Positions 1 to 36,946 of a stretch of DNA of 36,946 nucleotides are shown one piece after another. Position numbers and translations under genes: made by a program. The notes beneath the pieces are model-generated. The model was not told the DNA's origin and made no database searches. It saw nothing but the letters and a program-made list of their open reading frames with translations. Within the stretch, counting starts at the first letter, position 1; each line of letters opens with the position of its first letter. The stretch covers positions 1 through 36,946 of the forward strand of contig JAJFLE010000062.1 of assembly GCA_021772835.1 (NCBI GenBank). The letters are read 5' to 3'. This DNA comes from Mariprofundus sp. (lineage in GTDB: Bacteria; Pseudomonadota; Zetaproteobacteria; Mariprofundales; Mariprofundaceae).

Positions 1-70
1 GATCCTCGGGCTTCTTGTAGTCAGCTAACAGACCATCAATTAGGTCTGCTGGTAATTTTGAAACGGTCAT
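1..70 (-). CDS. IS256-family transposase, N-terminal fragment cut by window edge
   Basis: Only the first 23 codons are in the window, running off its left edge. They read MTVSKLPADLIDGLL then ADYKKPED, the N-terminus I recall for a large group of IS256-family (Mutator-like DDE) transposases, in which the next residues normally continue as a helical LIGENGLL segment. The start is supported by a purine-rich AGGAG site about 7 bases upstream (plus-strand 74-80). The catalytic DDE residues are outside the window, so I cannot say whether the copy is intact. Family assignment is from sequence memory, not a search. Confidence 0.72.
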   Translation of the reverse strand, partial: MTVSKLPADLIDGLLADYKKPED

Positions 71-140
71 ACTCTCTCCTTTGAGTAAGACGGAACTATC
101 CGTCAATTTAACCGTTTACACAAAATTCAGGACACCCCCC
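1..140 (-). mobile_element. Right-hand end of an IS256-family insertion sequence (partial)
   Basis: The minus strand from the left edge carries the beginning of an IS256-type transposase (start at 70), a ribosome binding site, and then a leader of about 45 bases. The leader ends in an A/T-rich stretch followed by a run of six C (plus strand) at 135-140. IS256-family elements usually have a short non-coding leader and a terminal inverted repeat of 20-40 bases outside the transposase start; 104-140 fits that position. The outer boundary at about 140 is inferred from the C-run and from where the neighbouring gene begins. The other end and any 8-9 base target duplication lie outside the window, so the boundary is good only to a few bases. 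Confidence 0.7.
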
Positions 141-142
141 GA

Positions 143-475
143 TCAGTGCGTATTCATCATCTTGTCGTCTTTCATCATCTTGTCGTCTTTCATCATCTTG
201 TCGTCTTTCATCATCTTGTCGTCTTTCATCATTTTGTCGTCTTTCATCATTTTGTCGCCTTTCATCATCTTGTCGTCTTTCATCATTTTGTCGTCTTTCA
301 TCATTTTGTCATTTTTCATCATCTTGTCGTCTTTCATCATCTTGTCGTTTTTCATCATCTTGTCGTCTTTCATCATTTTGTCGTCATTCATATTCGATGC
401 CGTGGCATTACACGCACTCAAAAACAACGGTAATAATCCGGCCAGCACAACTGAAAGTATCAGCTTTTTTTTCAT
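143..475 (-). CDS. Hexapeptide-repeat lipoprotein (MxKDx-like), C-terminus next to IS end
   Basis: A protein of 110 residues. Residues 1-22 form a lipoprotein signal peptide (MKKK, hydrophobic stretch, lipobox LSAC with Cys22). After a short linker, about 13 tandem hexapeptides of the form K-D-D-K-M-M fill residues 30-107, with occasional N or G in place of a D. It resembles the small bacterial proteins known as pentapeptide MXKDX repeat proteins, but the period here is six residues. The product is expected to be an outer or periplasmic lipoprotein with alternating charge, rich in methionine; its role is unknown, and metal binding is only a guess. A GGAG site precedes the start. The repeats end in N-T-H and a stop three bases from the IS256 boundary, so the original C-terminus may have been lost to the insertion. 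Confidence 0.75.
   Translation of the reverse strand: MKKKLILSVVLAGLLPLFLSACNATASNMNDDKMMKDDKMMKNDKMMKDDKMMKNDKMMKDDKMMKDDKMMKGDKMMKDDKMMKDDKMMKDDKMMKDDKMMKDDKMMNTH
155..388 (-). repeat. 18-bp tandem repeat, about 13 units, inside the lipoprotein gene
   Basis: The unit TCATCATCTTGTCGTCTT (plus strand) recurs with an exact 18-base period. Units differ only at a few sites, mainly C/T in the CATCAT(C/T)TT part and GTC/ATT/GCC in the variable codon. The near identity between neighbours suggests recent expansion by slippage or unequal crossing-over, and copy number could vary between strains. All variants stay in frame with the lipoprotein. Confidence 0.95.
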
Positions 476-856
476 ATATTATCTCCATATCTCATGTATT
501 TGTGTCGGTTTTTCACCCATCCACGCAGGCCAATGTACTGGAATATAAATACAGATTGCTCACGCAATTATAACGTTTTGGTAACATCTCAAGCACCCCC
601 GTATATTTAGCCCAACCAACAACGGCGCTCAGAGTTATATCCATATCTGTTACAAAAATGTTATATCCCGGTGATATCCATGTGAACCGGATATGTCTGA
701 ATAACCCGGACTCATAAACAGGGTCGGATATCAATACGCTCAGAGGCATCCAATGAATGACATCCCGACACTGAATGGACAGCACGGCTTCACCCATGCT
801 TCGACCCGAAATCATTGCAGCAATGAAGTCATGAGACTCTGGCAGATTTATCAGGC
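476..856. other. Intergenic region between divergent lipoprotein and regulator genes
   Basis: No convincing gene. It must hold the promoter of the minus-strand lipoprotein (ribosome site about 485) and of the plus-strand response regulator. Between 640 and 700 the motif TATATCC/GATATCC occurs three times, including an inverted pair ATATCC 674-679 and GGATAT 689-694; it could be a binding site for the adjacent OmpR-type regulator, but this is only a suggestion. Confidence 0.4.
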
Positions 857-1576
857 ATGATTTGTGACACGGATATGAAAAGAGACATTCTCATCGTTGA
901 AGACAACGCCGACCTTGCCAGCCTGATTCAGCTCCATCTGGTTGATATCAACTGTACTGCTGATATTGCCAAAGATGGAGCTGAAGCGCTGAGGAAATAT
1001 CAGTCCAAACAGTACGACCTGATCATTCTGGATATTATGCTTCCGGTCATGGATGGCATCAGCCTGTGCCGTAAATTTCGCGAAGATCAACGTTATGTAC
1101 CCATTATCATGCTGACCTCCAAATCATCCGAGCTCGACCGTGTGGTTGGTCTGGAAATCGGTGCCGATGATTACATGACCAAGCCGTTCAGTATCCCCGA
1201 ACTGCTTGCACGCATTAAAGCACGTTTTCGCGCAGCAGAGGCATTAAGCCAGACTGCAGAGCAGGAACCACAGCAGCTGCTCGCAGGTGACATGGTCATC
1301 GACCTGCAAAAACGTCAGGTCATCATTGCTAATGAAGAGATCACACTCACTGCCAAGGAGTTCGATTTACTCGTCCACTTTGCAAAAAAACCGGGCAGAG
1401 TATTCACCCGCACCCAATTACTGGATCAGGTTTGGGGTTATCAGTTCGAAGGTTATGAACACACAGTGAATACGCATATCAATCGCCTGCGACAGAAAAT
1501 TGAAACAGATCCGGCTAAACCACGCTATATTCTGACCGTATGGGGCGTTGGCTACAAATTTAACGAGCAATCATGA
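857..1576 (+). CDS. OmpR/PhoB-family DNA-binding response regulator
   Basis: Encodes 239 residues. Residues 8-122 are a CheY-like receiver: acidic pair E15-D16, phospho-acceptor D59 in LIILDIMLP, conserved Thr/Ser in MLTSKS and Lys in MTKPF. Residues about 140-236 form the winged-helix DNA-binding domain, with the typical ending VNTHINRLRQKI and RYILTVWGVGYKF. It should be phosphorylated by the kinase encoded immediately downstream (the genes overlap by 4 bases) and act as a transcription factor. An internal ATG at 875 (MKRDILIV) lies closer to the usual family N-terminus and may be the true start; the upstream ATG at 857 follows a weak AGG. The kinase has a periplasmic sensor loop, so this is not the classical PhoB-PhoR pair. 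The signal is unknown. Confidence 0.92.
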   Translation: MICDTDMKRDILIVEDNADLASLIQLHLVDINCTADIAKDGAEALRKYQSKQYDLIILDIMLPVMDGISLCRKFREDQRYVPIIMLTSKSSELDRVVGLEIGADDYMTKPFSIPELLARIKARFRAAEALSQTAEQEPQQLLAGDMVIDLQKRQVIIANEEITLTAKEFDLLVHFAKKPGRVFTRTQLLDQVWGYQFEGYEHTVNTHINRLRQKIETDPAKPRYILTVWGVGYKFNEQS

Positions 1577-3039
1577 TCACACGCACCCTTTATGCCCGTC
1601 TTGCCATCACCCTGGCCCTCACACTGGGGCTGGTCGGCCTGATGTATGCGCTATTTATTTTCACTGCGGTGCAAAAAAACATCCAGCATGCCGATCAGTC
1701 GCTGAACCGGGATCTGGCCAAAACGCTGCTTGCCGAACGTAATCTTGTGCGCGAAAACGAGCTGGATGAGCAGGCTCTGAAAGAGACCTTCCGTATCTAT
1801 ATGGATGTGAATCCCAGCATTGAAATTTACCTGATTGATCTGGACGGAAAGATACTGGCCTACTCCGCCGATCCGAATCGGGTCCAGCGCACCCATGTCG
1901 AGCTTAAACCCATCCATGCTTTCCTGAAGAAAGACGCCATGTTCCCAATCCTGGGTGATGACCCGCGCGCAACGGACCGGCAGAAAGTTTTTTCAGTCAC
2001 CCCCATTCCTTCTGCTAAAAATGCGAACGGATATCTGTATGTCATCCTCAGAGGCGAGCAATACGACAAGGTGGAACAATTTGCCCGTGACAAGGAGCTG
2101 TTGTCACTAAGTGGCTGGGTGATCGCCATCGCACTAACCATCAGCCTGCTCATCGGCTTGCTGGTTTTCTATCCTTTAACACGTCGTTTACGCCGATTAT
2201 CGGAACAGGTCGATGCACTGCGCAAAAGCGGTTTTACCACACTGCCGGCGATTCCCGTCTCCGCTGGAGGCGATGAACTCAATCAGCTGGAGAGCAATAT
2301 TCATCTGATGGCAAAACAGATCGTTCAGCAATTGCAGCACATCTCCGAACAAGATGCACAGCGGCGTAACCTGTTTGCCAGTCTCTCGCATGATATACGC
2401 ACTCCTCTGGCGACCTTGCACGGCTACCTTGAAACGTTGCAAATCAAGGCCGATGAACTTAAACCTGAAACCCGTGAACAATACCTGGCACGCGCGATTC
2501 AATTTAGCAATCGGCTAAAGCTGCTGGTCGACGAACTGTTCGAAATGGCCAAACTCGATGCCATTCAAACTGCAACACAGGGCGAACCCTTTTCGCTACC
2601 TGAATTGGTACAGGACATTCTGCAACAGTTCGAAGCCCCTGCTCAACACATAGGGGTGCAACTGAACATGCAGGGCGATATGGAGATACCGTTTGTCGAT
2701 GGCGACATCGGCCTGATTCAGCGTGTGTTTGAAAATCTTGTCTCCAACGCCCTGAGACATGTTAACAGTGGTGATAGCATTACCATCAACCTGCGCGCTT
2801 TGAATCATCAGATTGAAGTACAAGTGTCCGATACTGGTTGCGGTATTGATAATAAGTATTTCGACAAGATTTTCGAGCCGTTTTATCAGGTCGACAATTC
2901 TCATCGCGGCGGTGAACACTCAGGTCTGGGCTTGGCAATAGTCCGGCGCATCCTTGAATTGCACGCCAGCGATATCCGTGTCAGCAGTGAACAGGGCCAG
3001 GGCACTACATTCTCGTTTGCTCTGAAAGTCGTTCAATAA
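1573..3039 (+). CDS. Membrane sensor histidine kinase (EnvZ-like), partner of upstream regulator
   Basis: Encodes 488 residues. Transmembrane helix 1 is about residues 10-32, a periplasmic sensor region spans about 33-175, helix 2 is about 177-198, and a HAMP linker follows (PLTRRLRRLSEQV). The HisKA domain carries the phospho-accepting H273 in SLSHDIRTPLATLHGY. The ATPase domain shows the N box (ENLVSNALRH), G1 box (DTGCGI), F box (FEPFYQVD) and G2 box (GLGLAIV). All catalytic motifs are present, so it should autophosphorylate and pass phosphate to the regulator encoded just before it. The ATGA overlap implies translational coupling. The periplasmic region has no motif I recognise, so the stimulus cannot be named. 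Confidence 0.92.
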   Translation: MITRTLYARLAITLALTLGLVGLMYALFIFTAVQKNIQHADQSLNRDLAKTLLAERNLVRENELDEQALKETFRIYMDVNPSIEIYLIDLDGKILAYSADPNRVQRTHVELKPIHAFLKKDAMFPILGDDPRATDRQKVFSVTPIPSAKNANGYLYVILRGEQYDKVEQFARDKELLSLSGWVIAIALTISLLIGLLVFYPLTRRLRRLSEQVDALRKSGFTTLPAIPVSAGGDELNQLESNIHLMAKQIVQQLQHISEQDAQRRNLFASLSHDIRTPLATLHGYLETLQIKADELKPETREQYLARAIQFSNRLKLLVDELFEMAKLDAIQTATQGEPFSLPELVQDILQQFEAPAQHIGVQLNMQGDMEIPFVDGDIGLIQRVFENLVSNALRHVNSGDSITINLRALNHQIEVQVSDTGCGIDNKYFDKIFEPFYQVDNSHRGGEHSGLGLAIVRRILELHASDIRVSSEQGQGTTFSFALKVVQ

Positions 3040-3444
3040 ACCAGGTTTCATTTTCACATGCAGTTATCCCCTGCCTGCCACGTTTACACATCCGTGTTCA
3101 GCGCTGAGTTAGAGCAACGCTGCCAGCTGATCAATGGCCTTTTGCGCTCACCCTTTCACCAAACACTACACCCGCGTTGTCATCCACAGGCATCAGTTCG
3201 TATGCCTTTTCAACCGCATCCCGGATCATTAAACGTTGCATACAGGTCATAAAAAGTACCGCCATCGGTGCCCGAGTCTTGAATTTTGAAACGCCAGCAG
3301 AGAGATTTAATGTGTATTGCATCAACCGTTTGAATCCAAGCCTATTCGTGGTCATTCAATTATTTTGCATCTTTTTTTATCCAGGTTCGTCTATATAAGT
3401 GGCGATAACAAAATCGCTGAACTAATAAATATTGGAGAATAGAT
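3040..3444. other. Intergenic region upstream of arsM
   Basis: No supported gene in 405 bases. A minus-strand reading frame at 3131-3355 ends with a protein-like stretch (AVLFMTCMQRLMIRDAVEKA) but has no ribosome site and no family I recognise; it may be a gene remnant. Near arsM there is an inverted repeat GCGAT-AACAAA-ATCGC at 3403-3418 and an A/T-rich stretch with TATATAA at about 3395; these may be part of the arsM promoter. Confidence 0.4.
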
Positions 3445-4254
3445 ATGACGCAAGTGGTAAATGACAACATTCGTCAAAGCGTTCGTGAGCAGTATGGAAA
3501 GGTGGCCGAATTGGATAACGAAGGCTGCTGTGGCCAAAGCAACTTATGCTGTAGTGGTGACACTTCCAACAATGCAAAAAATGCTTCAAAGGGTCTTGGC
3601 TACTCAGAGAGCGATGTTAATGGCGTGCCTGATGGGGCAAATATGGGACTTGGCTGTGGCAACCCACAAGCCATTGCTTCGCTTGAGGTTGGTGAAACGG
3701 TGTTGGATTTAGGCAGTGGTGGCGGTTTCGACTGTTTTTTAGCAGCCAGAGAGGTTGGAGAATCTGGTCATGTTATCGGTGTTGATATGACGCCTGAGAT
3801 GATCAGCAAAGCGCGGAGAAATGCAGATCATGCAGGTTATGGCAATGTTGAGTTCAGGCTTGGCGAAATCGAACATCTTCCTGTCTCTGATTCGACTGTA
3901 GATGTCATTATTTCCAACTGCGTAATTAATTTGTCCCCTGAAAAGGTCAAGGTTTATCAGGAATCTTTCAGAGTGCTTAAACCTGGTGGAAGGCTGGCAA
4001 TATCAGATGTTGTCGCTTCTACGGAACTGACGGAAACTCTAACTGGTGACATGGCGCTATATACGGGTTGCTTAGCAGGAGCCTCGGAAATTTCGTTTAT
4101 TGAAGAGGCTCTTAAAGAGATTGGATTTGAGAAGGTGAAAATCAAAGCAAAGGACGAAAGCAGGGAATTTATCCGCACCTGGTCTCCTGGCAGCAATCTC
4201 GAAGACTATGTCGTCTCAGCAACGGTTGAAGCATTCAAGCCACTAAACGATTAA
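3445..4254 (+). CDS. arsM: Arsenite S-adenosylmethionine methyltransferase
   Basis: Encodes 269 residues. The enzyme methylates As(III) stepwise with S-adenosylmethionine, giving methylated and partly volatile arsenicals. The SAM-binding Rossmann motif is VLDLGSGGGFDC (about 87-98), followed by the acidic VIGVDMTPEM. The three cysteines that bind arsenite in characterised ArsM proteins appear as C71 (GLGCGNP), C159 (SNCVINLS) and C209 (YTGCLAGA). Two extra vicinal pairs, C28-C29 and C35-C36, are in the N-terminal segment as usual in bacterial members. A GGAG site precedes the start. No arsR, arsB/acr3 or arsC lies beside it, so it looks like a stand-alone resistance gene. Base composition is slightly more A/T-rich than the neighbours, compatible with transfer but not proof. 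Confidence 0.93.
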   Translation: MTQVVNDNIRQSVREQYGKVAELDNEGCCGQSNLCCSGDTSNNAKNASKGLGYSESDVNGVPDGANMGLGCGNPQAIASLEVGETVLDLGSGGGFDCFLAAREVGESGHVIGVDMTPEMISKARRNADHAGYGNVEFRLGEIEHLPVSDSTVDVIISNCVINLSPEKVKVYQESFRVLKPGGRLAISDVVASTELTETLTGDMALYTGCLAGASEISFIEEALKEIGFEKVKIKAKDESREFIRTWSPGSNLEDYVVSATVEAFKPLND

Positions 4255-4261
4255 CATTTAA

Positions 4262-4296
4262 GACCTATCAATTGTAATGAGCAGTTGATAAGGGTC
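4262..4296 (+). terminator. Stem-loop after arsM
   Basis: Imperfect hairpin with arms GACCTATCAATTG (4262-4274) and CAGTTGATAAGGGTC (4282-4296): GACC/GGTC and TATCAA/TTGATA pair around a 7-base loop. It starts 8 bases after the arsM stop. There is no clear T-run, so termination is a guess. Confidence 0.4.
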
Positions 4297-4455
4297 TGTG
4301 GCTTATCAAACAGGAAAACCTTCAAGAGAAACCCCTGTGTGTTTTGATGTTTCACTTAATCCTCAAAACAATGTTCAAGACCCGGCACTTTCAGCTTCCG
4401 GACTAACCATCAGGATAGAAGATTTCACGTGCTACGCCCGAAGGATGAAGGTTAT

Positions 4456-4513
4456 GGGTGGCCTGAATGGCAACCCGACAGGATAGCCGGATTGAACGGC
4501 CTTCAGGCCACCC
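4456..4513. repeat. 12-bp perfect inverted repeat in the arsM to M48 intergenic region
   Basis: GGGTGGCCTGAA (4456-4467) and its exact complement TTCAGGCCACCC (4502-4513) flank a 34-base spacer. The stretch 4297-4689 around it holds no supported gene. The repeat could be a terminator-like stem or the relic of a small mobile element; a 12-base pair at this spacing could also arise by chance in a window this long. Confidence 0.4.
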
Positions 4514-4689
4514 TCCGGGTGAGGCATATTGATCTGCCGAATTACAAAACTGGGCACCATTGGGTTGAGGTTATTTTCATAGTTAACGAACACTCACTCC
4601 GGGCATGCGCAATTTCCGTCTTATTCATCGTGCAGTCACTATTACCTACCGCTACACTCTCCTGTTGAATTCAAATAAATACGCAGAAT

Positions 4690-6624
4690 TCAACCTGGGG
4701 GCATATTAAACCCTATCTGCGGCATCGGACATGCCAGCGCATCACACACTGCCCGCAATAACTCAAACTCGTTCGCCCTGACCTGACCATCGGCCAGCAC
4801 GACCTCTACACAGGCTTTTACCAGACGTCGTTTAATCTCCGGTGTCGCCTTTTCAGCCTTGTTCAGAGCCTGATCCAGCACAGACAAGTCAGATTGCTTT
4901 AGTGATGGTTTAATGCCCGTCTGCCAGGCCAGCACATGTGACATGGCATGGGCAAACAGCTCATCCGGCTGTTCATGGCTACCCTCCCTGATCAGCATGG
5001 AAACAATAAGGCCCGCTTCATCAGCGATTTCTGCCGCCACGTCAAAATACACAGCAGCGGGTTTCACTTTGGCAAAAGCCGGATGCAGATGCCGAATCAA
5101 CATGCGGTGCAGCATGTATTCAAAGATACTCAGTTTGTCATCCGCTTTGATCAGAGCGGCAATGCACTGGCGAAACTGTTTGTACTGCGCACGAGAGAGC
5201 GACTTCAATGCCGGCATTAATAACTCCAGCAATGGTATACGCAGCTCAGCTTCAAGGGCTGACACGGTGGGTTGAATATCGAGCAGTTCGCGCAACACGC
5301 TGGCATCGGCGCTGGTTTCCAGCGCATTCAATTGTATGGATCGAACCGTTTTATCGTTATCGAGCAGCAGACCATAAACGACAGCGCGCGCAGTAAACGG
5401 ATCGTGTGCAAAACGGTGCAGGCGGGCCGGAATGTTGTCCAGCAGTGAAATACTCTGCTGCAGTGCATCGGCATCCGGCCGACCGACAGACTGCATCACC
5501 GTATTTACATACTGTGGCAACGGTTGTGCCGATATCTGCCCCGCCAGCGAAGAGATCGCCTCGTGCATTACCGAGGCACTACGACTGGCAGAATTGATAA
5601 CCTCAAAATGACCGGAAAAAGATGCATCAAGCCGTTTGATACGCTTTGCCAGCGGCGGATGTGTCGCCCACCAATCCTTGTTCTCCCAGGATTTGACTGC
5701 ATTGCCGAAAAAGAAGTGGCTGGTCTGCTGGGTGGCGCTGTGATTCACGCGACTACCACCTTTGTAACCACCGATCACCTTCAAAGCACTGGCTATGCCT
5801 GCAGGATTGCGTGTGAACTGTACAGCAGCAGCATCGGCGAGGAATTCTCTTTGTCTTGAAACCGCACGTTTGATCATATCGGCAAACACCGCACCGACAG
5901 TACCAACCAGAAAAATCAAAAAACCGATCAGGGCTATAGCCGGATGTGTGCCACGTTCACGGCTGACGCGATAACCGGAAGCGTTTCTGGCTGTCATCAT
6001 CACAATACCTGCATCGGAGATCAGTGTGATACCGAACAGCAGCCCCATCAGCCGCATTTTCAGTCGCGTATCACCATTGAGGATATGACTGAACTCATGC
6101 GCAATGACACCTTGCAGCTCATCACGGTTCAGCAGTTCAATCGCCCCGCTGGTTACAGCAATCACGGCATCGGAGTGCCCAAAACCTGCAGCAAAAGCAT
6201 TGATGCCAGGTTGGGACAACAGATAAAGTGGCGGCACCGGCAGCCCTGCAGCAATGGCCATCTCCTCCACCACATGCTGCAGACGTCTGAGCAGAGGGTC
6301 ATCCGTAACAGCAGGCACACGCTGTGCACCCAGCATCTCGGCTACAGCTGCCCCACCCCCCTGCTGCAACTGATATGTCCGGTAAAGACTACCGGAAGCA
6401 ACAATCATCATGGTTAAACTGATCACCCAGAGGAAACGCTCGAAATCCCAGAAATCGCGAGCCAACCACTCGCCCTGAGAAACAAACATCTGGCTGAAAA
6501 ACAGGCCGCCAGTAACAGCCAGATAGACCGATAGTACAATCAGAATCACTGCACAGGTGAACAACACCACCAGCAAGGAGGTATTGCGCCGCGCCTGCTC
6601 CTGATGAGCAAAAAAATCTTTCAT
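4690..6624 (-). CDS. M48-family membrane metalloprotease (HtpX-like) with long C-terminal extension
   Basis: About 644 residues from the preferred ATG at 6624; an upstream GTG at 6648 lies inside a repeat element and lacks a ribosome site. Two transmembrane helices (about 17-40 and 64-82) precede the peptidase domain. The zinc motif is HEFSH (H176-H180) followed by LNGD, and the third ligand is expected in the REFLADAAAV segment near residue 250. Further hydrophobic helices lie around 185-240. HtpX itself is about 290 residues; here some 300 extra residues follow, ending in a helical region (KACVEVVLADGQVRANEFELL) that resembles TerB/tellurite-resistance-type helices. The gene lies downstream of lemA, a known recurrent pairing of LemA with M48 proteases. 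Substrates are unknown; envelope quality control is likely. Confidence 0.88.
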   Translation of the reverse strand: MKDFFAHQEQARRNTSLLVVLFTCAVILIVLSVYLAVTGGLFFSQMFVSQGEWLARDFWDFERFLWVISLTMMIVASGSLYRTYQLQQGGGAAVAEMLGAQRVPAVTDDPLLRRLQHVVEEMAIAAGLPVPPLYLLSQPGINAFAAGFGHSDAVIAVTSGAIELLNRDELQGVIAHEFSHILNGDTRLKMRLMGLLFGITLISDAGIVMMTARNASGYRVSRERGTHPAIALIGFLIFLVGTVGAVFADMIKRAVSRQREFLADAAAVQFTRNPAGIASALKVIGGYKGGSRVNHSATQQTSHFFFGNAVKSWENKDWWATHPPLAKRIKRLDASFSGHFEVINSASRSASVMHEAISSLAGQISAQPLPQYVNTVMQSVGRPDADALQQSISLLDNIPARLHRFAHDPFTARAVVYGLLLDNDKTVRSIQLNALETSADASVLRELLDIQPTVSALEAELRIPLLELLMPALKSLSRAQYKQFRQCIAALIKADDKLSIFEYMLHRMLIRHLHPAFAKVKPAAVYFDVAAEIADEAGLIVSMLIREGSHEQPDELFAHAMSHVLAWQTGIKPSLKQSDLSVLDQALNKAEKATPEIKRRLVKACVEVVLADGQVRANEFELLRAVCDALACPMPQIGFNMPPG

Positions 6625-6635
6625 GCGAATGTATT

Positions 6636-6750
6636 CACTACAAAGCACACGAAGTAACAGATGACAGACCAGGCGATGCCGAGGTCAGAGTCGATGTTCG
6701 CTAGCTCCGACACAATAGTTTCCTTCGCGATCTTCGTCTCCTCTGTGGTG
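6636..6750. repeat. Dispersed inverted-repeat element, copy A
   Basis: Left arm CACTACAAAGCACACGAAGT (6636-6655) and right arm CTTCGTCTCCTCTGTGGTG (6732-6750) are imperfect complements of each other. The left arm matches about 17 of 20 bases of an arm of a second copy at 30940-31026. The element fills nearly the entire gap between lemA and the M48 gene, in an otherwise tightly packed gene string, so it looks inserted. Confidence 0.5.
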
Positions 6751-6754
6751 AGTC

Positions 6755-7345
6755 CTAGAAACTGACCTTGGGAGCCTGTTTCTCTGCCTGCGATTCGATA
6801 GACCAGAGGGCTGCATCCATGAAACCGAACATGGGGGCCAGCATCACATCCGGAAATGTTTCACGTTGTGTATTGTAAAGCATCACCTCATCGTTATAGG
6901 CCTGACGTGCGAAGGAGACCTTGTTTTCAGTCGATCTCAGCTCCTCGGAAAGTTGCGCCATGGTTTGATCCGCCTTCAGCTCAGGGTAATTTTCCATCAC
7001 TGCATTCAGGTTTAACAATGCCCCCCCAAGCGCCGTCTCGGCACCGGCCAGCGATTTCATAGCCATAGGATGGCCCGGATTATGCTCCGCAGCTTTGATC
7101 GCAGTCAGCGCCTGATTCCGAGCTTCAATGACGTCCTGCAACGTCTCATGCTCATGTTTGAGATAGGCTCTGGCTGTTTCCACCAGATTGGGAATCAGGT
7201 CATAACGACGTTTGAGTTGCACATCGATCTGGGCAAAGGCATTTTTGAAGCGATTCTTCATTTTCACCAGACGGTTGTAGATCATCACAATGTAGAAGAT
7301 TAAAAAAAAGGTCAGGCCGAATATGACCAGCACAGTAGTTGTCAT
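6755..7345 (-). CDS. lemA: LemA family protein
   Basis: Encodes 196 residues. An N-terminal transmembrane helix (about 5-25, VLVIFGLTFFLIFYIVMIYN) is followed by the LemA core: RLVKMKNRFKNAFAQIDVQLKRRYDLIPNLV is the family signature, and then a long four-helix coiled region rich in A, E and K. The C-terminal VMLAPMFGF segment is also typical. LemA proteins are membrane-anchored with the helical domain outside the cytoplasm, and are often encoded with M48 proteases or TPM-domain proteins; their biochemical role is not settled. The start overlaps the end of the MFS gene by 4 bases (ATGA), implying coupling. Confidence 0.93.
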   Translation of the reverse strand: MTTTVLVIFGLTFFLIFYIVMIYNRLVKMKNRFKNAFAQIDVQLKRRYDLIPNLVETARAYLKHEHETLQDVIEARNQALTAIKAAEHNPGHPMAMKSLAGAETALGGALLNLNAVMENYPELKADQTMAQLSEELRSTENKVSFARQAYNDEVMLYNTQRETFPDVMLAPMFGFMDAALWSIESQAEKQAPKVSF

Positions 7346-8622
7346 GTTGAACCTCCGTGGTTTTCATTATCGTAGCTGTATGCGTTATCAACATAATAGA
7401 GAATGATGGCACCAGCAGCAAACAAGCCCACGATCACCAGAATAGAGAAACGTGCACTGCCGGAAACCAGACTGGTCAACCCCATCAGGGCAGGTCCGAT
7501 AACAGCGGCAAACTTGCCCAGCATATTAAAAAAGCCGAAAAATTCGGCTGCCTGTTGTTTGGGAATCATGCGTGCATACATGGAACGTGACAAAGCCTGC
7601 ACGCCACCCATGACCAGACCGATAGCAGCCGCCAGCCAGTAGAAGTCGACCGATTGCTGCATGGTTGTGCTCCAGATGCATACCCCGGAGTACACAACCA
7701 GACTGATCAGAATCACACCCTTGGCACTCCAGCGCTCGCCAATCCAACCCATGGCAAGGGCAGCAGGGAAGGCAATAAATTGTGTCATCAGCAGTGCCGT
7801 GATCAAAACACCGGAATCAAAGCCTAGAGATAAACCATAGTCCACCGCCATACGCGCCACGGTATTCACGCCGTCGATATAGAGAAAATAGGCCAGCAGA
7901 AACAGCCATATCTGCTTTAAATTGCGCAGATGATGAAAGGTATCACCGAGTTGAGAAAAACCATTTTTTGCAGCCTGAAACCAGTGTACCGATGCTTCTT
8001 CACCCTGTTCATGTACAAAGCGGGCCAGCGGTATCGTGAACAGCGCCCACCACAGGGCCACAGAGACAAATGACCAGCGCACGGCTTCTGCCTTGTCTGC
8101 CAGCCAGAACCAGTCCGGATACAGTGTCATCAGCACATTCACCGCAAACAGGATGCCGCCACCGATATAACCCAGCGCATATCCTAGTGCGGAAACCCGG
8201 TCCAACTGCCTGTGTTCACTCACATCTACAATCAGGGCATCATAAAACACATTGGCGCCTGAAAACCCGATGGCACCGAAGGCATAAATCAGCACAGCCA
8301 GTATCCAGTGGCCTTCGGAAACCAGAAACAATGCAGCCGTCATGAGAATGCCGAGCACGGTAAAGCTCAGCAGCATACGTTTCTTCAGGCCGCCCTGATC
8401 GGCCATGGCACCGAGGATAGGTGCCAGCATGGCAATCAGCAGTCCTGCTCCGGCATTGGACACACCCAGCCAGAAGGTAGATTCGTTGGTGGTTAAATCA
8501 GCAGCCCAATACTGTTTGAAGAAAACAGGGAAGAAGCCCGCCATTACCGTTGTTGCATAGGCCGAATTGGCCCAATCATAGAGAGCCCATGAATATACGG
8601 CACGGCGATTCTTATTTGGCAT
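7342..8622 (-). CDS. MFS transporter, UMF1/Atg22 type
   Basis: Encodes 426 residues with about 12 hydrophobic segments. The N-terminal SWALYDWANSAYATTVMAGFF is the hallmark of the UMF1 branch of the major facilitator superfamily, related to yeast vacuolar Atg22. A cytoplasmic loop motif GAMADQGGLKKRM follows helix 3, and GGVQALSRSMYARMIP marks the second half. Atg22 exports amino acids from the vacuole; bacterial substrates are not established, so none is assigned. The gene starts 37 bases after the polysaccharide deacetylase and overlaps lemA, suggesting a four-gene transcript. Confidence 0.88.
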   Translation of the reverse strand: MPNKNRRAVYSWALYDWANSAYATTVMAGFFPVFFKQYWAADLTTNESTFWLGVSNAGAGLLIAMLAPILGAMADQGGLKKRMLLSFTVLGILMTAALFLVSEGHWILAVLIYAFGAIGFSGANVFYDALIVDVSEHRQLDRVSALGYALGYIGGGILFAVNVLMTLYPDWFWLADKAEAVRWSFVSVALWWALFTIPLARFVHEQGEEASVHWFQAAKNGFSQLGDTFHHLRNLKQIWLFLLAYFLYIDGVNTVARMAVDYGLSLGFDSGVLITALLMTQFIAFPAALAMGWIGERWSAKGVILISLVVYSGVCIWSTTMQQSVDFYWLAAAIGLVMGGVQALSRSMYARMIPKQQAAEFFGFFNMLGKFAAVIGPALMGLTSLVSGSARFSILVIVGLFAAGAIILYYVDNAYSYDNENHGGST

Positions 8623-8659
8623 CTTCGAAAATTATGCCAATAATGTCAGTTTGGCGAGC

Positions 8660-9730
8660 TTACTCTTTCGGCCAACGGCCATCGGCATGTGGCAATATCC
8701 ACAAATGGCTGTACCAGTAGTAATGATGATTGTCCCGTGCCTGCGCAGTACACGTGTATTTACTGCGCCCGGCTGGCAGCGTCTGTTCACTTTGAACCTC
8801 GAATATGCCTGTTGCCCGGTCCACCCATTTCACATGCATTGGCTTGCCCGCCAGATAGCAGTTCAGCGCTTCTGCATCGAAATCACCTTTCCCGAGCTTC
8901 AAACGCAGCACAGGTTTTCTTTCATCTGCAGCCAGAACGTTTTCATCACCATGCAATACAGTGACTTGCAATGGTCTGCTATTGACGCGTTGTGTAAATG
9001 CCTTTTTCCCGGCATAGGTTCCCATCACAGGGAAACGCGGCACCGCCAGCGGGTCTGACAGAAAACCAGCCACACCGGACTGCTGAGCAAAAGCGGTATA
9101 ACCCATTTCTTTCAACAGCGCCTTCAGTGTTGGATCGAATTCACCATAGGGGTAAGCAAACAGTAAGGGGGTCTCACCGATTTCAACCTCGATTCGCTGC
9201 TGTGCGACACGAATATCCCGTTTCACTCTCTGCCGCCAAACAGACTCATTTTCACCCGCTAATCGTCGTACCAGATGATCATGCCCTAACGTATGATTAA
9301 GAATGACTCCACCGGCTTGTTTAACCTGCCTCAATTCACCCCAGCTCATATATGCGCCAAACCTGTGATCTATGGCATGCGGATTCACAAACACGGCAAA
9401 CGGCCAACCGCGTTGTTTCAACAACGGCACAGCGTTCTTCAAGACAGAGCGATAACCATCATCGAACGTAATAGCAATGCTCTTTTCAGGCACAACCTGC
9501 CCGTTTGCAAGCTTCTGAGTCAACTCGGCCAATGCCATGATATGGAAATTATTCTCATCCAGATATTGCAGATGTTCAGCAAATTGGGCCGGTGTTACAC
9601 TGGTTATAGCGGGCGTATCTTCAGCCACGTGATGATACAGCAAAACAACAGCATGCTCGGCTGCAAAAACCGGCTTCAGCCACAGCAGACAGATCAATGA
9701 TAAAACAAGCAAACGCAGTTGAAATTTCAT
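8660..9730 (-). CDS. Secreted polysaccharide deacetylase (NodB/CE4 family)
   Basis: Encodes 356 residues. A Sec signal peptide (cleavage near VFAA-EH, residue 24) leads to the NodB homology domain, about residues 80-230. Motif 1 is TFDDGY with D90 (base) and D91 (metal), motif 2 is HTLGH with metal ligands H146 and H150, and motif 3 is FAYPYGEF. The N-terminal VVLLYHHVAED and the overall arrangement resemble the deacetylase domain of PgaB-type proteins. A C-terminal beta-rich region of about 100 residues is unassigned. It should deacetylate an N-acetylated surface polysaccharide or oligosaccharide in the periplasm. An AGGAG site sits 6 bases before the start. No glycosyltransferase genes are beside it. 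Confidence 0.88.
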   Translation of the reverse strand: MKFQLRLLVLSLICLLWLKPVFAAEHAVVLLYHHVAEDTPAITSVTPAQFAEHLQYLDENNFHIMALAELTQKLANGQVVPEKSIAITFDDGYRSVLKNAVPLLKQRGWPFAVFVNPHAIDHRFGAYMSWGELRQVKQAGGVILNHTLGHDHLVRRLAGENESVWRQRVKRDIRVAQQRIEVEIGETPLLFAYPYGEFDPTLKALLKEMGYTAFAQQSGVAGFLSDPLAVPRFPVMGTYAGKKAFTQRVNSRPLQVTVLHGDENVLAADERKPVLRLKLGKGDFDAEALNCYLAGKPMHVKWVDRATGIFEVQSEQTLPAGRSKYTCTAQARDNHHYYWYSHLWILPHADGRWPKE

Positions 9731-10007
9731 GCAAGCTCCTGAAATCCATCATAACACAGCGTTATGCCAGATGCTCCGCGCGTAGTCGGTAGTGCAGTCG
9801 AGGCGGTATTCATGCGTGCTAGTATACAACAAGTCCGCAGTGCCTTGCCTGTGACCCCCGGCACGAAGCTTAAAAATAATCAGCAGAGGCAGCGTTACTC
9901 ATGTTGTCATGGAAAAAGGCGATACGGAAACGAATGTGTAACGCATGCTTTCCCGAGTGCCCGGCTATCGGATTTTCCCCGACAACTGCGTGGTGATGGG
10001 AGGCTTT

Positions 10008-10613
10008 CTACAACAGCGATTGCAAGTGCCTCTGCCACTGATCTGCAAGTTCGGATAATGGTAATGGCTCAGTGAAATTGCAGATGCTGACCACACCGGA
10101 TTGAAGACCACAGGGGTTGATGGCAGCAAACCATGCGGGATCAACATGCACATTTAACGCCATGCCATGATAGGCCACACCTTTATTTATACGTACACCC
10201 AGAGCTGCAATTTTTCCTTTTTCTGTCCACACGCCGGGAAAACCGCAGTTGCGCTTTGAATCCACACCGTGCTCTTTCAACAGCTCAATACAGGACTGTT
10301 CAAGCAGAAACACATACTGCTTTACGCCGATTTCACGCTTACGCAGGTTCATCACGGGATAGAGCATAATCTGCCCGGTGCCGTGAAAGGTCATCTCCCC
10401 TCCCCGATCTGAATGCACGACAGGTGCGGGAAGCTCTGCACCTAGCCGGTTGTCAACACCACGGCGTCCGGTTGTGTAAACAGGTTGATGTTCACAGCTA
10501 TAAATAACCTCATCTTCCTGGCCGATAGCTACAGATTCGGCCCTGGCATGCAGCATCTGCCAAACCGGTTCATACGGCTGCTCTCCCAACCACATATACA
10601 CAATCGAATTCAT
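10008..10613 (-). CDS. lipB: Octanoyl-[acyl-carrier-protein] transferase LipB
   Basis: Encodes 201 residues, near the E. coli length. LipB moves octanoate from acyl carrier protein to the lipoyl domains of 2-oxoacid dehydrogenases and GcvH, the first step of lipoate assembly. Signature RGGEMTFHGTGQ (70-81) contains the substrate-contacting HG pair. The catalytic dyad is C168 in INPCGL and K134 in KGKIAALGV, matching C169 and K135 of the E. coli enzyme. lipA is not adjacent. The upstream ribosome site is weak. Confidence 0.95.
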   Translation of the reverse strand: MNSIVYMWLGEQPYEPVWQMLHARAESVAIGQEDEVIYSCEHQPVYTTGRRGVDNRLGAELPAPVVHSDRGGEMTFHGTGQIMLYPVMNLRKREIGVKQYVFLLEQSCIELLKEHGVDSKRNCGFPGVWTEKGKIAALGVRINKGVAYHGMALNVHVDPAWFAAINPCGLQSGVVSICNFTEPLPLSELADQWQRHLQSLL

Positions 10614-10700
10614 CGTTGAATGATTACAGCGGAGTAACCATCTGTATATGCATTTTATGGCAATTGCTTTACCAGTCTGAACCTTGCTATCAAATATTCA

Positions 10701-10800
10701 CCCCTCCATTTGAGGGATTTACAAAAGAGGGGCAAGACTGTTAGAAATAGGTTTTTGCAAGCGTGGGGTTTGCAAAACATCAATTGACTACATGGGGGGT
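10701..10800 (+). promoter_or_regulatory. Structured leader of the 31-residue microprotein gene
   Basis: CCCCTC (10701-10706) can pair with either GAGGG (10712-10716) or GAGGGG (10727-10732), giving two mutually exclusive stems. A second hairpin has perfect 8-base arms TTTTGCAA (10753-10760) and TTGCAAAA (10770-10777). A G6 ribosome site (10794-10799) follows, 7 bases before the ATG. The C-rich arm could also mask this G-run. No known riboswitch class is recognised; regulation by structure is inferred. Confidence 0.4.
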
Positions 10801-10806
10801 GAAATC

Positions 10807-10902
10807 ATGGAAGATTTACCATTAATGGAAATCGGATCGATAGGCATGCTTTTCTTATTGGCAGTGCTTGTTAAAACGATGTACAAGGAAGGAAAGAAGT
10901 AA
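10807..10902 (+). CDS. 31-residue single-pass membrane microprotein
   Basis: A reading frame of 31 codons plus stop, with a very strong G-rich ribosome site 7 bases upstream. Residues 1-8 are acidic and polar, residues about 9-24 are hydrophobic (IGSIGMLFLLAVLVK), and the tail is basic (KEGKK), which predicts a single helix with the C-terminus in the cytoplasm. It has its own upstream region of almost 200 bases and a strong intrinsic terminator 40 bases downstream, so it looks like an independent transcription unit. Its size and layout resemble small subunits of membrane complexes such as CydX, KdpF or CcoQ, but no matching complex is nearby and I do not assign one. Confidence 0.6.
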   Translation: MEDLPLMEIGSIGMLFLLAVLVKTMYKEGKK

Positions 10903-10941
10903 GTAACAAATATCATCGCTAATCCGATAGTTAGATGCAGA

Positions 10942-10969
10942 ACGGAGGGTTAAACCCCTCCGTTTTTTT
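10942..10969 (+). terminator. Intrinsic terminator of the microprotein gene
   Basis: Perfect 8-base stem ACGGAGGG (10942-10949) and CCCTCCGT (10956-10963), six-base loop, followed by seven T (10963-10969). The T-run overlaps the stop codon of the converging acyl-CoA synthetase gene. Confidence 0.88.
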
Positions 10970-12758
10970 ATTCCTCAGGGGACACTGGATATAGTGATTC
11001 GATTAACTCGCGATGGACTTCGTATATCTTGCGCCGTTTCAGCTTCAAGGTTGGTGTTAACAAACCACCATCCTGAGTCCATTCCTCATCCGTAAAAGCA
11101 AAGCGTTTAACCTGCATATAGCTTGAAAGATCATGTTCATCATGACGCATGCGCTGCAACACCCAGGCAGAAACTTCACTGTTTTTCCGCCAGTCATCCG
11201 GCAGGGCTGTATATTTCTCCTGCTGCCAGATCACTGCCAGGCCTGCCTCATCGGGCACCACGAGTGCCGCCACATAAGGGCGATTATCAGCAATAATCAT
11301 GGTTTGCAGGAAACAGGGGTCCTGATTCAGGTGTTGCTCTACTGCTGCAGGCGGCACATTCTCTCCATTGGAGAGCACCATCATCTCTTTCTTGCGATCG
11401 ACTATGGTAATGTAACCTTCATCATCCATTTCAACGATATCGCCGGTAAACAACCAGCCTTCGGCATTAAACGCCTCAGCTGTTGCTTCCGGCTTATTCC
11501 AGTAGCCCCGCATCACCATCGGACCTTTAACCAGTAACTCACCATCGGCTGCCAGTGTTAACTCAACGCCGGGCAGTGCAGACCCTACCGAGGAAGGTTT
11601 GATTTTATCCATTCGATTGACCGATAGAACCGGCGAGGTTTCAGTCAGTCCATAACCGGGCAATACCATAATATCAGCAGCCAATAAAAAACGGGCTATA
11701 TCCGGATGCAATGCAGCGCCGCCGGAAATAAAGGTACGAATGCGTCCACCCATCTTCTCACGCAATTTGGCATTTACCACGTTATCGAGCAGTTTCCACA
11801 GCACTGCCTTGCCACCCGACAAATCGCTGCCCTGCTGTCTGAGTTCGAAGCGTTCCATGCCCAGTTTTTGAGCCAGATTGAACAGTTTACGTTTCAGGCC
11901 AGTACCTGCTGCAAGTTTGGCCTGCACACCGGCATAAATTTTTTCATACAATCGTGGCACAGAAATCATAATTGTTGGCTGCACTTCCGGCATATCGCGA
12001 AGTAATGTGGTGACCGCTTCGGCATAGGCAATTTCAGAGCCACAAGCTGCAGGCAGAAAGTGACCAACAGTGCGCTCAAAAGCATGTGAGGTCGGCAGAA
12101 AAGATAGAAACAGATCATCCTCAAATACCGGCACCCCGGCTATGCCTGCCGCGACATCGCTCAACATATTATCATGCGTGAGCATCACACCCTTGGGAAA
12201 CCCTGTTGTACCAGAGGTATAAATCAGTGTGGCAAGATCAGTTCGATCCGGACACGGGGCGCTTAAGGCGTTATCCCACTGCTCATCCAGAATAATGCTG
12301 CTGATGCTCTCGGCATCACCGTGAAACGCCAACCGTTCAACATCCATCCCATCGAGTTTATGCAACTGCTCACCCTCTTCTACAAACACCAGCGAAACAC
12401 CTGCATCTCCGAGCACATACTGCACGGCTTCAGGTGGATCGGTGAAATAGGCAGGCACGGTCACCGCTCCAAGTCGTAATACGGCAAAATCTGCAATAAA
12501 CCATTCCGGACAGTTATGCCCCAGAATGCCAACGCGATCTCCGGGTTTAACTCCTTTGAACTCCAGCCAGGCTGCAAGTCGCAACACAGCCTGCTGAACC
12601 TTGATACGCGGACAGCTTTTCCAGCTACCGTCATCCTTGCGATAGCGCAGCAGCGGTTTGTCCAACCATTGGGACGGTGTAGCCAGTAAAAGGTCGGACA
12701 GGCAGGTCGCTTTTTCTGCCTGTTCCAGCCCTGAGCAGTTTTTTTTATCGGAAGTCAT
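10968..12758 (-). CDS. Long-chain fatty acid--CoA ligase (AMP-forming)
   Basis: Encodes 596 residues. It activates fatty acids with ATP and CoA to acyl-CoA. The AMP-binding loop is LIYTSGTTGFPKG (about 178-190); the adenine-side motif GYGLTETSP and the hinge motif GWLFTGDI...GYITIVDRKKEMM are intact. Its length and the NGENVPP segment place it with long-chain acyl-CoA synthetases of the type related to FACL/AMP-forming enzymes of about 600 residues, longer than E. coli FadD (561). A GGAGG site lies within the end of the preceding FadJ-type gene, and the two genes overlap by 14 bases in different frames. It supplies the substrate for the two upstream beta-oxidation genes. Confidence 0.9.
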   Translation of the reverse strand: MTSDKKNCSGLEQAEKATCLSDLLLATPSQWLDKPLLRYRKDDGSWKSCPRIKVQQAVLRLAAWLEFKGVKPGDRVGILGHNCPEWFIADFAVLRLGAVTVPAYFTDPPEAVQYVLGDAGVSLVFVEEGEQLHKLDGMDVERLAFHGDAESISSIILDEQWDNALSAPCPDRTDLATLIYTSGTTGFPKGVMLTHDNMLSDVAAGIAGVPVFEDDLFLSFLPTSHAFERTVGHFLPAACGSEIAYAEAVTTLLRDMPEVQPTIMISVPRLYEKIYAGVQAKLAAGTGLKRKLFNLAQKLGMERFELRQQGSDLSGGKAVLWKLLDNVVNAKLREKMGGRIRTFISGGAALHPDIARFLLAADIMVLPGYGLTETSPVLSVNRMDKIKPSSVGSALPGVELTLAADGELLVKGPMVMRGYWNKPEATAEAFNAEGWLFTGDIVEMDDEGYITIVDRKKEMMVLSNGENVPPAAVEQHLNQDPCFLQTMIIADNRPYVAALVVPDEAGLAVIWQQEKYTALPDDWRKNSEVSAWVLQRMRHDEHDLSSYMQVKRFAFTDEEWTQDGGLLTPTLKLKRRKIYEVHRELIESLYPVSPEE

Positions 12759-14850
12759 GCATTACCTCCATATTCGCAGGCAGATCAAAACCCATAAGCT
12801 CTATCTTTCTGGACAGATCAGTTGAATCGTAACTTGAAAAATAACGCAGTAACCCGCCTCTGAATGGTGGAAAGCCGATACCGTAAACAAACGCGGCATC
12901 CAGATGTTGGGCATCTCCGACCACTTTTTCAGACAGGCAGTTTAGTGCTTCAACGAGCATGGGAATCAAACATGCCTCGATAATGTCCCTGTTTTTCATC
13001 ACGCTGGCCGAATCGCTTAGATCAGCATCGCCTTCATGCTCGGCAATTTTGATACCCGGAAGATAAGTAGAGAGCCTGGCATTGAGTGCGCCTTGTTTCC
13101 CATTCTCATAAACAAAAAAACCTTTGCCGGATTTCTCCCCTAGCAGACCATCTGCAACCATCTTTTTAAACCAATCGGGCATGGAAAACATCATCTGCTT
13201 TGCCTGACCCAGTGTTTCACCCAGGTGATCACCCACATGCAGGCAAATATCCAGCCCAACCCGATCCGCCAGCTCAATCGCCCCCATTGGCATACCGAAA
13301 TTTTTCAGTGCACCATCGACATGTTCGGGCTTCTGACCGTTCTCCACCAGTTTCAGGGCAGCCACCATAAACGGCATCAGGCAGCGATTAACCAGAAAGC
13401 CGGGGGTGTCTGTAACAATCACAGGATATTTCCCCCAGGATGCGGCCAGTGCACAGCTTTTATCAATCGTTTCTGCTGATGTTTTTTCACCAGCAATCAC
13501 TTCGACCAGTGGCATCCTCGGTGCCGGGTTGAAAAAATGCAGACCCGCAATACGCCCGGCGTTGGCGCGCCTGTGCTGCATATCCGATACCGACAATGAT
13601 GAAGTATTGGAGAGCAGTAACGCATCCTTTGACACATATTTTCCAACATCAGCCCACAGTTGGCGTTTGATCTTGATATCCTCAAGCACGGCTTCTATCA
13701 CCACATCGGCATCAGACAAGCCACTATTGTCCAAAACAGGGCGAATGCGTGCCAAACGTTTATGATCCACTTGTCCTCGCCGATTAGCCAATCGGCCTAT
13801 GCCTTTCATGCCACGGGAAAGTGGCTCAGCGGCCACCTCATGCAGGTCAACATCCATGGTCTTGGCTGCCACCCAGGCAATGCCTCCACCCATCACGCCA
13901 GCACCATATACCGCCGTTTTCTTAAACCCTTTCACAGCAGCGCGTCCTCGCTTGGCCGCCTCCTGTTTTTTCAGCGCTTCACCCAGATGAAATACGCGAA
14001 TCAGGTTCTTGCTTGTTGGCGTGATGGCCAGCCGACCCAGCGACTCGGCCTCACGTGCGAACGCCAGACCATCAGACATATCCACGATCTCTTTCAACAG
14101 CTTTATAGTCGCTGGCACTGCAGGGTAAGCCTGCTCTACATCCAGATGTTGCAGGCGCGCATAAGTACGCTTTTCCACCTGTTGGAAAAATAGTATTTTA
14201 GCTGGCCAGAGCTTCAGCCACCACGGGCTGGCAGTGCGCTTTTTCACCTTGCCCTTGGCAGCCAGATAACGAATCGACTCTTCCTGCTGCTCAGCTTTAC
14301 ATATGAGTGCCGCCAGTCCGATTCGTTTTGCACGGCGGGCATCAACAGATGAACCACTTAGAATCATCTCTACGGCTTTCACCCAGCCCACACGTTGCGG
14401 CAAACGTACACAGCCACCGAATCCCGGATGAATACCAATCTTGATCTCCGGCAGTGCCAACTGCGTCCGCATGCTTTCTACTGCCACGATATAATCACAA
14501 GCAAGGGCCACTTCGAGGCCACCGCCCATGCACGCACCATTGACCAAAGCAATAGAAACTGCCGGTAATACTTCAATTCGCCGACAGATCGATTGACCTC
14601 GCTCAGCAAGCCGGGTTGATTCAGCCGAATCTGTGACTGCAGCAATCATCTCAAGGTCAGCTCCGGCGATAAAACAGCCCTCCATACCACTCTCGAATAC
14701 CAGTGTAAGCGGTGGATTTGATTCCAGCGCCAGCATGTGGGTTTCCAGCTGTGCGATGCATAATTCATCAAGCACATTCACCGACTTATCACTGCGCTCA
14801 AAATGCAGCCGAGCAAGGCCGCCATCGCGAATCAGTTTTACGACTTCCAT
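12745..14850 (-). CDS. Bifunctional enoyl-CoA hydratase / 3-hydroxyacyl-CoA dehydrogenase (FadJ/FadB type)
   Basis: Encodes 701 residues, close to E. coli FadJ (714). Residues 1-190 are a crotonase domain: oxyanion-hole and glutamate motif NGACMGGGLEVAL and second glutamate in LPEIKIGIHPGFGG. A linker follows. The NAD-binding motif AVYGAGVMGGGIAW (about 313-326) begins the dehydrogenase part, which carries the catalytic histidine in GLHFFNPAPRMPLVEVI and the C-terminal dimerisation domain with DRVGLDICLHVG. It catalyses hydration of 2-enoyl-CoA and oxidation of 3-hydroxyacyl-CoA in fatty acid degradation. It overlaps the thiolase gene by 13 bases and the ligase gene by 14. The partner thiolase gene comes first, the same order as fadI-fadJ. 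A GGGAG site precedes the start. Confidence 0.92.
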   Translation of the reverse strand: MEVVKLIRDGGLARLHFERSDKSVNVLDELCIAQLETHMLALESNPPLTLVFESGMEGCFIAGADLEMIAAVTDSAESTRLAERGQSICRRIEVLPAVSIALVNGACMGGGLEVALACDYIVAVESMRTQLALPEIKIGIHPGFGGCVRLPQRVGWVKAVEMILSGSSVDARRAKRIGLAALICKAEQQEESIRYLAAKGKVKKRTASPWWLKLWPAKILFFQQVEKRTYARLQHLDVEQAYPAVPATIKLLKEIVDMSDGLAFAREAESLGRLAITPTSKNLIRVFHLGEALKKQEAAKRGRAAVKGFKKTAVYGAGVMGGGIAWVAAKTMDVDLHEVAAEPLSRGMKGIGRLANRRGQVDHKRLARIRPVLDNSGLSDADVVIEAVLEDIKIKRQLWADVGKYVSKDALLLSNTSSLSVSDMQHRRANAGRIAGLHFFNPAPRMPLVEVIAGEKTSAETIDKSCALAASWGKYPVIVTDTPGFLVNRCLMPFMVAALKLVENGQKPEHVDGALKNFGMPMGAIELADRVGLDICLHVGDHLGETLGQAKQMMFSMPDWFKKMVADGLLGEKSGKGFFVYENGKQGALNARLSTYLPGIKIAEHEGDADLSDSASVMKNRDIIEACLIPMLVEALNCLSEKVVGDAQHLDAAFVYGIGFPPFRGGLLRYFSSYDSTDLSRKIELMGFDLPANMEVMHDFR

Positions 14851-16166
14851 GGTTCACTCCCGAGTAACACCGCGCCGCCCTGTCCACCACCAATACACAG
14901 TGAAGCTACAGCCAGTCCGCCACTGGTATCTTTTTCCAGTTGCCCTAGCGAGGTCAAAATCAGCCGTGCACCACTCATGCCCACCGGATGCCCCATGGCC
15001 ACAGCACCACCATGCACATTGAGTTTATCCATATCCGGTGCCCCCATGGCTTTAGCAAGACCCAGTTTTTGTTCAGCAAAATTATTGGAGTCCATGGCTT
15101 TCATGCAGGCCAGCACTTGAGCAGCAAAGGCCTCATTAATCTCCATACGCACCAAGTCGCGAACTGTCAGGCCATAACGAGATAGCAGTTGACTCGTAGC
15201 GAATACGGGACCCAGACCCATACGAGCCGGGTCACACCCAGCATAAGCCCAATCGTGCAGATACCCCATAATAGGCCAGCCCTCTGCCTCGGCTTTAGAG
15301 CGACTACTCAGAATCAACATGGCTGCGCCGTCGGTAATCTGAGAGCTATTGCCAGCAGTAACCGTGCCCAGTGGCCAGTCGAATGCAGGTTTGAGTTTTG
15401 CCAGTGCCTGCATGGACTGATTTTCACGTATGCCCTCATCCCGGTGCGTCGCCGCAAAGGATGGTTGTGCAAACACATGCATGACCTCGTCATCAAACCA
15501 ACCTTCATCCCAGGATGCGGCAGCCCGCTGATGGCTCTGCAGGGAATATTCATCCTGCTCCTGACGGGAGATAGAAAAGTCACGTGCCAGCATTTCAGCT
15601 GTCTGCCCCATATTCATTGCCACCGTGGGATCCGTCAGTCCCTCCATCAAAGCAATGCGCGGCTTCCATGGTGCTTTGGCAATTTCCAGTAAAACAGGTA
15701 ATTTCTGCTGCAGCGTTCTGGCTCTCGGCAATTTGGCCATGGCCGCACGAAATCGGTCATGAAATAGTAATGGCGCGTGTGTCATGGATTCCACACCACC
15801 GGCGAGTACCACATCAGCGCGCCCGGCCTGAATCTTTTCGGCGGCATCAGTGACCGCCTGCATGCCTGATGCGCAATTCCTGTGCACCGTATGCGCAGGA
15901 ACATTGTGCGCTATGCCAGCATTGAGTGCAATTACACGCGAGATATTGGCCGCATCAGCTGGCTGAATAACATTGCCGATAATGACCTGATCAATGTCAG
16001 TGGATCTCACCGGTGAACGAGCCAGTACCTCACGCACAACCAGTGCGCCAAGATCAACAGCAGTTAACTGGTCAAATGCACCACTGGCCTTGCCCAGAGG
16101 AGAGCGAATACCAGCAACAACGACAACTTCTGTCCGTTCATTCCGCTTAGTGCTTTTTCTAACCAT
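14838..16166 (-). CDS. Acetyl-CoA C-acyltransferase (3-ketoacyl-CoA thiolase, FadI type)
   Basis: About 442 residues from the ATG at 16166, chosen because an AAAGGAG site lies 5 bases upstream; an earlier in-frame ATG at 16193 has none. Nucleophile C98 is in HRNCASGMQAV, the histidine motif is GGAVAMGHPVGMSGAR, and the second cysteine is in SLCIGGGQGGA. It cleaves 3-ketoacyl-CoA to acetyl-CoA and a shortened acyl-CoA, the last step of the cycle. The length of about 440 matches FadI rather than FadA (about 390). It is the first gene of the operon. No acyl-CoA dehydrogenase (fadE) or regulator gene is in the window. Confidence 0.92.
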   Translation of the reverse strand: MVRKSTKRNERTEVVVVAGIRSPLGKASGAFDQLTAVDLGALVVREVLARSPVRSTDIDQVIIGNVIQPADAANISRVIALNAGIAHNVPAHTVHRNCASGMQAVTDAAEKIQAGRADVVLAGGVESMTHAPLLFHDRFRAAMAKLPRARTLQQKLPVLLEIAKAPWKPRIALMEGLTDPTVAMNMGQTAEMLARDFSISRQEQDEYSLQSHQRAAASWDEGWFDDEVMHVFAQPSFAATHRDEGIRENQSMQALAKLKPAFDWPLGTVTAGNSSQITDGAAMLILSSRSKAEAEGWPIMGYLHDWAYAGCDPARMGLGPVFATSQLLSRYGLTVRDLVRMEINEAFAAQVLACMKAMDSNNFAEQKLGLAKAMGAPDMDKLNVHGGAVAMGHPVGMSGARLILTSLGQLEKDTSGGLAVASLCIGGGQGGAVLLGSEPWKS

Positions 16167-16387
16167 AAACACTCCTTTGACACCTATATCCATGTGTAGC
16201 TTACGCAGAAATGATAAGCAAGTCTGCTATTGCTCGTCACTCACCGGAAAATCTGTCGAACACCTCGGATGAAATCCTTAGATAACGTGATGTATGGCAC
16301 AGACCTTTTTGTATAAGCACGTATCATTATTGAAGCAAAAAAGCATGACTCAGACGATGGCAAGTAGCGCTCCAAAGGAGGCTGGCC

Positions 16388-16816
16388 ATGGAGGTCGTAA
16401 TGAAACATCTCATTCAAAAACACAATCCAATACTGAGGTTAACCGTTACTATCATCTGGTTCGTAGTCACAATCCTGATAAGCAACGCTGTTTATGCCGA
16501 TGAATCTGCAGGTTTCTGCGACTGCAGTATTTCTGTAGAGGAATCTAACGATGTGATTTGCCATGTTCCGCCGGGCAACCATCAGAATATGCATAGCATC
16601 CGCGTTGGAGCCCCTGCCATCCATGCTCATTTGGAGCATGGTGATATGCTTGGGCCATGCCCGGGTGATGAGGCTGAAGTAGAACGTGAGCATGAAGTCG
16701 CCCAGAGTCCTCCATCATGCGCTTGTGAAAATGACGTAACAGGCAACTGGTATCACGCTCCGACATCAATGTCCGCTGCTGAAGCACACAGCCTTCGCAG
16801 TGTATCCGGGCAATAA
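16388..16816 (+). CDS. Secreted Cys/His-rich protein with a CHVPPGN motif
   Basis: Encodes 142 residues from 16388 (AAAGGAGG 7 bases upstream), or 138 from an ATG at 16400, which also has a GGAGG. A signal peptide with a hydrophobic core (LTVTIIWFVVTILISNAVYA) ends near VYADES. The mature part has six cysteines: FCDC, ICHVPPGN, LGPCPGD and SCAC. The segment CHVPPGNHQNMHSI...AIHAHLEHGDMLGPC is a pattern I recognise from many uncharacterised secreted proteins of marine proteobacteria, usually as CHVPPGNPAN...AHLAHGD.LG.C; it is rich in Cys and His and may be a small metal-binding or disulfide-stabilised module. The function is unknown. It is transcribed away from the beta-oxidation operon and followed by a terminator. 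Confidence 0.75.
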   Translation: MEVVMKHLIQKHNPILRLTVTIIWFVVTILISNAVYADESAGFCDCSISVEESNDVICHVPPGNHQNMHSIRVGAPAIHAHLEHGDMLGPCPGDEAEVEREHEVAQSPPSCACENDVTGNWYHAPTSMSAAEAHSLRSVSGQ

Positions 16817-16832
16817 CGATCTAACTTGAACC

Positions 16833-16871
16833 AAGCTCACCTGCAAAGCATGTGAGCTTTTGTGTCTGTTT
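16833..16871 (+). terminator. Intrinsic terminator after the CHVPPGN protein
   Basis: Perfect 8-base stem AAGCTCAC (16833-16840) and GTGAGCTT (16852-16859) with an 11-base loop, followed by a T-rich tract to 16871. It separates this gene from the converging M50 pseudogene. Confidence 0.8.
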
Positions 16872-16873
16872 AA

Positions 16874-17529
16874 TTAAGGCAGGGCCCAATTGATCAGGAA
16901 GCCGGCACTGGCTGAAACCATAGGACCAATCACGACCTGAAAAAATCCCAGCATCAACAGTGCAATGACAATCATCATGCCATAAGGCTCAAGACGAGAT
17001 AACTGCCAGGCCAGTGGGCCGGGCAAAACACCCACGGCAATACGTCCACCATCCAGAGGCGGTAGAGGAAGAAGATTAAAAATACACAAAACCATATTGA
17101 TGATAATCGATGCCTGACACATCAGTGCCAATGGCTCTGCCGCCCACATCATGGAGGCTGGCATATTCACAGCTACCATGAGCAAGAAAGCCGAGGCAAT
17201 CGCTAACAACAAATTGGTAGCCGGTCCTGCCAGAGCCACCCAGATCATATCCCGTTTGGGATTATTAAGTTTCCTGAAATCAACAGGAACCGGTTTGGCA
17301 TAACCGAACAGAAACGGTGAACCAAGCACCACCAGCACCAGAGGAATCGCAATAGTGCCAATCGGATCGATATGTTTGATCGGATTCAGCGTCAGGCGCC
17401 CCATAAAACGCGCAGTATTATCGCCCAGCTTGTCGGCTACCCAGCCATGAGAACCTCGTGCAGGACAATAGCAAGCAGCACTGGCAACGCCCAGATGCTT
17501 ATCTTCTGTATGATTTCAGCAATATCCAC
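16874..17529 (-). pseudogene. Site-2-protease-like (M50) membrane metallopeptidase, frameshifted in the zinc motif
   Basis: Restoring one base gives about 218 residues. A GTG start at 17529 has a GAAGGAG site 5 bases upstream and reads VDIAEIIQKISIWALPVLL, then IVLHEV. The sequence GAGGTTCTCATGG (minus strand, about 17443-17455) then breaks the frame: one extra T would give HEVSHGWVADKLG, the expected HExxH active site. Without it translation stops five codons later. The second frame continues as an intact M50 protein (GRLTLNPIKHIDPIGT; third zinc ligand in NLLPLPPLDGGR; about 5 membrane helices). The remaining open frame at 16874-17404 lacks the catalytic histidines. Family members are intramembrane zinc proteases. 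A genuine one-base deletion and a sequencing error cannot be told apart here. Confidence 0.85.
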
Positions 17530-17780
17530 GTCCGCTCCTTCAATGGTATCCGATCAAGGCTTGTCAGAATAGCCGACAACAAATCATGCCTTCTGCTGCA
17601 GCTTAGTCTATCGGAAAATCATAAGACAAGCCCCCATTACCTGACTTTATGTATGGGAATGGCATCCTGTTAAGGCACGGGTTATGCTTAAAGTTTTAAT
17701 CCCGTTTAGTTGCTGGTCATAACCAGCTCGGAGCCATTCAACTGCTTGCATATGGCAACTATAGCTTTCTTGGAGGGACC
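17530..17780 (+). promoter_or_regulatory. Upstream region of the binding-protein/kinase operon
   Basis: No gene. Two potential stem-loops lie upstream of the lipoprotein start: ACGGG (17677-17681) with CCCGT (17701-17705), and GCTGGT (17712-17717) with ACCAGC (17722-17727) around a 4-base loop. A TTGGAGG ribosome site precedes the ATG at 17781. The promoters of this operon and of the divergent M50 gene must be here. Confidence 0.4.
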
Positions 17781-18773
17781 ATGAAAATACCATTCACCCT
17801 GTGGCTTTTAATGATAGTTAGTCTGCTTTTTGTAGGCTGCAGCAATGAACAGGTAAAAAATGATCCCAGTCAAGCTGAAGTAAAAATTGGCCGACTGATC
17901 TGCGGCGGACATCTGCCACTCGCCATTGTAGAAAATCTATATCAGGACGATTTGAGAACGTTTCGACTCAAAACAATTCAGAACCATGACTGGAACAGTG
18001 TAATCAATGACATGAAAAGCGGCAAGCTGGCCGGAACATTTATCTTGTCACCTCTAGCTATGGATATGATTCGCGAAGGGCTCCCTGCAAAAATTATCTT
18101 GATGGCTGATCGCAACGGCAATGGTTTTGTACTTGCCAAAAAATATAAAAGCATCACCGAATTAAATAGCTATCAAACAATAGTGGCAGTACCCCATATG
18201 TACTCGCAGCATCATATACTGCTGTATCTGGCGCTGAAGCAGCATGGCGTTGATCCCGAAAAGGTAAAAGTGGTCGGCATGCCACCGCGTGACATGATCA
18301 CTTCTCTTCAGCGTGGAGAAATTGACGGCTTTGTCGTCGGTGAACCGGAGGGGAATAAGGCCATTTCACTAGGTGTTGGCTGGATGGCCTCCATCTCACC
18401 GAAGATATGGAAAGACCATATGGATCATGTCTTTCTCGCATCGGATGCATTCATTCACGACCACCCGGATCAGGCTCAGGAGTTAATCTCAGCGCTGAAA
18501 AAAGGCGGCATGTACATTGAAAACAATCCGCACGAAGCAGCCGTCATGGGCGAAGATTATACCGGCTCGAATGCAGCCGTGTTTGAAAAGGTTTTGACCG
18601 ACCCGCCGGACTGGATTGATTACACCGACATGATACCATCAGATGAACGCGTACGTACTATGGCCGATATCATGGTTGAAATGGGTCTGTGGAAAGATAT
18701 CCCTGAAAATCTCAGCGGGTTCACCGATCAGCGATTTATTCTCAAAGCATCCGGCAAGTCATCTGGGGAATGA
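17781..18773 (+). CDS. Periplasmic substrate-binding lipoprotein (NrtA/SsuA/THI5-like), without a transporter
   Basis: Encodes 330 residues. The lipoprotein signal ends at Cys20 (LLFVGC; Phe at the -3 position is unusual but tolerated). The rest is a type II periplasmic-binding fold of the nitrate/sulfonate/thiamine-precursor group: KIGRLICGGHLPLAIVENL at the start, MKSGKLAGTFILSPLAMDMI, then VAVPHMYSQHHILLYLAL and LQRGEIDGFVVGEPEGNKA, the segments that form the ligand cleft. Normally such genes accompany an ATPase and permease; neither is present. A membrane hybrid kinase follows after 39 bases on the same strand. The binding protein therefore probably presents its ligand to the kinase rather than to a transporter. 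The ligand cannot be inferred; nitrate-, bicarbonate- or sulfonate-like anions are family precedents. Confidence 0.85.
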   Translation: MKIPFTLWLLMIVSLLFVGCSNEQVKNDPSQAEVKIGRLICGGHLPLAIVENLYQDDLRTFRLKTIQNHDWNSVINDMKSGKLAGTFILSPLAMDMIREGLPAKIILMADRNGNGFVLAKKYKSITELNSYQTIVAVPHMYSQHHILLYLALKQHGVDPEKVKVVGMPPRDMITSLQRGEIDGFVVGEPEGNKAISLGVGWMASISPKIWKDHMDHVFLASDAFIHDHPDQAQELISALKKGGMYIENNPHEAAVMGEDYTGSNAAVFEKVLTDPPDWIDYTDMIPSDERVRTMADIMVEMGLWKDIPENLSGFTDQRFILKASGKSSGE

Positions 18774-18812
18774 AACATTGAATCCCTCCCCTGCCTGCAA
18801 GGCGCTCTAACG

Positions 18813-21407
18813 TTGTTTTTCACAAAGAAAATCCCGCTGCGTGCAGCCTGGTATGGCCTGATCATTCTGGCTTCCCTGCTACCTGCTCTGGTTCTTTCAC
18901 CATGGCTGTCCCAGCAGGCACATGGTTTGCTGCTCGATCGAGCCATGTTAAACGAGGAACTGTTCCACAAAGAGATTGAAACGCACCTGTCGCTTGAAAC
19001 AGAACGCCTTGTATCAGTACTACTCAATAAGTCTGACCCAATTTCTTACTTCATGGAGACAGGTAATCAACGAGGCGTAATTCAGGCACTGATTGATAAG
19101 GTGAACCAGCGTGAAGCCATGATCAACACAACCGCGCTCTACGATCAGCATGCCAACATCGTGTTCTCCAGCCAGCAGGGCGAACATACCCCACCGATCA
19201 TTAACGAAGCTTCCCCAGCTTTTTCCATTCCCATGTTTGATCGCACATTTATCGGCTCTCCCGGTCTGTTATCAGACAAACATTTTGAATTCATTATTGC
19301 TGTTCCAATCAGGGCCGATGGCAACGTGATCGGTGTCTTGATCAGCTCGGTCAACATTGATGAGTTCTGGCAAAATATCCGCTCCAAAGTACCTGAACAT
19401 GATTCAAAGAGTTACCTTGTTGATGGTCGGGGCTCCCTGCTGACCCATTTGTCAGAAACAAAACATCAACAGGGGGACCTGCTGTCTGACAAAAAGATTG
19501 TGCGCTCTCTTCTTGCCGGAAGCGACTGGCACAAACCAGATGTGTATGAGGGCTTCGAAGGCCAGGATGTATTCGGCATTGGCACATTGATACGCGGTTT
19601 GCATTGGGGCCTTATTTCCGAGATTCCATCGAGCACCATCATTTCACCCATTATTTCCTCACTGACTGCACTGACTATTATTGTCGTGCTGTTGCATGTG
19701 ATGTTTGGACTTGTCAGCCTGATGTTCACCAAACGTCTTCTCAACCCGGTCTCAGATCTGGCCAGGGTGGTTAAACTGGCTATTCACGGGGATTACAGGC
19801 ATGAAGTCAGCCCGTCTTCCTATCGCGAAATAAATGATCTGAGTACATCGTTCAACACCATGATTCGAGAAATTGAGAGCCGGGAAGCCTCACTTAGAAA
19901 ACTATCCCTGGCCATTGAACATGCCGGCGAATCCATAATCATCACCAACCGTTCTGGTATCATCGAATATGTAAACCCTAGTTTTTCGCGCACTACCGGC
20001 TTCAGCAGCGAAGAAATCATTGGTAAATCACCAAGATTCTTCAACAGCGGCATGCAGTCCAAAACATTTCATAAACAGCTGTGGAGCAGTATTTTATCCG
20101 GCAACGGCTGGGAAGGTAAGCTCACCGACAGAAAAAAAGATGGTACCCTCTATCCAGTTTTGATGAATGTTGCTGCGATCCACGCTGGTGATGAAATCAC
20201 CCACTTTGTCGCCATACAACAGGATATGAGCAAACAGAATCAACTTGAAGAACAGCTGCGTCAGTCTCAAAAAATGGAATCACTCGGCACACTGGTAGGC
20301 GGCATTGCCCACGATTTCAATAATATCCTCGCTGGTATGACAGGTAATATGTACCTGATCAAAAAACAGGCTGCCGGTAACGACTTGATAATAGATAGAA
20401 TGAAAAAACTGGAGTTGCTGGCTTTTTCAGCAGCCAATATGATTTCTCAACTGCTTGCTTTTTCCCGTCAGGCACCCGTACAAATGAATACGATCTCTCT
20501 TACTTCTTTCATCCGGGAATCACTGGCACTGTCGAGCGCTAGCATATCTGAAGATATCGAGTTGACCATCGTTCAGGCAGAAGAACCGTTAGCCGTTCTC
20601 GGTGATCCGACTCAACTGCAACAGATACTGATGAACCTGCTGATTAACGCCCGTGATGCAGTTGAGCATGCTGAAGATCCGAAGATATCAGTGACCGTAC
20701 AGAGTGTGCCAGCTAGCCGAAAGTTTCTGAAGCGGCATAACGAACTCACATCCAATAGCTATGCCCGTATCACCGTAAGAGACAACGGTATGGGAATCTC
20801 AGATGAAAATATGAAAAACATTTTCGAGCCCTTTTTCACCACCAAGAATGTCGGCAAGGGTAGCGGGCTCGGCCTGTCCATGGTGTTTGGTGCCATGCAA
20901 ACCCATGGCGGTGTGATCGAAGTAGAAAGCAAACCCGGTATTGGTACAGCATTTCATCTCTATTTTCCTGCCCGGGATGCAGCAGAGGTCTCCGATACAC
21001 ATCAACATGTGGAAGAAACAGATGGGCATGGTGAACTGATTCTGCTGGTCGATGATGAAGCGCAATTACTTGAAACCAACAAAGAAGTTCTCAAAACCTT
21101 GGGTTACACCGTTTTGGAGGCAAGCGATGGCAGAGAAGGCATCGACATTTTTAAGCTGCATAGCACTGAAATCCAACTTGTACTCACGGATATAGTGATG
21201 CCAGGCATTGGCGGTATTGCTTTAGCAGAAGAGATTCGCCGTATAAATGCGAATGTCCCCATCATTTTTACAACCGGTTATGACAAAGAGCAGGTGCTAC
21301 CCAAACAGTCTATAGAAAACGCGCTGGTTCTAAGCAAGCCGTTGGATGTTCAGGAACTCAGCAAGCATTTAAGCAAGCTGCTATCAACAGATGATCGACA
21401 AAAGTGA
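18813..21407 (+). CDS. Hybrid sensor histidine kinase: Cache, HAMP, PAS, HisKA, ATPase, receiver
   Basis: Encodes 864 residues, starting at a TTG codon. An in-frame stop lies 30-35 bases upstream, and the next ATG would remove the first membrane helix, so TTG is the best start. Order: helix 1 (about 11-32), extracytoplasmic double-Cache-like sensor (about 40-280), helix 2 (about 283-305), HAMP (LLNPVSDLARVVKLAI), PAS (EHAGESIIITNRSGIIEYVN) with a PAC tail, HisKA with H500 in GGIAHDFNNIL, ATPase (NLLINARDAV; DNGMGIS; GLGLSMVFG), receiver (about 745-860) with acceptor D793 in VLTDIVMP. All catalytic residues are present. The receiver is C-terminal and no output regulator is adjacent, so the next phosphorelay protein is elsewhere. 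The upstream binding lipoprotein is the likely signal donor. Confidence 0.93.
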   Translation: MFFTKKIPLRAAWYGLIILASLLPALVLSPWLSQQAHGLLLDRAMLNEELFHKEIETHLSLETERLVSVLLNKSDPISYFMETGNQRGVIQALIDKVNQREAMINTTALYDQHANIVFSSQQGEHTPPIINEASPAFSIPMFDRTFIGSPGLLSDKHFEFIIAVPIRADGNVIGVLISSVNIDEFWQNIRSKVPEHDSKSYLVDGRGSLLTHLSETKHQQGDLLSDKKIVRSLLAGSDWHKPDVYEGFEGQDVFGIGTLIRGLHWGLISEIPSSTIISPIISSLTALTIIVVLLHVMFGLVSLMFTKRLLNPVSDLARVVKLAIHGDYRHEVSPSSYREINDLSTSFNTMIREIESREASLRKLSLAIEHAGESIIITNRSGIIEYVNPSFSRTTGFSSEEIIGKSPRFFNSGMQSKTFHKQLWSSILSGNGWEGKLTDRKKDGTLYPVLMNVAAIHAGDEITHFVAIQQDMSKQNQLEEQLRQSQKMESLGTLVGGIAHDFNNILAGMTGNMYLIKKQAAGNDLIIDRMKKLELLAFSAANMISQLLAFSRQAPVQMNTISLTSFIRESLALSSASISEDIELTIVQAEEPLAVLGDPTQLQQILMNLLINARDAVEHAEDPKISVTVQSVPASRKFLKRHNELTSNSYARITVRDNGMGISDENMKNIFEPFFTTKNVGKGSGLGLSMVFGAMQTHGGVIEVESKPGIGTAFHLYFPARDAAEVSDTHQHVEETDGHGELILLVDDEAQLLETNKEVLKTLGYTVLEASDGREGIDIFKLHSTEIQLVLTDIVMPGIGGIALAEEIRRINANVPIIFTTGYDKEQVLPKQSIENALVLSKPLDVQELSKHLSKLLSTDDRQK

Positions 21408-21477
21408 TCGTTATACCCTGCCGGTTTAACTTTACTACAGCCGCGTAGTTGATCATGCTTTTCTGCAACGGATAACC

Positions 21478-22152
21478 ATGACACTACTTGCACGATTAAT
21501 GACCTTCGCCCTGTTAACAGCACTTGCCTGGCTTGCCTGGCAGGCGCCTGCTTCTGCGCCTGAACCGCGCATCGTGCGCGCAACGATTCCGGATAAACCT
21601 CACGGTGGTCAACAACAGGCAGAGGCCTCGGCTGATAGCACGTGGCGCGTGCTTACCCGACGTGTTGTATCCAGGGCTGCCGTCACATCACTAAGCCGTC
21701 GTCTGGAGAGTATGGGGCTAGCAGCATCTATCATCGAGAAAGAGGAAGATGTCACCATGCATGCCTTTGACGATGCCATCTTGTTTAAATCCAGTGCGCA
21801 GGCATGGGAAGCCAGTCGCATCTGGAAATCACACGATATTGAATCTACGGTTATTAATGCAGAAGAAGCTGGTGTATATCTGGTCGGGCTCGGGCGTTTT
21901 TTTCAGGCCAAATATGCCGAAGGTATGCAGCTACGACTGGAGCACACAGGCCGGAAATACCGCTACCAGAAACGCACCGTGCCGATTCCAAGCTGGCGTT
22001 TCACTTTTCCCAAAAGCGACAAACAGCAGGCACAAGCCCTGTGGGAGAAGTTGCATGCTACAGGTGTAATCATGCCGGTATTGATGCCTGAGTCACAATT
22101 TCAGAAATTATACGGAACCCTCAATGCTCAAGATTCCAACGAGGCCAACTGA
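21478..22152 (+). CDS. Membrane-anchored protein with SPOR-like repeats, unknown function
   Basis: Encodes 224 residues. A hydrophobic N-terminus (LMTFALLTALAWLAWQ, about 7-22) is a signal anchor. After a short polar linker there seem to be two alpha/beta units, about 55-140 and 140-215: each has a hydrophobic strand, a helix with an A/R-rich face, and a terminal strand (VYLVGLGRFF; VIMPVLMPES). Strand-helix-strand units after one membrane anchor recall SPOR domains, which bind denuded peptidoglycan, but no clear consensus is visible and I offer this only as a resemblance. It lies 70 bases after the hybrid kinase on the same strand and could be co-transcribed. It ends 3 bases from the converging carA. 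Confidence 0.6.
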   Translation: MTLLARLMTFALLTALAWLAWQAPASAPEPRIVRATIPDKPHGGQQQAEASADSTWRVLTRRVVSRAAVTSLSRRLESMGLAASIIEKEEDVTMHAFDDAILFKSSAQAWEASRIWKSHDIESTVINAEEAGVYLVGLGRFFQAKYAEGMQLRLEHTGRKYRYQKRTVPIPSWRFTFPKSDKQQAQALWEKLHATGVIMPVLMPESQFQKLYGTLNAQDSNEAN

Positions 22153-22155
22153 AAT

Positions 22156-23274
22156 TCAGATCCTGAGAAGATCGGCGAAACGGTCGAACAGGTAGTCTGC
22201 ATCCTGCGGACCCGGACTTGCTTCCGGATGATACTGAACCGAGAAGATTGGTTTACCTTTCACACATAAGCCTTCAACCGTGCCATCGAACAATGAACGG
22301 TGAGTGATTTCAACAAAATCAGGAACGTTATCATCTGCAACAGCAAAACCATGATTCTGACTGGTAATTTCAATCTTGCCTGTGGTCAGGTCTTTAACCG
22401 GGTGGTTGCCACCACGATGACCGAACTTCAGTTTAAATGTGGAAAGTCCAAGTGCCTGAGATAACAGCTGATGGCCCATGCAAATGCCAAATATTGGCAC
22501 ACCGGAATCAAGCAGTTCACGAATGGCATCCACCGCATAACCGACAGCTGCCGGGTCACCCGGACCATTGGAGAGGAAAATGCCATCAGGCTTATTCGCC
22601 AGAACTTCGGCGGCTGTTGTTGAAGCAGGTACAATGCTTACATTCAAACCACGGTCAGTGAGTTTGCGGAAAATATTATTTTTGCAGCCAAAATCGAAAG
22701 CAACCACGTGTTTGTCGGACTCAGGTTGATTGAATGCAGCAGCATCCAGATCATAGCTGCCACCCCGCTGCCACTGTTCCTGATTCTTTCGGCTGACCTG
22801 GCCGACCAGATCGCGTCCTTCCAGCCCCTGCCAGGCGCGGGCCATGGCTATTGCATCGTCTTCGCACATACCATCAGATGCAATAACACCGTTCTGAGCG
22901 CCATTGTCGCGCAAATGACGCACCAGAGCACGTGTATCGATATCAGCAATACCAACAACATTATTGTCAGTCAGCCATGACGTCAGGTCATTCTCAGCAC
23001 GGTAGTTGGATGTAATCCGTGCAGGTGCACGTACAATGCAGCCGCGTACTGAAATGGAATCGGACTCCATATCGGTTTCATTGACGCCGACATTGCCTAT
23101 ATGTGGATAGGTAAAGGTGATAATCTGATCTGTATAGGATGGATCGGTAAGGATTTCCTGATATCCGGTCAGGGAGGTATTAAAACAGACTTCACCTACC
23201 GTATTGCCGATAGCACCAAATGCCTCGCCTCTGAAAATACGGCCATCCGCCAGTGCCAAAATCGCTTTCGCCAT
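22156..23274 (-). CDS. carA: Carbamoyl-phosphate synthase small (glutaminase) subunit
   Basis: Encodes 372 residues. CarA hydrolyses glutamine and passes ammonia to CarB for carbamoyl phosphate, feeding arginine and pyrimidine synthesis. The N-terminal domain shows [20 protein letters not shown], typical of CarA. The class I amidotransferase domain has nucleophile C265 in [10 protein letters not shown] and the His-Glu pair in [18 protein letters not shown] is also diagnostic. carB does not follow; the next gene is a converging unrelated one. The gene lies 84 bases downstream of the SNF2 helicase gene on the same strand and may be read from the same transcript or from a promoter in 23275-23358. 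Confidence 0.96.
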
Positions 23275-23358
23275 ACTACGACCACCTCACAGTTATAACG
23301 CGCCGCAGAGTACGTAATTGCTCGTACAAAGTCGAGTTAGTTTCGACATTTTGTTTCG

Positions 23359-26300
23359 TCATGCCAGCGGCTTGAACAAGCCATCAATATCCTCAGCTGT
23401 CCACAACGGTGACTTGGCAGCACCCTTGTTGTAAATGCCGTTGGCCATATCACGTTTGCGATCCTGTAGTTCGAGGATCTTCTCCTCGACAGTCCCTTCG
23501 GTGATCAGTTTGTATACAAACACAGCCTTATCTTGTCCGATTCGGTGAGCACGATCCGTCGCCTGTGCCTCTGCAGCCGGATTCCACCACGGATCGTAAT
23601 GGATGACGGTATCTGCAGCCGTCAGGTTCAGGCCAACGCCTCCTGCTTTCAGACTGATCAGGAACAGTGGAACTTCTTCATTCTGGAATTTCTCAATCGG
23701 CGTTTCACGATCCTTGGTTTGACCGGTCAGTTTCACATAATTGATATTCAACCGCTGCATCTCTTTCTCAATCAACGACAACATGGACGTGAACTGAGAA
23801 AACAGCAACACACGACGTCCTTCCTCAATCATTTCAGGCAACATATCAAGTAACATCTCAAGCTTGGCTGAAGCAGGCGGCTCACCCTTCAGGCCGTTCA
23901 TCAACCTCGGATCACAACAGACTTGTCGCATTTTAAGCAATGCATCAAGCACAACAATCTGGCTCTGCGCCAATCCCATTGATGTCACCGCATCACGCAC
24001 ACGCTTCTGCATGGCAAGGCGCACACTTTCATACAGTTCACGCTGTTTATCCTCAAGTTCAATACTGCGAATAATTTCCGTTTTGGCAGGCAACTCGAGT
24101 GCGACCTCTTCCTTGGAGCGCCTGAGCAAAAACGGCCTGATACGCGTATTCAATGCTTCCTGACGCGCCTCATCAGCCTCTATCTCAATAGGTTTGCGGA
24201 ACATACGGGTGAAACCGCGCTGATCAAACAAGTATCCCGGCATAAGAAAATCAAACTGTGCCCATAATTCGCCCAGATGATTCTCCATCGGTGTGCCTGT
24301 CATGCAGAGCTTATGTTCAGCATGCAGTTTACGCACCAGTTGCGAGGCCTTAGCGCGAGGATTCTTGATGTACTGCGCCTCATCAAGAATCAGCAGATGC
24401 CAGGGTTGCTGCACAAGCACATCAAAATCACGTGCCAGCAGTGGATAGGTGGTCAACACCAGATCGTAGCTGGCCAGTGTTTCAAAGTGCTGAGCACGTG
24501 TCGGCCCATGCACCACCAGAACCTTCAGATCAGGCGTGAATTTTGCAGCCTCACGACGCCAGTTGTGCATAAGACTGGTCGGAGCAATCACCAGAGCAGG
24601 GTGATTCAATCTTCCCTCTTCCTTCTCTTTCAGAACGTGGGCCAGAGCCTGTACGGTTTTACCAAGCCCCATGTCATCAGCCAGAATACCCGCCAGTTTC
24701 ATTTGCAGCAAAAACTGCATCCAGCTTAAACCTTCACGCTGATAATCACGCAACTCAGCTTTTAATCCCTTTGGCGGCTCACAAACCGGCACCGTGGTGA
24801 TATCAGCCAGCGCCCGCATATGCTGCAGCCAGGCACTGCTGCTGATCTGCACATGTGTATCCGACTGACTTAAACTCTCTTCCAGTGCCAGCATCTGCGG
24901 TGCGCTAAGTACGGGTTTTTCCGTGGCGCCACTGGCAAACACATCAAGCATAAAGTGCAAAATACTGGCAATCATTTCTCCAGGTGCTGACAGCAGGCGC
25001 CCATCTGCCAGGGGCAGTGGCACACTCTTCTTCTCTTTAATGGCCGCCAGCGACTGCTTCTTGAGCAGATCAGGGTGAGATCCTACCCAGTTGGCGAGCG
25101 CTGCAATCAGATCCACTTCTTCGCCATCATCCAGCGTGACCATGAAACTTGCCTGCCCCATCAGACCGGAATCTGAAGCGCCGGATGAACTGCTTTCACC
25201 CAGATTCAATTGCCAGGCCGTGGCCTGCGCCACCTTGAAAGAGAAGTTATCATTGATGTCGATAAGGAAGCCGCCCTCCTTGAGAATAGGCACTTCGTAC
25301 AACACCCACTCGGGCCAGTAATCTTCATCCTCAAGCGTAAACATCTGCTGCTCGAAATCGAACAACTCAGCCAGCTTATCTTCCAGCATAGGATACAGTC
25401 CGGCAGTGGCAAGTGCAGCGACTGCCGCTGATTCGGTTGCCAGATCACGTTTGTAATCAATCACCTTATCGCCGCGAATCACACGAGTTGATCTGGAGTC
25501 CGGTCTATAAGGCACCTGTTTGCCATCATAATCAAACCACAGCTCAACCAAATGACATTGATCAGGCGTACGATAACCCCATCGCTGCGACAGCTTCTTG
25601 GAGCTCAGCTTTATCAATGGGATCGGTTTTACTTCCCGGAAATCATGTTTCAGCTGCACAGGCCCCGGCACATTATCCGGCAGTTGATGATTAACGGCAT
25701 CAACCACTTCATCCGAGCAATCCAGTTCAACTGCAGGAATATTGAGCAGAATTTCCGCAACATCGGCAGGCTGGCCGGTCTCCACCACACCTGCCATTGC
25801 CTGTGCGATATCGATATACCATGGCGGTGATGTCGGTATGACCTTCTCATCAAGCTGCAATTGCAGGCTCAGGTGCTGATCGCCGCGGCTGTTGAGCTGC
25901 CACTGCCAGCTACCGCTGCGTTTATCACTGCGCTTTAATGCAGGGTTATCTTTACTCTGCCAATGGCAACGCCCGCTTGCCATGATGCGTTTGAGAATAC
26001 GCAAACCTTCCGGACCTTTGATTCGGTAGCCGCGCAACGAGGACAAGGAACGATCCGTTGCCACATCTCTGAGGATTTTCTCATCTGCCGACAACACATA
26101 TTGCGGCACCGGATAATTGAGAATATTAGTCGCATCGTAGCTGACATCTTTGCCGTAACCACCTGACTTCAAAAGTCGTGCAGATAGAAAGCGCAGACGC
26201 ACATCCTGATCACCATCGGGTTCCAGAATATAAAGCAGGCGCTGTTTAATGCTGCTCGGATACTCATCAGCAGGGCCCGAGCCATCTTTGACATTCTCCA

Positions 26301-26655
26301 GTGCGCCCAGCCACTGACCGAAGGCAAATGGAGGTGGTGCAGCTACAGTCTCTTCCTCATCCACTTCATCCTGTTCTTCCATCCACGCATACAGCGTTGC
26401 CGCTACATGCTTGCAGTCGACAGACATCGGGCAGGAACACGAGTTGCTGATGCTTTCATCGTCGAGAAATGTGACCTCCACCTGCAGGGGAAGACGATCC
26501 TCGCCCCTGACATTAGCCAACAACTGATCCTTCTTTTCATCAAATTCAAGATCATTGACTCTACCCTGCTCGAACAGCTCATAGCCTTTATCGGCCGCTG
26601 TAGCGTCCAGCCACTGCTCAATCAGTTTGTCGTTTAACACAGGTGTATCAGTCAT
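23359..26655 (-). CDS. SWIM-domain SNF2/Swi2 family helicase
   Basis: Encodes 1098 residues. An N-terminal SWIM zinc finger, [15 protein letters not shown] (about 71-85), gives the CxC...CxH ligands. A long middle region of about 500 residues is unassigned. The SNF2 ATPase core starts near 630: motif [10 protein letters not shown] (K666), motif [13 protein letters not shown] (DEAQ instead of DEAH, usual in bacterial members), motif [11 protein letters not shown], motif [16 protein letters not shown] and motif [12 protein letters not shown]. Such bacterial SNF2 proteins (HepA/RapA-like superfamily, but with SWIM) move along double-stranded DNA using ATP; their targets are mostly unknown. Its start overlaps the end of uvrB by 8 bases, pointing to a link with DNA repair or transcription-coupled processes. 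Confidence 0.92.
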
Positions 26656-28630
26656 CGATTGACTGCTCCTTCAATTTCAGTAATTCGTCCCGGTACTTAG
26701 CGGCATCTTCAAAACGAAGGTCTGCCGCGGCTTCCACCATCAGCCGTTCAAGCTCAGCCGTACGTCTAACCCTTTCAGCCCAGCTCACAGGCTCAGGCTC
26801 TGCCACTTCAGGAATATGTCCGTAATCCATCTCATATACAGAGCCGAGAATGTCTTTAATCTCCGACTTCACCGTTTCCGGTGTAATACCGTGTTCGGCA
26901 TTATAAGCCAGTTGTCTGACCCGTCTTCGTTCAGTCTCATCCATAGCGCGCCGCATGGAATTGGTCATTTTGTCGGCGTAGAGAATCACAAATCCTTCAG
27001 CATTTCGTGCAGCCCTGCCTATCGTTTGGGTAAGGGATCGCTCGGAACGCAGGAAACCCTCTTTATCAGCATCGAAAATAGCCACCAGTGCGACCTCTGG
27101 CAGATCAAGTCCCTCGCGCAACAGGTTGATGCCAATGAGCACATCAAATACACCGAGTCGCAAGTCGCGCAGAATTTCCATGCGTTCAACCGTATCAATA
27201 TCCGAATGCAGATAGCGCACCTTCATATCAAGATTGTTCAGGTATTCTGTCAGATCTTCCGCCATACGTTTGGTCAAACATGTCGCCAGCACGCGGAAAC
27301 CTTTTGCAATGACTTCATTAGCCGCCGAGACAAAGTCATCCACCTGCGAGCTTGCCGGACGTATTTCAATGGGCGGATCCACAAGGCCTGTCGGCCTGAT
27401 AATCTGCTCAACAAACACACCCTTACATTTCTCCAGTTCATAGGTGCTTGGCGTAGCCGAAACATAAATGGCCTGCGGCACCACCGTTTCAAATTCGTGA
27501 AACTGCAGCGGGCGATTATCCAGTGCCGATGGCAGGCGGAATCCGAAATCCACCAAAGTCTGTTTGCGCGAACGATCCCCTTTGAACATGCCGCCAATCT
27601 GGGGAACTGTAACATGCGATTCATCCACCATCACCAGCGCATTATTCGGCAGATAATCCAGCAGCGTGGGTGGGGCTTCACCCGGTTCCCGGCCGGTAAG
27701 ATGGCGTGAGTAATTTTCCACACCCGTGCAGAAACCCACTTCCTGAATCATCTCCAGATCATAGATAGTGCGCTGCTCCAAGCGCTGCGCTTCCACCAGT
27801 TTATTCTGCACATGCAACTCAGCCAATCGTTCCGCCAGCTCAGCCTTGATCGCATCCATTGCACGTACCAGTGATTCGCGTGGCATGACAAAATGGCTTT
27901 TCGGGAACACCGTATACTTGTGCAGGCTTTCGATGCGTTTACCGGTCAACGGATCAAAGCGGGAGATCGCATCAATCTCATCGCCAAAGAACTCGATGCG
28001 GATGGCAAAATCCTCAGCATGTGCCGGATAAACCTCCAGCACATCACCGCGCAAACGGAATGTGCCGCGATGAAAGTCCATCTCATTACGCTGGTATTGC
28101 AGCTCCACCAGCTTATTTACCGCTGTGCGCTGATCCACCTCTCTACCCACTTCGAAATAAAGCAGCATGCCAGCATAGGCCTCGGGACTTCCGAGACCGT
28201 AAATGCATGAAACCGAGGCAACAATAATAACATCCTCACGCTCCAGCATGGCGCGTGTCGCCGAATGCCGCATGCGATCAATATGTTCGTTTATCGATGA
28301 GTCCTTTTCGATAAACGTATCACTCGATGGTACATAGGCTTCCGGCTGATAATAATCATAATAGGAGACAAAATACTCCACCGCATTGTTAGGAAAGAAC
28401 TGTTTAAACTCACCATACAGCTGGGCTGCCAGCGTTTTATTCGGTGCCATAATCAATGTCGCTTTCTGGGTACGCTCGATCACACAAGCCATGGAGTAGG
28501 TTTTACCGGAGCCAGTCACACCGAGCAGTGTCTGGTGACGCAAGCCCTGCTCTACACCATGCACCAATTCAGCAATCGCCTGTGGCTGATCGCCTCGTGG
28601 CTTAAAATTTCCTGCAAGTTCAAAACGCAT
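26648..28630 (-). CDS. uvrB: Excinuclease ABC subunit B
   Basis: Encodes 660 residues, the usual length. Walker A is [12 protein letters not shown] (about 38-49), the beta-hairpin for damage insertion lies in [16 protein letters not shown], Walker B with helicase motif is [14 protein letters not shown], and motif VI is QTIGRAARN. The C-terminal UVR domain ([21 protein letters not shown]) for UvrC contact is present. UvrB verifies lesions delivered by UvrA and loads UvrC for incision. The overlap with the SNF2 helicase gene suggests the two are translated together. An imperfect LexA-like dyad upstream has wrong spacing, so SOS control is not claimed. Confidence 0.97.
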
Positions 28631-28994
28631 CAGGCAATAGTAACCCCGAAGTTAAAGGATGCCAGTGTCAGTTTATATCCTGCCCGATAATAACAGGGTT
28701 GTGCCACCGATCAGTCACACTGATGTCACGGTTTATCATTATTTTTTCAGAAGGGTGTTGACGCTCACCCGTGCTTACTTCACATTTTTGATAGAGAACC
28801 TCAAATGCGCGCCGAAGATGAACAATCCAACCTCATTACATTCAGAGAAATGCAACCAATGTACTTGCAAAATTAAAGCGCAAGCAGCACACATTGGGTT
28901 GACATTTTTTTGTTGAAAACGATGCGTTGAGCGAGGACAACTCACTCAAGAGTTAAGGGTTTCCCAGTTACAGATAAGAAAGATTCATCGCGGA
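28631..28994. other. Intergenic region upstream of uvrB
   Basis: No supported gene. It holds the uvrB promoter on the minus strand. On the plus strand there is a dyad ATCAGT-CAC-ACTGAT at 28710-28724, overlapping an 11-base-phased pair CAGTCAC (28712-28718) and ATGTCAC (28723-28729) that resembles a degenerate PHO box, and a hairpin GGGTG/CACCC at about 28755-28772. A frame of 32 codons from 28819 with a CxxCxC segment has no good ribosome site and is not called. Confidence 0.4.
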
Positions 28995-29294
28995 TCAGTT
29001 ACCGAAGGGCCACCAGCGTGATGCATTGTTATCCGGTGCCGGACGATTTGGGTTATCCCGGCGCACATCTCTGGTTTCTACAGCATTGCGCTCACGCGCC
29101 ATACGCGCCTCACGCCTTTCGTTTTCCATACGGAGTTCATGCTCGCGATCATTTTCATATGCCTTGGCTTTGCTGCTATCATCTTTGCTTCCACTATCGC
29201 TGTAACGCTCTTTACTTTTAGAATCAGCCATTGCCGATGCCGCACTCAGTGACAGTGCAAAGAACATCGCCATAATCATCGAAAATAATTTCAT
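28995..29294 (-). CDS. Small highly charged periplasmic protein, unknown function
   Basis: 99 residues from the ATG at 29294, chosen because it begins a clear signal peptide (MKLFSMIMAMFFALSLSAASAMA, cleavage about residue 23) and has GGGG about 8 bases upstream; the longer open frame to 29405 is not signal-like. The mature part of about 76 residues is dominated by E, R, K, D, S and N. It includes a probable charged helix (EHELRMENERREARMARERNA) and an Asn/Pro-rich linker, and ends in RWWPFGN. No cysteine in the mature part. I recognise no family. The aromatic C-terminus could be a contact site, but no partner is evident. It lies just upstream of the uvrB promoter and downstream of trmB on the same strand. 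Confidence 0.65.
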   Translation of the reverse strand: MKLFSMIMAMFFALSLSAASAMADSKSKERYSDSGSKDDSSKAKAYENDREHELRMENERREARMARERNAVETRDVRRDNPNRPAPDNNASRWWPFGN

Positions 29295-29321
29295 TGTTAC
29301 CCCGCTTTTGTGTTTGGAGAT

Positions 29322-29333
29322 GGTTGGCCAACC
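29322..29333. promoter_or_regulatory. Perfect 12-bp palindrome upstream of the charged periplasmic protein
   Basis: GGTTGGCCAACC is perfectly self-complementary and lies about 28-39 bases upstream of the ATG at 29294, in the 5' untranslated or promoter region. A TATAAC element lies further upstream (about 29359-29364). It may be an operator; no regulator can be named. Confidence 0.45.
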
Positions 29334-29419
29334 TGTGGCCCGATTTGTTCTCTCTGCGGTTATACTGCTCACACAACAGTGAAGCACAACATTACAAATA
29401 CCCACCTCGGGTGAAATGA

Positions 29420-30121
29420 TTACGCTTTTATATAGTGGAGGAACTGGCTAACGCGCCCGGCTTTGTTGCCACGCTGCTCAAACTTGGTCTCGGGGCGATC
29501 TGCATCACGTTCAATAAAGCCACCGACTCCCGCCACATTGCTCAGCCCAGGGGTGGTATCGAGAACATCACGCATCCATTCAGCCAGGTCAGCTTTGTCG
29601 GAGGCAAGCTTGATAAATCCGCCCGGCTTCAAACGCGTCACCATGAGTTCGGCAAAATCTTTCTGGATGATGCGGCGTTTATGATGACGTGTTTTCGGCC
29701 AGGGATCGGGGTGATTGATAAACAAACCATCGAGCTGCTCTTCAGCCACCTGATTGCTCAATACAAACTGGGCTGGCAACTGGGTAATACGGCAACGCTG
29801 AATCTCACCGACATCATCAAGTCGGCATACCGCCTTGGCGACACCAGGCAGATAAATTTCCACCCCAACGAGCATCCAGTCCGGATGGGTTTTAGCCAGA
29901 TGGACAAGAAAATCACCGTTGCCAAAACCAATTTCCATTACGATTGGGGCACCGGATGGCAGGTTCGCGTCAGCCAGAGTTCTCTCTTTCGACAGACCGA
30001 TCACAGGCAGCCATTTCAGCAGCCGTGCCTCCTGCCCTACTGTCACAAAGCCATTTTTGCGCCCGTGTGTACGCATTTCATGTTGAATAAATTGATCACG
30101 GAACTCTTTGGATAATCGCAT
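29420..30121 (-). CDS. trmB: tRNA (guanine-N7-)-methyltransferase
   Basis: Encodes 233 residues. TrmB makes m7G46 in the variable loop of many tRNAs with S-adenosylmethionine. The SAM site is MEIGFGNGDFLVHLA; the next strand ends in VGVEIY; the tRNA-binding and catalytic signature is FINHPDPWPKTRHHKRRI; and the C-terminal region has the conserved TKFEQRG. Length and order match the family. The first ATG at 30121 gives a basic N-terminus as expected. The promoter must be in 30122-30238, back to back with the PHO box that faces the other way. Confidence 0.95.
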   Translation of the reverse strand: MRLSKEFRDQFIQHEMRTHGRKNGFVTVGQEARLLKWLPVIGLSKERTLADANLPSGAPIVMEIGFGNGDFLVHLAKTHPDWMLVGVEIYLPGVAKAVCRLDDVGEIQRCRITQLPAQFVLSNQVAEEQLDGLFINHPDPWPKTRHHKRRIIQKDFAELMVTRLKPGGFIKLASDKADLAEWMRDVLDTTPGLSNVAGVGGFIERDADRPETKFEQRGNKAGRVSQFLHYIKA

Positions 30122-30162
30122 CGGGCAATGTTACGGGATTCGAGAGCCTAGCCAACAGAAAA

Positions 30163-30184
30163 CTGTCACTAAACTGTCACTGTT
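30163..30184 (+). promoter_or_regulatory. PHO box (PhoB-binding direct repeat)
   Basis: CTGTCAC-TAAA-CTGTCAC at 30163-30180: two identical heptamers with an 11-base period, essentially the E. coli PhoB consensus CTGTCAT-A(A/T)A(A/T)-CTGTCA(C/T). A weaker third or fourth unit (CAGTCGC at 30196-30202) keeps the 11-base phase. A TAGCAT at 30203-30208 could be the -10 element. It lies 58 bases upstream of the ATG at 30239 and reads toward it. Confidence 0.75.
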
Positions 30185-30238
30185 ACTTTACAGGTCAGTC
30201 GCTAGCATGCATTCACCACTAAGCTCACAGGAGATATT

Positions 30239-30568
30239 ATGTTTCGTAAAACCCTCTTTGCATCACTGCTGGCGTTCTTGCCATTGTCCGGCCAAGCCTT
30301 GGCTGGTGAATATGTATATACAATTGACCATGGCACTCCCGGCGTGATTGCCAGCGAAAGTAAAATGGCGCGCATTGTCCTGATTGCTTCGGGTAACTGT
30401 GCGGCTATCCCCTATGAAGTGATTACTGACGGCGTAAAATCATTGAGCGGATCACTGAACTTAAGCAAACCATTGTCACTGCCACTGGATTTCACCACCA
30501 TAACACTGTCGTGCTCGATGGATGGGGTAAAAGCTGTTATCAATCAAAAGGATAAAAGCCTTTTCTAG
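30239..30568 (+). CDS. Small secreted beta-rich protein under a PHO box, unknown function
   Basis: Encodes 109 residues. A Sec signal peptide (FASLLAFLPLSGQALA, cleavage about residue 22) is followed by a mature protein of about 87 residues with alternating hydrophobic residues, as in a small beta-sandwich. It has two cysteines, C54 (SGNCAAIP) and C92 (LSCSMDG), which could form one disulfide. No family is recognised. An AGGAG site lies 8 bases before the start. The upstream near-perfect PHO box suggests induction when phosphate is scarce, so a role in phosphate scavenging or envelope change is possible; this is inference from the promoter only. Confidence 0.75.
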   Translation: MFRKTLFASLLAFLPLSGQALAGEYVYTIDHGTPGVIASESKMARIVLIASGNCAAIPYEVITDGVKSLSGSLNLSKPLSLPLDFTTITLSCSMDGVKAVINQKDKSLF

Positions 30569-30595
30569 GGATACGCTGAAAAAGTCAGAGTATCC
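30569..30595 (+). terminator. Stem-loop after the PHO-box secreted protein
   Basis: GGATAC (30569-30574) pairs with GTATCC (30590-30595), and CTGA (30576-30579) with TCAG (30585-30588), giving a 10-pair stem with one mismatch. It begins directly after the stop codon. There is no T-run, so it may stabilise the transcript rather than terminate it. Confidence 0.5.
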
Positions 30596-30655
30596 GTGCA
30601 GGCCATGGACGGCTTATGGCTGCCAGCCAGGTAGGGGCATGGATGCCTCGAATCA

Positions 30656-30679
30656 CCATTCGGCAGGACAGCCGAATGG
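30656..30679 (-). terminator. Stem-loop after the 30-residue microprotein
   Basis: Perfect 9-base arms CCATTCGGC (30656-30664) and GCCGAATGG (30671-30679) with a 6-base loop, 8 bases beyond the stop of the minus-strand microprotein at 30688. It lacks a T-run on either strand, so it is a candidate factor-dependent terminator or 3' stabiliser. Confidence 0.5.
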
Positions 30680-30687
30680 GACGAGCT

Positions 30688-30780
30688 TTAGCTGGAAAGC
30701 AGATCCATCACTATCATCAGGCCTACGATAATCAGTAGGCCGATGATAATCTGGAAACGCTCAAACCATGTCCTGCACAT
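30688..30780 (-). CDS. 30-residue membrane microprotein under a PHO box
   Basis: A frame of 30 codons plus stop. A strong GGAGG site (30787-30791, plus-strand CCTCC) lies 6 bases before the ATG. The N-terminus MCRTWFERFQ is basic and aromatic with one cysteine (C2), followed by a long hydrophobic helix IIIGLLIIVGLMIVMDLL and a tail of two serines. It should be a single-pass inner-membrane peptide with N-terminus in the cytoplasm. A PHO-box direct repeat lies 43-64 bases upstream in the same orientation and a perfect stem-loop follows the stop, which together argue for a real gene. The function is unknown; small phosphate-starvation membrane peptides often modulate a larger transporter, kinase or lipid enzyme. 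Confidence 0.65.
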   Translation of the reverse strand: MCRTWFERFQIIIGLLIIVGLMIVMDLLSS

Positions 30781-30822
30781 AGGCTTCCTCCAATCTTTCG
30801 AAATAAAAGAAGCTTAATCAAA

Positions 30823-30844
30823 GTCTATGACAGACTCATGACAT
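30823..30844 (-). promoter_or_regulatory. PHO box upstream of the membrane microprotein
   Basis: On the minus strand: ATGTCAT-GAGT-CTGTCAT, two heptamers with the 11-base period of PhoB sites and one mismatch to CTGTCAT. Ten bases after its end comes TAAGCT, a weak -10 candidate. It faces the microprotein start at 30780. Confidence 0.65.
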
Positions 30845-30939
30845 ATCACTATCGTCACAGACAAAACGCAGCCTGGTCCACACGAAAGGAACATGTGTCC
30901 AGCGTCAGCGGCACAGCAGTCACAATCGGGTAAAGCAGA

Positions 30940-31026
30940 CCACCACGAAGGGCACGCAGAAAAGCAGTTATGGATGAATATTAACAGGTTCTGAAATCTT
31001 CGAACACTTCGTGTGTTTCGTGGTGG
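30940..31026. repeat. Dispersed inverted-repeat element, copy B
   Basis: Arms CCACCACGAA (30940-30949) and TTCGTGGTGG (31017-31026) are exact complements; pairing continues imperfectly inward (GGGCACGCAG against CACTTCGTGTG). The right arm matches the left arm of copy A at 6636-6655 when reversed. It lies between the PHO-box region and the end of the YajL-like gene. The stretch 30845-30939 holds nothing I recognise. Confidence 0.5.
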
Positions 31027-31029
31027 AAA

Positions 31030-31584
31030 TCAGGCGATTATGGACAGTTTTACCGCTTCGGCTTTTGCCTCACCACAGAGTCTGGCAATCAGGCGCAGGG
31101 CAAATGCAACAGCGGTTCCTGCCCCACGGCTGGTGATAAGAAATTCATCTTCGACTACCGCATCATCCACATATACAGATGATGGCTGCAGCTTTTCCAT
31201 CTCTGCCTGAAAGGCTGGGTAAGAGGTCACCCGTTTGCCCACAGTAATGCCATAGGCGGCCAATGCCATGGGTGCTGCACAGATCGCCGCAATCGATTTA
31301 GACTCAGCTCTCAACCGCTCAACCACGGCTTTCACATTGGCATTATCGCGCAACAGGTGGGCATTGGGCAAGCCTCCCGGCAGCACCACCATGTCCCAGT
31401 TATCATGCATCACATCAGGAAGTGCCGCATCAGCCTTCATGATGATGTTTGATCGTCCCGCTACCGGATGACCATCAAGACTTGCAGTGCAGACCTCGAT
31501 ATCAGCACGCCTGAGCAAATCGACCACTGCAACAAACTCAATCTCTTCCACACCTGTAGTGAACGGAACCAGAACTTTAGCCAT
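31030..31584 (-). CDS. DJ-1/PfpI family protein (YajL-like)
   Basis: 184 residues from the ATG at 31584, which begins AKVLVPFTTGVEEIE as in YajL and DJ-1; the upstream extension in the open frame is not conserved. The nucleophilic elbow Cys is C102 in AAICAAPMALA, the supporting Glu is in GVEEIE (E14 or E15), and LPGGLPNAHLLRD and SRGAGTAVAFAL are family signatures. YajL/DJ-1 proteins act in oxidative and carbonyl stress; deglycase or glyoxalase activity has been reported and debated. The start overlaps the end of the TrpD2-like gene by 8 bases, so the two are probably co-translated. Confidence 0.92.
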   Translation of the reverse strand: MAKVLVPFTTGVEEIEFVAVVDLLRRADIEVCTASLDGHPVAGRSNIIMKADAALPDVMHDNWDMVVLPGGLPNAHLLRDNANVKAVVERLRAESKSIAAICAAPMALAAYGITVGKRVTSYPAFQAEMEKLQPSSVYVDDAVVEDEFLITSRGAGTAVAFALRLIARLCGEAKAEAVKLSIIA

Positions 31585-32536
31585 GGGGAATCTTCTCGTC
31601 TTTCCAGCTAGCCGGAAACTCACCGCGGGACGCCCAAACAAATGCCTGGCTCATGCGCTGCATCACTGCAGCTTCTCGCTCAGATACTTCTCCACCAAAC
31701 ATAGCAACAGTTTGCGCTTGCAGAGACTGTATATCCATGGCCTCTCTCGGATAAGGTGCTAAACCGGCTTCGCTGTATTTGAGTTGAGAGCATAACTCAC
31801 CCTGCTGCTTTACGATCAACTTCTGGCGATCAGCATACAGTTCCGGTTCGCCTTCAGCGCCCATAAAAACCAGAGAGCGTTTTTGCAGAAGTAACGTGTT
31901 GGCTTCGGCCATATAATCGGCATATGGCGTATGAAAAAATCCGTTCAACTGCCCGTCGCATGTTAAGGGGTTTAACAGCCTGGCCACGGTATTGGCGAAT
32001 GAGCGAACGCCCAGCCTCGGCCTCAGGTTATAAATACGAAACAGATCAGGGCACAGGTCGGAAAGATCGACATAGACCAAAGCTTCATTGTTCAGCGCAT
32101 CATGCGCATCAATAAGATTCGTTGCTCGTTTCACGCCCGCCTGCTGCAATACCTGCCAGGCGGTCACTCGTCCTTCAATCTGATCAACCCCGTGAATAAA
32201 TACCGGAATACCAGCATCACGTGCTTTCAATGCTGCAGCAAGATACGCATGCCCGGCTCTTCTCTTACCCGCATAACAGGGCAGATCAACGGCTCCTGCC
32301 GGCGCTGAAAACTGTTCGAATCCGGTAATTCGGGTTCTCGCAGCGTCAACAAATCCGGCCAACTCAGCACTTGTCTCCCCTTTCATGCGCAGGGCAATCA
32401 GAAATGCTCCCAATTGCAGTTCGTCTGCATCCGGTAAAAGCAGCTGTTCGAATACAGCTTTGGCTTCGATCCTGGTCAAATGATCGGATCCGTGTTTGCC
32501 GCGTGCAACGCGTTTGATCAGTGGCGATATATCCAT
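31577..32536 (-). CDS. Anthranilate phosphoribosyltransferase-like protein (TrpD2/YbiB type)
   Basis: About 319 residues from the ATG at 32536 (MDISPLIKRVARGKHG). The N-terminal four-helix unit with ARTRI...DLPCYAGKRR and the phosphoribosyltransferase-fold body resemble TrpD, but the glycine-rich PRPP loop of true TrpD (GTGGD) is replaced by CYAGKRRAGHAY, and LGVRSFANTVARLLNPL is the pattern of the YbiB/TrpD2 branch. E. coli YbiB binds nucleic acid and is DNA-damage induced; no tryptophan role is expected. Other trp genes are absent. The 133-base gap to the divergent olsF-like gene contains the PHO-box array. Confidence 0.85.
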   Translation of the reverse strand: MDISPLIKRVARGKHGSDHLTRIEAKAVFEQLLLPDADELQLGAFLIALRMKGETSAELAGFVDAARTRITGFEQFSAPAGAVDLPCYAGKRRAGHAYLAAALKARDAGIPVFIHGVDQIEGRVTAWQVLQQAGVKRATNLIDAHDALNNEALVYVDLSDLCPDLFRIYNLRPRLGVRSFANTVARLLNPLTCDGQLNGFFHTPYADYMAEANTLLLQKRSLVFMGAEGEPELYADRQKLIVKQQGELCSQLKYSEAGLAPYPREAMDIQSLQAQTVAMFGGEVSEREAAVMQRMSQAFVWASRGEFPASWKDEKIPHG

Positions 32537-32590
32537 AACCGACTTGTAACACCGGAAAGCAAAAGTGAAAAGCCCCATCTCATCATTCAC

Positions 32591-32634
32591 CTGTCATTCG
32601 CATGTCACGTTGTTGCAATCAGCGTGTCATGAGC
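32591..32634 (+). promoter_or_regulatory. Array of PHO-box repeats upstream of the olsF-like gene
   Basis: Four units in exact 11-base phase: CTGTCAT (32591-32597), ATGTCAC (32602-32608), a degenerate TTGCAAT (32613-32619) and GTGTCAT (32624-32630). Three of four fit the PhoB half-site (C/A/G)TGTCA(T/C), as in promoters with tandem PHO boxes. It lies 36-79 bases upstream of the ATG at 32670 and within the shared region with the divergent TrpD2-like gene. Confidence 0.72.
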
Positions 32635-32669
32635 TTAACGATGCTTTGACAGGCACATGGGGGATTATC

Positions 32670-34397
32670 ATGTTTAATATCGAAACGCTCACCGCCGAGC
32701 ACCTTCCCGGAGTCCTGCATAAACCACCTGTAGTTCGTAAATCACTGCAGGCCATTCTGCGTCTCCTGTTCCATGAAAAAGAGCTGAATAGTTTTCAAGC
32801 GCGGTATCCGCACCTGAAAGGATTCGATTTCATTGATCAACTGCTTGAGCACTTTGATTTCAGCTACTCACTGCGTGGTGATGAACGCGAGCGTATTCCC
32901 TCTGAGGGACGTGTGGTTATTATTGCTAACCATCCCATCGGCACCCTGGATGCAGCCGTATTGATTCGACTGGTCGGAGAAATCCGTCGCGATGTTAAAG
33001 CCGTCAGCAATCAGGTGCTTTCAAGCATTGAAGCACTGACTCCCCTACTGCTCTCAGTAGACAACATGGGAGGGCACAGCAGCCGCGATCAGCTCAAAGC
33101 GGTGTATAAACATCTGGAGAATGAGGGCGCTGTTATTATTTTTCCGGCAGGCGAAGTCTCCCGCATGAGCCCAACCGGCATTCGCGACGGGCGCTGGAAC
33201 AGCGGTTTTTTACGCATTGCCTCAGCAACCCGCTCACCGGTTCTGCCAATGTATATCGATGGCCGCAACTCCATGTTTTTTTATGCGCTGTCTTTCTTCT
33301 CCAAACCACTGTCGACCTTGTGGCTGGTGCGTGAGATGTTCAAACATGCCCGTCGCTCAGTGCATATCTGCATAGGTAATCCGGTGACCTTCGATAGCTA
33401 TCAGCGTGCAAGTCTGCCGCTGAAATCGCGCGTCAAACTATTCCAACGGCATGTCTATCGCATTGGCAAGCAGAAGGAACCGGTTTTTGCCACCAGCCGG
33501 GCCATTGCACACCCGGAAGATCGCCAGCAACTCAGACGTGAGATCCATGAATGCCATCAACTTGGTGAAACACGTGATGGCAAGCAGATCCACCTGTTCG
33601 AATTCAATGCCGACTGCAGCATTATGCGTGAAATCGGGCGTCTGCGTGAGATTGCTTTCCGGGCTGTTGGTGAAGGCACGGGCCAGCGCCGCGATGTCGA
33701 TGCATTCGACCGCTTTTGTCAGCAGATTATTCTCTGGGATGAGAGTGAGCTGGAAATCGTTGGAGCCTACAGACTGCGCGACACACGCAACGACACCTTT
33801 GATGCACAAGCCCTGTATAGCGCAACGCTGTTCGACTTCCAACCTGAAATGGAAACCATTCTGCAACAGGGGCTGGAGCTTGGACGCAGCTTTATCCAGC
33901 CTCGCTATTGGGGAAAACGCAGCCTTGATTACCTCTGGTTCGGCATCGGTGCATTCCTGCGCGACAATCCCGACTATCGATATCTGTTTGGTCCGGTAAG
34001 CATCAGCAACAGTTATCCGGCCGCAGCCAAAGACATGCTTGTCTGGTTCTATACCACCTATTTCGGCTCAGAATCACAAAGGGTCAAGGCACGCCTTTCC
34101 TACCGACTCGATGCCGAAGCCACATTGCTCATGCAAGAGGTCTTTTGCGGCTCCGACTTTAAACGGGATTATATTACCCTGAAAAGTCGGCTCGGCCATC
34201 TGGGCTGCAATGTGCCAACACTGTTCAAACAGTACAGTGAATTGTGTGAAGCCGGTGGCGTGAGTTTCCTGGGTTTCAACATCGACCCGGAATTTGCCAA
34301 CTGTGTGGATGGACTGGTCGTGCTTGACCTGGACGAGTTGAAAGCATCGAAACGTTCGCGGTATATAGATTCGGACGAATCAAAACACATTGCCTGA
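32670..34397 (+). CDS. olsF: OlsF-like bifunctional acyltransferase (ornithine/aminoacyl lipid synthesis)
   Basis: 575 residues from the ATG at 32670 (GGGGGA site 5 bases upstream); the open frame extends to 32565 through the PHO array, so the longer form is rejected. Residues about 75-270 are a PlsC-type glycerolipid acyltransferase: NHPIGTLDAA (H88, D94, the HX5D form seen in this subgroup), then IIFPAGEVSRMSPTGIRDGRW. Residues about 300-500 are a GNAT/hemolysin-like domain (IHLFEFNADCSIMREIGRLREIAFRAVGEG; LELGRSFIQPRYWG). This two-domain layout is that of OlsF, which N-acylates ornithine with its C-terminal part and O-acylates the product with its N-terminal part to make phosphorus-free ornithine lipid. 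The PHO array fits lipid replacement in phosphate limitation. Other amino acids (lysine, glutamine) as head group cannot be excluded. Confidence 0.82.
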   Translation: MFNIETLTAEHLPGVLHKPPVVRKSLQAILRLLFHEKELNSFQARYPHLKGFDFIDQLLEHFDFSYSLRGDERERIPSEGRVVIIANHPIGTLDAAVLIRLVGEIRRDVKAVSNQVLSSIEALTPLLLSVDNMGGHSSRDQLKAVYKHLENEGAVIIFPAGEVSRMSPTGIRDGRWNSGFLRIASATRSPVLPMYIDGRNSMFFYALSFFSKPLSTLWLVREMFKHARRSVHICIGNPVTFDSYQRASLPLKSRVKLFQRHVYRIGKQKEPVFATSRAIAHPEDRQQLRREIHECHQLGETRDGKQIHLFEFNADCSIMREIGRLREIAFRAVGEGTGQRRDVDAFDRFCQQIILWDESELEIVGAYRLRDTRNDTFDAQALYSATLFDFQPEMETILQQGLELGRSFIQPRYWGKRSLDYLWFGIGAFLRDNPDYRYLFGPVSISNSYPAAAKDMLVWFYTTYFGSESQRVKARLSYRLDAEATLLMQEVFCGSDFKRDYITLKSRLGHLGCNVPTLFKQYSELCEAGGVSFLGFNIDPEFANCVDGLVVLDLDELKASKRSRYIDSDESKHIA

Positions 34398-34424
34398 ATA
34401 AAAACAGATTGGTAGTTTCGTCAT

Positions 34425-35123
34425 ATGAATTTTCTGGTGCTTCAACATCTGGACATTGAGCCACCCGCTTTAATTGGCGAAGCCATCGAGGCGAGCGGCC
34501 ATAAGCTTAGCACCATTCATCTGGATCAGGGTGAAACATTGCCTGTATCCAGCAGCGATTATGACGGTTTGATTATTATGGGTGGCCCGCAATCTGCCAA
34601 TGACGATTCGGACTATATCCGGGCTGAAGTGGCGTGGATCAGGGCCGCCATCACTGACAAAATCCCGATGCTCGGCATCTGCCTCGGTGCCCAGATCATA
34701 GCCAAGGCTGCAGGCGCTGACATCGTAAGCTCGCCGGTTCGTGAGTTGGGTTGGTTTCCGCTCTATCACACGACTGAAAGCGAACATGATCCCTTGTTCA
34801 AGGATATGCCGGACGGTCTGGCCGTGTTCCAGTGGCATGGGGAGAGTTTCTCACTCACCAATGAAATGAAGCTCGTCGCCACCCATCCTGATGTGCCTGC
34901 GCAGGCATTCCGCCTGAACACAGCGCAATACGGACTGCAATGTCATGTCGAGGTCAACGAATCAATCATCGAAGCATGGATTGCGCATGGTGAAAGCGAA
35001 CGCAACCACCTCGGCATCGAAGGCATCAGTCTGCTGCACAAGGACACCACACTGTATCTGGGAGCCATGCAGCACTATTGCAGACAGATGATCAGCAACT
35101 GGTTAAAGCAGATTCAGGCCTGA
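34425..35123 (+). CDS. Class I glutamine amidotransferase-like protein
   Basis: Encodes 232 residues. GATase-1 fold with nucleophile C86 in LGICLGAQ, oxyanion strand GLIIMGGPQSAND, and His-Glu of the triad as H174 and E176 in CHVEVNES (HVE replacing the more common HPE). It resembles the stand-alone GMP-synthase-like amidotransferases (YfeJ/GuaA-N type), whose acceptor enzymes and substrates are mostly unknown. It starts 27 bases after the olsF-like gene on the same strand with only a weak ribosome site, so it may share the phosphate-regulated transcript; if so, a role in supplying or altering an amino-acid head group can be imagined but not shown. Confidence 0.87.
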   Translation: MNFLVLQHLDIEPPALIGEAIEASGHKLSTIHLDQGETLPVSSSDYDGLIIMGGPQSANDDSDYIRAEVAWIRAAITDKIPMLGICLGAQIIAKAAGADIVSSPVRELGWFPLYHTTESEHDPLFKDMPDGLAVFQWHGESFSLTNEMKLVATHPDVPAQAFRLNTAQYGLQCHVEVNESIIEAWIAHGESERNHLGIEGISLLHKDTTLYLGAMQHYCRQMISNWLKQIQA

Positions 35124-35195
35124 CTCCTGTTTGTACAATCAGGCCGACGATCAACAACTCAACAACATTCACCATCCTGATCGCGGATTCACGCA

Positions 35196-35224
35196 TAAAA
35201 AAAGCCCCTGAATAACAGGGGCTT
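35196..35224 (-). terminator. Intrinsic terminator of ssb
   Basis: Perfect 9-base stem AAGCCCCTG (35202-35210) and CAGGGGCTT (35216-35224), five-base loop. Read on the minus strand it ends in seven T (35197-35203). It lies 50 bases beyond the ssb stop; it may also slow plus-strand transcription from the amidotransferase. Confidence 0.88.
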
Positions 35225-35273
35225 AAGATTTATGAAGAATAAAAAATAGTTTACAAAAACTACCTATTCCGAA

Positions 35274-35789
35274 TTAAAACGGAATGTCGTCGTCGATTGG
35301 CACGTCACCAAAATCGGGTGAACTGGCAAACGGGTCGTTGCTCTTCGGTGCAGCATTGCCGCCACCATGCGTAGGGAAATTGCCGCCCTGATTGCCGCCG
35401 CCCTGGTTGCCACCCTGAGGCTGGCCACCACCGGAACGAGCTGCGCCGCCACCGGCACCGCCTGCACCACCGCCGAGCATTTTCATTTCATTGCATCGAA
35501 TTTCAGTCGTGTACTGATCCTGACCTTCTTTGTTGGTCCATTTGCGCGTTTCGATTTTGCCTTCGATGTACACACGAGCGCCTTTGCTCAAATACTGGTT
35601 GGCAATCTCGCCCAGACGTCCCCAAAGCACGACGCGGTGCCATTCGGTCTTTTCCTGCTGGTTACCGTCGCGTCCTTTGAACTTCTCGGTCGTCGCCAGT
35701 CTCAGATTACAGACACAGGTACCATCCTGCGTGAAACGTGTTTCCGGATCAGCACCCAGATTTCCAATCAACATCACTTTATTCAGCAT
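35274..35789 (-). CDS. ssb: Single-stranded DNA-binding protein
   Basis: Encodes 171 residues. The OB-fold spans about 1-110 (MLNKVMLIGNLGADPETRFT; TEWHRVVLWGRLGEIANQYL; GARVYIEGKIETRKW). A Gly/Gln/Asn-rich flexible linker (about 112-150) leads to the acidic tip DIDDDIPF, which recruits replication and repair proteins. All regions of bacterial SSB are present. The gene has its own terminator and starts 73 bases after the thioredoxin-like gene. Confidence 0.97.
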   Translation of the reverse strand: MLNKVMLIGNLGADPETRFTQDGTCVCNLRLATTEKFKGRDGNQQEKTEWHRVVLWGRLGEIANQYLSKGARVYIEGKIETRKWTNKEGQDQYTTEIRCNEMKMLGGGAGGAGGGAARSGGGQPQGGNQGGGNQGGNFPTHGGGNAAPKSNDPFASSPDFGDVPIDDDIPF

Positions 35790-35862
35790 ATTCGCCCTCT
35801 CTCAAAAAACAGGTGTGTGACACTATGACTGCACCTCTGAAATGCAATCCTGAAATGATGAT

Positions 35863-36417
35863 TTAATCATCTTTCCATTTGATTGAACAGCCGATGGTCG
35901 GATGCTGAGGTTGCGGTGCATTTTCACCAGCGACCAACAGTTCCGCTGCAGCTATCAACTCCTCACGCGTCACCTTGCTTTCATCCTTCCAGTAATCATC
36001 CACTCTACCGTGATAATAGAGTCGCCCTTCACCATCAAACAGATACAGATCGGGTGTACACTGGGCTTCAAATGCCCTGGCAGCATCTTGCGTTTCATCA
36101 GCCAGATAAGGAAAATCGATACCCCACTCTGCAATTTTATCCATCATGGCAGTCACACCATCGGCCGGATAATCCGGGTGAATATTCGGATTCACCGCAA
36201 TGGTATTGATAGCCATTTTTTTCAGTGTTGCTGCATGACGAACCAGGCGCGGCCAGATAGCAATGGCATACGGGCAATGATTACAGGTGAAGGCCACCAG
36301 CAAGCCCTTTTTTCCCAACTGATCTTTCAACGGTACAGATTTACCGTTCACATCCGTTACAGCCATATCCGGCAACTGCCAGCCAGCATCCACATGAACC
36401 GAAGCCACTAAAGCCAT
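35863..36417 (-). CDS. Thioredoxin-fold (AhpC/TSA-type redoxin) protein
   Basis: Encodes 184 residues. The redoxin fold carries the redox pair C45-x-x-C48 in AFTCNHCPYA, followed by WPRLVRHAATLKK, and cis-Pro region CTPDLYLFD (TP). The conserved HGRVDD near the C-terminal half is typical of this widespread group, annotated as thioredoxin family protein. The N-terminus is not a convincing signal peptide, so it is probably cytoplasmic. It likely reduces disulfides or peroxides; the substrate is unknown. It follows the SirB2 gene by 12 bases on the same strand, implying one transcript. Confidence 0.88.
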   Translation of the reverse strand: MALVASVHVDAGWQLPDMAVTDVNGKSVPLKDQLGKKGLLVAFTCNHCPYAIAIWPRLVRHAATLKKMAINTIAVNPNIHPDYPADGVTAMMDKIAEWGIDFPYLADETQDAARAFEAQCTPDLYLFDGEGRLYYHGRVDDYWKDESKVTREELIAAAELLVAGENAPQPQHPTIGCSIKWKDD

Positions 36418-36429
36418 GTTATTCTCCTG

Positions 36430-36807
36430 TTACAAAAATGGTATTGGATCCATCGTGCGTGCTACTGCCACAACATAAGCAAACACACACAGCGCTGCAA
36501 TAAAACAACTGCGTTTTATCCACATACTGCGCCCATATTTCAGCGCCACGGCACCGAGTATGATATAGATCAACAAGCCGACAATCTTGGCAGCCAGCCA
36601 GTGTGATTCAAGTGGTGAAATCCCCAGAAGAAATGCCATTAATATACCTGTGGAGAGAAACACCGTATCCACGGCATCCGGTAATGTGCGGCGCAGAAAC
36701 CGGTTTTTCACTGGTCGCCGTATCCACATGGCTAAACCTCGCCAGATAAACAGGCTTAAGGAGATCAGTGCACAACCGGCATGCACAGGCAACAACACGG
36801 AAATCAT
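36430..36807 (-). CDS. SirB2-family integral membrane protein
   Basis: About 125 residues from the ATG at 36807, whose ATGA overlaps the stop of the aldolase gene; the longer frame to 36870 runs through the aldolase coding sequence and is rejected. Four hydrophobic helices are visible, with LPVHAGCALISLSLFIWRGL at the start and LAAKIVGLLIYIILGAVALKYG in the second half, which are SirB2-family features. SirB was named from an invasion-gene screen in Salmonella, but the molecular role of SirB2 is unknown. Confidence 0.82.
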   Translation of the reverse strand: MISVLLPVHAGCALISLSLFIWRGLAMWIRRPVKNRFLRRTLPDAVDTVFLSTGILMAFLLGISPLESHWLAAKIVGLLIYIILGAVALKYGRSMWIKRSCFIAALCVFAYVVAVARTMDPIPFL

Positions 36808-36946
36808 AGCGTACCAGCCTGTTGGGCAATAAATGCAGTTTTGGCGGAAAGCTCCAGCGAGCAGGTCCATTTATAGGCCTGGTTCAGTGTTTCACCCCAG
36901 GCATACACTCCGTGGCCGCGCACAATACAGACAGGATAATCTGCCA
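36804..36946 (-). CDS. Class II aldolase/adducin family protein, C-terminal fragment
   Basis: Only the last 46-47 codons are in the window, entering from the right edge. VCIVRGHGVYAWGETL holds the zinc-ligand histidine (RGHG) and the WG of the class II aldolase/adducin domain, as in methylthioribulose-1-phosphate dehydratase and L-fuculose-phosphate aldolase relatives. The tail KWTCSLELSAKTAFIAQQAG is helical. The stop codon overlaps the start of the SirB2 gene. The substrate cannot be judged from the fragment. Confidence 0.8.
   Translation of the reverse strand, partial: ADYPVCIVRGHGVYAWGETLNQAYKWTCSLELSAKTAFIAQQAGTL

Follow-up and report, generated by a model that had tools for sequence, protein, structure and literature searches.

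The window, a stretch of 36,946 nucleotides from a contig of a Mariprofundus sp. (Zetaproteobacteria), encodes on its minus strand a 30-residue peptide (MCRTWFERFQIIIGLLIIVGLMIVMDLLSS) whose 30-codon frame is, on comparative evidence, very likely a real gene and which belongs to a new family of ~30-residue single-helix proteins, found only in Mariprofundus as far as searched. The gene is preceded by a PHO box in the right orientation and at the right spacing (Table 1), which by its sequence places it among the putative members of the Pho regulon, and we are inclined to regard its product as a PhoB-induced single-pass inner-membrane microprotein modulating a larger membrane protein by helix packing. 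At 30 residues, the peptide is short enough for gene finders to miss.

Table 1. Features of the peptide gene and its neighbours (window positions)
Feature	Position	Strand	Evidence or remark
30-codon ORF, product MCRTWFERFQIIIGLLIIVGLMIVMDLLSS	30688..30780	-	ATG at 30780, stop 30688-30690; open frame, genus-wide family members, low dN/dS, single predicted helix
Shine-Dalgarno GGAGG	30787..30791	-	6 nt ahead of ATG
PHO box TGTCAT-GAGTC-TGTCAT (TGTCATGAGTCTGTCAT)	30827..30843	-	12/12 consensus, half-sites kept in 5 closest orthologues
Stem-loop between convergent genes	30656..30664/30671..30679	.	9/9 complementary, loop 6
109-aa protein	30239..30568	+	signal-peptide-like N-terminus by inspection; convergent with peptide gene
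PHO box of 109-aa gene (TGTCACTAAACTGTCAC)	30164..30180	+	58 bp before start
olsF, bifunctional ornithine lipid synthase	32565..34397 (longest frame; family match from 32670)	+	NF052615, 829.6 bits, cut-off 620
PHO box ahead of likely olsF start (TGTCATTCGCATGTCAC)	32592..32608	+	pattern search

The frame and its conservation

An earlier, sequence-only reading of this DNA had described the locus correctly to within a few bases, and the 30-codon frame with its GGAGG site is confirmed. The PHO-type repeat (period 11) and its orientation were also borne out, with 46 nt between the 17-mer and the ATG instead of the 43 bases given there. The perfect 9-base stem-loop that it noted after the stop is present and is not common to the orthologues; as a T-run was sought 3' of the hairpin in the sequence and none was found, and as the structure is not conserved among orthologues, its identification as a terminator was rejected.

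Used alone as a query against 100 related genomes, the 30 residues matched frames 86%, 72%, 70% and 69% identical in four genomes of the same genus (E 4e-10 to 8e-8), besides weaker matches, two of them in its own genome. Rather than the stops or frameshifts by which the sequence-only reading proposed to recognise a spurious frame, the five closest orthologues (those of its own genome, G017, G020, G016 and G008) show differences that are mainly synonymous, with pairwise pN of 0.09-0.25 and pS of 0.40-0.96. The dN/dS ratio is 0.08-0.22 in eight of the ten pairs, which are rough figures from simple Nei-Gojobori counts over 30 codons, and is not computable for the own-G016 and G016-G008 pairs because synonymous change is saturated. 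In the closest orthologues, conservation extends jointly to the frame, a purine-rich ribosome site and the PHO box, so that, at the level of sequence comparison, the putative phosphate-starvation microprotein has withstood the test first suggested for it.

Distribution and conserved residues of the family

Profiles built from 15 and then from 24 members were run over 78 genomes of the class and 398 genomes from the phylum. In the search of the latter, the family is present at E 0.001 in 16 of the 23 Mariprofundus genomes and has no member at this threshold in the other seven, and the genome of the window holds four members below E 1e-8 (the window peptide on C59, C57:26197, C20:2140 and C70:845). 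As the profile contains the members found, its E-values for them are not independent, and the single-sequence search constitutes the independent evidence. None of the genomes searched outside the genus has a match below E 1e-4; at E 0.001, one of 375 phylum genomes has a match (G213, E 9e-4, inside a 645-aa frame), and the class search returned G043 of another genus (E 4.4e-4 with profile A1 and 0.0016 with A2, inside an 835-aa frame), both of which are taken as chance matches.

Five members were scanned against Pfam and two against NCBIfam. No Pfam family was matched over its cut-off, the sub-threshold matches including PF23689 (YldA-like), the only profile returned for the window peptide (residues 7-28; 13.6 bits vs a cut-off of 27, E 0.079), and Synaptobrevin for one other member, both of which were rejected; the NCBIfam scan gave no match. 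The analysis therefore adds a conserved microprotein family without a Pfam or NCBIfam match over cut-off among the members scanned.

Among the 24 aligned members, W5, R8 and Q10 are each kept in 17 (position 10 being K in a further four), G14 in 20 and L21 in 18, position 26 is D or E in 22, and the columns from about residue 11 to 25 are mostly hydrophobic. Clustering of the conserved positions on one helix face is borderline (p 0.052). AlphaFold2 (16 rows) predicted one helix over residues 2-29 (mean pLDDT 91.7, pTM 0.44), and this single hydrophobic helix is, in the model, long enough to span a membrane. The basic end of a membrane helix faces the cytoplasm (positive-inside rule), and the N-terminus would accordingly be cytoplasmic. 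Cys2, singled out in the sequence-only reading, occurs in one of the 24 aligned members and is not conserved.

A hydrophobic stretch (KLQLYAVLGFILVIVVLLELFNR) inside a 505-aa frame of the same genome as the window (L150, C32:9631-9699) is weakly like the microprotein helix (E 0.033), and a stretch in a 487-aa frame of G020 (L151, G020:C5:103341-103409) is similar to it (E 0.012); mimicry of a sensor helix was set aside, as both values are too weak.

PHO box and promoter classes

The pattern TGTCAYN5TGTCAY has 10 matches in the genome of the window vs one for the reversed control, and 8-13 matches in each of seven genomes vs 0-2 control matches. The best match within 150 bp upstream was scored for 29 family members with 300 shuffles each: 11 members score 11 or 12 of 12 (p ≤ 0.01), whereas scores of 7-9 (p ≥ 0.07) were obtained for the other 18. 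These eleven PHO-class copies lie in eleven genomes, one in each, and the box-to-start distance is 44-64 nt in the ten for which the true start was used. Of 213 control ORFs of at least 100 aa, taken from the window and from loci L058-L084, four score 11 or more: the 109-aa neighbour, an olsF gene, a gene of G010 that is glyQ-like by inspection and has its upstream region in common with a family member, and an ORF of 100 aa that is probably spurious.

When the five closest-orthologue loci are aligned, the half-sites TG(T/C)CA(T/C) and TGTCA(T/C) stay in register in all five while most of the surrounding leader has diverged, the half-sites of G008 having one mismatch. Conservation at the distal upstream end of the alignment has a different source: in G017, G020, G016 and G008 the sequence there enters a divergent gene, identified as YbjQ in G017 and similar in appearance in G020, G016 and G008. 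In four of the five loci, a hexamer resembling a -10 box (4-5 of 6 letters) lies 8-10 bp past the half-sites; of the six PHO-class members outside this set, G007 alone has a good one (5/6, spacing 9), the other five having 3/6. No sense-strand sigma-70-like promoter rises above shuffles in any of the 10 PHO-class members scanned, out of 11 (p at least 0.2 each), as is expected of PhoB-dependent promoters. The members of G006, G011 and G009, with a PHO score of 11, have three tandem half-sites by inspection.

Several observations count against the PhoB reading. The -10 hexamer of the window gene is weak (4/6 letters at spacing 4); the second half-site in G003 and G010 is the variant TGACAC; the 12/12 site of G010 faces the other way, toward the glyQ-like gene; and five genomes with family members have no PHO-class copy. 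The best PhoB candidate of the genome of the window (G000:C1:7505-8173) also counts against it, scoring 233.5 bits, below the TIGR02154 cut-off of 296.2. A PHO box at the beginning of a Porin_O_P gene is about 1 kb away from this candidate. No TIGR02154 match over cut-off was found in the eight genomes searched, where the best candidates score 230-250 bits. The response regulator of the window (857-1576) was rejected as PhoB, as it is below the PhoB cut-off and is better matched by the MtrA model, also below the cut-off of that model.

Nine of the remaining 18 members contain a -10-type box (CTATAAT or CTATAAG) 33-38 nt ahead of the start, some of them in genomes that also have a PHO-class copy; C57:26197, C20:2140 and C70:845 of the genome of the window are among these paralogues. 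This -10 box was picked by eye and then searched as a fixed pattern, without a shuffle control of its own, and a full sigma-70-like promoter rises above shuffles (p<0.05) in only three of the nine. G020:C8 is a further copy with a -10-type box, beyond the 29 members scored, and nine of the 29 contain neither box. The control logic of the family would be one of paralogues split between a phosphate box and other promoters. Sigma-S control of the -10-box class was dropped, as TIGR02394 had no match over cut-off in seven genomes.

Neighbouring genes

The 109-aa protein matches no Pfam or NCBIfam family over cut-off, and one scan, which reaches close relatives only, placed its relatives at 11 loci whose records are labelled Mariprofundus, Mariprofundaceae or unclassified Zetaproteobacteria. 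The peptide adjoins the 109-aa gene at six of the 11 named loci. The two genes are convergent in the genome of the window, G017, G020, G016 and G008, and divergent in G006, G011 and G009; the ORFs listed within 3 kb of the PHO-class copies of G007 (on a contig of only 3 kb), G003 and G010 include no 109-aa-like gene. The five named 109-aa loci without the peptide have no PHO site of 11 or more within 1.5 kb, and the M. micogutta copy (L115) has no PHO box of its own. At the other end of the window, a 110-aa frame on the minus strand (143-475) begins like a lipoprotein and continues with numerous KMMKDD repeats that are nearly identical.

Proposed function and alternative explanations

Comparison of related sequences establishes coding conservation, a PHO box co-conserved in the closest orthologues, a paralogous family limited to the genus as far as searched and a single PHO-driven copy in every genome that has one; induction, topology and partner we infer. 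When phosphate is short, PhoB~P would bind the box and RNA polymerase would be recruited to a promoter that lacks a good -35 element. The product would insert in the inner membrane as one helix, its basic N-terminus inside, and the conserved Gln10, Gly14, Leu21 and acidic residue 26 may pack against a larger inner-membrane protein (a sensor kinase, transporter or enzyme), whose activity would be changed by this packing. Paralogues under other promoters may supply the same kind of partner helix in other conditions. Because the iron oxyhydroxides made by Mariprofundus bind phosphate, a shortage of phosphate plausibly belongs to the way of life of this genus. It is also conceivable, though we doubt it, that the family consists of lineage-specific interchangeable helices docking on one shared membrane target, the promoter (PHO or plain -10) picking the helix that is present; the phosphate-specific copy would then swap in during starvation and tune the shared target. 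If true, this would amount to a modular, promoter-encoded assignment of helix modulators to stresses.

It is very improbable that the frame is open by chance and that the PHO box belongs to something else: short ORFs are common, and the better PHO site of G010 faces the opposite way, but the frame is conserved with a low dN/dS, and the single-sequence query alone retrieved four orthologues at E 4e-10 to 8e-8. Alternatively, the peptide may serve a respiratory or transport complex as a small subunit-like helix, much as CydX and KdpF do, with one copy PhoB-driven so that the complex is re-tuned in phosphate shortage. We consider this unlikely, even though a single helix of this size would suit such a subunit, nine of the 29 copies have the TATAAT-type -10 box and no PHO box, and two of these (G008 and G012) are near genes that are cytochrome b/c1-like by inspection, since the copies stand alone in varied contexts and not in the operon of one complex, and seven of the 23 genus genomes are without a member at E 0.001. 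Type I toxins are typically small hydrophobic peptides with several intergenic copies per genome, and a small hydrophobic peptide in four copies in its own genome is toxin-like in this respect. A membrane-active type I toxin whose message is held down by an antisense RNA is nevertheless improbable, as an opposite-strand promoter-like site rises above shuffles in none of 25 members (p<0.05; lowest 0.06; 100 shuffles each), a search of eight sources returned no Rfam antitoxin RNA, and the PHO or -10 box near the start suggests a short leader.

The position of olsF about 1.9 kb from the peptide gene, with a PHO box of its own, raises the question of whether the peptide is a helper in membrane remodelling within the ornithine-lipid pathway, working with OlsF as phospholipids are replaced. 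Consistent with such a role, a weak family member of G002 (E 0.0014) has olsF at a distance of about 0.8 kb, and a PHO score of 11 or more occurs just upstream of seven of the 12 olsF loci of the genus. Yet OlsF was detected in 11 of the 23 genus genomes and was not found in G008, G016 and G020, each listed as 99% complete, nor in G007 and G009 (the latter 70% complete), all five of which keep a PHO-class peptide, and no PHO site scoring 11 or more was found for olsF of G017, which shares the neighbourhood of the peptide gene. As an obligate partner OlsF was rejected, since it was not found in genomes that keep the peptide; the case for this nearest lipid enzyme as the partner is weakened because it was not detected in three of the five closest-orthologue genomes, and we hold a helper role to be of low probability.

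Comparison with known small regulators

The proposed PhoB-induced modulator has its best analogue in E. coli YoaI, which is described as PhoB-bound and PhoB-dependent in expression (PMC10294691) and, in a meeting report, as a 34-aa protein reported to activate EnvZ-OmpR (PMC11853020). YoaI is like the peptide in being small (34 aa) and in having one hydrophobic stretch, and its activation by PhoB is what is proposed for the peptide. In the E. coli K-12 record, the yoaI PHO box (TGTCATCAAACTGCCAT) scores 11/12 and lies 50 nt before the start, compared with 44-64 nt in the family. YoaI differs, however, in having no detectable homology to the family (profile score -0.8 bits, E 0.14 in a two-sequence search). 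Judged by its layout, the peptide probably works like YoaI. Such a layout without detectable homology, in a lineage distant from E. coli, suggests repeated recruitment of small helix regulators to Pho regulons.

MgrB-type regulators are stress-induced single-pass proteins acting on a membrane sensor. A peptide modulating a sensor would act as they do, the likeness drawn being one of mechanism; MgrB itself is described as exerting feedback on PhoPQ (PMC7808668). DUF1127 small proteins (Agrobacterium, and E. coli YjiS) are described as binding PhoR (PMC12501420) and would thus be small and tied to phosphate control, as is proposed for the peptide. DUF1127 is absent from the Pfam matches of the five peptides scanned and from the NCBIfam matches of the two scanned. 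Among the literature matches listed, as judged by titles and term counts without supplementary files, there was no study on the Mariprofundus Pho regulon or on small membrane proteins in this genus; one match appears to be on Zetaproteobacteria (PMC12607638), and another mentions Mariprofundus once (PMC4325964).

Other PHO boxes and minor observations

Elsewhere in the genus, PHO boxes lie ahead of genes for Porin_O_P (26.5 bits, cut-off 20.9), DUF47, cNMP-binding and EAL/GGDEF proteins; the Porin_O_P, DUF47 and olsF boxes supply a Pho context that favours the PhoB reading. Counting against it, exact matches to the pattern without a clear gene behind them occur at L127, at L131 (11544 and 12888) and at L132 (7047), and the matches on C32 are, by inspection, in coding-like sequence and not promoter-like. 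A group II intron (RF02001, 125 bits) at 7922-8095 of L058 in G017 is the sole Rfam match of the eight sources searched. On contig C5 of the genome of the window (L128, ~5852-5998), two tandem PHO boxes (5769-5796) are followed by a 48-aa acidic ORF (MFNDDLDLSKIMKCYAQ...), which has an AGGAGG site and is 66 bp downstream of the first box; this ORF is a second candidate Pho microprotein.
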